Of a stretch of DNA of 64,000 nucleotides, positions 1-64,000 are shown piece after piece (positions within the stretch are counted from its first letter, which is position 1; each line of letters begins with the position of its first letter). Source of the DNA: Bacteroidales bacterium (GTDB lineage: Bacteria; Bacteroidota; Bacteroidia; Bacteroidales; GCA-2748055). A program made the translations under genes and the position numbers. The DNA lies in the NCBI GenBank assembly GCA_023138875.1, contig JAGLOO010000043.1:1-64000 (forward strand). The letters run 5' to 3'. The notes under the pieces were generated by a model. That model did not search any database, had not been told where the DNA came from, and saw only the letters and a list, made by a program, of their open reading frames with translations.

Positions 1-1356
1 TTCCACAAATTGGGATTGCACCCCATAAAGATTGAAGAAAGCGCTTCATTATCTGATTATGATATCGCAGTCTTTTCTCCCAATCTGGATTATACAGATT
101 ATTATCACGACAACGATGGTTATGAAGGTAAATCACTCTATAACAAGTCGTCCTCTGCAAGAATATTGGAAGATACCAAACATTGGAATAAGGAGATTTC
201 TAATTTCCTTAAAAGTGGTAAAACACTATTTGTAAACCTTAAGCATAAGGAAGACTTTTATGTGTATTCTGGTCAAAAGACTTTTAGTGGAACAGGGAAA
301 AGTAGGCAACCTACATATCATGTTCAATCACATTCTAATTATGATTTTTTACCCTATGATGGTAATGTACATAATGCAAAAGGAAGAATATTAAATGTTG
401 CTAATAACCTGATTTCAAGCTTTTATAATGACTTTAAAGACTATATCAATTACGAAGCGTATGTTGATAGTCAAGAAGTGACAATTCTTTTCACAACAAG
501 GAATAAGGATAGAGTTTTAGGTTGCTATAAAAAAGTATCGACTGGGTATCTAATCTTTATACCATATCTAGATTTTAATGTCAAATCTTTAATTGATGAA
601 GATAAAGAGACTGGTGAAGAGAATTGGAATAGTAAGGCTATCCAGATCGGTAAAAGGTTTGCAAAGAGTCTGGTTGATTTTGATACAGCAATTAGAAAGG
701 ATATAGACAAAACTCCAAAACCCAAGTGGGCCGACAGTGGCGTTTTTAACTTAAAAGATGCAGAAAAAACAAAAAAGGAAATTGAAGCAAATACATCCAA
801 AATTCGATCGCTTGAAACTAAGAACAGGGAGCTAAACGAAGTATTGGTCGAACAGGAAAGCTTAAAAGATTTGCTATTCGAATCTGGTAAACCGCTTGAA
901 CAAGCTGTGATTAAGGCTTTAAAGATTCTTGGTTATCAAGCTGAGAGTTATGATGATGGTACACTTGAGCTTGATCAAGTAATCCTAAGCCCAGAGAAGA
1001 TTAGATTTATTGGTGAATGTGAAGGGAGAGATAATAAAGACATTGATATCGGAAAGTTTAGGCAATTGCTAGATTCACTAAACGAAGATTTTGAAAGAGA
1101 GGAAATAGATGAAAAAGCACTCGGCCTATTATTTGGGAATCCCATGAGATTAGTTGAACCACAAAAGAGGGGAATTGGGTTTACTACAAAATGTATTAAG
1201 GGAGCTCAGCGTGAGAAAATTGGATTGGTTAAGACATTCGATTTATATAAAGTTTGCAAAAAAATACTTGAAGAAGAAGACGATGTTTATAAAGCTAGCT
1301 GTAGAAACTCAATATTCGAACAATTAGGCAATGTAATAGAATTTCCGGATAGCTGA
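1..1356 (+). CDS. Partial protein: coiled coil plus restriction-endonuclease-like C-terminal domain
   Basis: The frame is open from the first base, and the first possible start (TTG at 10) is not convincing, so the gene is probably cut by the window edge. About 450 residues are visible. Residues 1-240 resemble nothing I recognise. Residues 255-290 are rich in Lys/Glu and look like a short coiled coil. The C-terminal part has a pattern seen in PD-(D/E)XK-type nuclease domains: a helix (FESGKPLEQAVIKALKILGY), an acidic strand (LELDQV), then FIGECEGRDNK and a following helix. I infer a restriction-endonuclease-like fold that may act in defence or DNA repair, but the catalytic Lys is uncertain. 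Base composition is AT-rich like the rest of 1-5400 and unlike the housekeeping genes further right. Next to it are non-coding DNA and an IS630 element. Alternative: a regulatory protein with an inactive nuclease fold. Confidence 0.5.
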   Translation, partial: FHKLGLHPIKIEESASLSDYDIAVFSPNLDYTDYYHDNDGYEGKSLYNKSSSARILEDTKHWNKEISNFLKSGKTLFVNLKHKEDFYVYSGQKTFSGTGKSRQPTYHVQSHSNYDFLPYDGNVHNAKGRILNVANNLISSFYNDFKDYINYEAYVDSQEVTILFTTRNKDRVLGCYKKVSTGYLIFIPYLDFNVKSLIDEDKETGEENWNSKAIQIGKRFAKSLVDFDTAIRKDIDKTPKPKWADSGVFNLKDAEKTKKEIEANTSKIRSLETKNRELNEVLVEQESLKDLLFESGKPLEQAVIKALKILGYQAESYDDGTLELDQVILSPEKIRFIGECEGRDNKDIDIGKFRQLLDSLNEDFEREEIDEKALGLLFGNPMRLVEPQKRGIGFTTKCIKGAQREKIGLVKTFDLYKVCKKILEEEDDVYKASCRNSIFEQLGNVIEFPDS

Positions 1357-1584
1357 AATAATAGAATATAACAATAAGTCATGCGTAACGTAAATCCTCT
1401 CAGATTGGTTCATGGCTCGTGAGAATGAAAACCTTCATAGGGGCGTAAAATAAATCAATAAAATTCACTTCTTCTATAAATACTATTTCTGCATAAGGGA
1501 GAATTAGAAATTGTGACCCCCTCACCGACCGAACACACGACGCAGGAGGGGGGAGGCAGTGACGGGGCGAATCAATTTTAATTT

Positions 1585-1621
1585 GAGGGTGAAATATTTG
1601 TTTACCACAAATATGAGGGTG
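1585..1621. repeat. Inverted repeat flanked by direct repeats
   Basis: ATATTTG (1594-1600) and CAAATAT (1608-1614) form a perfect 7-bp stem around the 7-nt loop TTTACCA. The stem is bracketed by two copies of GAGGGTG (1585-1591 and 1615-1621). The arrangement is compact and close to symmetric, as in protein-binding or recombination sites, but no protein in the window is tied to it. Confidence 0.4.
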
Positions 1622-1681
1622 TATTGCATGCGCAGCATAAACACTTTAATTTATTTTCTGTTCCCTGTTCGTTGTTAAATG

Positions 1682-1724
1682 AAAAAAACGCTTGTCCGTG
1701 TAGGTAACACACCGAACAAGCGTT
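1682..1724 (-). terminator. Rho-independent terminator, minus strand
   Basis: Read on the minus strand, AACGCTTGT (1724-1716) pairs with ACAAGCGTT (1695-1687). The inner part extends the stem imperfectly (TTCGGTGT with ACACGG), and the stem is followed directly by a run of T (complement of the A run 1682-1688). It lies about 205 bp past the end of the IS630 transposase and could end read-through transcription from it or mark an older gene boundary. Confidence 0.6.
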
Positions 1725-1921
1725 AAACTTTGACACTTCAAATGTTTAACACTTAAGTATTTAATTCATTTTGCGGTAAAAAATAATTGATTTGTAAAGT
1801 ATTCATTATTAGTTACTTAAAATTAAAAGTCAAACGGCTTGTTTTACCCATTATAATATATTTTGCTTATAATTGGTTTATCCGACCAATTTCTCTTGAT
1901 AATATAAGCCGTTTAGGTTTA

Positions 1922-1953
1922 CTAGTGTCTAATTGCGTAAATTATCTATATTA
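1922..1953. repeat. IS630 left terminal inverted repeat
   Basis: It begins CTAGTGTCTAATTGCG and pairs with the reverse complement of 3015-3046 with five mismatches. It is preceded by the target dinucleotide TA at 1920-1921 and contains the last codon and stop of the transposase gene. Confidence 0.85.
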
Positions 1954-2990
1954 TTCTTAATTTGTGACCCTTTTACTTCTCTTTTCCTCCATTTAAAAGG
2001 CTTGCACTCTTTGTTGTAATTATTCACATAGGCTTCAATTTGTTCTCTCAGTTCTTCGGTGCTTCTAAAACTTGCACCTACTAATGACTTTCTGGAGAAA
2101 ATTCCAAACCATATCTCTACCTGGTTTAACCAACTTGCTGATGTTGGTGTAAAATGAAAATGTACATTTGGATGGTTTGATAACCACACTTCATTTTTTT
2201 TATGGGTCGAATAATTATCAAGTATTACATGTATTTCCTGATCCTCTTGATATTCCCCAACTACTTCGTCCATGTATTCGATAAAATCTTCCCGGGTCTT
2301 ATATTTTGTAGATTTGGTTGTTATTTTCCCTGTTGCCACCTCCAGTGCAGCAAATAAATTTAGGGTACCATTTCTTTTATATGTACTTTGATAAGCACGT
2401 TGTGTTTTGCCATCGCTTGTTTGGATATATCCGGTTTTTCTCTCTAAGGCTTGTATGCTAGGCTTTTCGTCCACACATATTACAATGGCATTGAGTGGAG
2501 GATGTAAATATAGCCCAATAATGTCTGCTGCTTTAGGGACAAATTCCTTGTCTGTACTAATACACCATGATCGTTGCCTGACCAGACTGATTTCATCTTT
2601 TTTTAAAATTCTCCAGACTGCATCGGGTGAGCAATTTAATTCTTTTGATAACAAAGGGGCGTCCCAACGACCATAACCTTTTGGTGGAGGTAAGCTTAAT
2701 TTTGATAAAACTTTTTCACGCAGGCCAATATATTCTATCGGCTTTCCAGAACGTGGCTTGTCCAGCAAGCCTTTAATACCCTCTGCCATGTAACGGTTCC
2801 GCCATTCGATCACCTTATTCGGGTAGGTATGCATAGTTTTTGCTATTTCTTTTACAGATTTCCCTTCATAACAAAGCAATATTATCTGAGCCCTCTCTAT
2901 TGCTTGTTTAGGTTCTGTTCGGCTTTTTGACCTTTTAGTCAATATTTTGAGGTCTTGGGGCGTGACCTCTATCTTTGGTGCTGTTCTCAT
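1929..2990 (-). CDS. IS630-family transposase
   Basis: This 353-residue protein catalyses cut-and-paste movement of the surrounding element into TA dinucleotides. The N-terminal third (about 10-145) carries winged-helix/helix-turn-helix DNA-binding repeats (GKSVKEIAKTMHTYPNKV and a second HTH ending in AVWRILKK). The catalytic DDE core is clear: CVDEKPSIQALER for the first Asp, VILDNYSTHK for the second, and SWLNQVEIWFGIFSR with the final acidic residue. This is the typical IS630 signature. The family often uses a frameshift between two frames; here the gene is one continuous frame. The length is normal for the family. It is the only gene in the element. Confidence 0.93.
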   Translation of the reverse strand: MRTAPKIEVTPQDLKILTKRSKSRTEPKQAIERAQIILLCYEGKSVKEIAKTMHTYPNKVIEWRNRYMAEGIKGLLDKPRSGKPIEYIGLREKVLSKLSLPPPKGYGRWDAPLLSKELNCSPDAVWRILKKDEISLVRQRSWCISTDKEFVPKAADIIGLYLHPPLNAIVICVDEKPSIQALERKTGYIQTSDGKTQRAYQSTYKRNGTLNLFAALEVATGKITTKSTKYKTREDFIEYMDEVVGEYQEDQEIHVILDNYSTHKKNEVWLSNHPNVHFHFTPTSASWLNQVEIWFGIFSRKSLVGASFRSTEELREQIEAYVNNYNKECKPFKWRKREVKGSQIKNNIDNLRN

Positions 2991-3014
2991 ACACCAAAGA
3001 TAATAAATTATCTT

Positions 3015-3046
3015 TAATATAGGTTATTAATGCAATTAAACACTAG
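3015..3046. repeat. IS630 right terminal inverted repeat
   Basis: The reverse complement begins CTAGTGTTTAATTGCA and matches the left end at 27 of 32 positions. It is followed by TA at 3047-3048. It lies 24 bp upstream of the transposase start codon, so the transposase promoter must lie in or next to this repeat. Confidence 0.85.
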
Positions 3047-3048
3047 TA

Positions 3049-3826
3049 TATCATCTCCTGCGTTGGTTGTATGTACGTGTAATTGCATGAAATCAACTAA
3101 TATTTCATTAGGTTATAACACCGTTTACAAACGTTACTGGAGAAAATGGTGCCACTGACCACCCTTAGGCAGAATATGGCATCTAATGTAAGATTCAGAA
3201 TACCAAGGTCTTTAGTAGGTCAATTAGAATTGGCGTAACGTGGTCAATGCCAACGTCTTTTCCACAATGGACTCTCATAGTATCATTTGTTCCTTCGGAT
3301 TCCACAGATCAGAATACTGCACCGTTGGGGGGCAAATTCTCTCGTGATGAGCAGCTATATGAAGATTTAGATGGACTAATTTAAGGTCGAATATTTCAAA
3401 CAGATATGAGCTACATTTTAAGCTATACAAGTGTCGCATACACAAAGAAACATTCTGGAACCAGGTTCGGTGGTTCCTCTCGCTTTCGTGTCGTTGAAGA
3501 TGAACTGGTCGAAATATCAAAGACGCAAAAACCGCATGAAAATAAACAGCGGAGAAACCAGGTTGAAGATTTGTCAAAGGAATCACCAAGCAAAGAAAGT
3601 TCAGAGGTAAAAGCTGTAGATAGTGAGGAACCTGAATTTTCAAATTGAAAAGTACAGATAGAATGGAAATGAAATATTTAAAATTTAATGAAGAGTAGAA
3701 AAAAAAAGAAAGGTAATACAGGAGAAGTTAATAATATCGTGATAATTACAGAGATCGGTAAACGAAAAATCGATTATATTTATACAATATATATCTCAGT
3801 ACTGTATCTCACCTCATCTGCAAAAC
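3049..3826. other. Poorly coding accessory segment between the IS and the AlbA_2 gene
   Basis: This 780-bp stretch has no recognisable gene. Two short plus-strand frames lie in sequence: 3247-3384 (45 codons from ATG, ending EDLDGLI) and 3406-3648 (see separate entry). The first frame remains open upstream to about 3190, which would be expected of the tail of a degraded larger gene. A 7-bp stem GGAACCA/TGGTTCC lies at 3457-3477. The last 180 bp (3649-3826) is very AT-rich and is the likely promoter region of the next gene, although no clear TTG/TAnnTTTG pair was found. Confidence 0.4.
3406..3648 (+). CDS. Possible small hydrophilic protein, unknown
   Basis: An ATG-started frame of 80 codons. 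The first half is mixed (with a Gly/Ser/Arg-rich patch around GTRFGGSSRFRVVEDELVE) and the second half is very charged and Ser/Glu-rich (KESPSKESSEVKAVDSEEPE). No family is recognised and no clear ribosome-binding site precedes it. A longer antisense frame overlaps it but looks less protein-like. It may be a remnant left by mobile-element activity, or chance. Confidence 0.22.
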   Translation: MSYILSYTSVAYTKKHSGTRFGGSSRFRVVEDELVEISKTQKPHENKQRRNQVEDLSKESPSKESSEVKAVDSEEPEFSN

Positions 3827-5218
3827 ATGAATACTCGAAATCCTTATCAAGATGAAGAATCAAAATTACTTTCATTGGAGGAAGATCATTTCAATGATAT
3901 GAAAAGTAAGAGAATCGCACCTAATAAATTGCAAGAAACCTTTGTTGCTTTTGCAAATGCCGACGGTGGTGATTTATGGATAGGAATAGAAGACATTAGT
4001 AACTCAGGAGAAAGAATAGACGGATTCGATACTAAAGAAGATGCAAATGATATATTGCACATCTTACTTGAAGAAACAAATCCCTCAGTTGAAAATATTG
4101 ATATCGAGTTTATAGATTTCAAATTAAAAGGGCAAGTACTAAATATCTCTATTCCTAAAAGTCCCAAAGTACACTATACTGCTAGAGGAGATTGCTTTTT
4201 AAGAATTAACGCAAGAAAAACAAAAATTAGAGGTGAAAGAGTAGCTCAGCTGGGATATGCCAAAGGTGCATTTGTATATGAAAAACAACCCGTCGATACT
4301 GTTGATGTAGATGATTATACAGAGAGTGGGCACTTAATAAGTTACATGAATCGTGTTGGAAGCCAATTATCCACTACATCGTTCTTGAGAAAGCAAAGAC
4401 TTTTGACCAAAATAGATGGTGAAAGGATACCAAATGTTGCTTGTGTATTGATGTATGATGAAGAACCACAGGCAACTATAGATACCAGGTGTGCTATAAA
4501 AGTATATAGATTGTTGACTTCAGAAGAAGAATACAGAAGAGAACAGCTCATGGAAGCACCAAAAACAATAAATGGACCCATTGAGCAACAAATATTAGAA
4601 TCGATATCGTCTGTAAAAGAATTGCTTAAAGACGCTTCTATTACGGTCGGGAATAAACTTGAGAAGTTGAATTACCCAGAAAAAACTATTCATGAAATCC
4701 TAGTAAATGCAGTAATACATAGGGATTACAGTTTAAACGACGATATACACATAAGAATCTATGACAATAGAATTGAGGTTATCAGTCCTGGAAAGCTTCC
4801 TGGTTACATGACAATTGAAAACATTTACGAGGAACGTTTTTCAAGAAATCCAAATATTGTAAGACTTCTTCATAACCTTCCAAATCCAGTAAATCATGAT
4901 ATTGGAGAAGGGCTTGATACTGCTAGAAATGAAATGAAGAAGGCTGGTCTTATAGATCCAATAATTGAGGAAAAGGATAATTCAGTAAAAATTACCATTC
5001 AGCACAAGAGAATTTCATCTTTGGAGGATATTATAGTAACCCGATTGGAGTTATACCCAGAAACCCCAATAACAAATAGAATTGTAAGAGAATTAAGTGG
5101 TGAAGATGATGTTAATAAGGTTAAAAAAGCATTCCAAAAGTTAAGACAAATCGGAAAGATTGAACCTGTTGATCCCAACGCAAATCCGTTCAAATTCTCT
5201 TATAAACTTAAAGAATAA
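3827..5218 (+). CDS. AlbA_2 (Schlafen-like) and HATPase-type putative transcriptional regulator
   Basis: The 463-residue protein has the architecture of the COG2865 family. An N-terminal AlbA_2 domain occupies about residues 18-135 (ETFVAFANADGGDLWIGIED is the typical core; a later part is GDCFLRINARKTKIRGE). A central linker follows, then a GHKL-like ATP-binding domain with HEILVNAVIHRDYSLNDD at about 288-305 and the Gly-containing ISPGKLPG and DIGEGLDTARNEMKKAGL segments. The C-terminal 80 residues look like a winged helix (TNRIVRELSGEDDVNKVKKAF). Family members are called ATP-binding or RNA-binding-like regulators and several occur in defence islands; the substrate is not known. It stands alone, with AT-rich flanks, in the accessory stretch between the IS630 and the tRNA. 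The start at 3827 matches the beginning of conserved sequence. Confidence 0.8.
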   Translation: MNTRNPYQDEESKLLSLEEDHFNDMKSKRIAPNKLQETFVAFANADGGDLWIGIEDISNSGERIDGFDTKEDANDILHILLEETNPSVENIDIEFIDFKLKGQVLNISIPKSPKVHYTARGDCFLRINARKTKIRGERVAQLGYAKGAFVYEKQPVDTVDVDDYTESGHLISYMNRVGSQLSTTSFLRKQRLLTKIDGERIPNVACVLMYDEEPQATIDTRCAIKVYRLLTSEEEYRREQLMEAPKTINGPIEQQILESISSVKELLKDASITVGNKLEKLNYPEKTIHEILVNAVIHRDYSLNDDIHIRIYDNRIEVISPGKLPGYMTIENIYEERFSRNPNIVRLLHNLPNPVNHDIGEGLDTARNEMKKAGLIDPIIEEKDNSVKITIQHKRISSLEDIIVTRLELYPETPITNRIVRELSGEDDVNKVKKAFQKLRQIGKIEPVDPNANPFKFSYKLKE

Positions 5219-5468
5219 TATCCTCCGTCTGCGGAGAATCTCATTTTGAAGTTTATTGATTTACAGAAGTAAATTGCTGTGTTACAATTATCTCACATCA
5301 CTCCAAAAGGATTAATATATTTTTTCATTTAGTTCTAGAAGGATCGAATTAACTTCAATGTAAATATCAAGGCTGAAATTTGAGGCATAAACTATCCCCC
5401 ATACTGTCCCCTGAAAATACCAAGCCCCCCTAACGTGTTGTGCTAGAGGGGCTTATTGTTTGTAATTG
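5219..5468. other. Non-coding gap at the edge of the accessory region
   Basis: No gene is seen. It contains the hairpin at 5422-5454 and a C-run-rich segment (ATCCCCCATACTGTCCCC) at about 5393-5411. This is the junction between AT-rich accessory DNA and the core chromosome at the tRNA. I looked for a second copy of the tRNA 3' end that would mark an attachment site and did not find one in the window. Confidence 0.4.
5422..5454 (-). terminator. Hairpin downstream of the tRNA, probable terminator
   Basis: AAGCCCC... (from 5422) pairs with ...GGGGCTT (to 5454), with TA/TAG closing further in, around an 11-nt loop. On the minus strand, which is the tRNA direction, the hairpin begins 15 nt past the tRNA end and is followed by GGTATTTT. 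It is the likely terminator of the tRNA transcript, though the T tract is weak. Confidence 0.5.
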
Positions 5469-5542
5469 TGGGCCCAGATGGGCTCGAACCATCGACCCCC
5501 TGATTATGAGTCAGGTGCTCTAACCAGCTGAGCTATGGGCCC
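5469..5542 (-). tRNA. tRNA with CAT anticodon (elongator Met or lysidine-type Ile)
   Basis: A 74-nt cloverleaf on the minus strand. The acceptor stem is GGGCCCA paired with TGGGCCC, the D arm includes AGCTCAGCTGGTTAGAGC, the anticodon loop is CTCATAA with anticodon CAT, and the T arm includes GGTTCGAGCC. The discriminator base is A and the 3' CCA is not encoded. The CTCATAA loop occurs in both elongator tRNA-Met and tRNA-Ile2 (modified by TilS), so sequence reading alone does not settle the identity. It lies at the border of the accessory region, a usual integration site for islands. Confidence 0.93.
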
Positions 5543-5617
5543 TGAAAAGATGCGGCTGGTTAATCCCCAGATTTTGGGAATGCAATATTACACAATTTAC
5601 ATATATCTGGCAATAGT

Positions 5618-6793
5618 TCACCTGATCTTCAAAGAATAAGCCAGCCCCCACTCGATCCAGTCAGCCCGGATCCCATCCTTTGCCTTAATGCAAATCTGGG
5701 TGTGAAAATGGTCAGTTATCCGGAATCTTCCACCAGCGCGAATGAACCAGTACCCCTTGTCATTTGAATGTTGGAAGAAATAGGTCCCCAGGTTAAAGAG
5801 GATGGTGAGCCGGTCGATGAGGAAATGATATCCCAGGTGAGACCCAACAGACATTTTCTGAATGGTGGTCACGTCTTCCGGATCCACTCCTTTAATGGCC
5901 ATTTTAAGGGAGCCGTTATACAACACATCCATTCCGATGGTCACCGCCATTCGTGGATTGAGAGTTACCGCGTAATCAACTGTAAAGGAAGAGGTGAAAT
6001 AGTATGTTCCTTCCAGCTCACCCAGGATATGGCGTTCCACAACCCCGGCGGCATACATCAGTTGAATCACTTCACTGTAAATGAATGTTGGCTTTTCACT
6101 TTCAATGAATTCCGGTCTTATATAAGATTTGCCATCCGGATCATTCAGGTCCGTGCTTTTTGGTTGATCACTGAAATTGTAACTGAGGCCTAAATTCCAT
6201 CCCCAATTGTTCACTCCCTTTTGTGGCTGGTGCATACTTCCGTTTGAGTAATGGGTTACCCCGTATCCCGCACTGATATCGATCCTGTTGGTCAGTGCAT
6301 AGTAGATATTCAGATTGAAATCAAAATAGAGGTTGAGGTATGATGCGATCACATCATTGATTGGGTTGGAAACAGGATCATGGATAACAGAAGTATAGCT
6401 CAATCCGAGGGCAATGTCTGTATTCAGGGTGAACCTGCCGAAACGGGCCCAGGGTGCACTGTAAAACACAAAAGCACTGAACGGGTTCCCCACAATGGTA
6501 TCTTCCCGGTCAGCCACCAGGTCGGCATAGTGAAATCCGAATCCATACCGGGGATAGTGGTGGTATTGCTGCCATGCTTTTCTTCCGGTTGTCTGGAAAC
6601 CAAACCTGGCTTCAATGGCTTTATACCCATCGGCAAATTGTTCCGTCAGGTATTCCGTTCTGGTCCAGTAAATTCCGGTGTGATAGAGTAGTTGCAGATA
6701 AGTGTGCCGATCAGAAACGGTGGAGGAGGTTTCCTGAGAAAAGCTTGTCAGCCAGGTGATAAGGAAAACAAGGGTCAGGACTGATTTTTTCAT
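5618..6793 (-). CDS. PagL-like acyloxyacyl hydrolase / lipid A deacylase, outer membrane
   Basis: I chose the start at 6793, where a signal peptide begins (MKKSVLTLVFLITWLTSFSQ), instead of an upstream in-frame start that would reach into the neighbouring gene. The 391-residue protein is mostly alternating aromatic/hydrophobic beta-barrel strands. The segment GYGVTHYSNGS (about 177-186) carries the His-X-Ser pair that is catalytic in PagL, the outer-membrane enzyme that removes an acyl chain from lipid A. I do not see the expected Glu about 12 residues after the Ser (that place is Asn-rich), so the catalytic triad may differ or activity may be lost. Bacteroidota members of this family are about twice the length of proteobacterial PagL, as here, and the second half (about 230-391) looks like a second barrel segment. 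The gene ends about 75 bp before the tRNA and follows mtnA by 7 bp. Confidence 0.75.
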   Translation of the reverse strand: MKKSVLTLVFLITWLTSFSQETSSTVSDRHTYLQLLYHTGIYWTRTEYLTEQFADGYKAIEARFGFQTTGRKAWQQYHHYPRYGFGFHYADLVADREDTIVGNPFSAFVFYSAPWARFGRFTLNTDIALGLSYTSVIHDPVSNPINDVIASYLNLYFDFNLNIYYALTNRIDISAGYGVTHYSNGSMHQPQKGVNNWGWNLGLSYNFSDQPKSTDLNDPDGKSYIRPEFIESEKPTFIYSEVIQLMYAAGVVERHILGELEGTYYFTSSFTVDYAVTLNPRMAVTIGMDVLYNGSLKMAIKGVDPEDVTTIQKMSVGSHLGYHFLIDRLTILFNLGTYFFQHSNDKGYWFIRAGGRFRITDHFHTQICIKAKDGIRADWIEWGLAYSLKIR

Positions 6794-6800
6794 TGTTGAC

Positions 6801-7895
6801 TTATTCTCCAAAAAGTGAACTAATCCCTTCTTCTGTTGCATTGCAGATGCCCCGTTCGGTGATCAATCCCGTCACCAGCCGTGCCGGAGTGATGTCAAAG
6901 CCCGGATTGGCAACGTTTGAGGATTCGGGTAAAATCCTGAGCTTCTCCGGTTGAAGGCTTTTTTCATTCCACCCTTCCACAAAAGCGACTTCTGCCCCGG
7001 CCCTGTTTTCAATTTCTGTTTCACTGCCCTCCTTCATATTGAAATCTATGCTTGTGGACGGAAGCGCCACATAGAAGGGAATTTTATTATCCCATGCTGC
7101 AAGGGCTTTCAGGTAGGTGCCGATCTTGTTGACCACATCACCGGTCCGGGTAGTGCGGTCACTTCCAACAAGGACAAGATCCACCTCCCCGTTCTGCATC
7201 AGGTGGCCGCCGGCACTATCCACAATGACCGTATGGGGCACTCCGTGCTGGCCCAATTCATAGGCCGTCAGCCGGGAACCCTGGTTCCGGGGACGGGTCT
7301 CATCCACCCACACATGTACGGGAATACCCTGATCATGGGCCAGATAGATGGGCGCTGTAGCTGTTCCGTAATCCACACAGGCCAGCCATCCTGCATTGCA
7401 ATGGGTAAGGATATTAACAGGTTTTCCTCTCTTTTTAAAAAGGTCCCGGATCAAGGCCAACCCCTGGTTTCCTATTTCCCTGCTCCGGTTCACCTCGTCT
7501 TCTACTACCCTGATCGCCATGTAAAATAACCGGTCGATCATTCCTTCACGCGACCCGGCACAATTTACCTGGCCAAGCATCGCATCCACTGCATATTTAA
7601 GGTTAACCGCTGTGGGCCTGGAGGAGCTCAACTTTTCGCCGGCTAACCGTACTTCTTCGCACCAGTGCTGAGGATCACTGTTCAATCCTGCCAGGTAAAT
7701 CCCGTATGCAGCGGTAACACCAATCAGTGGGGCACCCCTTACAATCATTTCAGCAATTGCATTATAAGCGTCCTTTCCACTTTTCAACTTAACCACTTTC
7801 AGCTCAAACGGTAACTTCCGCTGATCGATCACGCTGACAATCCCAGGATCTTCTTCCATCCATATGGACCTGTAATGGGTTTCGCCAATGCGCAT
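6801..7895 (-). CDS. mtnA: S-methyl-5-thioribose-1-phosphate isomerase
   Basis: It isomerises 5-methylthioribose-1-phosphate to 5-methylthioribulose-1-phosphate in the methionine salvage pathway (cytosol). The true start is the ATG at 7893-7895 (MRIGETHYRSIW), preceded by a strong AAGGAAGAG-type ribosome-binding site; a longer frame upstream is not needed. The protein is 364 residues, normal for MtnA, of the eIF-2B alpha/beta/delta fold. Visible signatures are VRGAPLIG (substrate-phosphate loop), THCNAGWLA with the catalytic Cys, the run DETRPRNQGSRLTAYEL, and GSDRTTRTGDVVNKIGTY with the catalytic Asp. The usual motif there is GADR; here it is GSDR, a small change. It is divergent from the HAD phosphatase and followed closely by the PagL-like gene. 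Confidence 0.93.
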   Translation of the reverse strand: MRIGETHYRSIWMEEDPGIVSVIDQRKLPFELKVVKLKSGKDAYNAIAEMIVRGAPLIGVTAAYGIYLAGLNSDPQHWCEEVRLAGEKLSSSRPTAVNLKYAVDAMLGQVNCAGSREGMIDRLFYMAIRVVEDEVNRSREIGNQGLALIRDLFKKRGKPVNILTHCNAGWLACVDYGTATAPIYLAHDQGIPVHVWVDETRPRNQGSRLTAYELGQHGVPHTVIVDSAGGHLMQNGEVDLVLVGSDRTTRTGDVVNKIGTYLKALAAWDNKIPFYVALPSTSIDFNMKEGSETEIENRAGAEVAFVEGWNEKSLQPEKLRILPESSNVANPGFDITPARLVTGLITERGICNATEEGISSLFGE

Positions 7896-7944
7896 CGCTC
7901 TTCCTTTTTCTTTTATCTTTGAGTCATACGAATATACGAAATGC

Positions 7945-8571
7945 ATGTCACAACCACCGAACATCAAAAACATCCTCTTTGACCTGGGCGGGGTGATTTT
8001 GGATATCAATGTTCAGGCCACACTGAAGAGGTTTTATGAACTGGATTTTCCTTCCATGATGCTTCATTATCCAAGCAACATGACCACAGATCTCTTTTTT
8101 AATTATGAAACCGGCAGGCTGGATACAGAAGGGTTCAGGAATGAGATCAAGAAGATGACCGGGATCCAGGTTACGGATGAGGAGATAGATAAGGCATGGA
8201 ATGCTATGATCGTAAGTATTCCGGAAGAAAGGACAATGCTGTTAAAAATGCTCACACAACGATACTGTCTTTACATGCTCAGTAATACTTCTCCGCTGCA
8301 CACGCCGGTGTTTGAAAAAATGTATAGCGAAGCCTCGGGGATTTCCATGCATGATGTGTTTAAAAAGATTTACTATTCCTATAATATCGGGTACCATAAA
8401 CCCGACCGGGAAGCATATGAGTATGTTATCAATGATGCTGGCATCCGTCCGGAAGAGACCCTTTTTTTGGACGACAATATCCACAACATCAAAGCTTCAC
8501 AGGAACTGGGATTCCAGGCCATCCATATTCATGAAAGGACTGGCCTGATGGACCTGGGTTTTGACCTGTAG
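7945..8571 (+). CDS. HAD-IA family phosphatase (YihX-like)
   Basis: The start at 7945 (MSQPPNIKNILFDLGG) places motif I immediately after the N-terminus; an upstream frame start overlaps mtnA and is unlikely. The 208-residue protein has all HAD motifs: FDLGGVILDI (nucleophile Asp), LSNTSPLH (motif II), GYHKPDREAYE (motif III Lys) and FLDDNIHNIKAS (motif IV). The order and the cap size match the YihX group, which in E. coli dephosphorylates alpha-glucose-1-phosphate; the physiological substrate here is not known. It shares a roughly 50-bp divergent region with mtnA. TATCTTTG at 7914-7921 fits the Bacteroidota -7 element, but no good -33 TTG is seen. The 3' end meets the GH65 gene tail to tail. 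Confidence 0.85.
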   Translation: MSQPPNIKNILFDLGGVILDINVQATLKRFYELDFPSMMLHYPSNMTTDLFFNYETGRLDTEGFRNEIKKMTGIQVTDEEIDKAWNAMIVSIPEERTMLLKMLTQRYCLYMLSNTSPLHTPVFEKMYSEASGISMHDVFKKIYYSYNIGYHKPDREAYEYVINDAGIRPEETLFLDDNIHNIKASQELGFQAIHIHERTGLMDLGFDL

Positions 8572-8616
8572 AATCCGTTTTACAGAAATTGTCCCGAAGT
8601 GTTAATCCGGTACACT

Positions 8617-10923
8617 TTACATATTCGCAACTGTGGATCCATTCTGATCCAGGATGGCTTTTTCTCCCATCAGATACAGCTCCAATCCTTCACCCTCAAG
8701 GTTTTCAATGGTAACTGTTTCCTTATCAATGATGATTTTCAATGTACGTCCCCTGTAAAGTATTTTAAAGGACAATCCCTTCCATCTCTCCGGTAGCCGG
8801 GGATCAAAACTGAGAAGCCCGTTTCTGATCTTCATTCCGCCAAAACCATATACCACCGACATCCAGGTGCCTCCCATACTGGTGATATGCAAGCCTTCGC
8901 TGACTTCATTATTATAATCATCCAGATCCAACCTGGAAGTCCGGAGGTACATCTCATATGCTTTGTCATGCAGCCCTATTCTTGAAGCCAGGATAGAATG
9001 GACACATGGGGAGAGCGATGATTCGTGAACAGTGCGCGGCTCATAAAAATCAAAATTGCGTTTAATGGTATCCATCTCATATTCATCCTCAAACAGGTAG
9101 ATCCCCTGGAGTACATCCGCTTGCTTGATAAAACAGGAACGCAGGATCCGGTCCCACGACCAGTGCTGGTTAATGGGCCTCTGGGATGGATCCAGATCAG
9201 CTGCCATCACCTGTTCCTTATCCATATACCCATCCTGCTGAATGAAAACACCCGTATTCTCGTTGTATGGGAAATAGAAATTATCCAGTATATCCTTCCA
9301 CGCGGTTGTCTCCTTTTTGAAATCAAATCCGGTCCGATTGTTGATTTCATTGTATGCCTCAGGATCGGATTCCATCACCTGATCCAATGCTTTAAGGGTA
9401 TATTCCAGTGTCCAGCTGGCTACCTTATTGGTATACCAGTTGTTGTTCACATTGTTCTCATATTCATTGGGACCGGTCACACCCAGTATCACATATTTTC
9501 CCTTCACATCTGACCAGTTCACCCGTTGACGCCAGAACCGGGAAATCCCGATCAACACTTCCAGACCATATTTGGCCAGGTAATTCTGAGAGCCCGTATA
9601 CCTGATGTAATTGTAAATGGCAAATGCAATGGCCCCATTCCGGTGAATTTCCTCGAAGGTGATTTCCCACTCATTGTGGCACTCCTCTCCATTCATGGTC
9701 ACCATAGGATAGAGTGCCGCCCCTCCTGTGAAACCCAATTTTTTACCATTCTCAATGGCCTTTTCAAGATGTTTATATCTGTATATAAGCAGGTTTCGTG
9801 CTACTTCATCCGTAGCTGTGCTGAGATAGAAAGGGATCATGTAGGCTTCCGTGTCCCAGTAGGTGCTCCCGCCATATTTTTCCCCGGTAAATCCTTTAGG
9901 CCCGATGTTCAGCCGTTCATCCTTTCCGGTATATGTCTGGTTCAATTGGAAAATATTAAACCGGATGGCCTGCTGGGCAGCAGTGTCTCCCTCAATAACG
10001 ATGTCGGAGTGGGCCCAGCTGTTTTCCCAAACCTTTGTGTGTTCCTCAAAGAGGGCATCAAACCCGGCTTCCTGTGCATTCTGCAACATCTGCTTTCCCC
10101 TTTGAACCATGTCCGGTTGATCATGATTCATGGAAGTCAAGACGGAAACATACTTATAAAATAAGACTTCATCGCCCCGGCCAATCTCCACGGTTACCCT
10201 GTTGGCTACATAATCATGTCTCTCTGTCACTTCTGCTTCCGAATCCAGGGTCTCCTGGTTCAATTGCATCTCATAACCCATGGTCATGCAGGAAATAAAT
10301 CTGCTTTTCCTGGTTCGGGCCATTAGATAACCCGATCCCTGTTTAGCCCCGGTTCCCTCCATTTCCCAGAATTGCTCTCCGTAATTAGAATCCCTGTTCA
10401 GCACATTACCCTCGATATAGGGAGTAAATGAAATCCTTCCGGAAAAATCAGAGGATTTGATGGAATACCGGATGGCCCCGATTTCGTCGCGTCTCATACT
10501 CAGGAACCGTCGAACTGCAATATCCAGCTTTTTGCCCTGGATTATAACGGTAAATGTCCGGTCCAGGGTCCCCTGACGCATGTTTAATTCACGCCTGAAG
10601 TCCTTCAGTTCACATTTGTGAAGATCCAGCTGCTGTTCATTGATCTCCACATCGATACCAATCCAGTTGGGTGCATTGAGTACCTTGGCAAAATACTCCG
10701 GATACCCGTTCTTCCACCAGCCAACCTTGGTCTTATCGGGATAATAAACCCCAGCCAGATAATTTCCCTGGAGGGTTTCTCCCGAATACTTTTCTTCAAA
10801 GTTGGCGCGCTGACCCATGTGACCGTTCCCCAGGCTGAATATGCTTTCAGACGCCTCCTGCATGGAAGGATCCAAACCTTCCTCAATAATGCTCCAGGCG
10901 TCTTTTTTATAATGACCGTTCAT
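8617..10923 (-). CDS. Glycoside hydrolase family 65, probable maltose phosphorylase
   Basis: A cytoplasmic enzyme (no signal peptide), 768 residues, the usual length for GH65 disaccharide phosphorylases. It is expected to split maltose with phosphate into glucose and beta-glucose-1-phosphate. The N-terminal beta-sandwich runs to about 270, the (alpha/alpha)6 barrel from about 310, and a C-terminal domain from about 690. The catalytic acid lies in GVTGPNEYENN: Glu487 by my count, the same position as in Lactobacillus brevis maltose phosphorylase. The nearby GEECHNEWEITFEEIHRNGA and FTGEKYGGSTYWDTEA segments are typical of the maltose-specific branch, although kojibiose or trehalose phosphorylases are related. 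It follows the MFS gene by 14 bp and is the last gene of that operon. No beta-phosphoglucomutase gene lies next to it. Confidence 0.88.
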   Translation of the reverse strand: MNGHYKKDAWSIIEEGLDPSMQEASESIFSLGNGHMGQRANFEEKYSGETLQGNYLAGVYYPDKTKVGWWKNGYPEYFAKVLNAPNWIGIDVEINEQQLDLHKCELKDFRRELNMRQGTLDRTFTVIIQGKKLDIAVRRFLSMRRDEIGAIRYSIKSSDFSGRISFTPYIEGNVLNRDSNYGEQFWEMEGTGAKQGSGYLMARTRKSRFISCMTMGYEMQLNQETLDSEAEVTERHDYVANRVTVEIGRGDEVLFYKYVSVLTSMNHDQPDMVQRGKQMLQNAQEAGFDALFEEHTKVWENSWAHSDIVIEGDTAAQQAIRFNIFQLNQTYTGKDERLNIGPKGFTGEKYGGSTYWDTEAYMIPFYLSTATDEVARNLLIYRYKHLEKAIENGKKLGFTGGAALYPMVTMNGEECHNEWEITFEEIHRNGAIAFAIYNYIRYTGSQNYLAKYGLEVLIGISRFWRQRVNWSDVKGKYVILGVTGPNEYENNVNNNWYTNKVASWTLEYTLKALDQVMESDPEAYNEINNRTGFDFKKETTAWKDILDNFYFPYNENTGVFIQQDGYMDKEQVMAADLDPSQRPINQHWSWDRILRSCFIKQADVLQGIYLFEDEYEMDTIKRNFDFYEPRTVHESSLSPCVHSILASRIGLHDKAYEMYLRTSRLDLDDYNNEVSEGLHITSMGGTWMSVVYGFGGMKIRNGLLSFDPRLPERWKGLSFKILYRGRTLKIIIDKETVTIENLEGEGLELYLMGEKAILDQNGSTVANM

Positions 10924-10937
10924 CTGCTTGTCTTTGT

Positions 10938-12440
10938 CTATTTGTCATGTACATCTTTCACAAACAGGATTAAAATTGCTGAAACCAACAGAGAAATACC
11001 TCCCATCAGAAGCGCATAGATACTGTCTCCCTGGAAGAGGGTTTTTACCATAAAACCAAGAATGGTGGCAGCAAGTATCTGTGGAATGACAATGAAAAAA
11101 TTGAAGATCCCCATATACACTCCCATTTTATGTTGTGGCAGGGATCCGGTAAGTATGGCATATGGCATGGCGAGTATACTAGCCCATGCCAGTCCGATGC
11201 CAATCATGGAAAAGATCATGTGCTGGGGATTACCAAGGATCAGAATGGATCCCATGCCCAATCCCCCCACCACCAGTGCAATGGAATGGGTAATCTTACG
11301 GTTGGTAAGCCTGGCCATAAAAGGCAGGACCACGAGTCCGAATCCTGCAGCAAACAGGTTATACCAACCAAACATACCGCTTACCAGATTTGCTCCTTCA
11401 TTATAGAGCTCCGAGGTGGGGTCTGTGCTTCCGTACATATGTTGTGTTACAGCCGGTGTGGTGTAGATCCACATGCTGAAAAGGGCAAACCATGAAAAGA
11501 ACTGAACAAAGGCCAGCTGCTTCATGGTAAATGGCATCCGGTAAAGGTCAGTGATGATACTCACCAGGCCATTTTTTTCCTTCCTGCTGTTAATCATTGC
11601 CGCTGCGATCAATTGAAGGATACCGAAAAGGCCCAGGCCTCCGGCAAGGATATAGAGTTCCTTTTCCAGTGTGTATATATAAATGGGCAAGGCTGTGACC
11701 AATCCTGCCAGGGTCCAGATAATTCCCCTTCTTAAATACTTCCTGACAGGATCGACGGTTTCTTTATGATCCCCGGCTTCTTCTTTTTTGTTTTCATCAA
11801 AGCTCTTCAGCTCCTCCGGAGAATACTCCTTTGTCCGAAACACGGTCCACAAAACCGCCAGCAGGAACACTCCGCCTCCCAGATAAAATGAAAGCCTGAC
11901 TGTCTGTGGGATCTCTCCTTCCGGGGCAGTATTGGAAACATTAAACCACTCCGAAAGAACATAGGGCATCCAGGAGGCAACAAAAGCACCAATACCAATA
12001 AAGAAACTCTGCATGGTGAATCCTTTGGTTCGCTGCTCGTTGGGTAACATATCCCCGACAAATGCCCTGAAAGGCTCCATGGTTATGTTGATGGATGCAT
12101 CCATGATCCACAGCATGCCCACAGCAATCCATAAACCAGGTGAGTTAGGCATCAGGATCAAAGCTATCGAGGCCAGTATGGCACCAACCAGGAAATAGGG
12201 CCGCCGTCGTCCCAGCCTTCCCCAGGTATTGTCACTCATATACCCGATAATGGGCTGAACAATCAATCCAGTTACCGGGGCAGCAATCCACAGGATAGGG
12301 ATCTGATCGATCTCTGCGCCCAGTGTTTGAAAGATACGGCTAACATTCCCGTTTTGCAGTGCAAATCCAAACTGGATTCCCAGGAATCCAAAGCTCATGT
12401 TCCAGATCTGCCAGAAGCTTAGTCTTGGTTTCCGTTTCAT
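10938..12440 (-). CDS. MFS sugar transporter (maltose-type, GPH/SLC45-like)
   Basis: A 500-residue integral membrane protein with about 12 hydrophobic segments and a central hydrophilic loop (about 205-235). The N-terminus FWQIWNMSFGFLGIQFGFAL and GYMSDNTWGRLGRRRPYF (loop 2-3 signature) are characteristic of the maltose/sucrose MFS proteins of Bacteroidota PULs. It is expected to bring maltose from the periplasm into the cytoplasm, where the GH65 enzyme next to it cuts it. Co-transcription with GH65 is likely (14-bp gap). A LacI-type operator at 12578-12589 and a hairpin at 12506-12540 lie upstream of its start, so this gene probably begins its own transcription unit instead of relying only on the SusCD operon. 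Confidence 0.88.
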   Translation of the reverse strand: MKRKPRLSFWQIWNMSFGFLGIQFGFALQNGNVSRIFQTLGAEIDQIPILWIAAPVTGLIVQPIIGYMSDNTWGRLGRRRPYFLVGAILASIALILMPNSPGLWIAVGMLWIMDASINITMEPFRAFVGDMLPNEQRTKGFTMQSFFIGIGAFVASWMPYVLSEWFNVSNTAPEGEIPQTVRLSFYLGGGVFLLAVLWTVFRTKEYSPEELKSFDENKKEEAGDHKETVDPVRKYLRRGIIWTLAGLVTALPIYIYTLEKELYILAGGLGLFGILQLIAAAMINSRKEKNGLVSIITDLYRMPFTMKQLAFVQFFSWFALFSMWIYTTPAVTQHMYGSTDPTSELYNEGANLVSGMFGWYNLFAAGFGLVVLPFMARLTNRKITHSIALVVGGLGMGSILILGNPQHMIFSMIGIGLAWASILAMPYAILTGSLPQHKMGVYMGIFNFFIVIPQILAATILGFMVKTLFQGDSIYALLMGGISLLVSAILILFVKDVHDK

Positions 12441-12505
12441 GTGATTAAAAATTTATGATTTTATCAACCTGTCATTTTTAAAAATAGGTATAACAAATGA
12501 AAAAC

Positions 12506-12540
12506 CCATCTACATATCGCATTATATTTCAGGTAGATGG
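12506..12540 (-). terminator. Hairpin with T-tract between operator and MFS gene; terminator or leader structure
   Basis: CCATCTAC (12506-12513) and GTAGATGG (12533-12540) are perfect complements around a 19-nt loop. On the minus strand the stem is followed by GTTTTTC; on the plus strand by AGTGTTTTTG. It may end transcription coming from the amylase gene or, if the transporter promoter lies further up, act within its leader. Confidence 0.5.
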
Positions 12541-12577
12541 AGTGTTTTTGCTGATCGGGAACAAGGCAGGTATTATT

Positions 12578-12589
12578 TCAAACGTTTGC
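12578..12589. promoter_or_regulatory. LacI-type operator 1, upstream of MFS-GH65
   Basis: TCAAACGTTTGC has a perfect 10-bp palindromic core (CAAACGTTTG). The wider 17-nt context TATTTCAAACGTTTGCG is identical to the site upstream of susC. It lies 138 bp upstream of the MFS start codon. The LacI-type regulator encoded at 18951-19991 is the natural binding partner. Confidence 0.7.
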
Positions 12590-12654
12590 GACAGCAAATA
12601 AAACATCAAACTACAAACTTAATAAATCAGCTCGATGTTCAGCGTAAGCAGATT

Positions 12655-14190
12655 TCAGTTCATGTACTGAACCAGTGTTCCAAAAGGATCCAGTTTCAGG
12701 TTGTCAGTATTTTCAGTGTAGCTGCCAGATAAGTATAAAACGTTGCCTCTTGCATTCAAGAGCCTGGCATCCAATTTCGCTGTTTTGTCAGTCAAATTGT
12801 GAATGACAAGTATTTCACTGTCAGCACCATTTACAGCATAGGCACAAAGATGATCAGGGATATGATCCAGGCTTCTGATTGATCCTGTGGCAAGTGTTTT
12901 ATTCTCTTTCCTAAGGGTGATCATTTTCTTGTAATGGGAAAAGATTGATGCGGGGTCCTCCATCTGTTGCTTAACGGGTTTTATTTTATCCGGTGTGGAA
13001 TAGCGAGGCTCAATCCAACTGGTCTGACCCGCATCCAGTCCGGGAAGATCCCAGACCAACGGTTCCCGGATGTATTCATCCGGTTTCATTCCCAGCATGG
13101 CAATTTCCTCACCATAATAGATAAAAGGGATGCCAGGAAGGGTAAAAAGAATTGAGGCAGCAAGTTTGGCCTGGCGGGGATCAGTAAGCAGGCTCATGAT
13201 CCTGTCCTGGTCGTGGTTTTTAAGGAATATGGCATCATTGTAGGAGTCCGAAACGCCCTGGAAACCTCTGTGAATTTCATCCAGCAGGCGGGCAATGCCA
13301 GGATCCTTTCCTTTGGCCATCATCTCCTCAATGGAAAAACTCAGATCAAAATTAAAAGCCGAGTGAACGCCTTTGTTCAGGAATGATCCAATGTATGCGG
13401 ATTCATCCCAAATCTCTGCCACCAGGAAAAAATCTTCACCTGTAGTTTCCAGATGCGACCTGTATTCCTGCCACCATTCCACATTTCTCTGGCTGAGTGA
13501 GTCCGGGTAAATGTATTTGATTGCATCCAGCCTGAATCCATCCACCCCTACTTCTGTCAGCCAGAATACTCCGATTTTTTTCATCTCTTCCCTTACTTTG
13601 GGATGATCATAATTCAGATCAGGCATCTCTTTCCAGAAAAATCCATAATATTTTTCCCGATCACTGCCATTCTCATGCCAGTGGTAGGGATTCTGGCTTT
13701 GGACCACAGAATCACGGCTCCATACATAGTAATCCCGGTAAGGGTTATCCTCTCCTTTCCTGGCTTCACTGAAGAAAAAGTGCTGGCTGGAACTGTGATT
13801 GATCACCATGTCAATGAGGACCAGGATATCCCTTTTATGGGCTTCGGCCAACAGGGCTTTCATATCCTCCATGGTCCCGTAATCCGGGTGGATCCCGTAA
13901 TAATCGATCACATCATATTTATGATATGTGGGGGAGGGATGCACGGGGAGTAACCAGATCCCGTTTACTCCAAGATCCTGAAGGTAATCCAGCTTCGCAG
14001 TCACCCCATTGAGGTCGCCGATACCATCTCCGTTGGTATCATAGAAAGCGTGTACAAATATCTCGTAAAAGATGCGTTCGCCAATTGGAGTGGAGGAATG
14101 TCTCATCTGACCTCTTTCCATTTTCTCACCACAGGAAACAGAAATAATTGAAAAGGTAATACACAAAGCAATAAGGCGGATCTTAGGCAT
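12655..14190 (-). CDS. GH13 alpha-amylase family lipoprotein
   Basis: A 511-residue lipoprotein: hydrophobic signal followed by a lipobox Cys at residue 20 (SIISVSCGE). It is a glycoside hydrolase cutting alpha-1,4-glucan chains, anchored in the outer or inner membrane. The (beta/alpha)8 barrel has the four GH13 signature regions: DMVINHSS (about 127-134), GVDGFRLDAIK with nucleophile Asp222, VAEIW with acid Glu259, and KNHDQDR with Asp327. Close sequence type: neopullulanase/SusA/SusG-like alpha-glucanases of Bacteroidota PULs. The C-terminal beta domain ends at the stop. It is 41 bp downstream of susD and clearly in its operon. Its role is to shorten oligosaccharides at the cell surface or in the periplasm. 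Confidence 0.9.
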   Translation of the reverse strand: MPKIRLIALCITFSIISVSCGEKMERGQMRHSSTPIGERIFYEIFVHAFYDTNGDGIGDLNGVTAKLDYLQDLGVNGIWLLPVHPSPTYHKYDVIDYYGIHPDYGTMEDMKALLAEAHKRDILVLIDMVINHSSSQHFFFSEARKGEDNPYRDYYVWSRDSVVQSQNPYHWHENGSDREKYYGFFWKEMPDLNYDHPKVREEMKKIGVFWLTEVGVDGFRLDAIKYIYPDSLSQRNVEWWQEYRSHLETTGEDFFLVAEIWDESAYIGSFLNKGVHSAFNFDLSFSIEEMMAKGKDPGIARLLDEIHRGFQGVSDSYNDAIFLKNHDQDRIMSLLTDPRQAKLAASILFTLPGIPFIYYGEEIAMLGMKPDEYIREPLVWDLPGLDAGQTSWIEPRYSTPDKIKPVKQQMEDPASIFSHYKKMITLRKENKTLATGSIRSLDHIPDHLCAYAVNGADSEILVIHNLTDKTAKLDARLLNARGNVLYLSGSYTENTDNLKLDPFGTLVQYMN

Positions 14191-14231
14191 GCGCTGATTT
14201 ATTAAGAAAGAGGTTTCCGGTTTAACCGATA

Positions 14232-15620
14232 CTACCGGTTTTGTTTTAGATTCGGATTCACATTCAGCTGAGATGCGGGTATCGGAAATACTAGTTTTAC
14301 ATCATCCCAGTTATAGGCGTTACCGGCAATGTCAACGGCAAAGTTGGGTTTTTTAAGTCTTTTCATGTTGTGAAAGTAATCTCCTTCCAGGTAAAGCTCA
14401 ATATTGCGTTCTGTTTCACAATCCTCCAGTGTTGCCGATCCGGTATACGATCCGGCATCTGAACGTTCGCGGACCACATTCAGATCGGCTGTGGCTCCAT
14501 CAGGATCTCCCTCATGTACCCTGGCTTCTGCCCGGTTCAGGTAAACCTCTGCAAGGCGGATGACAGGAACATTTAGAAATTCAACATCGAATTTGGTGGT
14601 GTACACTTTGCCATCAATATTGACGAATGCATGATCAACCCGGGCCCTGGCGTCATCATGAGTCCCTACGTGTGCGCCGATTTTTACCAGATATGGAATG
14701 GGAATGGTAAATTTTGAATTGGAAGCAACACGATAGTAACTCCTCAGCGTTCCTGAAGCATCATCAACCGCGCTGGCAAGGATGGCAAACAGAACTTCCG
14801 GGTCCGGATTCCCGGTCTGGAAACAATCCAGCATATCGTTTGCCAGTCCGCCGTGAGGCTTCCCTGAAAACTGATCGATTACATAGTTGGCAGCACTGAT
14901 CACTCCGGGCCAGTCCTCCTGGTAGAAATAGACCCTGGATAAAAGTGCCTTTGCGCCCACAGACGAGGCACGGTTGTTTGTATTGATCCCTGCAAGAAGG
15001 GTAGCTGCATCCTCAAGGTCCATGATAATTTGCTCATAGGCCCCGTCGACCGTGGACCTGAATGGTGTGTCAAATGGAGAAAGCGGTTCAGTGAAAACAG
15101 GCACTGATAAAGGACCTTCCCCGGAAACATCAAATGAAAAAAGGCGTGTCATTTCAAAGAAAATCAACCCCCTGAGGAATTTGGCCTCCCCCTCAAGACG
15201 TTTGCGGATTTCATCGGTCATCTCTGCATCATTAACATCTGGCAGATATGCCAATAACTGATTGATGATGGCAATGGCTTCATAGCTCACCTGCCAGGTG
15301 GCATGAACGATCCGGTTGCTTTGTCCCGACATGGTTTTGTTGAGCAATTGCAGCTCCTCAAATACGGTGTTTTGCAAACCGGAGATCTTGACAGTTCCTG
15401 CGATCATATCAGGTGATACCCAGTACCGGCCACCATAGAGGTCTCCGTTTTGCAGTTTATTGTAAGCGCCAATAAGGGCGGCATCCAGGCCGGCAGTTGA
15501 ACTCAGGGCGAGTTCATCAGCCAGTTCCACTACCGGTTTAACAACCAGCACTTCTTCGCATGAGCTAATCAGCATAACAGATACAGCGAATGCGGCGATT
15601 TTATATCTTATTGATTTCAT
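14232..15620 (-). CDS. susD: SusD/RagB-family starch-binding outer-membrane lipoprotein
   Basis: 462 residues with a lipoprotein signal (lipobox Cys21 in LISSCEE). It forms the lid over the SusC transporter and captures oligosaccharide ligands at the cell surface. The N-terminal segment DELALSSTAGLDAALIGAYNKL and the TPR-like helical pattern are those of the SusD fold, and the C-terminal part (VIRLAEVYLNRAEARVHEGD, ending in FPIPASQLNVNPNLKQN) is the classic SusD ending. It is 19 bp downstream of the SusC gene, as usual. It is shorter than Bacteroides SusD (about 550 residues) but in the range of the maltose-type SusD of other Bacteroidota. The symbol reflects family, not proven identity. Confidence 0.92.
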   Translation of the reverse strand: MKSIRYKIAAFAVSVMLISSCEEVLVVKPVVELADELALSSTAGLDAALIGAYNKLQNGDLYGGRYWVSPDMIAGTVKISGLQNTVFEELQLLNKTMSGQSNRIVHATWQVSYEAIAIINQLLAYLPDVNDAEMTDEIRKRLEGEAKFLRGLIFFEMTRLFSFDVSGEGPLSVPVFTEPLSPFDTPFRSTVDGAYEQIIMDLEDAATLLAGINTNNRASSVGAKALLSRVYFYQEDWPGVISAANYVIDQFSGKPHGGLANDMLDCFQTGNPDPEVLFAILASAVDDASGTLRSYYRVASNSKFTIPIPYLVKIGAHVGTHDDARARVDHAFVNIDGKVYTTKFDVEFLNVPVIRLAEVYLNRAEARVHEGDPDGATADLNVVRERSDAGSYTGSATLEDCETERNIELYLEGDYFHNMKRLKKPNFAVDIAGNAYNWDDVKLVFPIPASQLNVNPNLKQNR

Positions 15621-15639
15621 GGCTCTACTTTTTCAATGG

Positions 15640-18600
15640 TTAAAAATCGAGTTCAATACCAAAGTTCACGGTGCTAACCTGGGGTGGTGAAAGGTAGGTC
15701 ACTCCCTGCGTAATATTCCCGGAACCGTCACGGTTTACCTCGGGATCCCAGCCAGAATAATCTGTCAGTGTCCAGATGTTTGTGCCACCCACATAGATCC
15801 GCAGCCGCTCAACAAAGAAACGATTGGTTAAGGAGCCGGGAAGTGTATAGCCCAGCGTTAAATTCTTCAACCTGAGGTAACTGGCCTCATCCAGGTAGCG
15901 GGTGGAATTGAAATTGCGGTTCTCCGGCTGCCAGTATAACTTGTGGGATTGGCCATTGGGATTGTCTTCCGACCAGCTATCCTTGATGATGGCGGTCTGA
16001 TTCCAGTTCCCGTCAAATCCGCCATCCAGGAATTTCCCGTCATCCCGGTAAACCTGCATGCCCACGCTGAAAGTAAAGAAGATACCAAAATCGAAACCTT
16101 TCCATTGCAGGGTATTATTCAGCCCTCCGAAGAAACTTGGGTAGGGATTGCCTGTAAACTTGGCATCCCTGTCAAAATCAAATTCGTTGGTGATCTCTCC
16201 CCAGTGATTGTAGAAGATCTCATCACCTGCAAGAATATCCACCTGCTTTGTTGTGGTTCCGAGATCCTGGTCATTGAAATCAATCCAGTCTGTAACGGTA
16301 GCGGTCTGGTCCTCCCTGGCAATACCTGCCCATTCAACCAGTTCCCACGTGCCGATGGGATACCCTTCAGCCACCACATTGTTCCCGTAATTCTCACCAG
16401 CCAGCTGGTTGTCATCCGTATTGGTCACTACATTGGCATTTCTTCCGAATGTGAGGTCGGTTTCCCATTGAAGCCGGGATGAAGCCGGAAGGTTATGGGT
16501 GGTAAGGAACAGCTCAATGCCCTTGTTTTCCAGGTCACCCACATTGGCTGTCATGGAAGACTGGCCACTGGTCTGATTGATGGGCCGGTTCAGGATCAAA
16601 TCGGAGGTTTGTTTATAATAGTAATCGAACCCACCAGAAACTCTTCCGTTCCATAGCTGGAAGTCGATTCCCACATCAAGCTGGGCTGTTCGTTCCCACC
16701 TCAGATCCAGATTCTCAACTTTGGAGATCTCAAGCCCCGGGGAATCCAGGTAATTCACCGCGCGCCACAGGCCCATGTATTCGAAATCACCGATTTCAGC
16801 ATTTCCTGTTACCCCATATGATCCTCTCAGTTTCAGGTAGGTCATCACCGAGTTTCCCTCAAGGAAAGATTCCTCCGAAAGGGTCCATCCCGCAGATCCT
16901 GAAGGGAACCAACCATATTGGTAATTTGCCCCGAACCTGGATGATGCGTCACGCCTCAGACTGAAAGTGGCATAATACTTATTGCTGTAATTGTAACTCG
17001 CCCGACCAAAGAAAGAGAGGAAACCATGCCCGGCTTCATAGCCTGCTCCCGATTGTACTGAACCCGAGGTAGGATTGGTCAGACCCGGAACAGGAAAATC
17101 GTTTGACCGGAAAAGGTTCTCATATTGATTCCTTGATTCCACCGACATCCCTAGGGTGGCATATACATGATGCATATCCTGAAAGCTCTTATCGAAACTG
17201 AAATAGTTGTTGGTACTAAGGTTTGAAAGCATTACCGTTCTTTGCATGCTAGTCGCCTTCTCTTGTGTAATGGTGCCCACATATCTGGACTCCCGATGGT
17301 TGTAAACGTTGGCTGCCACATCTGATCGGAAGGACAACCATTTGGTAAAATTCAGCTGGGCATAGATGGTGCTGATCAGGGTATAGACATTCATTCCGTA
17401 ATCCATGTCAGCATCGTATGCAACCGGGTTGATACCACTCCTGGGGGCAAAAAATTTGCCCGTTGAATCGTACACCGGCATGATGGGCAGTGAACGGCTC
17501 TGAGCAGTTCCAAGGCCACCGGCCCATCCTGTCGGTACCCTCCTGTTCTCTTCGTATACCAAGGTATTTTTAGTGCCGATGGAGAAAACATCATTGGCAA
17601 TATGCTCATAGTTTATCTTGGCGCTGAGTTTTTTATAATCATTGCCGATCAGAACTCCCTCCTCATCGCGGTAGGCCCCACCTATATAAAAGGTGTTCTT
17701 AACATCACCCCCGCTGGCAGAAAGATTGAATTGCTGTACCTTTCCTGTACGGCTCATCTCATCGATCCAGTCGGTATTGGTAGTGTCTGCAATCTCCCTG
17801 GTAATCCCGTGGGAGAGGTTATCATAGAATGCCTGGTAATCATCCGAGATATCATTACCGGAATTTTCCCAGGCAATTTTCCCGTACTTCAGGTAATCTT
17901 CAGCATTGAGCATATCGGGGATGTTAGTGATCTTGTTTACACCCACCCAGTACCCGGCATTGAATTTGGTTTGACCGGATTTCCCGGATTTTGTTGTGAT
18001 CAGGACCACCCCGTTGGCAGACCTTGAACCGTAAATGGCTGCTGCAGAAGCATCCTTTAAAATTTCTATTGATTCAATATCCGAAGGACTCAACGCGGAC
18101 AACGTATTTGTTCCATCTGCCCACCCATCGGCATAATTACCTGTAATGACAGGGATTCCATCCACAACATACAGCGGCTCGCTGCTCGATGTGATGGAAG
18201 AAGTTCCCCTGATCCTGACAGTCATGGCAGAACCAGGCATTCCGTTGGCAGCGGTGATCTGCACCCCTGCGGCCTTACCCTGGAGTGCATTCTGAAAACT
18301 GGACTGGGTACTGTTGGCCAGGTCTTCCGCTTTGACACTCGAAATAGAGGATGTAATATCCCTTTTTCTTTTGGTTCCGTAACCGATAACAACGAGTTCG
18401 TCAAGCTGTGTGATGTCTTCGGACAGCACAAAATCTGCAGTTGAGGTCTTACCGGATACCACCTGTACGGTGACTTCCTGACTCCCATAACCAATGTAGG
18501 AGGCTACCAGGACAACTTCACCCTCCGCAACCGACACCAGGGTATATTGTCCGTCACTATTGGTAATGGTACCCTGAGTGGTCCCCTTGACCATAATGGT

Positions 18601-18729
18601 GGCTCCAATGAGTAATTCACCATTGGGATCCGTTACCGTTCCCTGCACTATTCCCGACTGACCGTACATCATTCCCGTCAGGAATGTTCCTATCACAATC
18701 AGGTAGAAACTGAGTAAATATTGTTTCAT
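15640..18729 (-). CDS. susC: SusC/RagA-family TonB-linked outer-membrane transporter
   Basis: 1029 residues with signal peptide (about 1-23). An N-terminal carboxypeptidase-regulatory-like domain (about 27-110; VQGTVTDPNGELLIGATIMVKGT) is followed by a TonB-box-like stretch (DELVVIGYGT), a plug domain (about 125-240; LQGKAAGVQITAANGMPGSA and RIRGTSSI...PLYVVDGIPV), and a 22-strand barrel ending in aromatic-terminated strands (VSTVNFGIELDF). It imports maltodextrins across the outer membrane with energy from TonB-ExbBD, together with SusD encoded 19 bp downstream. It is first of the operon susC-susD-amylase. A LacI-type operator (18886-18897) and a candidate promoter lie upstream. Confidence 0.94.
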   Translation of the reverse strand: MKQYLLSFYLIVIGTFLTGMMYGQSGIVQGTVTDPNGELLIGATIMVKGTTQGTITNSDGQYTLVSVAEGEVVLVASYIGYGSQEVTVQVVSGKTSTADFVLSEDITQLDELVVIGYGTKRKRDITSSISSVKAEDLANSTQSSFQNALQGKAAGVQITAANGMPGSAMTVRIRGTSSITSSSEPLYVVDGIPVITGNYADGWADGTNTLSALSPSDIESIEILKDASAAAIYGSRSANGVVLITTKSGKSGQTKFNAGYWVGVNKITNIPDMLNAEDYLKYGKIAWENSGNDISDDYQAFYDNLSHGITREIADTTNTDWIDEMSRTGKVQQFNLSASGGDVKNTFYIGGAYRDEEGVLIGNDYKKLSAKINYEHIANDVFSIGTKNTLVYEENRRVPTGWAGGLGTAQSRSLPIMPVYDSTGKFFAPRSGINPVAYDADMDYGMNVYTLISTIYAQLNFTKWLSFRSDVAANVYNHRESRYVGTITQEKATSMQRTVMLSNLSTNNYFSFDKSFQDMHHVYATLGMSVESRNQYENLFRSNDFPVPGLTNPTSGSVQSGAGYEAGHGFLSFFGRASYNYSNKYYATFSLRRDASSRFGANYQYGWFPSGSAGWTLSEESFLEGNSVMTYLKLRGSYGVTGNAEIGDFEYMGLWRAVNYLDSPGLEISKVENLDLRWERTAQLDVGIDFQLWNGRVSGGFDYYYKQTSDLILNRPINQTSGQSSMTANVGDLENKGIELFLTTHNLPASSRLQWETDLTFGRNANVVTNTDDNQLAGENYGNNVVAEGYPIGTWELVEWAGIAREDQTATVTDWIDFNDQDLGTTTKQVDILAGDEIFYNHWGEITNEFDFDRDAKFTGNPYPSFFGGLNNTLQWKGFDFGIFFTFSVGMQVYRDDGKFLDGGFDGNWNQTAIIKDSWSEDNPNGQSHKLYWQPENRNFNSTRYLDEASYLRLKNLTLGYTLPGSLTNRFFVERLRIYVGGTNIWTLTDYSGWDPEVNRDGSGNITQGVTYLSPPQVSTVNFGIELDF

Positions 18730-18820
18730 GGCTTAGTAGATTAGGTTTAACAATGTTGTATTCATTGATTGCCTTGGTTAGGAGAATTAAAAGTACAACA
18801 AAATACAGAAATGTGATTTC

Positions 18821-18852
18821 CAATATTATTGTAATATTATGATTTATAGCAA
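18821..18852 (-). promoter_or_regulatory. Candidate susC promoter
   Basis: On the minus strand, TTG (18852-18850), a 21-nt spacer and TAATATTG (18828-18821) fit the Bacteroidota TTG / TAnnTTTG consensus with one mismatch in the -7 element. It is 92 bp upstream of the susC start and 34 bp downstream of the LacI-type operator, so the operator would lie upstream of the promoter. Confidence 0.4.
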
Positions 18853-18885
18853 CTTAATTTGTCTATCTGCGCTGGAACCACTATT

Positions 18886-18897
18886 TCAAACGTTTGC
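18886..18897. promoter_or_regulatory. LacI-type operator 2, upstream of susC
   Basis: TCAAACGTTTGC, core palindrome CAAACGTTTG, in the context TATTTCAAACGTTTGCG followed by GCAG; site 1 has ACAG there. It is 157 bp upstream of the susC start and 54 bp past the end of the LacI-type gene. Confidence 0.72.
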
Positions 18898-18950
18898 GGC
18901 AGAGAAATGCAATCATGGTTTTGGCGGGAGATTCCTGGTTTCGCCGGAGT

Positions 18951-19991
18951 TCAGTGGTGATGGGGTAAGATATTTCGCTGTTCGACCGTGCTTCCCCGGA
19001 TGATCAGCTCAGATTTAATCACCTCTTTAACAGGTGGATAATCTTCCTTTGAAAACAGCCGGTCCAGTAGCATACGGGCTGCATTCTGCCCCATTTTATG
19101 ACCAAATTGTTCGACCGTTGTTAGTGGCGGGTCGGTCATATTGGAATAAATACCATTACTGAAGCCAACTATTGCCATCTCTTCCGGAATTTTAATTCCG
19201 CACTCTTTGGCTGTCTGAAGTGCACCAATGGCAGTTCGGTCATTGACAGCAAAGATCCCGTCTACGGGATTCGACTCATAAATAAGTTTCCTCGTTATCA
19301 GCCGGGCTGCCTTGTATGTATCGCAATCAATAATCAGCCTTTCATTTATAGACAGGCGATGATCCTTAAGGGCCTGAATGTACCCATTGTACCTGTCTCT
19401 TCCGATCCCTATATCCTTGGTTGTGCCCAGGTGGGCGATCTGCCTGCACCCGGTATCAATCAGATGCTTCACAGCCTGGTAAGCACCATTATAGTCATCA
19501 ATGACAACCTGGTCGGCCTGAAAATCATTGGGCACCCTGTCAAAAAAGACAATGGGTATGTTTTTGTTTCGCAAATTTTTCAAATGGTCCAGGTCTCTCG
19601 TCTCTTTGGAAATTGAAAGTATCAATCCTTCGATACGGCTTGAAAGCAGGGCCTGAACGTTTTTAACTTCCCTGGAGAAGGATTCGTTGGACTGGCAAAT
19701 AATGACATGATATCCTGCATCGTTGGCAACATCCTCGATCCCACTGATTACCTGCGAAAAAAAGTAGTGCACGATCTCAGGAATGATCAACCCGATGTTA
19801 TTGCTCCTGCTGCTTAAAAGACTGAGTGCAATGGCATTGGGCTCATAGTTAAGCTTTTCAGCCAATTCTTTGACCGCTTTCTTGGTCGCCTTGCTGATAT
19901 CAGGATGATCTTTGAGAGCCCTGGATACAGTGGATGGCGATATCCTTAGCTTTTCTGCAATATCTTTAATTGTAACCTGTGCGCTTCGCAT
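18951..19991 (-). CDS. LacI-family transcriptional regulator of the maltose/starch locus
   Basis: 346 residues. The N-terminal helix-turn-helix is textbook LacI: TIKDIAEKLRISPSTVSRAL (about 7-26) with the hinge helix near NYEPNAIALSLLSSRSN. The rest is a periplasmic-binding-protein-like sensor domain (NIGLIIPEIVHYFFSQVISG, IVFFDRVPNDFQ, FAVNDRTAIGALQTAKECG, FSNGIYSNMTDPPLTTVEQF). The ligand is probably maltose or a maltodextrin, by context. It is encoded between susC and the plus-strand secreted proteins, and palindromes typical of its family occur in front of all three units, so it very likely controls the locus and, through the site at 20089, itself. Sites upstream of the -33 element suggest it may activate instead of repress, as other Bacteroidota LacI-type sugar regulators have been proposed to do. 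Confidence 0.9.
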   Translation of the reverse strand: MRSAQVTIKDIAEKLRISPSTVSRALKDHPDISKATKKAVKELAEKLNYEPNAIALSLLSSRSNNIGLIIPEIVHYFFSQVISGIEDVANDAGYHVIICQSNESFSREVKNVQALLSSRIEGLILSISKETRDLDHLKNLRNKNIPIVFFDRVPNDFQADQVVIDDYNGAYQAVKHLIDTGCRQIAHLGTTKDIGIGRDRYNGYIQALKDHRLSINERLIIDCDTYKAARLITRKLIYESNPVDGIFAVNDRTAIGALQTAKECGIKIPEEMAIVGFSNGIYSNMTDPPLTTVEQFGHKMGQNAARMLLDRLFSKEDYPPVKEVIKSELIIRGSTVEQRNILPHHH

Positions 19992-20088
19992 AACAGGATC
20001 TATTTAGATGGTTTCTCAACCAAAATGGGAGGCCAGCGAATAATATTTGAAAAAAAGGTATCTCTTTTCAAATATACTTCATTTTTTC

Positions 20089-20100
20089 GCAATCGTTTGC
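20089..20100. promoter_or_regulatory. LacI-type operator 3, divergent region of lacI-type gene and secreted protein
   Basis: GCAATCGTTTGC differs at one place from the perfect palindrome GCAAACGTTTGC. It is 98 bp upstream of the regulator start and 127 bp upstream of the secreted-protein start, so it may serve both directions. Confidence 0.6.
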
Positions 20101-20226
20101 AATCTGGGATTCCTCGGCATTTGCTCCTAAAAACCCAAAAAATGAAGCATTTAGGGGTTAAATTTCGAATCGATCAGATGAATTAATTTGTACCTTTATG
20201 TATATAAATCAAAAAAATATAATGTT

Positions 20227-21972
20227 ATGAAAAAAAATTTACATCTTGGTTTTAGTTTAATCATCCTCATGGCTATGGCTCAATGGGCACATTCCCAGAT
20301 AGTCACAGTCACGCCTGCAAATGCAACAGGTTGGGATGAGATTACTCTTACACTGGACGCAAACCAGGCTTGTGTTCCTGATGGGAAACAACCTGTAACC
20401 AGTGCTTCTGAAGTAAGAATGCACTCAGCTGCATTTCTCTACAACAACATTGATAACTGGGAAAGTGCCTGGGGTGATCCCGGGATTGATTATGATGCCC
20501 AGCCCAAGGAAGAAGGTTTTGACTTTCCTACACTAACCGACAATGGCGATGGCACCTATTCCATTACCTTCACTCCCGGTATTTTTTATGGTGTGGAGGA
20601 AGGATCAACCATCATCGGAATCACTGCCGTATTCAATGGCGGTAGCTGGGATTTTGAGGCAAAGGACAATGCAGATGATGGCTGTGGTGATTTTTACATC
20701 TCTCTGAGTTATGACCCACCTACTCCCGCACTGAAATTCAAACTTGACCTGACTTACCAGGAAGAACTTGGTAATTTCGACCGTGCCACCGGAAAGGCTT
20801 ATGTCATCGTGAATGACACGGAATACGAAATGGACCAGCTGCTGATCGGTATTGTACCCGATGCGAGGTATGAAAAAGTCCTGACAGAAGCTGATGACGG
20901 CATTACAGCCGAAACCAGTTATTCCTATAAGTTTAAAATGGATGATACCGAAGAAACTGTGCAAAGGGATCCTGTAGTGGCGAAAAACTATCAGATCACC
21001 AAGAACCACTTTTTCGAAGATCTTGGGAAACCGGTGGGAGATATCAAGTTCATTGTGGATATGAAATATGTGGCCAGGGAAGGCTTGTTCGACCCTGCAG
21101 CCGATTTTGTGGATATTGCAGGTAGCCTGAACGGATGGGACGGTACAGATTACCATCTGACCGATGACAACGGCGACAGCCTGTATGAGATTACAGTTGA
21201 GGAACTTGACCTGATGATGATCGTTGAATATAAATACAGGATCAACGGTAGCTGGGACGATGACAAGAGTGAATTCCCGGGCGGAGGCCCCGCAAGACAT
21301 GCAACGGTGATCGAGGGTGGAAGGGATGCAAAATCCGTCTGGAACAACTACATCCCGGGAAGAGTTCCCGTGACCTTGTCTGTAAATATGAAAAATGAGA
21401 TCCTGAAAGGAACGTTTGTACCCAAGCAGAACTATGTCGACGTGGCAGGCTCCCTGAATGGCTGGGGAGGTGACTGGAATGATGAACTGATCGACAAGGA
21501 AGGCGACAGCATCTATGTTACCTATCCTGCTGCCTTTGCACCAATTGGTGGGAGCGATACCATGCAATACAAGTTCCGCATTGACAGTAGCTGGGATGAT
21601 GACAAGCATGAATTCCCCGACGGTGGTCCGGCAAGGAAGTTCCTGGTTCTGGATACCCTTGGAGGTGTTGTAAATGCGCCGGAAGTGGTCTGGTTCAATG
21701 ATGTTGCCCTGGGCATTGATCAGCAGCCTATTCTTTTCCAGGAGGTATCATTCTACCCCAACCCTGTTTCTGATATCATGTATATCGATAACAAGGTCGA
21801 CATGCAGGAAATCAGGATCAATAATATACTTGGACAGCAGGTTGTAAGAATGAGGCTTGATAACAGCCGATCATATCAGTTAAATACCAGCGAACTGGTG
21901 AAAGGAATATATATACTGAGTGTTTACGGAGAAAAAGGATATATAGGCACCGCCAAATTCATTAAGCAATAA
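20227..21972 (+). CDS. T9SS-secreted protein with tandem starch-binding-like domains (SusE/SusF-like role)
   Basis: The start at 20227 gives a clean signal peptide (MKKNLHLGFSLIILMAMAQ...SQ); an earlier frame start adds unlikely residues. The mature protein of about 555 residues has an N-terminal domain (about 25-175) that resembles the N-terminus of the secreted amylase downstream. After a middle part come two tandem domains of about 95 residues: the first around YVAREGLFDPAADFVDIAGS, the second around EILKGTFVPKQNYVDVAGSL. Both contain GSLNGW and SWDDDK.EFP.GGPAR. They look like CBM-type immunoglobulin folds for alpha-glucan. The last 75 residues (SFYPNPVSDIMYI ... GIYILSVYG) are a type A T9SS sorting tail, so the protein is exported and attached to the surface. 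A strong terminator follows. I infer a surface starch-binding role, replacing SusE/F; no enzyme motif is seen. Confidence 0.78.
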   Translation: MKKNLHLGFSLIILMAMAQWAHSQIVTVTPANATGWDEITLTLDANQACVPDGKQPVTSASEVRMHSAAFLYNNIDNWESAWGDPGIDYDAQPKEEGFDFPTLTDNGDGTYSITFTPGIFYGVEEGSTIIGITAVFNGGSWDFEAKDNADDGCGDFYISLSYDPPTPALKFKLDLTYQEELGNFDRATGKAYVIVNDTEYEMDQLLIGIVPDARYEKVLTEADDGITAETSYSYKFKMDDTEETVQRDPVVAKNYQITKNHFFEDLGKPVGDIKFIVDMKYVAREGLFDPAADFVDIAGSLNGWDGTDYHLTDDNGDSLYEITVEELDLMMIVEYKYRINGSWDDDKSEFPGGGPARHATVIEGGRDAKSVWNNYIPGRVPVTLSVNMKNEILKGTFVPKQNYVDVAGSLNGWGGDWNDELIDKEGDSIYVTYPAAFAPIGGSDTMQYKFRIDSSWDDDKHEFPDGGPARKFLVLDTLGGVVNAPEVVWFNDVALGIDQQPILFQEVSFYPNPVSDIMYIDNKVDMQEIRINNILGQQVVRMRLDNSRSYQLNTSELVKGIYILSVYGEKGYIGTAKFIKQ

Positions 21973-21993
21973 TTTTTTATTGTCTCCATTAGC

Positions 21994-22025
21994 AAACCCG
22001 GCCAGAGTGGCCGGGTTTGTTTTTT
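21994..22025 (+). terminator. Rho-independent terminator
   Basis: AAACCCGGCCA (21994-22004) pairs perfectly with TGGCCGGGTTT (22008-22018) around the 3-nt loop GAG, followed by GTTTTTT. It separates the binding-protein gene from the amylase gene; partial read-through or an own promoter is needed for the latter. Confidence 0.92.
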
Positions 22026-22075
22026 AATCCTGAGCTATAAAAAATTATTAGCTCGTTAAATAATATCTTTCCATT

Positions 22076-25000
22076 ATGAGAATTGTCAAAGGATTCGGAT
22101 TTTTTCTTGCTTTTTTTTGTGTATTGGATGTATCCGGGCAGATCATCATCGCTAATCCGGCCTTCCCTGTGCAGACAGACTCTGTGATCATCACTTATGA
22201 TGCCACTCAGGGCAATCAGGGCCTTATGGGATTTACCGGAGATGTTTACGCGCATACGGGTGTCATCACCCAGGAGAGTTCCCATTCTGGTGACTGGAAA
22301 CATGCACCGGCCTGGGGAGATAATTCTGCCAAATACAAATTGGAGCGGATCGCCACAGATCTTTACCAGTTAAAAATTGTTCCCGGGATCAATGATTATT
22401 ATGGCATTTTACCCACGGAAGTAGTAAAGGAGCTTGCCTTTGTGTTTCGCAGTGCCGACAATACGAAAGAGGGGAAAACAGCCTCGGGGGATGACATATT
22501 TCATCCGGTCTATGTGGCCGGCCTGAATGTATCCATTGTGAAACCCGCTCAACGTCCCCTGATTGTCGAAGTGGGCGACACAATATTTGTCGAAGCCCGT
22601 GCCCAGCAGTCCGATTCCCTGATCCTGATTCATAACAGTGAAGTAATCAAGAAAACAACCGAACAGTTCGTTACTGACACCCTTATTGTGCAGGAGGAAG
22701 GCAAAACCTGGATCAAGGTCATTGCCAAAGATGATACCAGCGAGGTGACTGATTCACTATTCTATTTTTCGAAAAAGGAAGTACCAGTCCAGGCCTTACC
22801 TGAAGGGCTGGAAGACGGCATTAACTACCTGAATGACACAACCGTAAGCCTGGTGCTATATGCCCCGGGAAAAGAGTTCGTCCATGTTGTAGGCGGATTT
22901 AGTGACTGGGAGCTCAGCGACCGTCTTTATATGAGTATAACGCCGGATGGAAAACGTTTCTGGATTACCATCGACAGCCTTGAAGCCGGGAAAGAATATA
23001 TTTTCCAGTACTTGGTGGACGGAAGCATACGCATTGGAGATCCCTATGCCGAGAAAGTGAGCGATCCGCAGGACAAATACATCAGTGAGAATACATACCC
23101 CGGGCTTATCCCCTATCCGGAAGGAAAAACCACAGGAATTGCATCCTGTTTGCAGACAGCCCGGACAGGATACGAATGGAAAAATACGGATTTTGTCCCA
23201 TCTCCGGTGGATGAACTTGTTGTGTACGAACTTTTGATCAGGGATTTCATTGAAAAGCATGATTACCAGACGCTTATTGACACCATACACTATTTCAAGG
23301 AACTAGGGGTTAACGCTGTTGAGCTGATGCCTGTCAACGAATTTGAAGGAAACAGCAGTTGGGGTTACAATACTACCCACTACTTTGCCCCTGATAAATA
23401 TTACGGGCCTAAAAAAGACCTTCAGCGCTTCATAGATACCTGCCATTCCCATGGGATTGCTGTACTGCTTGACATTGTGCTGAACCACTCATTTGGCCAA
23501 TCCCCTATGGTCAGGCTTTACTGGGATACCCAAAACAACCGTCCCGCCGCCAACAATCCCTGGTTCAACCAGATTCCTAAACATGAATTCAATGTTGGAT
23601 ATGATATGAACCACGAAAGTGAAGCGACCAAATATTTTGTCAACCGGGTATTGAAATTCTGGCTGGAAGAGTATCATGTGGATGGATACAGGTTTGATCT
23701 TTCAAAAGGACTAACACAAAAAAATACCCTGGGAAGTGCTTCAGAAATGGCAAAATATGACGGCAGCCGGATCGCCATTCTGAAAGCTTATGCCGATACG
23801 ATCTGGAAGGTTAACCCTGACGCTTATGTCATCCTTGAACACTTCGCGGATAACGATGAGGAGCAAGTCCTGACGAATTACGGAATGATGGTCTGGGGGA
23901 ATTCCCAATATAACTATTCCAGGGCCGGAATGGGCTGGAATAACGAGGGTAAATCGGATTTTTCATGGGGTTCCTATAAAACACGTGGTTTTAGTAAACC
24001 TCACCTGGTAACATACATGGAAAGTCACGATGAACAAAGACATATGTATGACGTAGTGAAGTGGGGGAATTACAACAATCCGAACTACAATGTCCGGAAT
24101 AACCTGGAGATCGCTCTTGTAAGGGCCGAACTCTGTGCCTCATTTTTCTTCACCATTCCGGGTCCGAAAATGATGTGGCAATTCGGGGAACAGGGCTATG
24201 ATTACGATCTTCATTACAACAATGATAAACTGGGGCCCAAACCCATACGCTGGGACTATTTGGAAGATCCGAACCGGCAACGCCTGTACCAGGTGTATTC
24301 AACTCTTGCACATCTGAAACAGTCGCATGCTGTCTTTAATACAACCGACTTCAGCATCGACGTGGCCGACACGATGAAGACCATACACCTGCACCACGAA
24401 GAAATGGATGTTACCATCATTGGCAATTTTGACACCTATCCCGGTACCATCGATCCCTCCTTCTCGAAAACCGGAACATGGTATGACTATCTGAGCGGTG
24501 ATTCCCTTGTGGTATCCGATGTTCACATGCCGGTCGACCTTGATAAGAGTGAATACAGGATATATACCAGCGTTAAATTACCGACACCGGACCTGATTTC
24601 TGCTCCCAGGGCACTGGATGTATCAATAAGCGGTAATTCCGGAATTGGTGAAGAACTGACCGGCCATTATACTTATTACGATCAGAACAGCGATCCCGAG
24701 GGCGATTCAAAATACAAATGGTTCAAAGGAAAATATGCCAACGGTGCTGAAAGAATGCAAATCCTCGGTGCAGTTGGAAGAACCTATACCATCAAAGAAA
24801 CGGACTGGAATCATTATATATTCTTTGAAGTGACTCCTGTTGCAGAATCCGGCGATCTCCTGACCGGGATAGCAGAAAATGGCACCCTGGACCTTGCCAC
24901 ATCTAATATTCAGCCTGCGGAGACCGGCAAGAATGTTTTGATTTACCCGAATCCCTCAAGGGAAAGCTTCCATGTAAGGATTGAAAAGGCCGCAGGAAAC

Positions 25001-25180
25001 CAGTACTCTTTGGAATTATATAATATTAACGGGAGCCTGGTTTACAGGATGGAGCAGGTAGCCGAAAAAGGAGCTGTGACCGAATTCTATATCGATGTAT
25101 CAGGAATAGACAGGGGTGTCTACTTGCTGAAACTCCGAACCGATGGCGAGCAGATCATTCGAAAAATTATTAAACTTTAA
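22076..25180 (+). CDS. T9SS-secreted multidomain GH13 alpha-amylase
   Basis: 1034 residues. A signal peptide (about 1-21) is followed by an N-terminal domain (22-155) like the one in the upstream secreted protein, a beta-rich linker, a CBM48-like domain (about 250-340; VVGGFSDWELSDRL...WITIDSLEAGKEYIFQYLVDG), the GH13 barrel (about 375-700), and a C-terminal T9SS sorting tail (about 955-1034; YPNPSRESFHVRI...GVYLLKLRTDG). Catalytic motifs: DIVLNHSF, VDGYRFDLSKG with nucleophile Asp541, YVILEHF with acid Glu588, and ESHDEQR with Asp652. It degrades alpha-glucan outside the cell. A Lys follows the nucleophile region in place of the more common Ala-Lys/His arrangement. It is the second plus-strand gene of the locus, 50 bp past a terminator. 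Confidence 0.92.
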   Translation: MRIVKGFGFFLAFFCVLDVSGQIIIANPAFPVQTDSVIITYDATQGNQGLMGFTGDVYAHTGVITQESSHSGDWKHAPAWGDNSAKYKLERIATDLYQLKIVPGINDYYGILPTEVVKELAFVFRSADNTKEGKTASGDDIFHPVYVAGLNVSIVKPAQRPLIVEVGDTIFVEARAQQSDSLILIHNSEVIKKTTEQFVTDTLIVQEEGKTWIKVIAKDDTSEVTDSLFYFSKKEVPVQALPEGLEDGINYLNDTTVSLVLYAPGKEFVHVVGGFSDWELSDRLYMSITPDGKRFWITIDSLEAGKEYIFQYLVDGSIRIGDPYAEKVSDPQDKYISENTYPGLIPYPEGKTTGIASCLQTARTGYEWKNTDFVPSPVDELVVYELLIRDFIEKHDYQTLIDTIHYFKELGVNAVELMPVNEFEGNSSWGYNTTHYFAPDKYYGPKKDLQRFIDTCHSHGIAVLLDIVLNHSFGQSPMVRLYWDTQNNRPAANNPWFNQIPKHEFNVGYDMNHESEATKYFVNRVLKFWLEEYHVDGYRFDLSKGLTQKNTLGSASEMAKYDGSRIAILKAYADTIWKVNPDAYVILEHFADNDEEQVLTNYGMMVWGNSQYNYSRAGMGWNNEGKSDFSWGSYKTRGFSKPHLVTYMESHDEQRHMYDVVKWGNYNNPNYNVRNNLEIALVRAELCASFFFTIPGPKMMWQFGEQGYDYDLHYNNDKLGPKPIRWDYLEDPNRQRLYQVYSTLAHLKQSHAVFNTTDFSIDVADTMKTIHLHHEEMDVTIIGNFDTYPGTIDPSFSKTGTWYDYLSGDSLVVSDVHMPVDLDKSEYRIYTSVKLPTPDLISAPRALDVSISGNSGIGEELTGHYTYYDQNSDPEGDSKYKWFKGKYANGAERMQILGAVGRTYTIKETDWNHYIFFEVTPVAESGDLLTGIAENGTLDLATSNIQPAETGKNVLIYPNPSRESFHVRIEKAAGNQYSLELYNINGSLVYRMEQVAEKGAVTEFYIDVSGIDRGVYLLKLRTDGEQIIRKIIKL

Positions 25181-25263
25181 GAGGCCGGCGTACAGGGAAT
25201 CTTCCCCCGGCATATGTAAAGATTTTCAAAGAATAGGCCCCCGCCACTGTTTTTGTTGATTTC

Positions 25264-25294
25264 TTGCAAATTACATCCTGCTCATCTATCTTTG
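25264..25294 (+). promoter_or_regulatory. ileS promoter, Bacteroidota sigma factor type
   Basis: TTG at 25264-25266, a 20-nt spacer and TATCTTTG at 25287-25294: an exact match to the TTG / TAnnTTTG consensus. It is 36 bp upstream of the ileS start, which has the ribosome-binding site AAAGGGAGG. Confidence 0.75.
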
Positions 25295-25329
25295 TGCAAT
25301 TTTAATAGTGCCTGCAAAGGGAGGATTGA

Positions 25330-28300
25330 ATGAGCAAGAAATTCCGTGAATATAAGAAGTTTGACCTGTCGGAGATCAACAAAGAGATCAATTCATTCTG
25401 GAAAGAAAACAGGATCTTTGAAAAATCAGTGGAGACCCGGGAAGGCAGGCCTGCCTTTGTTTTTAATGAAGGCCCCCCTTCTGCCAACGGAATTCCCGGT
25501 ATTCACCATGTGATGGCCCGGACCATCAAGGACCTTTTTTGCAGGTACAAAACCCAGCAGGGATTCCAGGTAAAAAGGAAAGCAGGATGGGACACCCATG
25601 GATTGCCTGTGGAGCTGGGTGTAGAAAATTCGCTGAAGATCACCAAAGAGGATATTGGAAATAAGATTTCCATTGAGGAATTCAATGCTGCATGCCGGAA
25701 AGATGTGATGAAGTACACCGACATGTGGGAGGAACTTACAGAGATCATGGGTTACTGGATCAACATGGATGATCCCTATATCACCTATGAAAACAAATAC
25801 ATTGAAACGGTCTGGTACCTGTTAAAGGAGCTGTACAAAAAGGACCTGCTGTATAAAGGATATTCCATACAGCCATATTCACCTGCTGCTGGTTCCGGGC
25901 TCAGTACCCATGAACTGAACCAGCCCGGTTGTTACAGGGATGTAAAGGACACTTCGGTTGTGGCCCAGTTCAAAGTAATCCGGAACGACCGGTCTGCAAC
26001 CCTTTTCGAAAATACCGACACAGATGTTTTCATCCTGGCATGGACCACCACACCCTGGACCCTGCCTTCAAATACAGCCCTTACTGTAGGCGCAGATATC
26101 GAATATGCCCTGGTGCGGACTTTCAATCCCTATACCGGTATTCCAATTACAGTGGTCCTGGCCAAAGAACTTATGGGACGCTATTTCCCGGAACAGGTTG
26201 GAGCGTTGCCGTTTGAAGAGTATGAGCCCGGAAACAAACATGTGCCCTATAAGGTTTTGACAACAGTAGAAGGACAAAAGCTGGAAGGACTCTCCTACGA
26301 GCAACTTCTGGACTGGGTGGACCCGGGGGAGAATGCCTTCAGGATCCTGACCGGAGACTTTGTGACCACCGAAGAGGGAACCGGTGTGGTTCATACGGCT
26401 CCCACTTTTGGAGCTGATGACTACCGGGTGGCCATGGCCAATAACATAGCTTCGCTCACTGTTATAGACAAAGATGGAAATGTTCAGCCGCTGGTAGACA
26501 GGAAAGGCCGTTTTTTTCGATTAAAGGATCTCGATAGCCGTTTCGTTGATGAAAAAATCAACCTGGACACCTATGGAGAATTTGAGGGCAAATATGTGAA
26601 GAACGAATACGATGCATCCAAATCAGAAAAGGATCCCACCATCGATGTGGATATTGCAGTCAACCTGAAACTGAAGAACAAAGCCTTCCGCATCGAAAAG
26701 CATGTCCACAATTATCCACATTGCTGGCGAACAGATAAACCTGTGCTTTATTACCCGCTGGACTCATGGTTTGTACGTACCACAGCCATGAAGGACCGGA
26801 TGATTGAGCTCAACAATACCATCAAGTGGAAACCAGAATCCACCGGAACCGGAAGGTTCGGTAAATGGCTTGAGAACCTGGTGGACTGGAACCTCTCACG
26901 TGCCCGTTTCTGGGGCACTCCGCTCCCCATATGGATGACCGAAGATAAAAAAGAGCAGATCTGTATTGGATCTGTAGCCGAGCTGAAAAATGAGATCACA
27001 AAATCGGTTGAAGCAGGCTTCATAACTTCCAATGCCCTGGATGCCTTTGTCGAAGGTGACCAGTCGAATGAAAATTACAACATCTTTGATCTGCACCGGC
27101 CGTTTGTGGATGAGATCATCCTGGTGAGCGAATCAGGTCAGAAAATGTTCCGTGAACCGGTCCTTATCGATGTCTGGTTCGATTCCGGAGCCATGCCCTA
27201 TGCACAGTATCACTACCCATTTGAGCACAAAGAAGATTTTGATCAGCTTTTTCCGGCTGACTTCATTGCTGAGGGAGTAGACCAGACCAGGGGTTGGTTC
27301 TTTACCCTGCATGCCATCGCCACCATACTTTTTGATTCTGTCTCTTTCAAGAACATCATTTCCAACGGCCTTGTACTTGATAAAAGTGGAAATAAAATGT
27401 CCAAACGACTGGGCAATGCAGTGGATCCGTTCAGTACCATCGAAAAACATGGTTCCGATCCCCTTCGATGGTATTTGATCACCAACGCTCAGCCCTGGGA
27501 CAATCTGAAGTTTGATATTGCCGGTGTGGATGAGGTGAAAAGGAAGTTTTTCGGAACACTTTATAATACCTATTCCTTTTTTGCCCTTTATGCCAATGTA
27601 GACGGATTTACATATGAGGCGGAAGAGGTCGCGGTTGATCAGCGTCCGGAAATAGACCGATGGATCATCTCCCTGCTCAATTCACTGGTAAAAGAGGTGA
27701 AGGAACAGTATGAGAACTACGAACCCACACGTGCGGCCCGGATGATCCAGGATTTTGTCACCGAAAACCTGAGCAACTGGTTTGTTCGCCTGAACAGGAA
27801 AAGGTACTGGGGCGGTGAATTTGATACAGATAAACGAGCGGCTTACCAGACCCTTTATACCTGCCTGGAAACGGTTGCCTTACTCGCCGCACCCATTGCT
27901 CCTTTTTACATGGATAAATTGTTCCTGGACCTCAACAGGGTAACAAACCGGTATACCGATGAGTCGGTCCATCTCACACGATTCCCCGATTACAATGAGC
28001 AGTGGATCGATATCGCCCTTGAAGCCCGGATGGATGTGGCCCAAAAGCTCTCTTCCATGATCCTCGGTCTGAGGCGTAAGGTCAATATCAAAGTGCGTCA
28101 GCCTTTGAACAAAATTATGTTGCCCGTATCTGACCCTGGATTCAAGGATCAGGTTGAACTGGTTAAGTCCCTTGTGTTGAATGAAGTCAATGTAAAAGAT
28201 ATTCAATACATTACCGATACAGCCGGTATTCTTTTAAAGCGGATCAAGCCCAATTTCAAAACCCTGGGACCACGCTACGGTAAACTGATGAAGGAGATCG

Positions 28301-28764
28301 GTGCAGCCATCAATGGGCTGAACCAGGAGCAGATTGCCACCTTTGAGAAAAACCAGGCCTTTGAGATACAGGCCGGAGAGGAAAATATCCAGCTTACCCT
28401 TGAGGATGTGGAGATTATATCGGAAGACATCCCGGGCTGGCTGGTGGCCAATGAAGGGCCTATCACCGTTGCACTTGACATCAATATTACCGAAGAGCTT
28501 CGGCAGGAAGGTATTGCCAGGGAACTGATCAACAGGATCCAGAACATACGCAAGGAAAGCGGATTCGATGTGACCGACAAGATCCATGTACTCATTGAAA
28601 AGCATGAGCTGATCAACGATGCCATTGGAATACATGGTAAATACATCGGTTCTCAAACTCTTGCCGATAGCGTTACATCGATCGATAAGATTGAGAACTA
28701 CAACAGTAAACGCATTGGTCTCAATGAGGATGTATACATCAATATTCGTGTGACACGTGTTTGA
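25330..28764 (+). CDS. ileS: Isoleucyl-tRNA synthetase
   Basis: It charges tRNA-Ile with isoleucine in the cytosol. It has 1144 residues, longer than the E. coli enzyme and typical of Bacteroidota and eukaryote-like IleRS. The HIGH motif appears as GIHH (residues 57-60, in NGIPGIHHVMAR) and the KMSKS motif as NKMSKRLGN (about 690). A CP1 editing domain lies between (WTTTPWTLPSNTAL, TGVVHTAPTFGADDY). A C-terminal anticodon-binding part follows (KVNIKVRQPLN), and the end has the SHELL-like extra domain seen in long IleRS. This IleRS type is sometimes linked to mupirocin tolerance; that is not shown here. It is the first gene of ileS-dksA-lspA with its own promoter. Confidence 0.97.
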   Translation: MSKKFREYKKFDLSEINKEINSFWKENRIFEKSVETREGRPAFVFNEGPPSANGIPGIHHVMARTIKDLFCRYKTQQGFQVKRKAGWDTHGLPVELGVENSLKITKEDIGNKISIEEFNAACRKDVMKYTDMWEELTEIMGYWINMDDPYITYENKYIETVWYLLKELYKKDLLYKGYSIQPYSPAAGSGLSTHELNQPGCYRDVKDTSVVAQFKVIRNDRSATLFENTDTDVFILAWTTTPWTLPSNTALTVGADIEYALVRTFNPYTGIPITVVLAKELMGRYFPEQVGALPFEEYEPGNKHVPYKVLTTVEGQKLEGLSYEQLLDWVDPGENAFRILTGDFVTTEEGTGVVHTAPTFGADDYRVAMANNIASLTVIDKDGNVQPLVDRKGRFFRLKDLDSRFVDEKINLDTYGEFEGKYVKNEYDASKSEKDPTIDVDIAVNLKLKNKAFRIEKHVHNYPHCWRTDKPVLYYPLDSWFVRTTAMKDRMIELNNTIKWKPESTGTGRFGKWLENLVDWNLSRARFWGTPLPIWMTEDKKEQICIGSVAELKNEITKSVEAGFITSNALDAFVEGDQSNENYNIFDLHRPFVDEIILVSESGQKMFREPVLIDVWFDSGAMPYAQYHYPFEHKEDFDQLFPADFIAEGVDQTRGWFFTLHAIATILFDSVSFKNIISNGLVLDKSGNKMSKRLGNAVDPFSTIEKHGSDPLRWYLITNAQPWDNLKFDIAGVDEVKRKFFGTLYNTYSFFALYANVDGFTYEAEEVAVDQRPEIDRWIISLLNSLVKEVKEQYENYEPTRAARMIQDFVTENLSNWFVRLNRKRYWGGEFDTDKRAAYQTLYTCLETVALLAAPIAPFYMDKLFLDLNRVTNRYTDESVHLTRFPDYNEQWIDIALEARMDVAQKLSSMILGLRRKVNIKVRQPLNKIMLPVSDPGFKDQVELVKSLVLNEVNVKDIQYITDTAGILLKRIKPNFKTLGPRYGKLMKEIGAAINGLNQEQIATFEKNQAFEIQAGEENIQLTLEDVEIISEDIPGWLVANEGPITVALDINITEELRQEGIARELINRIQNIRKESGFDVTDKIHVLIEKHELINDAIGIHGKYIGSQTLADSVTSIDKIENYNSKRIGLNEDVYINIRVTRV

Positions 28765-28823
28765 AAAAAGAATGAGAATCATTAAAATATTGTATATTTA
28801 GCAAAACCAAAGACCACCTAATC

Positions 28824-29198
28824 ATGGCTGAGAAAAACAGATATTCGGATGCAGAGCTGCAGGAATTCAAGGAGATCATCCAGAAGAAGATTGATCAGGC
28901 CAAGGAAGACTATGAGTTGTTAAAATCGGCCATTACACAGAGCGAAAGTAACGACACACAGGATACCTCACCCACTTTTAAAGTACTTGAAGAAGGAGCC
29001 TCCACCCTTTCAAAGGAAGAGGCAGGAAGGCTTGCCCAGAGGCAGCATAAATTCATACAACACCTCCAGGCTGCACAGGTCAGGATCGCGAATAAAACTT
29101 ACGGAATTTGCAGAGAGACCGGAAAGCTGATCTCTAAAGAACGCCTTCGTGCCGTGCCGCATGCCACCCTTTGCATCGAGGCAAAATCCAAACAATAG
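28824..29198 (+). CDS. TraR/DksA-family regulator
   Basis: 124 residues. The N-terminal two-thirds is a coiled coil (about 10-75; QEFKEIIQKKIDQAKEDYEL) and the C-terminal part a degenerate zinc-finger segment (YGICRETGKLISKERLRAVP...LCIEAK). In E. coli DksA four cysteines bind zinc; here only the two outer ones are obvious, as in many Bacteroidota homologues. It is expected to bind RNA polymerase in its secondary channel and adjust rRNA and amino-acid promoters with ppGpp; this is inferred from the family. It lies 59 bp after ileS and 54 bp before lspA, an order common in this phylum. Confidence 0.88.
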   Translation: MAEKNRYSDAELQEFKEIIQKKIDQAKEDYELLKSAITQSESNDTQDTSPTFKVLEEGASTLSKEEAGRLAQRQHKFIQHLQAAQVRIANKTYGICRETGKLISKERLRAVPHATLCIEAKSKQ

Positions 29199-29252
29199 AT
29201 AGTTGCACCTCAACCAGCATTTTGAAGTGACCGTATCGGTTAATAAATAGTC

Positions 29253-29882
29253 ATGTCCATTACCAGGAAATCCATACTTATAATACTGCTAATTCTACTG
29301 GCCGACCAGACCCTCAAAATTCTGGTCAAAACCAACATGACCCTATATCAGCAGATCCCGATCCTGGGCAACTGGGGCATCCTCCATTTTGTTGAAAATA
29401 ACGGGATGGCTTTTGGCCTCAGCCTGCCCGGCAGCTTTGGAAAGATCCTCCTTACATCATTCAGGATCTGTGCCGTTGTGGCCATTGGATTTTACCTGCG
29501 CCACCTGATCCTGTTCAAAGCACATATCGGGCTCATTATCACCCTATCCATGGTCATGGCCGGTGCGCTGGGCAACATCATCGATTCTGTTTTTTATGGA
29601 ATGATCTTCAACAGCAGCAGTCCGGTCGAGGCCGCAACCATGTTCCCTGAAGGTGGAGGCTATGCTCCCCTGCTTCATGGGAAGGTAGTGGATATGTTCT
29701 ATTTTCCCATCATCAAAGGCAACTATCCCAGCTGGTTCCGGGGAGGTTCCGGTTTTATCTTTTTCAGACCCGTATTCAACATTGCAGATTCCAGTATCTC
29801 AGTTGCCGTTGCAATAATCCTGTTCAATCAGAAACGGTTTTTTATGCACGTCTCTGACAGCGAAGAGGCTCCTCCGAAATAA
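29253..29882 (+). CDS. lspA: Lipoprotein signal peptidase (signal peptidase II)
   Basis: An inner-membrane aspartic protease that cuts the signal peptide of prolipoproteins after Lgt has added diacylglycerol. It has 209 residues and four transmembrane stretches. Catalytic Asp residues are in VVDMFYFP and FNIADSSIS. The first conserved motif is LLADQTLKILV and the second FVENNGMAFG. An insert with FNSSSPVEAATMFPEGGGYA precedes the catalytic part, a feature of the Bacteroidota branch. The lgt gene lies 17.5 kb away in the same window, not linked. Organisation: ileS-dksA-lspA, ending tail to tail with the DUF502 gene. Confidence 0.95.
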   Translation: MSITRKSILIILLILLADQTLKILVKTNMTLYQQIPILGNWGILHFVENNGMAFGLSLPGSFGKILLTSFRICAVVAIGFYLRHLILFKAHIGLIITLSMVMAGALGNIIDSVFYGMIFNSSSPVEAATMFPEGGGYAPLLHGKVVDMFYFPIIKGNYPSWFRGGSGFIFFRPVFNIADSSISVAVAIILFNQKRFFMHVSDSEEAPPK

Positions 29883-29883
29883 T

Positions 29884-30504
29884 CTACTGTGTTTCCGCTG
29901 AGGCAAATATTTCCGCTGAACCCGCACCACAACTGATAATCGATTTCATTCCACTGTCAATGGATGCTTTTGTTTTCAATACCCTCTCCTTCTGAAAGTG
30001 GTAAATATTGCCCGAAGTGGGGTTGGGACCTGTGGGAACAAAAACGGTGATGATCTCCCCCTGATCATCTGTAATGAATCCGGTCATCAAAGTACCCGTG
30101 TTAAAAATATCCACCAGGACCACCTCCCTGAAAAATGACCTGTTCTTTCCAAAAAACTGTTGAACGGTCTCCTTGGCCATTTTGTAACCCGGTATTCTAT
30201 TGAGATAGTGGTCCTCAGCCTTGTTCAGGAATACAACCATCCTGGTGCGAACAACGATCCCAATAATGAAAAAGAAGAGCAGAATTGCAGTAAAAGTAAG
30301 TACATAGAGTGCGAATTTAAAAAACGGGTCCGGGTCGGGATCCTGCAGGATCTTATCCACCACCGGTGAAAGATTACGGCCGATCACATTGATGACCCAC
30401 CTGAACAGCAGGATGATCAGGGTTAGCGGAGCAAGGGCCACCACGCCACCAATCAGGGTGGTCCATAAAAATTTTCGGATGCGCTTAAAAAGATTGATTT
30501 TCAT
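29884..30504 (-). CDS. DUF502-family membrane protein
   Basis: The start at 30504 (MKINLFKRIRKFLWTT) begins directly with the conserved region; an upstream frame adds an unlikely 50-residue extension through an AT-rich spacer. It has 206 residues and two hydrophobic segments (about 11-36 and 62-85), then a conserved cytoplasmic or periplasmic domain (GYKMAKETVQQFFG, FREVVLVDIFNTGTLMTGFIT, FVPTGPNPTSGNIYHF). DUF502 proteins occur in many bacteria and a link to membrane targeting or transport has been suggested, but the function is not known. Divergent from the GDPD-phosphatase fusion, 83 bp between starts. Confidence 0.85.
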   Translation of the reverse strand: MKINLFKRIRKFLWTTLIGGVVALAPLTLIILLFRWVINVIGRNLSPVVDKILQDPDPDPFFKFALYVLTFTAILLFFFIIGIVVRTRMVVFLNKAEDHYLNRIPGYKMAKETVQQFFGKNRSFFREVVLVDIFNTGTLMTGFITDDQGEIITVFVPTGPNPTSGNIYHFQKERVLKTKASIDSGMKSIISCGAGSAEIFASAETQ

Positions 30505-30587
30505 CAGTAATAATTGTTTATTGTCAAAGTTCACATTTTCCCGGAAATAAATAATTAGCTTAACATAATATTTAATATATATCGGGC

Positions 30588-32420
30588 ATGAAAATAATAT
30601 ACCTGTTCCTCGGAATGCTGATGGTTGCAATCCCCCTGAGTGCCCAGGATTCACCCAATGAAAAGGAATTCAACTATGTGGGCCATCGTGGAGCTTCATA
30701 CCTGGCTCCTGAAAATACCATGGCTTCCATTCAGCTGGCCTGGGAGCTGGGTGCAGATGCTGCCGAATGTGATGTGATGCTCACAAAAGACAACCGGGTG
30801 ATCCTTTTCCACGATAAAAACGCCAAAAAACTAACCGGCGAGAACCTCATAATCAACGAAACTTCCTGGGAACAGCTCAGTAAACTGTTCATCAAACTGA
30901 ACGACAGCAATCTCAAACAATATGAGAATGAGCCCATTCCCCTGCTTAAAGATGTGCTGGGTACCATACCCGCCGACCGCATGCTGGTTATCGAGATAAA
31001 AACCGGACCGGAAATTTTACCCCACCTGCAGCAGGTGATTGATAAATACTGGGAATCGGGAAGGATCAGTTTTATCGCCTTCGATTTTGAAACCATCAAA
31101 GCCACCAAGGAATTATATCCGGAAATCCCCTGCTACTACCTGTCATCGTTTAAACCTGATCTGAAAAAACACTTTGATGCCGTCGTAGATAACAAACTGG
31201 ACGGTGTGGATCTGAGGCATGCGATCATTGATCGCAAAACGGTCGAGAAATGCAATGCAGCGGGACTGGATGTTTGGTGCTGGACCGTTAATGATCCCGA
31301 AACAGCCATGAAAATGAAGGAAATGGGCGTGACCGCGGTGACCACAGACCGTCCCGGATGGTTAAAAGAAAAACTAAATGAAAACGAAAAGCCTGAAAGG
31401 CCCACCAACATTATCTTTCTCATTGGTGACGGCATGGGACTTTCAGCTGTTTCCACAACCGTCTATTTTGGTGACCTTTTTTCGGAATTCAGTCGGTTCA
31501 AACACATTGGGTTGATCAATACCTCATCTGCAACCGATAAAATCACCGACTCGGCGGCCAGTGGAACAGCCATGGCGGCAGGGGAAAAAACATATAACGG
31601 CGCTATTGGAGTTGACACAGCCAGACTATCCATCCAAAACATTGTTGAAGTGGTGGCTGAACTGGGCTGGAGCACCGGGGTAGTGGCTACTTCGGCTATC
31701 ACCCATGCTACTCCAGCCTCTTTCTATGCCCATGTGGAACTGCGGAATATGGAAGAGAAAATTGCCGTCCAGTTGCTTGATTCTGATATTGACTTTTTTG
31801 CCGGAGGGGGGATAAAATTCTTCAACCAGAGAAGTGATGGAGCTGACCTGTTCAAATCCGCCGAAGCGAAAGGATTCAATGTAGATACCACCGGATTAAC
31901 CGATCCTGCTACCTTATCTCCTGACCATAAATACGGTTTTGTGCTGGCTGAAGGAGGAATGCCACCCATGCTGGAAGGACGAGACAGTTTTCTTCCGGAT
32001 GCCACAGGGTTGGCCATCGATTATCTTTCTAAAAATAAACGGGGGTTTTTCCTGATGGTGGAGGGGTCCCAGATTGACTGGGCCGGACATGCCAACAGTA
32101 CGGAATACCTGGTTTCAGAAATGCTTGATTTCGAACAGGTCATTGCTGTTGCCATGGATTTTGCCGAGAAGGATGGCAACACCCTGGTGGTGGTCTGTGC
32201 CGATCATGAAACCGGTGGATTTACCCTATCGCCGGAACATGATGAAGAAACGGGCCATGATAATTATAAAAACATCGGACCCTCATTTGCAACAGGAAGC
32301 CATTCAGCCACATTGATACCCGTCTTTGCATATGGACCGGGAGCAGAAGATTTTACAGGGATTTACCAGAACACGGAGATCTTTCATAAAATGGTTGCAT
32401 CCATTCGGAAAGCTGACTGA
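30588..32420 (+). CDS. Fusion: glycerophosphodiester phosphodiesterase + alkaline phosphatase
   Basis: 610 residues, signal peptide 1-20 (MKIIYLFLGMLMVAIPLSAQ). Residues about 27-262 are a complete GDPD domain: HRG at 33-35 with the ENT that follows, E60-C-D62 metal/catalytic pair, H75 in LFHDKN, IEIKTG at about 135, and WCWTVND towards the end. Residues about 273-605 are a complete alkaline phosphatase: IGDGMG (Asp281), TDSAASGTAMAAG with nucleophile Ser322, MVEGSQIDWAGHAN, ADHETGG and TGSHSA as metal ligands. The first half would release glycerol-3-phosphate from glycerophosphodiesters and the second could take the phosphate off; location is periplasmic or secreted. The linker is only about 10 residues. 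No other phosphate gene is close. This is one frame with no break, so it is not an assembly join. Confidence 0.92.
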   Translation: MKIIYLFLGMLMVAIPLSAQDSPNEKEFNYVGHRGASYLAPENTMASIQLAWELGADAAECDVMLTKDNRVILFHDKNAKKLTGENLIINETSWEQLSKLFIKLNDSNLKQYENEPIPLLKDVLGTIPADRMLVIEIKTGPEILPHLQQVIDKYWESGRISFIAFDFETIKATKELYPEIPCYYLSSFKPDLKKHFDAVVDNKLDGVDLRHAIIDRKTVEKCNAAGLDVWCWTVNDPETAMKMKEMGVTAVTTDRPGWLKEKLNENEKPERPTNIIFLIGDGMGLSAVSTTVYFGDLFSEFSRFKHIGLINTSSATDKITDSAASGTAMAAGEKTYNGAIGVDTARLSIQNIVEVVAELGWSTGVVATSAITHATPASFYAHVELRNMEEKIAVQLLDSDIDFFAGGGIKFFNQRSDGADLFKSAEAKGFNVDTTGLTDPATLSPDHKYGFVLAEGGMPPMLEGRDSFLPDATGLAIDYLSKNKRGFFLMVEGSQIDWAGHANSTEYLVSEMLDFEQVIAVAMDFAEKDGNTLVVVCADHETGGFTLSPEHDEETGHDNYKNIGPSFATGSHSATLIPVFAYGPGAEDFTGIYQNTEIFHKMVASIRKAD

Positions 32421-32449
32421 TTACCGCTTGGCTGACTGATTACCGCTTG
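32412..32449. repeat. Perfect 19-bp tandem duplication at convergent gene ends
   Basis: GCTGACTGATTACCGCTTG occurs twice directly adjacent (32412-32430 and 32431-32449). The first copy holds the stop codon of the GDPD-phosphatase gene; the second holds the stop codon of the minus-strand TetR gene. Confidence 0.92.
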
Positions 32450-33027
32450 ATGATACCGTAAAAAAGCACACGGATCAGGTCATCCAGCAGTTCACCACGG
32501 TCAGCTTTATGTTCAGAACTCAGGAACAGGGGTAATTCCAGGCTTTTCATCATGGTGGCAATAGCGATGGCTCCAATCTCTGAGCTGTTGATCTGGAAGG
32601 TCCCGTCATGCATTCCTTCGTCCAGGATCTCCCTGACCACTTCCAGCTCCTCCCTGTCAAATTGTTTCCTGATCTCCAGGATAAAATCCATATGTGACAG
32701 ATACTCTTCATTCAGGGCGGCATAAAAATTTTCCATCGTTCGGACATGATGAAGCCTGAACTGAATGTAAGTTTTCAGTTTATCAATGGGAGAGGCATCC
32801 TTTTTAATGGCTTTACCCAACCGTTCTTTCAATTCGTCGGCCTCATTCTCAACAACGGCCTTAAAGATATCCACCTTGCTGTGAAAATAATAGTAGAGTG
32901 AACTCTTTCCCTTTCGGGAAGCTACAGCTATTTCTTCCATGGTGGTTTTCCGAAAACCATACCTGGTAAATATCTTGCGGGCAACAAGTACAATTTGGGC
33001 CCTTATCTCCTCCTTGACAACTACCAT
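32440..33027 (-). CDS. TetR/AcrR-family transcriptional regulator
   Basis: 195 residues. The N-terminal helix-turn-helix is clear: RKIFTRYGFRKTTMEEIAVA followed by GKSSLYYYFHSKVDIFKAVV (about 17-60). The C-terminal ligand domain is all-helical and not assigned to a ligand. It is 25 bp downstream of rnr and may be co-transcribed with it. No adjacent efflux or fatty-acid gene shows what it controls. The C-terminus ends in the tandem duplication at 32431-32449. Confidence 0.87.
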   Translation of the reverse strand: MVVVKEEIRAQIVLVARKIFTRYGFRKTTMEEIAVASRKGKSSLYYYFHSKVDIFKAVVENEADELKERLGKAIKKDASPIDKLKTYIQFRLHHVRTMENFYAALNEEYLSHMDFILEIRKQFDREELEVVREILDEGMHDGTFQINSSEIGAIAIATMMKSLELPLFLSSEHKADRGELLDDLIRVLFYGIIKR

Positions 33028-33052
33028 GATAATTTCAATTTTTATCGAAATT

Positions 33053-35251
33053 TTATCGGTCCTGACCGGACTCTATAAACTTGTAATCCAGCTGTCTTCT
33101 CGAAAGATTGGCATTCACTACTTCAATTTTTATTTCATCCCCTATTTCAAACTTACGGCCGGATTGACGGCCAATGATCATATACTCCTCCTCATCAAAT
33201 TCATAAAAATCATCGACAATACTCTTTATTGAAATCATCCCTTCACATTTGTTCTCTACAATTTCCACATAGATACCCCATTCGGTTAAGCCTGAGATTA
33301 CCCCGTCAAACTCCTTTCCGACCTTATCCTGCATGAATTCCACCTGCTTGTATTTAATGGAGGCCCTTTCGGCTTCTACGGACTTGCGCTCCATTTCGGA
33401 AGCATGCTGACACCTTTGCTCATACTTATCCGCATTCTTTGATTCTCCCTGCTCCAGGTAATGGGCAAGCAACCTGTGTACCATCAGGTCGGGATAACGC
33501 CGGATGGGGGATGTGAAATGCGCGTAATCCTTAAACGACAGGCCGTAATGCCCGATGTTGTTGGTGGAATAACGGGCCTTTGCCATGGAACGCAATGCCA
33601 TCATCTCAATCACATGTTGTTCCCTTTTACCCTGCACTTCATCCAGGAGGATGTTCAGTGATGTGGACAACCCGCGGGCTGACTGTTGCGGATTCAGTGA
33701 GTGACCGAATTTGGTAATAAACCGTGTGAATGATTCCATCTTCTCAGGATCCGGAACATCATGGATGCGATACACAAATGTTTTGCCCTTCTGTTTTTTT
33801 CCTTCTAATTCCTGTGGATTCACATCTTTTTCATACTTTCCTCCCCTGCTGGCAAATCCGGCCACCCTTTTATTGGCCAGCAGCATGAACTCCTCGATAA
33901 GCCAGTTGGATTCTTTCTGGACTTTGAAATAGACACCCGTGGGCGTCCCATCCTCTTCCAGATGAAATTTTACTTCATCCCTTTCAAAATTAATGGAACC
34001 GTTCTTAAACCGCTTTTCCTTCAATACTTTTGATATTTCGAAGAGCTTAAGTACTTCCTCTTTCATGTCCCCTTCGCCGGTTTCAATGATCTGCTGAGCC
34101 TCTTCATAGCTGAACCTTTTATTGGAATGTATGATGGTGCGTCCAAACCACTCATCCAGCACTTCTCCCAGCTCATTCATTCGTAAGACTACAGAAAACG
34201 TAAGCTTATCCTCATCGGGACGAAGGGAGCAGACGCTGTTGGATAGTTTTTCCGGCAACATGGGTACCACACGGTCCACCAGGTAAATAGAGGTTGCCCT
34301 GTCATAAGCCTCCTGGTCCAAAATGGTTTTTGTCTTTACATAGTGTGACACATCGGCAATATGCACACCCACTTCCCAGAGGCCCCCTTCCAGCGGACGG
34401 ATTGAAAGTGCATCGTCAAAATCCTTGGCATCGGCCGGATCGATGGTGAATGTAGGGACCTTTCTAAAATCCCTCCGGTTTTTTATATCTTCAGCGGTAA
34501 TCCGATCAGGAATTTTTTCGGCGGCCGCTTCCACCTCCTCTGAGAAATTAATTGGAAGTTCGAATTCTGCCAGAATGGAATGCATCTCGGTATCATTCTC
34601 GCCGGGAAATCCCAGGATATCTACGATTTCACCAAAAGGGTTCTTAACTTTCGAGGGCCAGTCAATGATCCTGGCTATGGCCTTCTGTCCATGCTCCACC
34701 CCCTTCAGCTTTTCCAGCGGAATAAAAATATCAAAAGGCATCTTCCGGCTGTCGGGTAACAGAAAGGCGTAATTTTGGGAGATCTCCACCGTACCCACAA
34801 AAGTATTTCTGGCCCTTTCCAGAATATCCACAACTTCTCCCTCAATTCTCGTACTCTGCTTTCTTTTGGGATACATAAATACTTTTACCAGGTCACCATC
34901 AAGACCTGTTTTCAGGTTGTTCCGGGCAATGAAAACATCATCTTCTGCATCTTCCGACACCAAAAAAGCATACCCGTGATGGGTCATATCCAGGGTTCCG
35001 GTCCTGTATCCTGCCCTGTTAAGCAACCGGAACCTCCCGTGATCAACCTGTTCCAGCAGCTTCTTGCTTACAAGCTCATCCAAAGTCCTGTTGATCACCG
35101 CCCGTCTGTACTTATCATTAAAAAAAAGCAGTGTCGAAATCTGCTTGTAATTGTACACCTGTCTGGGGTTTTTTCCAAATACACCCATGATCAATGCGCT
35201 GGCCTGGTCCCGTGTGAGTTTATCTTTGCCTTGTCTTCTACTCTTTCCCAT
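33053..35251 (-). CDS. rnr: Ribonuclease R
   Basis: A 732-residue 3'-5' exoribonuclease that degrades structured RNA. Domain order: N-terminal winged helix (NYKQISTLLFFNDKYRRAVI), two cold-shock-like domains (GTLDMTHHGYAFLVSEDAED and GTVEISQNYAFLLPDSR), the RNB catalytic core (DPADAKDFDDALSI at about 270, WEVGVHIADVSHYV, DEDKLTFSVVLRM, and AHFTSPIRRYPDLMVHRLLAHYL), and a C-terminal S1 domain (FDGVISGLTEWGIYVEIVENKCEGMI). The four acidic metal ligands are in the first motif. Length and motifs are complete. It is divergent from cysS and followed by the TetR gene. Confidence 0.96.
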   Translation of the reverse strand: MGKSRRQGKDKLTRDQASALIMGVFGKNPRQVYNYKQISTLLFFNDKYRRAVINRTLDELVSKKLLEQVDHGRFRLLNRAGYRTGTLDMTHHGYAFLVSEDAEDDVFIARNNLKTGLDGDLVKVFMYPKRKQSTRIEGEVVDILERARNTFVGTVEISQNYAFLLPDSRKMPFDIFIPLEKLKGVEHGQKAIARIIDWPSKVKNPFGEIVDILGFPGENDTEMHSILAEFELPINFSEEVEAAAEKIPDRITAEDIKNRRDFRKVPTFTIDPADAKDFDDALSIRPLEGGLWEVGVHIADVSHYVKTKTILDQEAYDRATSIYLVDRVVPMLPEKLSNSVCSLRPDEDKLTFSVVLRMNELGEVLDEWFGRTIIHSNKRFSYEEAQQIIETGEGDMKEEVLKLFEISKVLKEKRFKNGSINFERDEVKFHLEEDGTPTGVYFKVQKESNWLIEEFMLLANKRVAGFASRGGKYEKDVNPQELEGKKQKGKTFVYRIHDVPDPEKMESFTRFITKFGHSLNPQQSARGLSTSLNILLDEVQGKREQHVIEMMALRSMAKARYSTNNIGHYGLSFKDYAHFTSPIRRYPDLMVHRLLAHYLEQGESKNADKYEQRCQHASEMERKSVEAERASIKYKQVEFMQDKVGKEFDGVISGLTEWGIYVEIVENKCEGMISIKSIVDDFYEFDEEEYMIIGRQSGRKFEIGDEIKIEVVNANLSRRQLDYKFIESGQDR

Positions 35252-35323
35252 TGTTGTTTAGTTTCTGGTAATAGCTAAAATTACTAATTTTGTTCCCACC
35301 ATGCTGTTTATCCTTTAGTAATT

Positions 35324-36793
35324 ATGACTAACAACCTATATGTTTACAATACCCTTACCCGGGAGAAAGAAAGGTTTGAACCCCTGAATCCTCCATTTGT
35401 TGGTCTCTATGCTTGCGGACCAACTGTTTATGGTGATGCCCACCTGGGCCATGCCCGCCAGGCCATCACCTTTGATGTACTTTACCGGTATCTCCGGCAC
35501 CTGGGTTATAAGGTAAGGTATGTAAGGAACATAACCGATGTAGGCCACCTGGAAAATGATGCGGATGAAGGTGAGGACAAAATTCTGAAGAAAGCGAGGA
35601 TCGAATCCCTGGAACCCATGGAAGTGGTCCAGCATTATATGAACCGGTACCATGAGAATATGCAAGAGCTTAACCTGCTTCAACCCAGTATTGAACCCAG
35701 GGCCAGCGGACATATCATTGAACAGCAGGAGCTTATCCGGAAGATTCTGGATGCCGGGTATGCATACGAGGTGAACGGATCGGTCTATTTCGATGTAATC
35801 CGGTATAACGAAACCAACCACTATGGTAAGCTTTCCGGAAGAAAGATTGAAGACCTGCTCTCCAATACCAGGACATTGGACGGACAATCGGAAAAGAGAA
35901 ATGCACTTGATTTTGCACTCTGGAAAAAAGCCGATCCGGCCCACATCATGCGCTGGTCTTCTCCGTGGAGCGAGGGTTACCCCGGATGGCACCTGGAGTG
36001 TTCGGCCATGAGTACCAAGTACCTTGGGATGCAGTTCGATATTCACGGCGGAGGCATGGACCTTCTCTTTCCCCACCATGAATGCGAAATAGCCCAGAAC
36101 ATGGCTGGATATGGTCAACCCTCTGTAAAGTACTGGATGCATAACAACATGATCACCATCAACGGGCAGAAGATGGGGCGTTCCCTTGGCAACTTCATCA
36201 CCCTGGACCAGTTCTTTTCAGGTGACCATGACCTGATTGATCGTATTTATCCGCCCATGGCCATCAAATTCTTTATCCTGCAAGCCCACTACCGCAGCCC
36301 CCTGGACTTCTCCAATGATGCCCTTCAGGGTTCTGAAAAAGGATTATTGCGACTGCTGAAGGCAACCGGTGAAATTGATTCCCTCCAACCGGGTCCAACC
36401 TCTTCGATCCCGGTAAACGATCTGATTTCCTCCTGTGATAAGGCCATGGAGGATGACATGAACACTCCTGTTTTGATCGCACACCTGTTCGACGGGGTAA
36501 AATGGATCAATGGTTTATCTGAGGGCCGACACACCATCAGCAAAGAAGATCTGGTGAAGCTGAAGTCGCTCTACCATAATTATGTATATGATGTTCTCGG
36601 TCTGACAAAATCAGAAGCACCTGATCCCGGAAAAGGGATCACGGGCGATCTGGTTGAAATGATCCTTCAGTTGAGGAGTGATGCGAAAGTCAACCGGGAT
36701 TTTGAAACAGCCGACCGGATACGGGACAGCCTTACCAGCCTGGGTATAACCATCAAAGACAAAAAAGAGGGTGCTGACTGGGAAATCAACTAG
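35324..36793 (+). CDS. cysS: Cysteinyl-tRNA synthetase
   Basis: 489 residues, cytosolic. The HIGH motif is in [17 protein letters not shown] with the first zinc Cys just before; the other zinc ligands are in WHLECSAMS and the HHECEIAQ segment. The KMSKS loop reads [12 protein letters not shown], a variant shared by many Bacteroidota CysRS. The C-terminal DALR-type domain ends at a stop that is separated from the ispG start by one base, so the two are translated from one message. TAATTTTG at 35285-35292 fits the -7 element of the local promoter type; no clear -33 TTG. Confidence 0.96.
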
Positions 36794-36794
36794 C

Positions 36795-38408
36795 ATGACA
36801 GAAACATACCGGTCACGGTCCATTTCCATAGGGTTTCTTAAACTGGGAGGTGATCAGCCTGTCCGCATCCAGTCCATGACCAATACGGATACCAATGACG
36901 TGGAAGCATCGGTCGTGCAATGTGAACGAATGATCGGTGCCGGTGCCGAAATGATAAGGCTCACCACCCAGGGACAACGGGAAGTTGAAAACCTGGGTAA
37001 GATCAAAAAAGCCTTACGTTCAAAGGGTTTTGACACACCGGTGATAGCCGATATACATTTTAAACCCCAATTGGCGCTGAAAGCCGCCAGAATGGCGAAT
37101 AAAATCCGCATCAATCCCGGTAATTATCTGAAGGGGAAATCTGTTGAAACGCTCCTTCCGGAGCTGCTCGATACCTGCAGAGACCATGATGTTGCCATTC
37201 GCATCGGGGTTAATCACGGCTCCCTGGATGAATCCATATTAAATGAATATGGTGATAGCCCGGCCGGTATGGTTGAATCGGCCATGCAATTCCTCAGGGT
37301 ATGCACTCACAGGGAATTCGAAAATGTGGTGGTTTCCATGAAGTCCAGCAATCCGCGTGTGATGGTTCAATCGGTGAGGCTTCTGGTGAGCAAAATGACC
37401 GATGAAGGGATGTCATACCCATTGCACCTGGGAGTAACAGAAGCCGGGGATGGAATTCAAGGCAGGATCAAATCCACAGTCGGTATGGCTCCCCTGCTGC
37501 TGGAAGGCATGGGAGACACCATTCGGGTATCCCTCACAGAATCCCCGGAAGAGGAGATGCCTGTAGCCAAAAAGATCGTTGAACTGTTCCGCAAACCATC
37601 ACACCTGCCCTACCACCCTTTCCTTAGTCTGGCATGGGATCCATTCAGTTTCCGGCGCAGGAAATCCCGTGCATTTGCCGGAATTGGAAACGGGGGCAAG
37701 GTAAAGATTATCAGCAATACACCTCCGGATGCAAATAATGATCTGACACCGGAGGATATAATTACCGGTGCGGTTACCTATGAGAACTGGCAGCAAAATC
37801 CTGAATTGCTTGAGGCCGAAGACCGCTTCCTGCTGCTGGAGCAGGGCTTTCACTCCATTCAGGAGGTAAAATATCGCCTGAACCTCTTTTGTTCCCGGAA
37901 CCAGGAGTCCCCGGTTATTGTTAAAACCATCAAAAGCACAAAGGATCCTGAATTGTTCTCTTTACAACTGGCAGGAGAACTGGGCTCCCTGCTGGTTGAT
38001 GGGACCATTGATGCCGTCCAAGTTGAGAATCCGCACATGGAAGACCACTTTATCAACGATACTGTGCTCATGATCCTCCAGGCCGCAGGAGCCAGGATCA
38101 GCAAAACTGAATATATTGCCTGTCCTTCCTGTGGGCGCACACATTTTGACATCCTGTCCAGGCTGAAGGAGATCCGGGAGGCCACCTCACACCTCACATC
38201 TTTAAAAATCGGTGTGATGGGTTGTATTGTCAATGGTCCCGGTGAAATGGCCGATGCCCATTACGGCTATGTGGGAGCCGGACCCGGCCGGGTGACCCTT
38301 TATAAGGGTAAAGATCTCATACGCAAGAACATACCTGAAAAAGAGGCCCTTGCAGCACTGATTGATTTGATGAAAAAGGAAGGTGACTGGATCGAACCCC
38401 GCCAGTAG
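36795..38408 (+). CDS. ispG: 4-hydroxy-3-methylbut-2-enyl-diphosphate synthase
   Basis: It converts MEcPP to HMBPP in the MEP isoprenoid pathway, using a [4Fe-4S] cluster. The start ATG at 36795 is one base after the cysS stop. 537 residues: TIM-barrel N-terminus (VRIQSMTNTDTND, EMIRLTTQGQREVE, PVIADIHF, IRINPGNYLKG, HLGVTEAGDG), a large middle insert (about 270-425), and a C-terminal cluster domain with CPSCGRTHFD and GVMGCIVNGPGEMADAHYGYVGAG. The insert is typical of Bacteroidota, Chlamydiae and plant plastid IspG. ispD lies 2.5 kb away in the same window but on the other strand. Confidence 0.95.
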   Translation: MTETYRSRSISIGFLKLGGDQPVRIQSMTNTDTNDVEASVVQCERMIGAGAEMIRLTTQGQREVENLGKIKKALRSKGFDTPVIADIHFKPQLALKAARMANKIRINPGNYLKGKSVETLLPELLDTCRDHDVAIRIGVNHGSLDESILNEYGDSPAGMVESAMQFLRVCTHREFENVVVSMKSSNPRVMVQSVRLLVSKMTDEGMSYPLHLGVTEAGDGIQGRIKSTVGMAPLLLEGMGDTIRVSLTESPEEEMPVAKKIVELFRKPSHLPYHPFLSLAWDPFSFRRRKSRAFAGIGNGGKVKIISNTPPDANNDLTPEDIITGAVTYENWQQNPELLEAEDRFLLLEQGFHSIQEVKYRLNLFCSRNQESPVIVKTIKSTKDPELFSLQLAGELGSLLVDGTIDAVQVENPHMEDHFINDTVLMILQAAGARISKTEYIACPSCGRTHFDILSRLKEIREATSHLTSLKIGVMGCIVNGPGEMADAHYGYVGAGPGRVTLYKGKDLIRKNIPEKEALAALIDLMKKEGDWIEPRQ

Positions 38409-38416
38409 AGATCCTG

Positions 38417-39472
38417 TCAGGCCTTGTCAAGTGAGAAGATAAACGTGGTGCCCTTATCTACTTTGCTTCTTACCGTGATGGTCTGATTGTGTGCCTGTAT
38501 GGTATGCTTTGCTATGGATAAACCAAGTCCTGTTCCCCCCGACTCCCTGGAACGGCTTCTATCAACCCTGTAAAAACGTTCAAAGATCCTGGGCAGATCC
38601 TTTTCATCAATTCCAATGCCATTGTCAGATATATCCACCAGGATATTCTCTCCGGTATCGATGAAGCCGATGGTGGTTTTACCCCCAACCCTGCCATATT
38701 TAATTGAATTGTTGATCAGGTTACTGATCACTTCTCTGATCCGCCTTTTATCACCTATTGCCTTGATGGGTTTGTTATAGTTGCCATCAAATCCAATTTT
38801 GATGTTCTGCTGTTTTGCCTGCATCTCCTGGTCTTCAATCGCCTCCTCAACAACCTTCACCAGATTGAACGGTTCCAACCGCAACTTAAACTCTCCTGAT
38901 TCAAGCCTGGCAATAGAGTCCAGATCATCCACAATACTGATTAACCTGTTAATACTTTTCTCTGCCCTTTTCAGGTACAGCTTATTCACACTAATGTCTT
39001 CCATTCCTCCATCCAGTAATGTAAGAATATATCCCTGGATGTTAAATATGGGCGTTTTCAATTCGTGGGATACATTCCCCATAAAATCTTTCCTGTACTT
39101 CTCAAGCTGCCGGAGTTTTTTAATCTCTTCGGTCTGATTGTCGGCCCAGATCTTCACCTCCAGGTTCAGGTCCGATATCACATCCCCTTTATCAATTTTA
39201 TCCCTCAGCTTTTTCTGGGACATGGTGTAGCTGTGGATGGTCTTGAATATCGGATTGATCTTACTCTCAACGAAACGAATGAAAAAGAGCCGCACAATCA
39301 GGAAAGTACCCCCGGCTACAATCAAACCAAGGATCACGTAATCCAGGAACGGGTGTTTAAAACCAGTCAGTTCATTTACAATCAGGGCAGCCGCAATTAA
39401 CAGAACCACAAGCAGTGTAATGAGGATAGGATATCCTTTTGATGTCTTCATTTTTACATATTTACAGCTCAT
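38417..39472 (-). CDS. Orphan sensor histidine kinase (PhoR-like)
   Basis: 351 residues (or 344 if the start at 39451, MKTSKGYP, is used). Two hydrophobic segments near 15-35 and 43-65, almost without a periplasmic loop, then a cytoplasmic linker, HisKA with NVSHELKTPIFNIQGYIL (phospho-His) and an HATPase domain with NLINNSIKYG, DNGIGIDEKDLPRIFERF and GTGLGLSIAKH. No response regulator is next to it. It is 1 bp after the stop of the BamA-like gene, so the two form a unit; it may sense envelope state. The sensing domain is very small, so the signal may be membrane-embedded or a partner protein. Confidence 0.88.
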   Translation of the reverse strand: MSCKYVKMKTSKGYPILITLLVVLLIAAALIVNELTGFKHPFLDYVILGLIVAGGTFLIVRLFFIRFVESKINPIFKTIHSYTMSQKKLRDKIDKGDVISDLNLEVKIWADNQTEEIKKLRQLEKYRKDFMGNVSHELKTPIFNIQGYILTLLDGGMEDISVNKLYLKRAEKSINRLISIVDDLDSIARLESGEFKLRLEPFNLVKVVEEAIEDQEMQAKQQNIKIGFDGNYNKPIKAIGDKRRIREVISNLINNSIKYGRVGGKTTIGFIDTGENILVDISDNGIGIDEKDLPRIFERFYRVDRSRSRESGGTGLGLSIAKHTIQAHNQTITVRSKVDKGTTFIFSLDKA

Positions 39473-39473
39473 T

Positions 39474-40901
39474 TTACCACCTGAAAAAAGGTGTTTCTAT
39501 ATGAAAAAAAACACCGTGTTCACCATGCCTGTTAATGACATAATCGATCCTGAAGACCTGGTCGTAGTATGTTACAAAATCAAATCCAACCCCGGTTGAG
39601 AACTGCCAGTTATTTACCATGGTATTGGTAGGATCGGGAAATACATTATTTACATAACCTGCATCGGCAAACAGATTGAAATATATGGCGTAATGCACTT
39701 TATTGAACTGCTCCATACCGATAAACGGGATGGTCTGTGTGGTGGGTTTTACAAGCTGAAATTTAAGGTTGTACTTGGTTATAAAATAGTCGGAACCGTC
39801 TATTACATAGGATTCATATCCACTGAGAAATTCACTGTATCCCAGGCCCCTGTTCAGCGCATAGGGCATCTCCTTCTCATCGGAATATCTTGCTTTTGTG
39901 GTATTGTAAAAGTAGAGGCGGTTGGCCAGTTTCTGATGAAACAGGAAAACTCCGGTCAAGCGGAAAACAGGATAAGGATAATCGGGAATAATTCCAAGGC
40001 CCATTTGTTCAGCCTTGATCCTTACTGCAAAACCTTCCAGTGGATAAATTTTTGAATCCCGGTCATCGTGATTGAAGGTATATGCCAGCACAAAATAATT
40101 CAGGCTGGTCCTCCCCTCGCCCAGGTAATTGGAATTGACAATGGCTACTGAGTCTGAAATGTTGTAATTATAATATTCAACCTGCAATGAATGGGTCGTG
40201 TACAATTTCCTTCGGTAGGTATAATTGGTATAAGCATTGAGACGCACCATGGCAGGCCTTTCCTGCGGTTTATACTCTACCGGTATATTATTTACCGTGG
40301 CTATAAAGACCTCGTTCTGCTGGTTCATGTTAAACCCGGTGGAGACCCCGTGTTGCTGTTTTTTGCCTATGTTGGGAACCTGGTATGCCAGTGCATATTC
40401 CTTAATATAACCCAGCCTGATCTTTCCAGAGAGTAGTTCTCTTTTTCCCCTGAAATTATTCCACTTCAACCATATTCCGTAATTGATCTTATCCCACTCC
40501 CTGTTTTTGATAAAGGTGCTGAAATTCCGTTCGGCGTATTCCAGAATCGGAATCGGCCAGATGTACCATCTTTCTGTGACGGTTATTTGCACATTGATCC
40601 GGCCGCTGGAAAGATGGTTGGCGTCGAAAAAAACGAAATTAAACAGTGCAATATTTAACAGATTATCTTTACTTCTCTGGAGAGCAGGCAACAATTCCAT
40701 TTTTAAAATGGTGTCACCGATCCCGAAAATAAGTTCCCTGAGGATGATGGATTCCTTTGTTATCCGGTTGCCCCGGATGATGATATCCTCTATAACAAGC
40801 CTGTCATCGTCGATAATCAGCGGGTCCTGAGCAAGGGTTACCAGCGCCTGGCCCAGCATGAACCCAATTATCAGGATTTTAATTACCCTCGCCATACGCA
40901 T
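39474..40901 (-). CDS. BamA/surface-antigen-like outer-membrane protein
   Basis: 475 residues with signal peptide (about 1-24; MLGQALVTLAQ). One POTRA-like region (about 35-110; IEDIIIRGNRITKESIILRELIF...VQITVTERWYIWP) is followed by a beta-barrel of alternating aromatic strands ending in FFHIETPFFRW. It is shorter than BamA, with a single POTRA, and resembles other short Omp85-type proteins of Bacteroidota. It probably inserts or secretes outer-membrane material; a specific substrate is not known. It is followed by a histidine kinase one base later and preceded by ispD with about 40 bp. Confidence 0.75.
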   Translation of the reverse strand: MRMARVIKILIIGFMLGQALVTLAQDPLIIDDDRLVIEDIIIRGNRITKESIILRELIFGIGDTILKMELLPALQRSKDNLLNIALFNFVFFDANHLSSGRINVQITVTERWYIWPIPILEYAERNFSTFIKNREWDKINYGIWLKWNNFRGKRELLSGKIRLGYIKEYALAYQVPNIGKKQQHGVSTGFNMNQQNEVFIATVNNIPVEYKPQERPAMVRLNAYTNYTYRRKLYTTHSLQVEYYNYNISDSVAIVNSNYLGEGRTSLNYFVLAYTFNHDDRDSKIYPLEGFAVRIKAEQMGLGIIPDYPYPVFRLTGVFLFHQKLANRLYFYNTTKARYSDEKEMPYALNRGLGYSEFLSGYESYVIDGSDYFITKYNLKFQLVKPTTQTIPFIGMEQFNKVHYAIYFNLFADAGYVNNVFPDPTNTMVNNWQFSTGVGFDFVTYYDQVFRIDYVINRHGEHGVFFHIETPFFRW

Positions 40902-40941
40902 AGTGCTCAGGAATGCAAGGTAATAAAATATTCAGGTGAAA

Positions 40942-41613
40942 TCAGTCGCGTCTCTCAATAAGCACCGAAGCCAGTTGCAGGTCCGTCGGAGTGGTTATTT
41001 TAATATTCTCCCTGTTTCCTTCCACCAGGGTAACATGCTTATAATGCGATTCAAATACCGAGGCATCGTCGGAAAAATCCAGATCGCAGGGCTGCCTGTA
41101 GGCTTTTTTGATCATTTCAGATTTGAAGACCTGCGGGGTTTGAACACGCCTTAACTTCGACCGGTCCATATACACCGAATGATCCGGTGACTGGATCATC
41201 CGCACCGATTCATCCATCTCCACTACCGGAATTCCGCAGCCACTCTCAGCTGCAGCCAAATAACACCTTTTTATGGTTTCCGGGCTGACAAAGGGCCTGA
41301 CAGCATCGTGTATTCCCACGATGAGTCCATCTTCGATGTATTGCAGTCCGTTTTTCACCGATTCATACCTGGTCTCTCCCCCCGCAGCTATGATAATTCC
41401 GGAACCATAATCATATGAAATGGAGATCACATCCCAGAATTTTCGATGGCCACTGGCCATGACCAGAACCACCTTCATATCCGGATCAAATTGAAGAAAT
41501 TTCTCCAGGGTATGTATGATCAGGGGTTTCCCGTCAAGATCAAGGTATTGCTTTGGTATGTTGTTTCCCATTCGCCGGCCCACGCCCCCTGCTACAACCA
41601 CTACAGCGTTCAT
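40942..41613 (-). CDS. ispD: 2-C-methyl-D-erythritol 4-phosphate cytidylyltransferase
   Basis: 223 residues. It joins CTP and MEP in the MEP isoprenoid pathway. Signatures: VVVAGGVGRRMGNNIPKQYL (nucleotide loop, 5-24), VLVMASGHRKFW, IHDAVRPFVS, and RSKLRRVQTPQVFKSEMI near 145-160. Length is normal. Its start codon overlaps the stop codon of the hybrid kinase (ATGA, 41610-41613), so translation is coupled. Confidence 0.95.
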   Translation of the reverse strand: MNAVVVVAGGVGRRMGNNIPKQYLDLDGKPLIIHTLEKFLQFDPDMKVVLVMASGHRKFWDVISISYDYGSGIIIAAGGETRYESVKNGLQYIEDGLIVGIHDAVRPFVSPETIKRCYLAAAESGCGIPVVEMDESVRMIQSPDHSVYMDRSKLRRVQTPQVFKSEMIKKAYRQPCDLDFSDDASVFESHYKHVTLVEGNRENIKITTPTDLQLASVLIERRD

Positions 41614-43484
41614 TCTTCCTTTTTAAAGTAACTGTCAATCAATTCCATAATAATGGTCCTGTTCAGGGGCTTGGTCACAAAGTGATTACACCCGGCCTTT
41701 AAGCTTTCCTCCTTCTCCTCTGCCATTACATAGGCCGTCTGGGCGATGATGGGAACTTCCATGTTAAAGGTCCTGATCTGCCTGGTGGCCTCAATGCCAT
41801 TCATCTCCGGCATTTTGATATCCATAAGAATCACATCAGGAGCCGATCGCTTTGCAATGGATAACGCCTCTTTTCCATGTTTGGCCCTCAGGATTTCAGC
41901 CCCGGTTTTCCTTAGCATTTCCCTGATAAAAAACCAGTTTAGCTCTTCATCCTCGGCCACCAGGATGCGTTTATTGCTCCAGTTATAGGTTTTATTGGAT
42001 ATCAGCACATGTGTTTCCTCAACCGTCTCTTCAATAACCAGCGGGAGCGTGAAGAAGAAGGTAGATCCTTTTTTCTCTGTAGATTCCACCCATATTTCTC
42101 CACCCATCAATTTTACCAGACTTTTTGAGATGGGCAATCCCAATCCGGTTCCGGAAGGTTGATACAGCTCTTTATTGCTGACCTGACCAAATCTATTAAA
42201 AATAATATCTATTTTATCGGCCGGAATCCCGGCTCCGCTATCACTCACATAAAACTCAATATACCGGCTATTTCTGATGGTATAACCGAAGGTAATATGA
42301 CCCTCTTTTGTGAATTTTATAGCATTTCCAATGAGGTTGTTTATGATCTGACTAAGCCTGAAATCATCGATAATGATGGTAAATCCATGTGACTCATCAC
42401 CCTTTTTCAGGTTAAATGCAACTCTCTTCTGGCCTGGAGCATCCCCCCTGATGCGATGAAAATAGGAGGAATAAATTTCATCGAGGATGGTATTGATCCG
42501 GACAGGTTTATTCATGATTTTCAATTGTCCCGATTCGATCTTCGAAATATCAATGATATCATCAATGATGTGCAAAAGCTGATTGGACGAATGATCAATG
42601 TGTTTTAAATAGAGATCCTTCTGTTCACCTGTGAGATCCGGATCCCTTAACAGGTTGGCAAATCCAAGAATCCCATTCATGGGTGTCCTGATCTCGTGGG
42701 ACATGTTGGCCAGAAAGGAGGTTTTTAATCGATCCGCCTCCTGAGCCCTGTCCCTGGCATTTTTCAATTCAGTCTCGATTTTCATCATATCAGAAACATC
42801 CTTGTAAATACCCACAATCATGGTGATTACACCACGTTCATCCCTGATAGGGATTTTATTCTTTTCCATCCAGAATCCATCCACCCCCTCATCTTCAAAA
42901 TAGATGATCCTGTTAATGATCGGTTCCCCGGTTTCGAAGACTGTCCTGTCGTCTTCAAGCATCTTCTTCGCAACCCGTTTTGAAAAGAAGTCTTCATTGC
43001 CCTTCCCGGCTGCTTCATCAGGATGAGAGACACGAAGCAACTTGGCCATCAAACTGTTGACCCTGATGTACCTGTGTTGTTTGTCTGTGAAGAATATATA
43101 AAGGGGCATATTCTCCAACAGTGCTTCCAGGTATTCCCTTTCACAATGAAGGGCCTGCAATGAATTGGAGAGGTTGGTAATGTCCTCCTGGTATCCACCT
43201 ATTCCTGCGATCTTACCGGTCTTATCAATGACCGGGAAATTTACCGTCTTGAATACCTTCTTTTTCCTGGAATGATCGACCTGACTGATTTTTCCTGTTT
43301 CACAAACTTCCCTGTCTCCTTCTTCGCTTTGCCTGGCATCCTCTTCATCAAATACTTCCCGGCTTCCCTTTCCAATGATCTCAGAAAGTTCCTTATTCAA
43401 AGAGTTCAGCAATAGCCTGTTTGCCTGAATAAAGTTCCCTTCTGCATCCTTGATCCAGGTAGCAAAAGGTAATGCCTCCATCAA
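41610..43484 (-). CDS. Hybrid sensor histidine kinase/response regulator with two PAS domains
   Basis: 624 residues from the first canonical start: TTG at 43484, directly followed by ATG at 43481. PAS 1 (about 2-110; MEALPFATWIKDAEGNFIQA), PAS 2 (about 110-230; YLEALLENMPLYIFFTDKQHR), HisKA (SFLANMSHEIRTPMNGILGF), HATPase (NLIGNAIKFTKEGH; VSDSGAGIPADKIDIIFNRF; GTGLGLPISKSL), and a receiver domain (VAEDEELN; phospho-Asp in VILMDIKMPEMNG; AQTAYVMAEE). No transmembrane segment, so it is a cytosolic sensor. The frame stays open about 60 bp upstream of the TTG with protein-like sequence (KIANEKDHIRESLEFQLRAL) and GGAGG 8 bp before an in-frame ATA at 43538, so the true start may be earlier. Coupled to ispD by a 4-base overlap. 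Confidence 0.88.
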   Translation of the reverse strand: MMEALPFATWIKDAEGNFIQANRLLLNSLNKELSEIIGKGSREVFDEEDARQSEEGDREVCETGKISQVDHSRKKKVFKTVNFPVIDKTGKIAGIGGYQEDITNLSNSLQALHCEREYLEALLENMPLYIFFTDKQHRYIRVNSLMAKLLRVSHPDEAAGKGNEDFFSKRVAKKMLEDDRTVFETGEPIINRIIYFEDEGVDGFWMEKNKIPIRDERGVITMIVGIYKDVSDMMKIETELKNARDRAQEADRLKTSFLANMSHEIRTPMNGILGFANLLRDPDLTGEQKDLYLKHIDHSSNQLLHIIDDIIDISKIESGQLKIMNKPVRINTILDEIYSSYFHRIRGDAPGQKRVAFNLKKGDESHGFTIIIDDFRLSQIINNLIGNAIKFTKEGHITFGYTIRNSRYIEFYVSDSGAGIPADKIDIIFNRFGQVSNKELYQPSGTGLGLPISKSLVKLMGGEIWVESTEKKGSTFFFTLPLVIEETVEETHVLISNKTYNWSNKRILVAEDEELNWFFIREMLRKTGAEILRAKHGKEALSIAKRSAPDVILMDIKMPEMNGIEATRQIRTFNMEVPIIAQTAYVMAEEKEESLKAGCNHFVTKPLNRTIIMELIDSYFKKEE

Positions 43485-43543
43485 CGCCCTTAACTGGAAC
43501 TCCAGAGATTCCCTGATATGGTCTTTTTCGTTTGCTATCTTAC

Positions 43544-44398
43544 TTATCCTCCATAGGTGCTGAATCCAGCTGGAATGTGTTTCTCTTTCGGGGTAATGCT
43601 GAGCAGGGGAACGTTGGCCTTATTCAACATCTGCTGAGCGTAGCTGCCCAGGAAAACATTCCATTTGTCGATGGCGCTGGACATGATCGTTATCAATTCG
43701 GCATCCACAGCCTCTGCATAATTGCATGTCATGTTAGGAAGATTGTCCCCCATCAATGTTTTTGTCACGCTTCTTAATTTCCTTGCATTAAAATAGTTGA
43801 CCACTTGCTTGGCATATGATTCCACTCGCTCCAGGTCTCTCTTATTCCTACTGGTGGATAGAGAGATCACATGCAATTCGGCGTCAAATAATTCGGCTAT
43901 ATCTCCTGCTATGGATGCTTTCTGCCTGGTATCCCTGTGCCGCTTGATGGGAACTACGATCTTTTTAATCTTCCCGGGAACCGGAGTCTGTCGCAAAGTG
44001 AAAACGGGTTGGTCTGTGGCAGCCATGATTTTAAGGGCATTGCTCCCAATAAACAATTCTTCAAATCCTGAAGCTCCATGTGTGGATGCTGATACCACTG
44101 CATTTTCATAAGAATTTACCTGGTTCACAACCTCCCGGTAAACCTTTCCTTTTTTAATAATGGATTTAAGCCTTGAATTATTACCCAGTCTGGATTCATA
44201 TTCCCGGATCAGCTTCTTGAATTGAGCCTGGGCATACTTGTGTTCCTGCTCCACAACACTGAGTTGAAAATTGGAACTATTGGTCAGTACATACACCATC
44301 CGGATATTGATGGTCTTTTTCTGTGAAAAAAGGACAGCCCATTCCAATCCTTTTAATGAATCAACTGAAAAATCAATGGGTACGATGAAATTGGTCAT
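43544..44398 (-). CDS. Tandem-domain universal stress protein
   Basis: 284 residues made of two UspA-type domains (about 2-143 and 150-280). The first begins NFIVPIDFSVDSLKGLEWAV and includes STHGASGFEELFIGSNALKI, the ATP-binding-like loop; the second begins IKKIVVPIKRHRDTRQKASI and lacks a clear GXXG-X9-GS pattern, so it may not bind ATP. Family role: response to starvation or stress; the exact function is not known. It lies upstream of the hybrid kinase gene, and the two may share an operon. Its last codons (GG-stop) contain the only Shine-Dalgarno-like element for the kinase. Confidence 0.86.
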   Translation of the reverse strand: MTNFIVPIDFSVDSLKGLEWAVLFSQKKTINIRMVYVLTNSSNFQLSVVEQEHKYAQAQFKKLIREYESRLGNNSRLKSIIKKGKVYREVVNQVNSYENAVVSASTHGASGFEELFIGSNALKIMAATDQPVFTLRQTPVPGKIKKIVVPIKRHRDTRQKASIAGDIAELFDAELHVISLSTSRNKRDLERVESYAKQVVNYFNARKLRSVTKTLMGDNLPNMTCNYAEAVDAELITIMSSAIDKWNVFLGSYAQQMLNKANVPLLSITPKEKHIPAGFSTYGG

Positions 44399-44486
44399 GA
44401 CTCATGTTTTAGTTATATCAGCTAATTTAACCAAATCACGTGATATTTATTAAATTTGAGGCATTAAATCAATCTAATAAGAATCG

Positions 44487-45461
44487 ATGGGGTTGGAAGT
44501 AGTTCTTGGAATTGATATAGGTGGAACGTTTACGAAATTTGGTCTGGTTGATAAATCTGGGGAAATACACTTTGAAGACGAGATAAGCACCCGTGAACAT
44601 GCGACCGTTGAGCAGTTCATTGCGGCGTTTTTTCAACATCTGACGAACCGACTTGATCAATTGGATACCGTGTTTCATATAAAAGGGATCGGTGTGGGAG
44701 CCCCCAACGGGAATTATTACTCCGGATCCATTGAAAATCCTCCTAACCTGGCCTGGAAGGGAAAAATTGAATTTGTGAAATTGATGGAAGATCAGTTTCA
44801 CATACCCACCGTGGTAACCAATGATGCCAATGCTGCCGCCCTCGGTGAAATGTTGTTCGGTGATGCCCGGGGACTCAGTAACTTCATCATGATCACCCTG
44901 GGAACCGGTCTGGGAAGCGGCCTGGTTGTAAACGGGGATATCGTATACGGAAATGATGGTTTTGCAGGAGAACTAGGCCATGTGAGGGCAGTTGACAACG
45001 GCCGGGAATGCGGCTGTGGAAAGAGGGGCTGTCTGGAAACCTATGTTTCCGCAACAGGTATTAAAAGAACAATATTTGAACTTCTTTCCGAAGAAAATGT
45101 GGAAAGCGAATTTCGTAATATTCCATTTTCCAAACTGAAGCCCAAGCGGATCACAGCCATGGCTGAATCGGGAGATCCCATTGCCATCAAAGCCTTTGAA
45201 AGAACTGGTTTTCTCCTGGGCAGAAGCCTGGCAGATTCTGTGGCACATATCAGTCCCGCAAAGATATTCCTGTTCGGAGGACTGGCAAAAGCGGGCAAAT
45301 GGATCATCGATCCCACCAAGAAAAGCATGGAAGAACACCTGCTGCCCATTTACCGTAACAAGATCGATATTGTGCCATCGGCTCTGCTGAAAAAAAATAT
45401 CGCCGTGCTTGGTGCTGCCGCATTGATCTGGAAAAAGCTGGATCGAAACAGGGAAAGTTAA
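44487..45461 (+). CDS. ROK-family glucokinase/sugar kinase
   Basis: 324 residues. N-terminal ATP phosphate loop GIDIGGTFTKFGLVD; LGTGLGSGLVVNGDIVYG for the second loop; GELGHVRAV with the catalytic-site His; and the zinc motif CGCGKRGCLETYVSA. These make it a ROK kinase, most probably glucokinase. In context it could phosphorylate the glucose made by maltose phosphorylase, but it is 36 kb from that operon and lacks a LacI-type site in front. TAAATTTG at 44451-44458 matches the -7 element. Confidence 0.9.
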   Translation: MGLEVVLGIDIGGTFTKFGLVDKSGEIHFEDEISTREHATVEQFIAAFFQHLTNRLDQLDTVFHIKGIGVGAPNGNYYSGSIENPPNLAWKGKIEFVKLMEDQFHIPTVVTNDANAAALGEMLFGDARGLSNFIMITLGTGLGSGLVVNGDIVYGNDGFAGELGHVRAVDNGRECGCGKRGCLETYVSATGIKRTIFELLSEENVESEFRNIPFSKLKPKRITAMAESGDPIAIKAFERTGFLLGRSLADSVAHISPAKIFLFGGLAKAGKWIIDPTKKSMEEHLLPIYRNKIDIVPSALLKKNIAVLGAAALIWKKLDRNRES

Positions 45462-45463
45462 AC

Positions 45464-47263
45464 TTATTTTTCAAGTGTCATGGTCACATCGTGGTCCCAA
45501 TTGGACCGTACGGTAACTTTCACCGGTAAAAACTCAACCGGTTCGGGCTGTAATTTCTTCAGGTAATTCCCGGTATCCCACTTTCCATTCCCATTCAGAT
45601 CGTGTATAAATTTTATCTGGTACTCCTGAGGGATCAGATAACTGAAAGTATATAGCCCCGGTGTATCCACGATCTGTTTACGAATTACTTTATCCCGGCT
45701 AAGCAACTGTATCAGAATCCGGTTCCGGACGTTTTCAAGGGTCAGTAAAATTTGTCCGTAATATTCAATATCCCTGGTTTTAAAGGAGATATCAATGGTG
45801 TCATGTTCCAGGGGATAGATGCCGGAAATGGCTCCGGGCAGGAGGACCATCCGGTATTGTGACTGTGATTCCCAATCGGCCGAAAGCCATCCCCTGGTCA
45901 GTAGGGAGGTGTCAACACCGGTCTGAAATGGTTCCGGAACTTCAACCGAATCAGGGGTCATATAAAAACCAATCAGTGAATCATTGATCTCTTTCAGGGG
46001 AACATTGAGATCAAAGGCCAGGTTCCTGTTCAGGTCATGTTCTCCTTTGTTACGAATGGTGGAAATAACCAATTTATCTTTCTCTTCCGTTTCTTCTTTT
46101 TTCTTTTTTCTTTTCTTTTCCCGGTAAGAAAATACCAGGGTATCCGATTTGGTAATATACTGATGGGTCGTATCCTTCACCGTAAAATTCACCTCCATCA
46201 TCAGGGTATCCCGCTTGTAGTCCAGTGAATCCCTGATCCACAGGGTAAGGGTATCCCTGCCGGGGGTGAAATACTCCAGAATACCTATGGTATCATCCGG
46301 TATTACCGGTAGAAGCCTGTAGTGGAAGGTGTCGGTCAATGGCTTGGCAAACATCATCCGGATCTTCCATGGTTTACTCCTGGAATAATCGGTGATGTAC
46401 TGGATTTCTGTCTCTTCGGTAAACAACAAAATGTCGATATAGATGGAATTCAGATCGGGCCCTTTATCAACAAGGCTATCGGGTGACATCCCTGTTGTAT
46501 CAACGGGCATCAGAAGCGTATCGGAAGATATTTCTGTCGAATCAAGCAACCCCTTTGCTTCAAGAATGCTTCGCGCAAATTCGGCATTTACGATCAGACT
46601 GGAATCCAGGAATCCAATTTCTTCCGTAGGCAGATCAAACAGTAAATTGTAATTTCCGTCGTTCAGCGCAAATACTTTATACACATCGGGGCGCAGATTG
46701 TTAACACTGAAAACCCCGCTGTCATCGGACCGGCCCACATAGAGTGGAATATCGATCAGGGGAACCGAATCGCTCAGGTCATTATACAACATGATCGAAA
46801 TCGGATATTCAGGAACCGACAGATCCTCCGCGAACTTAAGGGTGCCTTTTACCGACATGGAATCGAGCACATCTCCTGTCGCAAACACATATTCAAAATT
46901 GAGCAGCTTATTTCCTTCATGAAGGTCCTTGATGGAACTTCCAAAATTAAAGGTATAGGTGGTGTTCTCTTTCAGTATTTCTTCAAACTGAATAATGATG
47001 GTTTTTTTTCTGAGCTTGATCTCGGGTTTTTCCTCCATGGGGGGTGAAACGATCAGCTCCCGGTTCACGTTGTCAAGAACTATGAACTCATCAAAGGTGA
47101 TGAGTATTTCATTTGCATCAAACCGGGTGGAGTAATTTGCAGGTTCGCTTTCTATTACCCTGGGAGGATCTTCATCCCTCGGACCACCCGAGGGCGAACC
47201 CTGCTGGGCACAATTCCAGAGAAGAACCGCAATAAAAAAGGAGACAATATATCTGAATATCAC
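45464..47263 (-). CDS. Lipoprotein with N-terminal Ig-like (Big_5-type) domain
   Basis: 599 residues, lipobox Cys18 (VLLWNCAQQGSPSGGP). After the first 35 residues a Big_5-like beta domain follows (ILITFDEFIVLDNV...IIIQFEEILKENTTYTFNFG, about 50-125), then a beta-rich centre with a SpaA-like repeat (GVFSVNNLRPDVYKVFALND at about 195-215), a Lys/Glu-rich hinge (REKKRKKKKEETEEKDK, about 385-400) and a C-terminal beta domain. Bacteroidota homologues are annotated only as Ig-like lipoproteins. Surface or periplasmic location; no enzyme motif. Stops back to back with the ROK kinase gene (2-bp gap). Confidence 0.78.
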   Translation of the reverse strand: MIFRYIVSFFIAVLLWNCAQQGSPSGGPRDEDPPRVIESEPANYSTRFDANEILITFDEFIVLDNVNRELIVSPPMEEKPEIKLRKKTIIIQFEEILKENTTYTFNFGSSIKDLHEGNKLLNFEYVFATGDVLDSMSVKGTLKFAEDLSVPEYPISIMLYNDLSDSVPLIDIPLYVGRSDDSGVFSVNNLRPDVYKVFALNDGNYNLLFDLPTEEIGFLDSSLIVNAEFARSILEAKGLLDSTEISSDTLLMPVDTTGMSPDSLVDKGPDLNSIYIDILLFTEETEIQYITDYSRSKPWKIRMMFAKPLTDTFHYRLLPVIPDDTIGILEYFTPGRDTLTLWIRDSLDYKRDTLMMEVNFTVKDTTHQYITKSDTLVFSYREKKRKKKKEETEEKDKLVISTIRNKGEHDLNRNLAFDLNVPLKEINDSLIGFYMTPDSVEVPEPFQTGVDTSLLTRGWLSADWESQSQYRMVLLPGAISGIYPLEHDTIDISFKTRDIEYYGQILLTLENVRNRILIQLLSRDKVIRKQIVDTPGLYTFSYLIPQEYQIKFIHDLNGNGKWDTGNYLKKLQPEPVEFLPVKVTVRSNWDHDVTMTLEK

Positions 47264-47352
47264 TTCTAAATTATTTTATGCAAACATACAAAGATAAATA
47301 CTTCCTCATTGTCCCATCCATTCAAATGCAGATGAATCCCCCGGAATGTTGT

Positions 47353-47360
47353 TATATTTG
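47353..47360 (+). promoter_or_regulatory. Candidate -7 element upstream of lgt
   Basis: TATATTTG matches TAnnTTTG, 29 bp upstream of the lgt start. No TTG is found at the right distance, so only half of the promoter is supported. Confidence 0.35.
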
Positions 47361-47389
47361 TAACTTCATTCGTAAAATAATTCAATGCC

Positions 47390-48253
47390 ATGATATTTAA
47401 TGCAATCCCCTGGAATATTGATCCTGAGATTTTCAGTATCGGCCAATTAAGCATTCGATGGTATGGGCTTCTGTTTGCCTCAGCTTTTCTATCCGGATAC
47501 TTTGTTTTTACCCGGTTTCTTACAACCGACAGGCTCACTTCGGAGATGCTTGATGAATTACTGATCTATATTGTCGTGGGCACGGTGCTCGGGGCAAGGT
47601 TGGGACACTGTTTTTTTTATGAACCAGAATATTTTCTTAAAAATCCTGTAGAGATCCTGAAGATCTGGAAAGGAGGATTGGCCAGTCATGGTGCTGCCAT
47701 TGGTATCCTTCTGTCCCTGTGGTTGTACATACGAAAACATAAGCTCTCTTTCCTCTGGCTGATCGACCGGATTGTTATCATAGTGGCCCTCGGGGGAGCT
47801 TTTATTCGCATTGGAAACCTTTTCAATTCAGAGATCTACGGATTGCCAACCAACCTGCCCTGGGGTTTTGAATTTGTGAGGGATAAATTGTACGACCCAA
47901 TCACCGGTGCGTTATTACCCGTGGTCCCCAGGCACCCTACCCAACTTTATGAAGCACTGAGTTATATCCTGATTTTCACAGCCCTTTTTATTTTCTACCG
48001 GAAGCGACATATGAAGGTCAGGGATGGTTTTATTTTCGGAGTATTTATGATTCTTCTTTTCTCTGCCCGCTTTTTCATCGAGTATGTGAAAAATGACCAG
48101 GTCGCCTTTGAGGCCGGGATGAGTTTCAACATGGGACAATTGCTCAGCCTGCCATTCATATTTGCCGGGGTTGTCGTGGTCATCTGGACAAAAAGGAAAC
48201 CACAATACTTTTCCAGCAAACCCATTCCGAAAAAACCCAAAAAAGGTAAATAA
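47390..48253 (+). CDS. lgt: Prolipoprotein diacylglyceryl transferase
   Basis: 287 residues with seven hydrophobic segments. It attaches diacylglycerol to the lipobox Cys of prolipoproteins. Conserved parts: YGLLFASAFLSGYF; GARLGHCFFYEPEYFLKNP; the Lgt signature GGLASHGAAIGILLSLW; RIGNLFNSEIYG; and PRHPTQLYEALSY. Start at 47390 and length fit. It is first of a run of six same-strand genes with very short gaps (lgt, zupT, two CDF genes, hemerythrin, LuxR). Confidence 0.96.
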   Translation: MIFNAIPWNIDPEIFSIGQLSIRWYGLLFASAFLSGYFVFTRFLTTDRLTSEMLDELLIYIVVGTVLGARLGHCFFYEPEYFLKNPVEILKIWKGGLASHGAAIGILLSLWLYIRKHKLSFLWLIDRIVIIVALGGAFIRIGNLFNSEIYGLPTNLPWGFEFVRDKLYDPITGALLPVVPRHPTQLYEALSYILIFTALFIFYRKRHMKVRDGFIFGVFMILLFSARFFIEYVKNDQVAFEAGMSFNMGQLLSLPFIFAGVVVVIWTKRKPQYFSSKPIPKKPKKGK

Positions 48254-48265
48254 ATAGTAACATTT

Positions 48266-49072
48266 ATGGAATCGGGGAATTTCTGGTTCGCATTTGGTTT
48301 AACCCTTTTTGCCGGATTATCCACAGGTATCGGAAGTGCCCTGGCGTTTTTTACCAACAGCACCAACACCCGTTTTCTGTCAGTAAGTCTCGGGTTCTCT
48401 GCAGGGGTAATGGTATACGTATCGTTCGTTGAAATACTGCAGAAAGCAAAAGAATCGCTTCTTCTCGATTTTGGTGAAAAAACAGCCACCTTGTACACCA
48501 TCCTTGCCTTCTTTGCGGGTATTCTGATTATTGCACTTATTGACCGCATGATCCCTTCCTTTGAAAATCCACACGAAATCAGAAGGGTGGAAGATGTAAT
48601 TAAAAATGGTGCAAAGGACCCCAGGCTGGTGAGGATGGGATTGTTTACAGCCCTGGCCATTGCCATTCATAATTTTCCGGAAGGAATCGCCACCTTTATG
48701 GTAGGATTATCTGATACATCTGTCGCCATACCCATTGCCGTGGCCATTGCCATTCACAACATCCCTGAAGGGATTGCTGTCTCGGTCCCTATTTCTTATG
48801 GAACCGGTAACAAAAAAAGAGGCTTTTTACTCTCATTTCTCTCAGGACTGGCTGAACCGGTAGGTGCCCTGATCGCATATTTAATCCTGATGCCTTTTCT
48901 GAGTGATACGCTATTTGGTTTTATTTTTGCAGGTGTGGCCGGCATCATGGTATTTATCTCCATCGACGAATTACTACCCACCGCAAGAGAGTATGGTTTT
49001 CACCACCATGCGGTATACGGTTTCATAGCCGGCATGGCCGTCATGGCTTTAAGTTTATTACTTTTTATCTGA
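48266..49072 (+). CDS. zupT: ZIP-family zinc/iron uptake protein (ZupT-like)
   Basis: 268 residues, eight transmembrane segments. Metal path motifs are [13 protein letters not shown] (TM4) and [16 protein letters not shown] (TM5), the ZIP family centre. It imports divalent metals (Zn, Fe, others). The subtype is the bacterial ZupT group by sequence. It follows lgt by 12 bp and precedes the first CDF gene by one base, a tight unit with two metal exporters. Confidence 0.92.
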
Positions 49073-49073
49073 A

Positions 49074-50003
49074 ATGTCTGAAACCAAACATATACGCAAA
49101 CCCAGAAACCATCAACATCATCCGGTGAATGAAAAAAACCTGATTGCCGTCACCCTGCTCAATCTGGTAATTACCATTGTAGAAATTGCCGGAGGCATCC
49201 TCTCCGGCAGCCTTGCCCTTCTCTCCGATGCCATTCATAACCTGAGTGATGCTTTTTCCACCTTCATCGCTTACCTGGCCACCATCATTGGCCGTCGGGA
49301 GGCCAATCAAAAAAAGACCTTCGGATACAAACGGATGGAGATCCTGGCTGCCGTGTTGAACGCGGTCATCCTGATTGTTATGAGCGTCTTCCTGCTGATT
49401 GAAGCCTACGAACGCTTGAATGAACCCCGGACCATCAATTCAATGGTCATGCTTATAGTGGCAATGATCGGATTGCTGGCCAACCTGTATGCTTTGGTCA
49501 TACTTAAAAAGGAAGCTCATAAAAACATCAACGTCAGGGCAGCCTATGTACACCTGATTGGAGACAGCCTCTCCTCCGTGGTGGTAATAATCGGTGGTGT
49601 TTTGATTCAGATCTATAAGATCTATTGGGTCGATCCGCTGATTACCCTGCTCATTTCCATTTACATTATCCGGGAAGCATTTGTTATTCTAAAGGAAGCA
49701 GTAAATATCCTGATGCAATCGGCGCCTGAAAACCTCGATCTGTCGAAAGTAAAGAAGCTGGTTGAACAAATACCTGATGTATACAACATACATCACCTTC
49801 ATGCCTGGATGCTGACCGACCGGGAGATCCACCTGGAAGCCCATGTGGAATTGAAAAACGATCTGAAATTAAGCGAAGTGAAAACCACACAGTCGGAGAT
49901 AGAAAAAGTGTTGCAACGTGATTTTCACATCGGTCATATCACACTTCAGTTCGAATACAAAACCGGCCACACCCCACATCTCATTCATAAAGATAAGAGG
50001 TAA
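49074..50003 (+). CDS. Cation diffusion facilitator (CzcD/ZitB-like)
   Basis: 309 residues, six transmembrane segments, His-rich N-terminus (RKPRNHQHHPVNEK). Metal site: HNLSDAFSTF in TM2 and HLIGDSLSSV in TM5, both of H-x3-D type, which indicates a zinc-type exporter; cytoplasmic C-terminal ferredoxin-like domain (HHLHAWMLTDREIHLEAHVEL). It begins one base after the zupT stop, so its translation is coupled with the uptake protein. Zn (or Cd/Co) export is inferred from the family. Confidence 0.92.
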   Translation: MSETKHIRKPRNHQHHPVNEKNLIAVTLLNLVITIVEIAGGILSGSLALLSDAIHNLSDAFSTFIAYLATIIGRREANQKKTFGYKRMEILAAVLNAVILIVMSVFLLIEAYERLNEPRTINSMVMLIVAMIGLLANLYALVILKKEAHKNINVRAAYVHLIGDSLSSVVVIIGGVLIQIYKIYWVDPLITLLISIYIIREAFVILKEAVNILMQSAPENLDLSKVKKLVEQIPDVYNIHHLHAWMLTDREIHLEAHVELKNDLKLSEVKTTQSEIEKVLQRDFHIGHITLQFEYKTGHTPHLIHKDKR

Positions 50004-50933
50004 ATGAACAGAGAGAAAAAGATCATTCGTGCGTCGTGGTGGGCCATCATCGGCAATGCATTGCTTGCTTTATTGAAGCTTGTCATCGGATTTGTTTCAG
50101 GAAGTTTCGCGGTTATTGCAGATGGCATTGATTCCGCCACCGATGTTGCATCCTCAATTGTCGTATTGCTAGCGGCCAGGATTATCGCCAAACCGCCCAA
50201 TGTAAAATTTTCTTACGGATACAAAAAAGCCGATACAGTCGCCACCAGGGTGCTCTCTTTAGTTATCTTTTTTGCAGGTGCCCAGCTGGCCTATTCAACA
50301 ATTAAAATTCTGGTTGAAGGTTCCGTGATGAAAACACCTTCTCCCCTGGCGATCTATGTAACCATCATATCCATTATTGGGAAACTGGTCCTGACGCTGA
50401 TCCTCTACCAGACAGGCAAGAAAGTTGAGAGCCAGATGGTTATTGCCAATGCAAAGAACATGCGCAATGACATCCTGATCTCTCTGAGCGTACTGGGGAG
50501 CCTGCTCTTTACCACGCTTCTTCAGGAACCCCTCATAGATAGGATTATTGCGCTGGTAATCAGCGTCTTTATTATGATTGTAGCATATCGGATATTTATG
50601 AAATCCAACATCGATCTAATGGATGGGATTGATGATACCGGGTTGTACACCCAGCTCTTTGAGGCAGTAAAGATCGTTGAAGGAGCGCATCATCCACACA
50701 GGGTTCGAGCGCGTAAAATCGGACACCATTATATGATTAACCTGGATATTGAGGTCAGGCCCGATCTTTCAGTAAAGCAAGCCCATGACATTGCAAAGAA
50801 TGTGGAAAACAGCATAAAATCGAACCTTCCCAATATCTACGATGTTATGGTTCATATAGAACCCCTGGGAAACAAAGAAGAAGATGAGAAATACGGCATC
50901 ACTGAATCTGAAATTAGAAATCATAAAGCGTAG
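50004..50933 (+). CDS. Second cation diffusion facilitator (FieF-like, Fe/Mn type)
   Basis: 309 residues, six transmembrane segments. TM2 has ADGIDSATDVASSI (D-x3-D type) and TM5 NMRNDILISLSV (N-x3-D type). This is different from the H-x3-D site of the neighbour and points to Fe/Mn-type substrates, but the assignment is by analogy. C-terminal cytoplasmic domain GAHHPHRVRARKIGHHYMINLDIEV. It begins directly at the end of the first CDF gene (0-bp gap). It is not a duplicate of it, since the sequences differ over most of the length. Confidence 0.9.
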   Translation: MNREKKIIRASWWAIIGNALLALLKLVIGFVSGSFAVIADGIDSATDVASSIVVLLAARIIAKPPNVKFSYGYKKADTVATRVLSLVIFFAGAQLAYSTIKILVEGSVMKTPSPLAIYVTIISIIGKLVLTLILYQTGKKVESQMVIANAKNMRNDILISLSVLGSLLFTTLLQEPLIDRIIALVISVFIMIVAYRIFMKSNIDLMDGIDDTGLYTQLFEAVKIVEGAHHPHRVRARKIGHHYMINLDIEVRPDLSVKQAHDIAKNVENSIKSNLPNIYDVMVHIEPLGNKEEDEKYGITESEIRNHKA

Positions 50934-50936
50934 TCA

Positions 50937-51671
50937 ATGATTACCAGAGACATGTCCATGTGTCAGGCAGTGCTTGAAAATCACCAGTTACTGCCGCTAT
51001 TTCCCCGGTTTAACATAAAAACGGGTTTCGGTGAAATGAGCGTTGAACAGGTATGCAAAACACACCGGGTAAATACAGATTTCTTCCTGGAAATAGCCAA
51101 TGCATACCTGGATGATGAGTATGTTCCCGGGAAGGATCTTTCTCATTTTTCCCTGGGTTCCGTTGTGCAATACCTTACCAGTACACACACCTATTATGTT
51201 CAAATAGCCCTTCCCCGAATGGAGGAAAAGATTCATCGCCTGCTCGAATATTCGGGCCTTTCTGCCAAGGAGGTGAATCTTGTTTCTGGTTTTTTTAATG
51301 ATTACAAAAAGGATTTCATGGTGCATATTTCCGAAGAAGAACAGGAGGTATTGCCCTACATCCTTGAGCTTGAAAAACAATCTATAAAAGAGGATTCCGA
51401 CCCTGATTTCATTGACAGATTGCGTAACTATTCCATCAGGGAATTTGCCCTGAAACATGACCGCCTTGAATACAGCCTGGAAAACCTCTCCAGATTGATC
51501 ATTAAATACCTGCCTCCTTTTGAGGATTTTGATCTGTGTAACCAGGTCCTTAGTGGTCTGGCAAACCTGGTAAAAGACCTGGTAGACCATGCAAACATGG
51601 AAGATAAAGTATTGATCCCCAGGGTGACCGAACTGGAACAGCAGTTGATCCGCAAACATGATACTCAATAA
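50937..51671 (+). CDS. Hemerythrin-domain protein
   Basis: 244 residues. An N-terminal part of about 75 residues (SMCQAVLENHQLLPLFPRFN; a Ric/ScdA-like or related domain) is followed by a four-helix hemerythrin-like domain: candidate iron ligands His in TSTHTYYV, His and Glu in FMVHISEEEQEVLPY, His in LKHDRLEYSLEN, and DHANMEDKVLIPRVTEL at the end. It probably binds a di-iron centre and senses or handles O2 or NO, or repairs iron-sulfur clusters. The 3-bp gap to the upstream CDF gene and 14-base overlap with the next (LuxR-type) gene suggest function together. Confidence 0.85.
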   Translation: MITRDMSMCQAVLENHQLLPLFPRFNIKTGFGEMSVEQVCKTHRVNTDFFLEIANAYLDDEYVPGKDLSHFSLGSVVQYLTSTHTYYVQIALPRMEEKIHRLLEYSGLSAKEVNLVSGFFNDYKKDFMVHISEEEQEVLPYILELEKQSIKEDSDPDFIDRLRNYSIREFALKHDRLEYSLENLSRLIIKYLPPFEDFDLCNQVLSGLANLVKDLVDHANMEDKVLIPRVTELEQQLIRKHDTQ

Positions 51672-52278
51672 GCCGACCATGAACATGTCCGGATTCATAC
51701 TGGCCATTGATTCATACCTTATCCGGAAAGGAATGGTATCGATCCTGAACCGCATTCCCGGAGCCAGGGTACTAAAAGAATTCGATACTGTTTCTCCCTT
51801 CATTCAATACATGAAAAAATACGGGGCAGACTTCCTGATTATCAGCGAATCTCTCTTTAACAGGTCCACCGATCTATACCTGTCCGAAGCAGGCCTCCTT
51901 GAAAAAACCATCCTGTTAAAACAGGACCCTTCAAAAAATTCAACCGGAATGGTCCACGGTGCAATATTCCTGTCGGATAGCAAAGAAGCGATCATCAACA
52001 AGATCAAAAATATCCTAGACCTCCGGTCCGGGGATTCCCACAGTGACCATTCTTTCATCCTTACCCAGCGGGAAAAAACCATTGTCAAACTGGTTTCAAT
52101 GGGGCTCACCAATAAACAGATTGCAGGTAAACTTTTTCTTTCAACCCACACCGTTACGACCCATCGCAAGAACATCACCAATAAACTGGGTATTAAATCT
52201 GTTTCCGGTCTTACAATATATGCCATTGTAAATAACATTATTACCATTAACGAGGCAACCTCAAAACCTTCACAGTAA
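51658..52278 (+). CDS. LuxR-type helix-turn-helix regulator
   Basis: 206 residues (or 199 from the ATG at 51679). The N-terminal 120 residues have a receiver-like pattern (ILAIDSYLIRKGMVSILNRI) but no obvious phosphorylation Asp, so it may be a pseudo-receiver. The C-terminal HTH is typical: LTQREKTIVKLVSMGLTNKQ and IAGKLFLSTHTVTTHRKNIT. It overlaps the hemerythrin gene and is probably regulated together with it; the idea that hemerythrin passes an iron/NO/O2 signal to it is inference. Last gene of the lgt run. Confidence 0.85.
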   Translation: MILNKPTMNMSGFILAIDSYLIRKGMVSILNRIPGARVLKEFDTVSPFIQYMKKYGADFLIISESLFNRSTDLYLSEAGLLEKTILLKQDPSKNSTGMVHGAIFLSDSKEAIINKIKNILDLRSGDSHSDHSFILTQREKTIVKLVSMGLTNKQIAGKLFLSTHTVTTHRKNITNKLGIKSVSGLTIYAIVNNIITINEATSKPSQ

Positions 52279-52311
52279 TGTGTATATTTGTGAAAACCTA
52301 AACCGTTCAAA

Positions 52312-53199
52312 ATGGCTGAAAATAAATCAAATGTTGGAGTATTATACGGAGTTCTTGGATTACTCGCCGTAGTGCTTGCCGTAGCCGTTTATATGTTACT
52401 TGATACCAGAAAAAATCTCAACATTGTGTCAGAGGACCTGGCTGAAAAAACTGAATTTTTTCGGATCGAGCGCGATTCTCTTGAAGGAGAATTAAGAAAT
52501 ATCTATTTCCGCTATGACTCTCTTGAAACAGATAACCTGGAGATCCAGATAGAGATGAAACAACAACAGGTGAAGATCGACAGGTTGATCTCCATCCAGG
52601 CCGACGATGCATACAAAATCAAAATGTATCGCCGTGAAATGGAGACAATACGCACTGTATTAAGAAGTTATATAGTACAGATTGACTCCCTGAATATGAA
52701 AAACCAGGAGTTAATGGCAGAGAACATACAACTCAGAAATGTAGAACGTCGCCTCACCTCAGAAAAGGAACAACTTCTGGAAGACAAAGACCAGCTGGAG
52801 GAGATCAAAGACCTGGCCACGACCCTTCAGGCTTCTGAAATCAACCTTGTTTTGTTAAATAAGCGTGACAAAGAGATCTCAAGAATCAGGTCCGCTGTTA
52901 AAGTGAGGATAGATTTCATTTTAAGGGCCAATAAAGTAGCCACTGCTGGTGAAAAACTGCTCTTTTTAAGGATCGTCAGACCCGATGAGGTGGTGCTCGG
53001 TTCGCCTGATCTGGATATGCTCGAAGTAGATGGCGAACAGATACCTGCTTCGGCATCCCGTGTCGTCGCTTACGAAAATGAAGATCTTCCTGTATCCATA
53101 TTCTGGATCAACGATGGAGAGATCGTTCCGGGCGAACACAGGGTGGAGTTATACACAGATGGCAAAATCACCGGTATTTCTTCCTTTGTACTCAAATAA
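52312..53199 (+). CDS. Membrane-anchored coiled-coil protein, unknown function
   Basis: 295 residues. One transmembrane helix (about 8-30; VLYGVLGLLAVVLAVAVYML), then a long coiled coil with heptads to about 185 (DSLETDNLEIQIEMKQQQV, NMKNQELMAENIQLRNVERR), then a small beta-rich C-terminal domain (VRIDFILRANKVATAGEKLL; ending ITGISSFVLK). No family is recognised by eye. TATATTTG at 52283-52290 is a possible -7 element. It is 15 bp upstream of a glycosyltransferase gene and probably co-transcribed with it; it could be an envelope scaffold for glycan export, which is only a guess. Confidence 0.7.
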   Translation: MAENKSNVGVLYGVLGLLAVVLAVAVYMLLDTRKNLNIVSEDLAEKTEFFRIERDSLEGELRNIYFRYDSLETDNLEIQIEMKQQQVKIDRLISIQADDAYKIKMYRREMETIRTVLRSYIVQIDSLNMKNQELMAENIQLRNVERRLTSEKEQLLEDKDQLEEIKDLATTLQASEINLVLLNKRDKEISRIRSAVKVRIDFILRANKVATAGEKLLFLRIVRPDEVVLGSPDLDMLEVDGEQIPASASRVVAYENEDLPVSIFWINDGEIVPGEHRVELYTDGKITGISSFVLK

Positions 53200-53214
53200 A
53201 AAGGCCTCCAGACA

Positions 53215-54510
53215 ATGAATATCGGTATTATTATAGGGCGAATCGGTGGTGCCGACGGAGTAGCCCTGGAAACTGAAAAATGGATCGATGTTCTAAGATC
53301 CATGGGCCATTCGATCTATATTCTTTCCGGTCAGTTCCAGGAAAGGCAGATGGACATGAAAACAGAAACCCTGGTTTGTGAAATGTCGTTTTTCTCCCCG
53401 GAGAGTTTCTGGAGTCAGAAAAAAGCTTTTTTTTATCCGGAGACCGATCCTCAGGAATTGATTGAGCACCTTAATCTCTATTCAAAAGTTATTTACAAAA
53501 AGATACTGAACTGGATCGGTGAAAAAAAGATCGATCTGATTATTTCTGAAAATGCCTCTGCCCTGCCCTCTCACCTCGAAATGGGACTGGCAGTCAATAA
53601 AGCTGTACATAAATGCGGTTTACCCACCATTACCCATGACCACGATTTTGCATGGGAACGTGGCGATCGGTATGTTTCTCCGCACAAGGATATCAACGAA
53701 TTTGTATCAGCTGTATTTCCCTTAAGGGCTCCCAACTCGATTCATGCAGTGATCAACACCCACGCCAAGAACACATTACTTGAGCGTTTTCAGCGCGAAT
53801 CGGTCAATGTGCCCAATGTGATGGACTTCAGCAAATCATTCGGTGTTCAAAACCAGAAAAATGAAAAATTGGCCGAACACATTGGTTTCAAAAACGACGA
53901 CCTGTTTCTTTACCAGGTCACGCGCATTGTTAGAAGAAAAGGGATTGAGACTGCCATCAAATTGCTTCATGAACTGAATGATAAGAAGATAAAACTGATC
54001 ATCACCGGAAATTATGCAGATGACTCCGGCAGCGCCTATTACAACGAACTAGTGAACCAGATCCATGAATTGAGGCTCGGAGAACAGGTAGGTTTTGCAT
54101 ACCATCTTTTCCACAATAAGGGACTGTCCAATTCAAATGGTGAGGAGCGATTTTCCCTTTCCGATGCGTACGCCCGTGCCACAGCCTGTACTTACTTCAG
54201 TATCTATGAAGGATTTGGAAATGCTTTTGTGGAAGCCGTGCTGGCAAAGCGTCCCGTTTTTGTGAACAATTACGAACCGGTCTATATGCCCGATATCGGC
54301 ACAAGGGGATTCAAGACGGTCATGATCGAAAACAGCGACCTCACTGAAGAATCTGTGAAGGACATGTCTGAAGTCATCTATAATCCCGGTCTTGCAGAGG
54401 AGATAGCCCTGTACAATTTTGAACTGGGAAAGAAGTACTTCAGTTACGACACGCTCCGGGAAAAACTTGAAGAAGTAATCCGGCTGGCCAAAACAGCCGC
54501 CGGAGCTTAA
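53215..54510 (+). CDS. GT4-family glycosyltransferase (possible mannosylglucosylglycerate-synthase type)
   Basis: 431 residues, two-Rossmann (GT-B) form. The N-terminus MNIGIIIGRIGGADGVALET begins the acceptor half; ITHDHDFAWERGDRY (about 142-156) is a conserved family feature; the donor half has TRIVRRKGIETAI and the EX7E motif in YEGFGNAFVEAV. The general sequence type resembles the GT4 members that make mannosylglucosyl-type compatible solutes, but I am not sure of the sugar or acceptor. It shares the HDF-x-WE segment and the EX7E part with the N-terminal half of the large fusion protein at 55641-59798. It overlaps the hemW gene end by four bases (convergent). Confidence 0.72.
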   Translation: MNIGIIIGRIGGADGVALETEKWIDVLRSMGHSIYILSGQFQERQMDMKTETLVCEMSFFSPESFWSQKKAFFYPETDPQELIEHLNLYSKVIYKKILNWIGEKKIDLIISENASALPSHLEMGLAVNKAVHKCGLPTITHDHDFAWERGDRYVSPHKDINEFVSAVFPLRAPNSIHAVINTHAKNTLLERFQRESVNVPNVMDFSKSFGVQNQKNEKLAEHIGFKNDDLFLYQVTRIVRRKGIETAIKLLHELNDKKIKLIITGNYADDSGSAYYNELVNQIHELRLGEQVGFAYHLFHNKGLSNSNGEERFSLSDAYARATACTYFSIYEGFGNAFVEAVLAKRPVFVNNYEPVYMPDIGTRGFKTVMIENSDLTEESVKDMSEVIYNPGLAEEIALYNFELGKKYFSYDTLREKLEEVIRLAKTAAGA

Positions 54511-55634
54511 TCTGTAAACAGTTCCCTCAGAATGAGGTCAGTAATCAGCCACTGTGCAGGTTGAATAGCCACTTTTCCTTCCCTGATCCACATGGACCCA
54601 TCTTCAAGGAATGGTTCGGTCTTCCCGTCAAAGTGGTTCCGTATCGCTTCTCCAAAATGACGTCCTATATGGTCAGGATCGGCTCCCCACCGGGTGCGAA
54701 GAGAGGTGATCAGATAGTCGTGGTACATCTCCTCGATGGATAGGTTTTCATATTCCCGGATCTCCCTGTTTTGGGCAATCCCCTCCATATACCCCTTCAG
54801 GAAAGAGATGTTCCAGTGTCTGGACGAACCATCGAAGGAGTGGGCAGACGGACCAAATCCCAGGTAGGGTAGACCGGACCAGTAGATCAAGTTGTGTTCC
54901 GACATTCTCCCATGCAGGGCGAAATTTGAGATTTCGTAGTGATCAAACCCTTTAGAAATTAACTGTTCCCTGAGCAGATGGTAGAGCCGGATGCTCTGCT
55001 CTTCATGTACCGTAACCAGCCGCTCTTTTTTCCGCCAGTGATCAAATACCGTTCCTGGCTCAAATGTGAGATGATACGCAGAGAGATGTGCAATGGGAAG
55101 TGAAATGGCCTTCAATACATTTTCCTCCCATTCCTGGGTGGACTGACCCGGGATCCCATAAATAAGGTCCAATGTAATGTTTTCAAATCCTGCCGATGCA
55201 GCATCCTTTACACACCGGCCGGCCTGGTCGGCATCGTGTGAGCGGCGCATCAACTGAAGGTCCTTTTCATGAAAAGACTGTATGCCTACACTGAGCCGGT
55301 TGAAACCCTTTTGTTTTAAAAACTCCAGGAAGGCAGGGTCCATGTCATCCGGATTGCATTCAATGGTCATTTCAGCATCGCTGCGAAACGAAAAACAGCG
55401 GTGTACAGCTTCCATGATCCTCTCCAGGTTTTCACGAGACAGTATTGAAGGTGTCCCTCCTCCTATATAGAGGGTGTCAATGGTATTTCCGGAATGTTCT
55501 TCACTCCTTAATCTGATCTCTTCAACCAGCCTGTCAACAAATTCATCCTTATAGCATAAACTCACCGAAAAAAAGAAATCACAATACCTGCAGGCCTGCC
55601 TGCAAAACGGGATATGAATGTAGATTCCCCGCAT
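54507..55634 (-). CDS. hemW: Radical SAM heme chaperone HemW
   Basis: 375 residues. The radical-SAM cluster motif is CRQACRYCDF near residue 10-19, after YIHIPF. Further signatures are YIGGGTPSIL, RLSVGIQSF and the HemN-like C-terminal domain (GLPYLGFGPSAHSF). The extra Cys after CxxxCxxC is replaced by Phe, as in HemW and unlike HemN, which makes heme transfer more likely than coproporphyrinogen oxidation. It lies 6 bp after the large glycosyltransferase fusion and is probably co-transcribed. Confidence 0.92.
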   Translation of the reverse strand: MRGIYIHIPFCRQACRYCDFFFSVSLCYKDEFVDRLVEEIRLRSEEHSGNTIDTLYIGGGTPSILSRENLERIMEAVHRCFSFRSDAEMTIECNPDDMDPAFLEFLKQKGFNRLSVGIQSFHEKDLQLMRRSHDADQAGRCVKDAASAGFENITLDLIYGIPGQSTQEWEENVLKAISLPIAHLSAYHLTFEPGTVFDHWRKKERLVTVHEEQSIRLYHLLREQLISKGFDHYEISNFALHGRMSEHNLIYWSGLPYLGFGPSAHSFDGSSRHWNISFLKGYMEGIAQNREIREYENLSIEEMYHDYLITSLRTRWGADPDHIGRHFGEAIRNHFDGKTEPFLEDGSMWIREGKVAIQPAQWLITDLILRELFTD

Positions 55635-55640
55635 TTGTGA

Positions 55641-58600
55641 TTATTCGCTGATGAACCCTATAATGGCGTTGGAAACAGCCCTTGGTTCAGGGGGCAGGGC
55701 ATACACATTGGATTCATAATTCTTATTATAGGGTGAAATATTCAGGATTTGATCCGCTACCACCAGGGTGCTGCTTCCCCCGGGATCAAATCCCATGGCC
55801 CGTTCCATACCATGCTTTTTCAGAATCGCTGCCATGTCAAAATGAGTGGCTCCCACAGATTCCCGTATCCTTCCATTAATGGTGAGTACTGCCAGCTGAC
55901 CTTCGCTGTTGATCCCCACAGCAATCTTTGGTCCGCGCATGTTGGTGTAATCAAGCCGGGCAGCCTGTGTACGAATGGAGTGGTTGGTTTTCCAGCCTTC
56001 TGTCTCCATATCAATGGCCACTTTGCCCTGATCCAGGAGTAAAGGTCCGGCTTCCACCGCGTGCAAAACATTCCCGTATCCATGTACGGAAATCGCTAAT
56101 TTATCTCCCTTTTTCAATTCAGGTAGCATGGCATCCCTGCTGAAAGCAAAGGTCAGGCCCACCGGTACAATGGGAATCCTTTCTTCCTTCCCGGTTTCAA
56201 TAATTTCCTTCACCTCATTTCCCGCCAATCTCACAATAATCCTGCCATTGCCATCAATGTCATCGCCCCGATACAACAGGTCAAAATAGGATACCTCCTC
56301 GTTTATATCATCCCGGTTATAAGCATTCCCGCTCAGTTCTATTTCCCTGTTCTTCCATGAAATAAACAAACCTCTTGCACAATTTACCCTGCGGATATCA
56401 ATGGACCCATCCTTATCGATGATCAGGGCCGGTTTATTAAACAGAGGTGGAGAAATCATGCTTCCGGCCGAAATAAGCATCCCCAGCGGGGAACCAATAT
56501 ATGTTTCAGGAAGCCCAAGTTTGCCCACCAGTTCGGGATTAAGGATATAACCGCCGTTCCAGGCAATCTGTGCCGTCTTACCCGATTGCCTGTTGAATGT
56601 CTTTACAAACTGAAGCACGGTTTTTGGTTTTCCAGGGGTGGTGACTGCTGCAAAATCCCACTGTTGCGCCCTGAAATTGATCTGTGCGATGGCCCCGTTA
56701 TAAGGCATTCCATCATCATAGGTCCCGCTTACATATTCATAGGTAATCTCCTTTTTCTCCTTATCAGGCTGTTCAAGGGATTGAAGCACATGCATCACCG
56801 GACTTCCCCGGTGAATCGCATCTTCCCTGATGGCGGTCATGATCTCTTTTTCTCCAAGTTTCTGTTTGAGTGTTTTGAACAAATCGCTCTTTAAAGCGCG
56901 TTCAAAGTCTTTCGCTGTCTGGACCGGCGTTGGATAGGACAGGGTGGCTCTTACTCCTGCAGGTACAAACTGTATATACCCGCTGTCGACCGGAATACCC
57001 ATGATACTGGAATGAAACTGACTGGTTACTTTTCCAATGTGAAAGCGGTCCATATTTACCATGTCGGTCATCATGGCCGCATTGCTTCTGTTGGTGAGCA
57101 GATATCCGTTTTGCTGCTGTATGCTGCGCAATACTTTTAGTGCCCTGCTGCCCAGCTGTGGAAAATGAATGCCCACGCATACTTGTTTGGTCCTGATAAT
57201 CTGGATCACCTTAAACTCATAAAGCAGTTTCAACTCTTCCGACTTACCGTTGACGATATAATCCGTGATTTCATCTTTATTCAACTGCTTTCCAAGGTTC
57301 CTTTCCTGGGCAAAAATGTATACAGCCTGTAATTGCTTTGCTTTCCTGATTAACAGCTTCCTGGAGATTGCTTCTTCAATAGGCAACCCGAGCCTGGAGC
57401 GGATCGACTGCAGTGCAAAGAATTCCAGTTCATACATAATGTAAGCACCCGGAAAATAGGCGATTGGCAGATTGGTTTGCAATACTTCAATCAGTTTTTT
57501 CCTGTCATCGATGGCCAGGTAAGAGCTTCCGGTGAGCTGCAACAGGGCCAGGTTCCAATCTGTAAAAAATTGAGGACTGAGATCTACTTTGTTCAGGGGA
57601 GTTGGCTGCACAATCCTGATATAAAGAAGGTTGATCAATCCCGTAAGCTCCTGAAAAGTATAATCCTGGTATGGATAGTGTGCCATGTGCCTGTGCCTGT
57701 AGGACATCGAATGATCATGCTGGATTTCAGTTTCTCCTTTACGGGTAATAAAAAGCGTTTCGATTGCATTATAAAAACTATTGACCTTTTCCCGGGGTAT
57801 ATAGTCTGCATCGGGATCATTACTGATAATTGCCCTGGCAAAATGAAAAGCCATTCCGCGTATGTGTTGTTGTTCCACCCTGAAATAACTCGGATCAATC
57901 AGGGATTTTAGCATGAGCATGAAAGAGAGTCGGCCATATCCGGGCAGGTAATGCCTGTTCCGGGTATCCAACAGAAAACGCAGGTCCTCATTGGTAAAAT
58001 TGACCATCTCCCTGTAATCGTCGATACATTCCCGGACAATCCTTAAAACTTTTTCATTGCTGTTTAACTGTGTATAAAGACGGTGCAATATCTTATGAAT
58101 ATTTTCATTGAGAGAATCCAGGCTGTATCGCTCATGAACCACCTTCTTGTTGTGCCTGAATTCATCGGTATACCTGTGTGGGAAAAAAACCCTGTCGATG
58201 ATCTTTTTAACGATGGTATTGCTTATTTTCTTCCCCCTGAATTCCAGCACCTTTAACCGGTCCTTTTCGCCCAGGTGTTCACCAATAACTTCGGAGTAAA
58301 CCTCTTCGGGTTCATACCTTCTGCAAAAAATGGGCGTGCCGCAGGCGGTAGCTTCTATGATGGGCAAACCCCTCCCCTCCATTTTGCTGGGAAGAAGGAC
58401 CAGTGATGAAATATTGTAAAGCTCTGATATCCCTGCAGGGTTGTCGAAACGCTCCTTGAATGATTCCCTGTCAAGTTCCCCGAAAAGCAGTGCCAGGTAT
58501 ATCCGGTTTTTCAAAGTCGATCCAACCTGGTCCAAAAATTCCTGAAACCGCTCTATCAGTTTCCGGTAATAACCATAATGCCCGACAGCAATAGGCCCGG

Positions 58601-59798
58601 TAATAAGAAGGGTCATTTTCAGGTGTGAGGTTCTTCTGAACCGGAGGACCATCTCTTCATGTTCAAACATTTTAATCAAAAGGCTAAAGGAGGTCTCGAT
58701 CCGCTTCCTTGAAATGATCCGGGTGGGTTGCAAAAATATGATGTTCTCTCCGATAAACCGATCCACCGAACCTGTCCGCGCACCTATGAGAATAGGCCTT
58801 GGATTGTTCTCAGCCACCAGGCCTCCTGAAAGCACATCTTCCACAGAAAAACTTACCATTTGATCGGTGTATCTTGATAATATTTTTTCAACCTGGATAA
58901 AAGTATTGATGTTCTTCCTTTTGTCATTCTTCGTATACTGAGATGTATCTACAGCAGTGCCGATCTCCATCACATTGGACGGATTATGACCGTTGGTCCT
59001 GATCATATGGTCGGACTGACCCCTGTTGATATTCACATTGATCCAGCTCCTTGATTGCCAGGGGAACAATACCTCAATAATGGAAAACACCTCTCCCAGA
59101 TGATAATTGGTAAAGAATAAATCCCTCGGGCCCGATTTTGATGTTGACTTCTCCCGGTCTGACTTACACATGCCTCCTTCCCAGTAAAAATCATGGTTGT
59201 TGTTGATTACCGGAATACCCAGAAATTCAGAAAGGAGAACCGTAGCAAGTGCCAGGGAAACATTCCCCGGGTTTGAACAAACATTGATCACATAGAGCAG
59301 GTTGATCCTTTCATTCTCAATATAGCGACCCAATTTTTCAATGATAACCAGTGTCTGTGCCCATAGCTTTTTGATCAATGAATTATAGGCCCCGTTACCC
59401 CGCTCCAGGTTTGTGAAATAGAAATCCTTGTATAATTCCCAATCATTAAACCCTGTCAGTTCCGGTATGATGCATTTCTTATATTCTTCCTGGATGATCG
59501 GAGCTGTTTTGACGTGAATCTCCCCGGATATATAATGAACCGGAATTCCTGGAATATTGCGCCTGATCAGCGAGGCGTATTTATTCACCTCAATGGTAAC
59601 CCCGTCCACCATATAGTGAAAAGTGAGAAATCCAATCCCCCCTTTTCTCAATTGTTCCTTAAAATCATCATATGATCCGTTAACCATGATGGATGGGTAA
59701 TTCTGGTTTTCTTTAAACCGGTCAATGAAAAGGCCCAGATCAAACCAGGTTTCAATTTTTTCCCCACCAAGGAAAGCAAGTAAATCATCCAGTTTCAT
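55641..59798 (-). CDS. Giant fusion: glycosyltransferase + unknown middle domain + phosphodiester glycosidase (NAGPA-type)
   Basis: 1385 residues, one unbroken frame. Residues 1-575 form a GT-B glycosyltransferase: acceptor half with NNNHDFYWEGG (199-209), donor half with LQPTRIISRKRIE and the EX7E motif in KMEGRGLPIIEATACGTP (E474, E482). Residues about 580-1015 are mainly helical (RHYLPGYGRLSFMLMLK; FPGAYIMYELEFFALQSI) and resemble nothing I recognise. Residues 1018-1385 fit the phosphodiester-glycosidase family (human NAGPA and bacterial relatives, DUF2233): AWNGGYI near 1080, RGPKIAVGIN near 1290, and FDPGGSSTLVV near 1340. No signal peptide or membrane segment is seen, so it seems cytosolic, which is odd for a hydrolase of this family. 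One partner could make a sugar-phosphate linkage and the other remove or edit it. Divergent from VanZ; followed by hemW. Confidence 0.8.
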   Translation of the reverse strand: MKLDDLLAFLGGEKIETWFDLGLFIDRFKENQNYPSIMVNGSYDDFKEQLRKGGIGFLTFHYMVDGVTIEVNKYASLIRRNIPGIPVHYISGEIHVKTAPIIQEEYKKCIIPELTGFNDWELYKDFYFTNLERGNGAYNSLIKKLWAQTLVIIEKLGRYIENERINLLYVINVCSNPGNVSLALATVLLSEFLGIPVINNNHDFYWEGGMCKSDREKSTSKSGPRDLFFTNYHLGEVFSIIEVLFPWQSRSWINVNINRGQSDHMIRTNGHNPSNVMEIGTAVDTSQYTKNDKRKNINTFIQVEKILSRYTDQMVSFSVEDVLSGGLVAENNPRPILIGARTGSVDRFIGENIIFLQPTRIISRKRIETSFSLLIKMFEHEEMVLRFRRTSHLKMTLLITGPIAVGHYGYYRKLIERFQEFLDQVGSTLKNRIYLALLFGELDRESFKERFDNPAGISELYNISSLVLLPSKMEGRGLPIIEATACGTPIFCRRYEPEEVYSEVIGEHLGEKDRLKVLEFRGKKISNTIVKKIIDRVFFPHRYTDEFRHNKKVVHERYSLDSLNENIHKILHRLYTQLNSNEKVLRIVRECIDDYREMVNFTNEDLRFLLDTRNRHYLPGYGRLSFMLMLKSLIDPSYFRVEQQHIRGMAFHFARAIISNDPDADYIPREKVNSFYNAIETLFITRKGETEIQHDHSMSYRHRHMAHYPYQDYTFQELTGLINLLYIRIVQPTPLNKVDLSPQFFTDWNLALLQLTGSSYLAIDDRKKLIEVLQTNLPIAYFPGAYIMYELEFFALQSIRSRLGLPIEEAISRKLLIRKAKQLQAVYIFAQERNLGKQLNKDEITDYIVNGKSEELKLLYEFKVIQIIRTKQVCVGIHFPQLGSRALKVLRSIQQQNGYLLTNRSNAAMMTDMVNMDRFHIGKVTSQFHSSIMGIPVDSGYIQFVPAGVRATLSYPTPVQTAKDFERALKSDLFKTLKQKLGEKEIMTAIREDAIHRGSPVMHVLQSLEQPDKEKKEITYEYVSGTYDDGMPYNGAIAQINFRAQQWDFAAVTTPGKPKTVLQFVKTFNRQSGKTAQIAWNGGYILNPELVGKLGLPETYIGSPLGMLISAGSMISPPLFNKPALIIDKDGSIDIRRVNCARGLFISWKNREIELSGNAYNRDDINEEVSYFDLLYRGDDIDGNGRIIVRLAGNEVKEIIETGKEERIPIVPVGLTFAFSRDAMLPELKKGDKLAISVHGYGNVLHAVEAGPLLLDQGKVAIDMETEGWKTNHSIRTQAARLDYTNMRGPKIAVGINSEGQLAVLTINGRIRESVGATHFDMAAILKKHGMERAMGFDPGGSSTLVVADQILNISPYNKNYESNVYALPPEPRAVSNAIIGFISE

Positions 59799-59843
59799 TT
59801 CAAAATTATTATCATATTTGTTCCTTCTTTTACAAGCACTGCA

Positions 59844-60218
59844 ATGGTAAAATATTTAATCCGATTCAAATTTTCTTTCATGCTGGCTGTTATTATCGCC
59901 CTGCTCAGCCTTGTTCCAAGTAGCAGCATGCCCGAATCTTCTCTTTTTTCCATCAATTCTCTGGATAAGATAGTACATTTTTCCATGTATGCCTTTTTCG
60001 GATTCGTGGCTTTAATAGAAAGCCGCTGTAAGTTTGATTGCCTGCGTTATCACGTACTTCTAATATTTACCATTTTCTCTCTGAGTGCGATCATTGAAGT
60101 TCTCCAGGCAACAGTTGTTGCTACGCGTTCAGCCGAATGGTTTGATTTGCTGGCTAATTTTACCGGATTGCTGGCTGGCTACTTTGCATTTCGGCTCTTC
60201 AGAACCATCAGATCCTGA
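59844..60218 (+). CDS. VanZ-like membrane protein
   Basis: 124 residues with four hydrophobic segments. Typical VanZ pattern: LSLVPSSSMPE, the conserved DKIVHFSMYAFFGFVAL near 42-57, and SAIIEVLQ...RSAEWFDLLANFTGLLAGY at the end. VanZ relatives are known for teicoplanin resistance, but in Bacteroidota the function is unknown. Divergent from the fusion gene (45 bp between starts), and its end overlaps the Rrf2 gene by 11 bp (convergent). Confidence 0.87.
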   Translation: MVKYLIRFKFSFMLAVIIALLSLVPSSSMPESSLFSINSLDKIVHFSMYAFFGFVALIESRCKFDCLRYHVLLIFTIFSLSAIIEVLQATVVATRSAEWFDLLANFTGLLAGYFAFRLFRTIRS

Positions 60219-60639
60219 TCCTTTTATTTCCCTGTCTGAATTCAATAGCCATGTCGGCAATGGTCTCTGTCAGAAACAAACTTTTCATTTCTCTTCTCAA
60301 TGGAGCAATTTTATCATGCATGCTACAGGGAGCATCATGACTGCATTTTGATGTTTTGATTACACAGGTATCAAATGAATCAGCCCCATCAATAATCTCA
60401 ATGATTTCCATCAACGTGATATCGATGGCCGGTTTTTCCAGCGTAAATCCACCATTGGGCCCTTTCGAAGAATCAAGTATTTTGTGTCTTACCAGCATCT
60501 GAAGGATCTTTCCCAGGAAAGGAGTGGGAATACCCAGTTCACTGGAAATTACCTTGATCCCTATCTTTTTCACGGACGAAGAATACAGGGCCAGGTAGAT
60601 CACAGCCCTGATGGCATATTTACTTGTATTCGATAACAT
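60208..60639 (-). CDS. Rrf2-family transcriptional regulator with iron-sulfur-type Cys triad
   Basis: 143 residues. The Rrf2 winged helix is clear (KYAIRAVIYLALYSS, KVISSELGIPTPFLGKILQMLVRHKIL, KGPNGGFTLEKPA). The C-terminal part has three Cys in TCVIKTSKCSHDAPCSMH (C-x6-C-x5-C), close to the cluster ligands of IscR (C-x5-C-x5-C), so it may bind an Fe-S cluster and answer to iron, NO or redox. 3 bp downstream of rpiB on the same strand. Targets are not known. Confidence 0.88.
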   Translation of the reverse strand: MLSNTSKYAIRAVIYLALYSSSVKKIGIKVISSELGIPTPFLGKILQMLVRHKILDSSKGPNGGFTLEKPAIDITLMEIIEIIDGADSFDTCVIKTSKCSHDAPCSMHDKIAPLRREMKSLFLTETIADMAIEFRQGNKRIRI

Positions 60640-60642
60640 CTG

Positions 60643-61083
60643 TCAGTTATGAATGGGTATTTTTTCTATCCTCAGATTATGCCTCCCTCCCTCACATGCA
60701 GTATCCAAAAAAACATCTACAATCTCTTTAGCAAGCGTAAGATCAATGAACCTGGCGGGTAGGCTGCAAATATTTGCATCATTATGACTCCTGGCCAGTC
60801 TTGCAATTTCCTTGCTCCAGCATAGTGCACCCCTGATCCCTTTGTGTTTATTGGTCGCCATGCTAATTCCATTCCCACTGCCACAGAGTGAAATACCAAA
60901 TATGTAAGCTCCACTCTCCACCGCACTGGCAAGCAGGTGTCCAAAGTCGGGGTAATCTACGCTTTCTATTGAATTCGTGCCAAAATCTTTTACCCTGAAT
61001 CCTTTTTCTTTCAGATGTTCTACAATGGAAAGCTTCATGTTATAACCTGCATGATCAGAAGCAATTGCAATAATTTGTTCCAT
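60643..61083 (-). CDS. rpiB: Ribose-5-phosphate isomerase B
   Basis: 146 residues. It interconverts ribose-5-phosphate and ribulose-5-phosphate (pentose phosphate pathway). Motifs: IAIASDHAGYNMKLSIVEHL (N-terminus), VDYPDFGHLLA, GSGNGISMATNKHKGIRGALC (the proton-relay Cys of typical RpiB, CGSG-type, is in LCGSGNGIS) and RSHNDANICSLPARFI. Length is standard. First gene of the rpiB-Rrf2 pair. Confidence 0.94.
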   Translation of the reverse strand: MEQIIAIASDHAGYNMKLSIVEHLKEKGFRVKDFGTNSIESVDYPDFGHLLASAVESGAYIFGISLCGSGNGISMATNKHKGIRGALCWSKEIARLARSHNDANICSLPARFIDLTLAKEIVDVFLDTACEGGRHNLRIEKIPIHN

Positions 61084-61460
61084 GTTCTATTTATGTTTTT
61101 AACAATTTAACGGTTGATTTGTTGTTCATTTATTTTTAAAAAAGAGGGATAGAACCATAAATCCTGTCAGGTATCAATATAATCCAAATTATACCAGAAA
61201 TGATAAACAGATTGTCAACAGTCATTATCTTTGAATATGGTTTGTTTTTTTCAAAAGCCTGTACTATTAACAGGTGTTAAATTATTTTCTAAATTACCGG
61301 CTTTCAGAACTTAACATATCAATGTTTTGTTAATAGAATGTGGTTAACATTTAAATAATAGATTTACCAAGGATACTTTCTGTTTTTTTAAAACAGAATG
61401 AACCGACTATCATTATCATTATAGGATTTTTAATTTAAAATATAATATTATATATATGAT
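61084..61460. other. AT-rich intergenic/leader region between rpiB and nadA
   Basis: This 377-bp stretch has no gene. It contains a small stem CCTGT/ACAGG (61258-61274), TATCTTTG at 61226-61233 without a partner TTG, and the hairpin at 61378-61398. It must carry the divergent promoters of rpiB and nadA. The base composition is clearly lower in GC than the housekeeping genes before it. Confidence 0.5.
61378..61398 (+). promoter_or_regulatory. Perfect hairpin in the nadA leader
   Basis: TTCTGTTTT and AAAACAGAA are perfect complements with a 3-nt loop. The stem ends 62 bp upstream of the nadA ATG and is followed by TGAACCGACT, not a T-run, so it is not a classic terminator. It may be an operator palindrome or a leader structure; a NAD-responsive role is speculation. 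Confidence 0.4.
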
Positions 61461-62462
61461 ATGAATATTGTTAAGAATATGAAAATCGATAAAAAAGGAT
61501 TTATTGACCTGGATGTGGATAGATCCATTGATATTGTTGAAGAGATAAAAAGAATGAGAAGGGAAAAGAATGCTGTCATACTGGCACACTTTTACCAGGA
61601 GGGAGAGGTTCAGGATATAGCTGATTTTGTGGGAGATAGTCTTGGTTTATCTCAACAGGCTGCTGAAACAAAAGCCGATATCATTGTTTTTGCAGGTGTG
61701 CATTTTATGGCGGAAACAGCCAAGATTCTGGCTCCAGAAAAAAAGGTACTGATACCCGATCTGCAGGCAGGTTGTTCATTGGCGGAATCGTGTCCACCGG
61801 ATGAATTTGCTGCATTCAAAAATAGGTATCCAGGCCATACGGTCATCTCTTATGTAAATACAACTGCCGAGATTAAAGCATTGACCGATATTATCTGTAC
61901 ATCGACCAATGCATTGGAAATTGTCCGGAGTATCCCTGAAGATGAAAAGATCATATTTGCTCCGGACCGGAATCTGGGGAATTATATCAGGAGTATTACG
62001 GGGAGGGAGATGGTTATCTGGGAGGGCGCATGTCACGTACATGAAGAGTTCAGCCTGGAGAGGATTCTTGAATTAAAGAAAGAACATATTGATGCTAAGA
62101 TCATTGCGCATCCTGAATGTGAAAAACCTATTCTTATTGTAGCAGATCATATAGGTTCAACTACTTCGCTGTTGAATTTTACAATTAATGATGATGGAAT
62201 GAAATACATTGTGGCTACGGAATCAGGAATTCTTCATCAGATGAAGAAAGCAAATCCTCAAAAAACATTCATTCCGGCACCACCCAAAGATTCAACCTGT
62301 GCGTGTAACGATTGCAAGTACATGAAATTAATTTCCATGAAAAAGATTTATAATACTTTGAAATATGAGCTTCCTGAGATAACTTTGGATGTGAAATTAA
62401 TGGATAAGGCAAGGGGATCAATAGTAAGGATGCTCGATATTTCAAAACGCTTGCAAAAATAG
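61461..62462 (+). CDS. nadA: Quinolinate synthase A
   Basis: 333 residues. It condenses iminoaspartate and dihydroxyacetone phosphate to quinolinate for NAD, with a [4Fe-4S] cluster. Motifs: VILAHFYQEGEVQDIADFVG, FAGVHFMAETAKILAP, DLQAGCSLAESCP (first cluster Cys), the WEGACHVHEEF segment (second), AHPECEK, GSTTSLLNF, and CACNDCKYMKL near the end (third). nadB and nadC are not in the window. Start choice: ATG 61461, although the ATG at 61479 is also possible. Only 10 bp separate it from the MORN-repeat gene downstream. Confidence 0.95.
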   Translation: MNIVKNMKIDKKGFIDLDVDRSIDIVEEIKRMRREKNAVILAHFYQEGEVQDIADFVGDSLGLSQQAAETKADIIVFAGVHFMAETAKILAPEKKVLIPDLQAGCSLAESCPPDEFAAFKNRYPGHTVISYVNTTAEIKALTDIICTSTNALEIVRSIPEDEKIIFAPDRNLGNYIRSITGREMVIWEGACHVHEEFSLERILELKKEHIDAKIIAHPECEKPILIVADHIGSTTSLLNFTINDDGMKYIVATESGILHQMKKANPQKTFIPAPPKDSTCACNDCKYMKLISMKKIYNTLKYELPEITLDVKLMDKARGSIVRMLDISKRLQK

Positions 62463-62472
62463 TTCATTTTTT

Positions 62473-64000
62473 ATGTTAGAAAGATTGGCCGGATATAGCT
62501 TCACATTTATATGTGGTCTGCTTATGGCACTACCCATCGACGCTCAGGACGAAGGAGCTGACGGCAGGTTTGTACAATTTTATTATCCCAATGGTCAGGT
62601 ATCAAGTGAAGGTACCATGAAGGGAGATAAACCAGATGGTTTATGGAAAGCTTACTTTGTAACGGGAGTTATTAAATCAGAGGGAAAAAGGACCAATTAT
62701 TTGCTTGACAGTATTTGGAATTTTTATAATCAGTCGGGCGAACTTATACAGAGTATTAATTACAAGATCGGTGAAAAGAGCGGATATTCAATCAGGTACC
62801 GGTATGACAATCCGTTGAATCCAGGTCAGTCTACAATTATTTCACAGGAACTCTATGTAAATGGCAGGAAAGAAGGAAATTCATACTATTACTATCCCAC
62901 AGGTGAGCTGATGCAGACGATTTTTTATTTGGATGGTAAAAAGCAGGGAATGTCAAGAGAATTTTCAAAGGACAGCACATTGATCTCTGTGATGGAGTAT
63001 AATGACAATTACCTGGTAAACCGGGAAAAGGTAAATCGAACTGATTCACAGGGAAGAAAGCAGGGAATGTTCCGGGAGTATTATGAAAATGGAATAATTA
63101 AAAAAGAGGAGCATTACCTGGATGATCAGTTACACGGATATTACAGGGAATTTTTAGGAACGGGCGAGCTTGTGATGGCCATGAGATATGAAAGGGGCCA
63201 GATCATGGAAGTGATCGATGAGGATATGAAAGAGTTACTGGACATGAAAAGTACTTTTGATGAAGAGGGGCGTTTGATTTTTTCAGGAGGGTATAAGGAG
63301 GGTATACCAGTGGGAATTCACAGGTTTTATGATACAACAGGAGTTGTTGAAAATGCACATTTATACAATACCATAGGACAAAAGATATCCGAAGGGATCA
63401 TTGATGAACAGGGAAGAAGAAAAGGTTCCTGGATTGATCTCTATAACACTGGGGAAACCAGGGCCGGGGGATCTTATGTAAACAACCAGAGGTCAGGGGC
63501 CTGGACTTTTTATTATCGTACAGGGGGTATTGAACAGAAAGGAAGGTTTGAACGTGGAAGGTACCAAGGATTGTGGACCTGGTATTATCCCAATGGAAAT
63601 ACCTGGCGTGAAGAGAGTTATTTTAATGGAAGAGAAGATGGTGTTTTTGTGGAATATGACCGGGCAGGTAGTATTCTTACCAGGGGCGATTACATCAGCG
63701 GTGAAAAAGATGGGGAATGGTTGTACAGGGTTGGGGACCACCAGGAAAAAGGCAATTTTGTGATTGGCCTGAGAGAAGGAATATGGAAGTACTTTTATAA
63801 TGATGGAAAGCTTAAATATGAAGGTCTTTATTCACAGGGAAATCCAGATAAGAAGCACAAATATTATTATCCATCGGGGGCATTGAAGGAAGAACAATAC
63901 TATGAATTAGGGATCCGTGAAAAAAATTGGAAAAAGTATGATAACGAAGGAAACCTGGTGATGACTATCACTTATAAGAACAATACAGAGCAAAGAATAA
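62473..64000 (+). CDS. MORN/YwqK-type repeat protein, partial at the right edge
   Basis: Open from ATG 62473 to the last base, at least 509 residues, no stop seen. A signal-like N-terminus (MLERLAGYSFTFICGLLMAL...AQ) is followed by many repeats of about 22-25 residues with the pattern G-x-K-x-G-x-W-x-x-Y-Y-x-x-G (for example GLWTWYYPNGNTWREES, GIWKYFYNDGKLKYEGLYSQ, GDKPDGLWKAYF). Such repeats occur in MORN proteins and in the YwqK 'antitoxin'-annotated family. A protein scaffold at the envelope is likely; function unknown. It starts 10 bp after nadA and may be in the same transcript, though the two have no obvious link. Confidence 0.85.
   Translation, partial: MLERLAGYSFTFICGLLMALPIDAQDEGADGRFVQFYYPNGQVSSEGTMKGDKPDGLWKAYFVTGVIKSEGKRTNYLLDSIWNFYNQSGELIQSINYKIGEKSGYSIRYRYDNPLNPGQSTIISQELYVNGRKEGNSYYYYPTGELMQTIFYLDGKKQGMSREFSKDSTLISVMEYNDNYLVNREKVNRTDSQGRKQGMFREYYENGIIKKEEHYLDDQLHGYYREFLGTGELVMAMRYERGQIMEVIDEDMKELLDMKSTFDEEGRLIFSGGYKEGIPVGIHRFYDTTGVVENAHLYNTIGQKISEGIIDEQGRRKGSWIDLYNTGETRAGGSYVNNQRSGAWTFYYRTGGIEQKGRFERGRYQGLWTWYYPNGNTWREESYFNGREDGVFVEYDRAGSILTRGDYISGEKDGEWLYRVGDHQEKGNFVIGLREGIWKYFYNDGKLKYEGLYSQGNPDKKHKYYYPSGALKEEQYYELGIREKNWKKYDNEGNLVMTITYKNNTEQRI

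Follow-up and report, generated by a model that had tools for sequence, protein, structure and literature searches.

What would a cell do with a single protein that carries a glycosyltransferase at one end and a phosphodiester glycosidase at the other, with a large domain in between? This question is raised by a locus of a Bacteroidales bacterium, of which we analyzed a stretch of 64,000 nucleotides (the window; contig JAGLOO010000043.1). The fusion is encoded by a single uninterrupted ORF with an ATG start at 55641-59798 on the minus strand, giving a product of 1385 aa; at the window GC of 0.443, the chance of an open frame of 1385 codons is about 2e-35. The features of this gene and of a companion gene in the same window are the following, with their basis in brackets:

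55641..59798, minus strand: whole fusion, 1385 aa, GT4-type glycosyltransferase, DUF89-like domain and NAGPA domain (ORF, Pfam, same build in relatives)
58044..59798, minus strand: residues 1-585, GT-B fold glycosyltransferase of GT4 type, predicted from its family to be retaining (AlphaFold, Foldseek, VIA, NF041101)
58353..58379, minus strand: EX7E motif, EGRGLPIIE, from E474 to E482 (sequence)
56769..58031, minus strand: residues 590-1010, middle domain, with a DUF89/ARMT1-type fold at about 601-947 and then helices toward the NAGPA part (AlphaFold, Foldseek, VIA)
57690..57719, minus strand: motif HDHS..YRHR (694-703), not seen in aligned DUF89 proteins (conserved; position in the fold uncertain, with pLDDT below 50 there)
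57444..57452, minus strand: P783-G784-A785, opposite the catalytic Asp-Asn of DUF89 phosphatases by alignment (alignment against DUF89)
55644..56756, minus strand: residues 1015-1385, NAGPA domain (phosphodiester glycosidase, DUF2233), its activity assigned by family (PF09992, PDB relatives)
56550..56558, minus strand: NGG motif, 1081-1083 (sequence; invariant in 47 rows)
55770..55787, minus strand: DPGGSS motif, 1338-1343 (sequence; invariant in 47 rows)
53215..54510, plus strand: companion GT4-type glycosyltransferase, 431 aa, a distant relative of mannosylglucosylglycerate synthase (NF041101, co-occurrence, hhalign)

For the alignments, near-copies at 88 percent identity were removed from 74 near-full-length relatives, leaving 49; A4, A5 and A6 contain 46, 47 and 46 of these, respectively, plus the window, and A5 also includes loci L048 and L049.

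Both ends of the fusion could be assigned to families. In the N-terminal part, Pfam Glycos_transf_1 matched residues 453-496 (E 7.4e-8; 32.6 bits, gathering cut-off 26.4), and the acids of the EX7E motif, E474 and E482, were invariant across 47 aligned rows. The AlphaFold model of residues 1-590 (pLDDT 87.1, pTM 0.82) matched GT-B structures with a Foldseek E of 1.4e-13 and, using VIA, with a Z of 21.5 and an rmsd of 3.4 for 368 aligned residues (model residues 45-579). Its structural neighbours by VIA include BshA, MshA and GlgM, and also LPS, lipid and teichoic acid transferases such as WaaG, PimB' and TarM; these matches of a predicted structure do not settle the acceptor of the fusion's transferase. 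All 47 rows of this part matched NF041101, the mannosylglucosylglycerate synthase model, at E up to 0.001, the window row giving 45 bits and the fusion protein 41 bits, far under the curated cut-off of 640. Regarding the C-terminal part, PF09992 (NAGPA) matched residues 1242-1380 with 63.9 bits (E 2.8e-17; gathering cut-off 25), gave an E of 5.8e-19 when this part was searched alone, and was matched by all 47 rows at E up to 0.001. Its relatives in the PDB are Slr0280 (5h3k) and NAGPA (6pku). The Arg in the S-A-R-T stretch of NAGPA chains stands opposite a Lys (G-P-K-I) in the fusion, and a search against phages found nothing for this part.

Known NAGPA enzymes are usually exported or lumenal and act outside the cytosol; such a location does not define the family. 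In the fusion we saw no signal peptide by eye, and a hydropathy scan found no 19-residue segment exceeding a Kyte-Doolittle value of 2.1, the maximum lying in the segment from residue 180, inside the GT-B domain. With neither a signal peptide nor a membrane segment apparent, the sequence suggests a cytosolic location, which we assume here. An earlier note on this DNA had described a three-part fusion lacking a signal peptide, with a GT-B transferase of intact EX7E motif and a NAGPA-type domain with NGG and DPGGSS motifs, and these results bear out the build and the motifs, with no signal peptide apparent.

The middle domain gave no such matches by sequence. Searches against Pfam and plasmids found nothing, no match was obtained among PDB sequences (a second search returned one unrelated row, E 0.43), and none of 16 rows matched PF01937 at E up to 1. 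Its AlphaFold model (pLDDT 82.6, pTM 0.85) is helical over the N-terminal half and contains an alpha/beta core. The best Foldseek E was 9.6e-7, with modest superpositions (TM 0.31-0.42 by query length in the six best), and VIA matched it to DUF89/ARMT1 structures with Z values of 20.0, 18.5 and 17.0 (model range 12..358). The first unrelated row came at Z 6.5, and the rows under the DUF89-type entries (Z 6.5 and less) were taken as background. Among the first 13 VIA rows, eight are titled DUF89, 1xfi is also placed in DUF89, and the remaining four are fission yeast proteins that we take to be DUF89 as well. A new fold is therefore ruled out by the predicted structure, which matches that of the DUF89/ARMT1 metal-dependent phosphatases. 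The ‘large unassigned helical middle domain’ of the earlier note is not simply helical, and its predicted fold is a known one.

According to PMC9352595, two aspartates are essential to DUF89 activity. The DUF89 motifs were placed on the model by eye, strand by strand, and in the alignment anchored in this way G784 occupies the place of the catalytic Asp in 50 of 50 rows, while Trp, Gln or Asn takes that of the second essential Asp in 45 of 50. The place of the catalytic Asn is variable (Asp in 2 of 50 rows, Asn never among the seven commonest residues), and the Lys position is also replaced. This alignment is not significant alone, so that the loss of catalytic residues could be a mis-registration: hhalign against a DUF89 profile gave an E of 0.011 and a probability of 3.9 percent over 72 columns, which is not significant, and a second comparison, likewise not significant, gave P 0.23 and 0.36 in local modes (co-linear over query 6-354 and 1-354), while its global mode paired no more than 59 columns, and these at the wrong end. 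The DUF89 profile (A7) was made from 12 of 21 DUF89 loci fetched, fragments and longer or interrupted ones being left out. The domain also has invariant motifs of its own, with H694, D695, H696, Y700, R701 and R703 each kept in 49 or more of the 50 rows, and a further invariant stretch, IDPS.FR.E. An active DUF89 phosphatase is not supported: Gly stands at the catalytic place in all 50 rows, in an alignment that taken alone lacks significance. The middle domain is therefore probably no DUF89 phosphatase. As the catalytic residues of that family are absent by alignment, no known function transfers to it. The idea that the middle domain might prove to be a known family with a different function was only half right: the predicted fold is that of DUF89, and the catalytic residues of the family are missing from the alignment.

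One could argue that the fused form is an isolated artefact. We surveyed the domain combination in a sample of 295 genomes from the window's order, and 17 of them, from 12 families, carry a fusion of about 1400 aa (an 18th match, an amidase-like ORF, was dropped). A genome scan gave 170 relatives, and every one of the 80 loci retained from these had the same build, seven of them being cut by contig starts. Because the 80 loci and the sampled genomes overlap, their counts are not independent; for instance, genomes G115, G182 and G303 coincide in contig place with G714, G715 and G713, to which loci L076, L067 and L075 belong. An artefact is ruled out, since the fused form is the rule in the genomes and loci examined, and the possibility that the parts exist only as separate genes fails. 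Within the window's genus, 4 of the 17 other genomes showed no fusion (completeness 69-88 percent). In a phylum-wide sample searched with the middle-domain profile, the window's genome was alone among 395, and the cassette is therefore patchy. Its carriers are some Bacteroidota, mostly marine.

Wherever the fusion occurs in the sampled genomes of the order, it comes with a second transferase. The companion is found in the 17 fusion-bearing genomes (12 families) and in no other of the 295. Of the 80 loci, 56 include it, and in 31 it lies directly upstream of the fusion in the same orientation, with a gap of at most 29 nt in 28 of those. Where a fusion locus had no companion, all seven genomes searched carried one elsewhere; three of these seven share contig places with G115, G182 and G303 of the order sample, leaving only four new ones, all Marinifilum. 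The unlinked companion adjoins two conserved genes without Pfam matches (four of four loci examined). This companion gene, absent from the earlier account, is the strongest clue that we obtained. The constant presence of a second transferase in the genomes checked points to an undescribed sugar-building pathway. The companion is homologous to the GT domain of the fusion (hhalign 99.5 percent), its EX7E acids E332 and E340 are invariant in 34 rows, and it matches NF041101 over its full length with 213 bits, under the curated cut-off of 640. A mirror-tree comparison of both proteins gave an r of 0.969 for 52 pairs, with 0 of 1000 permutations as high, which we do not use as proof because common descent also predicts such a correlation. 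The other neighbours of the fusion vary between genera. Ten of them, from five other loci, were tested with Pfam, and we found three ABC-transport parts, a DUF4340 protein, a Dus enzyme, a pyridoxal-dependent decarboxylase, a P-loop kinase-like protein, UvrD, a sugar transporter and one protein without a family; no common theme was found among these ten.

The reading that we favour, tentatively, is that fusion and companion form one cytosolic two-protein pathway for a small alpha-linked glycoside, with the NAGPA domain trimming a glycosyl-phosphodiester. The two transferases would work one after the other, with a sugar acid or a sugar phosphate as small acceptor, and give a short alpha-linked glycoside. 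The NAGPA domain would hydrolyse a glycosyl-1-phosphodiester that the fusion itself makes or binds, either as maturation or as proof-reading. Between these catalytic ends, the DUF89-type domain probably no longer carries out the metal-phosphatase reaction and may serve as a sugar-phosphate-binding scaffold or as a regulator. The product would most likely be a low-molecular-weight glycoside of the compatible-solute kind. The build-and-trim scheme of the earlier note, with a compatible solute or a phosphoglycan as product, is a conjecture. Mannosylglucosylglycerate itself is disfavoured as product: no GpgS (glucosyl-3-phosphoglycerate synthase) was found above the cut-off of model NF010496 in the window's genome, the best match having 47.8 bits against a cut-off of 262, with the model passing its own cut-off in 1 of 14 control genomes. 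This result counts against the glycerate idea. Glucosylglycerate has sources other than GpgS, and mannosylglucosylglycerate may still be the product.

One competitor is a surface phosphoglycan or exopolysaccharide, for which the transferases and the NAGPA domain would work at the inner membrane face, building a cell-surface polymer that contains phosphodiesters and trimming it. LPS and wall transferases do appear among the GT-B structural rows, some companion rows also match the exopolysaccharide transferases VpsD (10 of 34) and HpsP (1 of 34) at E up to 1e-10, and PMC12419801 describes large Bacillota proteins in which NAGPA is joined to a TelC-type domain and extracellular binding domains. 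Yet no polysaccharide flippase or polymerase was found among the ten Pfam-tested neighbours, the fusion is without a membrane segment by hydropathy, and NF041101, the model of a small-glycoside synthase, is matched by all 34 companion rows. As judged from the sequences, this distant kinship of the companion mildly favours a small glycoside, and we consider a surface polymer unlikely.

Fused synthase/phosphatase enzymes exist for glycosyl-glycerates, and the fusion could likewise be a true three-step enzyme, whose middle domain, still acting as a phosphatase or as some other hydrolase at a site re-built from DHS..YRHR and IDPS.FR.E, would dephosphorylate the product of the transferase. Three points speak for it: the predicted DUF89 fold, polar residues that lie apart from the DUF89 motifs and recur in 49 or more of 50 rows, and the lack of significance of the very alignment that removes the catalytic residues. 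Yet the aspartates given as essential in PMC9352595 stand opposite Gly (50 of 50) and Trp, Gln or Asn (45 of 50), and we consider this reading unlikely. Alternatively, the NAGPA domain might act on nucleotide sugars or sugar-1-phosphate diesters in a salvage or futile cycle unrelated to the transferase product, the fusion serving for co-regulation only. A cytosolic location would probably make nucleotide sugars its most abundant glycosyl-phosphodiester-like substrates, but the three parts keep the same order and length throughout the 17 genomes (12 families) and, contig cuts aside, the 80 loci, which suggests coupling, and we regard such a cycle as very unlikely. Returning to the small-glycoside pathway, a bolder version of it would have a DUF89-fold domain without its phosphatase site, re-tooled around DHS..YRHR, couple the glycosyltransferase to a cytosolic phosphodiester glycosidase by sugar-phosphate binding or a new reaction, with the second transferase as obligate partner. 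Such a mainly marine pathway to a new class of compatible solute is unlikely. The fusion would be an instance of a metabolite phosphatase fold taken into glycan chemistry, and of an unusual use of a NAGPA domain in the cytosol. The two-gene cassette occurs in cultured Winogradskyella, Lutibacter, Flavivirga and Marinifilum, which makes its product directly open to genetic testing.

Finally, we compared the fusion with known systems. Mannosylglucosylglycerate synthase (NF041101) is matched by the companion over its full length and by the fusion's window row at profile positions 223-430, both scores being far under the cut-off of 640; additional helices at the N-terminus and two more domains set the fusion apart. 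With the DUF89/ARMT1 phosphatases (PF01937; 1xfi, 2g8l, 2ffj) it shares the fold over most of the middle domain (Z 17.0-20.0, rmsd 2.9-3.7, 229-289 residues), but there is no PF01937 match, the catalytic Asp-Asn, second Asp and Lys are replaced by alignment, and the domain has its own invariant motifs. NAGPA glycosidases (PF09992/DUF2233; human uncovering enzyme, Slr0280 5h3k) have in common with it a score over the cut-off, NGG and D-x-GGS, whereas in the fusion the domain is joined to a transferase with no signal peptide apparent. MgsD-type synthase/phosphatases of glycosyl-glycerate solutes resemble it in principle, a single chain uniting a transferase with a phosphoester-related domain; the fusion has in addition a NAGPA domain and a second transferase as partner, and the phosphatase fold of these enzymes is a different one. 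Neither the combination, nor the apparently de-catalysed DUF89-type middle, nor the pairing with a second transferase was found among the matches listed from the open-licence literature. Both ends of the fusion are known kinds of enzyme, and it is their combination that appears new.

The fusion gene lies close to a second transferase gene, and the HemW gene sits between them:

53215-54510, (+) strand, companion GT4-type glycosyltransferase of 431 aa
54507-55634, HemW gene
55641-59798, (-) strand, fusion ORF with an ATG start, 1385 aa

The fusion ORF is real, and a chance estimate for the frame shows that it is not attributable to chance. Pfam gave a Glycos_transf_1 match within its N-terminal part (E 7.4e-8) and a NAGPA match at its C-terminus (E 2.8e-17), and by hydropathy we found no signal peptide or membrane helix. 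The earlier note had reported this ORF with its EX7E, NGG and DPGGSS motifs and no signal peptide, all of which we recovered; its interpretation, a transferase and a glycosidase that build and trim a product, was supported in part. The fusion is a conserved enzyme architecture assembled from known kinds. Among the papers listed in literature searches of open-licence articles, none described it.

An AlphaFold2 model of residues 1-590 (47 sequences; pLDDT 87.1, pTM 0.82) matched GT-B transferases in both structure comparisons, Foldseek and VIA. The best VIA match was 7mi0 (Z 21.5, rmsd 3.4, 368 aligned), with HepE, PimB', GlgM and BshA at Z 20.5, 19.7, 19.1 and 18.9. The acceptors of these enzymes range from small molecules to lipids and polymers, and the matches do not settle which substrate is used. 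All 47 aligned transferase rows matched NCBIfam NF041101 (mannosylglucosylglycerate synthase; E up to 0.001), the window's row with 45 bits, short of the 640 cut-off. At the other end of the protein, residues 1015-1385 alone matched PF09992 at 5.8e-19, and 47 of 47 rows match this family. Relatives in the PDB were Slr0280 (2.3e-10) and NAGPA chains (best 3e-6), and in this alignment the fusion has a Lys where the NAGPA chains have the arginine of the S-A-R-T stretch. Separate NAGPA-type genes occur in some genomes of our 61-genome survey, such as G057, where a stand-alone 397-aa relative (L023:1396-2586; 27 percent over fusion residues 1022-1380) has DAANGSS replacing DPGGSS. Two ORFs resembling an amidase and a glycosidase by eye flank this gene.

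Sequence searches with the middle domain gave no match or unrelated ones. Its model, built from 16 sequences (pLDDT 82.6, pTM 0.85), resembled DUF89/ARMT1 phosphatases. Foldseek matched it to 1xfi at E 9.6e-7, and the TM-scores were modest. The top VIA matches had Z values of 20.0 (rmsd 3.7, 289 aligned), 18.5 and 17.0. Among the first 13 rows, eight carry DUF89 titles, 1xfi belongs to the group on other evidence, and four fission yeast proteins count as DUF89 members; the next row drops to Z 6.5. Local hhalign alignments with DUF89 profiles were co-linear across the domain but not significant, and the strands of the model coincide with the positions that the DUF89 motifs require. We conclude from the predicted structure that the middle domain has a DUF89 fold.

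Judging by its residues, the domain is probably not a DUF89 phosphatase acting by the known mechanism. The D-N, N-D and K-G-Q-G-N motifs are invariant in 12 aligned rows of DUF89 comparison proteins, and PMC9352595 reports that DUF89 phosphatases need two aspartates. One bona fide member of DUF89/ARMT1, carrying the family motifs, is encoded in the window's own genome (G000:C15:80291-81103, L135). In an alignment that is not significant by itself, the catalytic Asp position is Gly in all 50 middle-domain rows. The Asn position is taken by Lys in 16 rows, Arg in 12, Glu in 9, Ala in 4 and Asp in 2, among others, the second Asp position holds Trp (28), Gln (11) or Asn (6), and the Lys position is Asn in 40. 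Kept in at least 49 of the 50 rows are K-S-x-I-D-P-S-x-F-R-x-E and H-D-H-x-x-x-Y-R-x-R, the latter (693-703) with a pLDDT under 50 and an uncertain placement in the fold. We conclude that the predicted role of the domain is ligand binding or a new reaction.

In the 61-genome survey, which counts the window's own genome, near-full-length copies (54-79 percent identity) turned up in the genus, in a second genus of its family and in a single further family within the order, with cut or split copies in five further genomes. No copy was seen in four of the 17 other genomes of the genus, these being 69-88 percent complete. The survey of the domain combination proposed in the earlier note, on 295 genomes of the order, matched the middle domain in 18 (E up to 0.001). 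The G197 match, an amidase-like ORF, was dropped, and the remaining 17, from 12 families, have the same build in frames of 1387-1441 aa. Scanning a collection of 84,980 species found 170 relatives, 80 of which were listed. Hosts among these 80 are Bacteroidales, one Marinilabiliales MAG, Marinifilum and Flavobacteriaceae isolates (among the matches listed, Winogradskyella, Lutibacter, Lutimonas, Flavivirga, Aureibaculum and Hyunsoonleella); the named isolates are presumably marine. MAG names in this set include one Cyclobacteriaceae and two Chlorobiota, one of the latter (L075) doubtfully named because it shares contig places with a genome of the window's order. By a motif check, all four marks were present in 65 of the 80 loci, seven were cut by the contig start, and eight were full-length with a variant of one motif (rechecked for four). 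In none of the 80 relatives and the 17 order genomes did the middle domain stand alone, and a phylum-wide sample of 395 genomes gave one match, the window's genome. According to these counts, the fusion family is widespread but patchy.

The companion matched NF041101 over its full length (213 bits, cut-off 640), and 34 of 34 companion rows match this model. By hhalign (probability 99.5, E 5.5e-23), the companion and the transferase part of the fusion are homologues. Among the same 80 of 170 loci, it stands directly upstream on the same strand in 31 (gap of at most 29 nt in 28) and convergently downstream in 25, and is missing from 17 that reach a contig edge and seven that do not. In the 295 genomes (E up to 1e-40), the genomes holding a companion of 53-100 percent identity were precisely the 17 that have the fusion; two further matches (27 and 33 percent) were in genomes without it. 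We took eight genomes of companion-less loci, seven of them searchable (three repeat genomes of the 295), and all seven carry the companion elsewhere. The partner was present wherever looked for. Since the remaining neighbours vary between genera in Flavobacteriaceae, the fusion and companion pair is the unit. In four of four loci, the unlinked companion stands divergently beside a conserved protein pair (L187:8666-10040; L188:7834-9229; L189:6295-7724; L190:4273-5712), neither member of which has a Pfam match; by eye, the protein of ~304 aa is lipoprotein-like and that of ~146 aa looks secreted. HemW also lies between the two genes in many Bacteroidales loci, its cluster appearing in 38 of 81 loci, window included; it is probably unrelated housekeeping context. 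Elsewhere in the window, at 49074-50933, a 309-aa ORF is followed by another of the same length; both look cation-efflux-like by eye and belong to one similarity cluster (cluster 20).

Sequences and predicted models establish the domain identities, motif integrity and pairing. The two transferases would make two successive alpha-glycosyl transfers onto a small acceptor, the middle domain may bind a sugar phosphate or perform new chemistry, and the glycosidase could act on a glycosyl-phosphodiester. Because no glucosyl-3-phosphoglycerate synthase passes the NF010496 cut-off in the window's genome, mannosylglucosylglycerate, which Rhodopirellula and Petrotoga use as a solute (PMC3694870), is a model for the product class and probably not the product itself.
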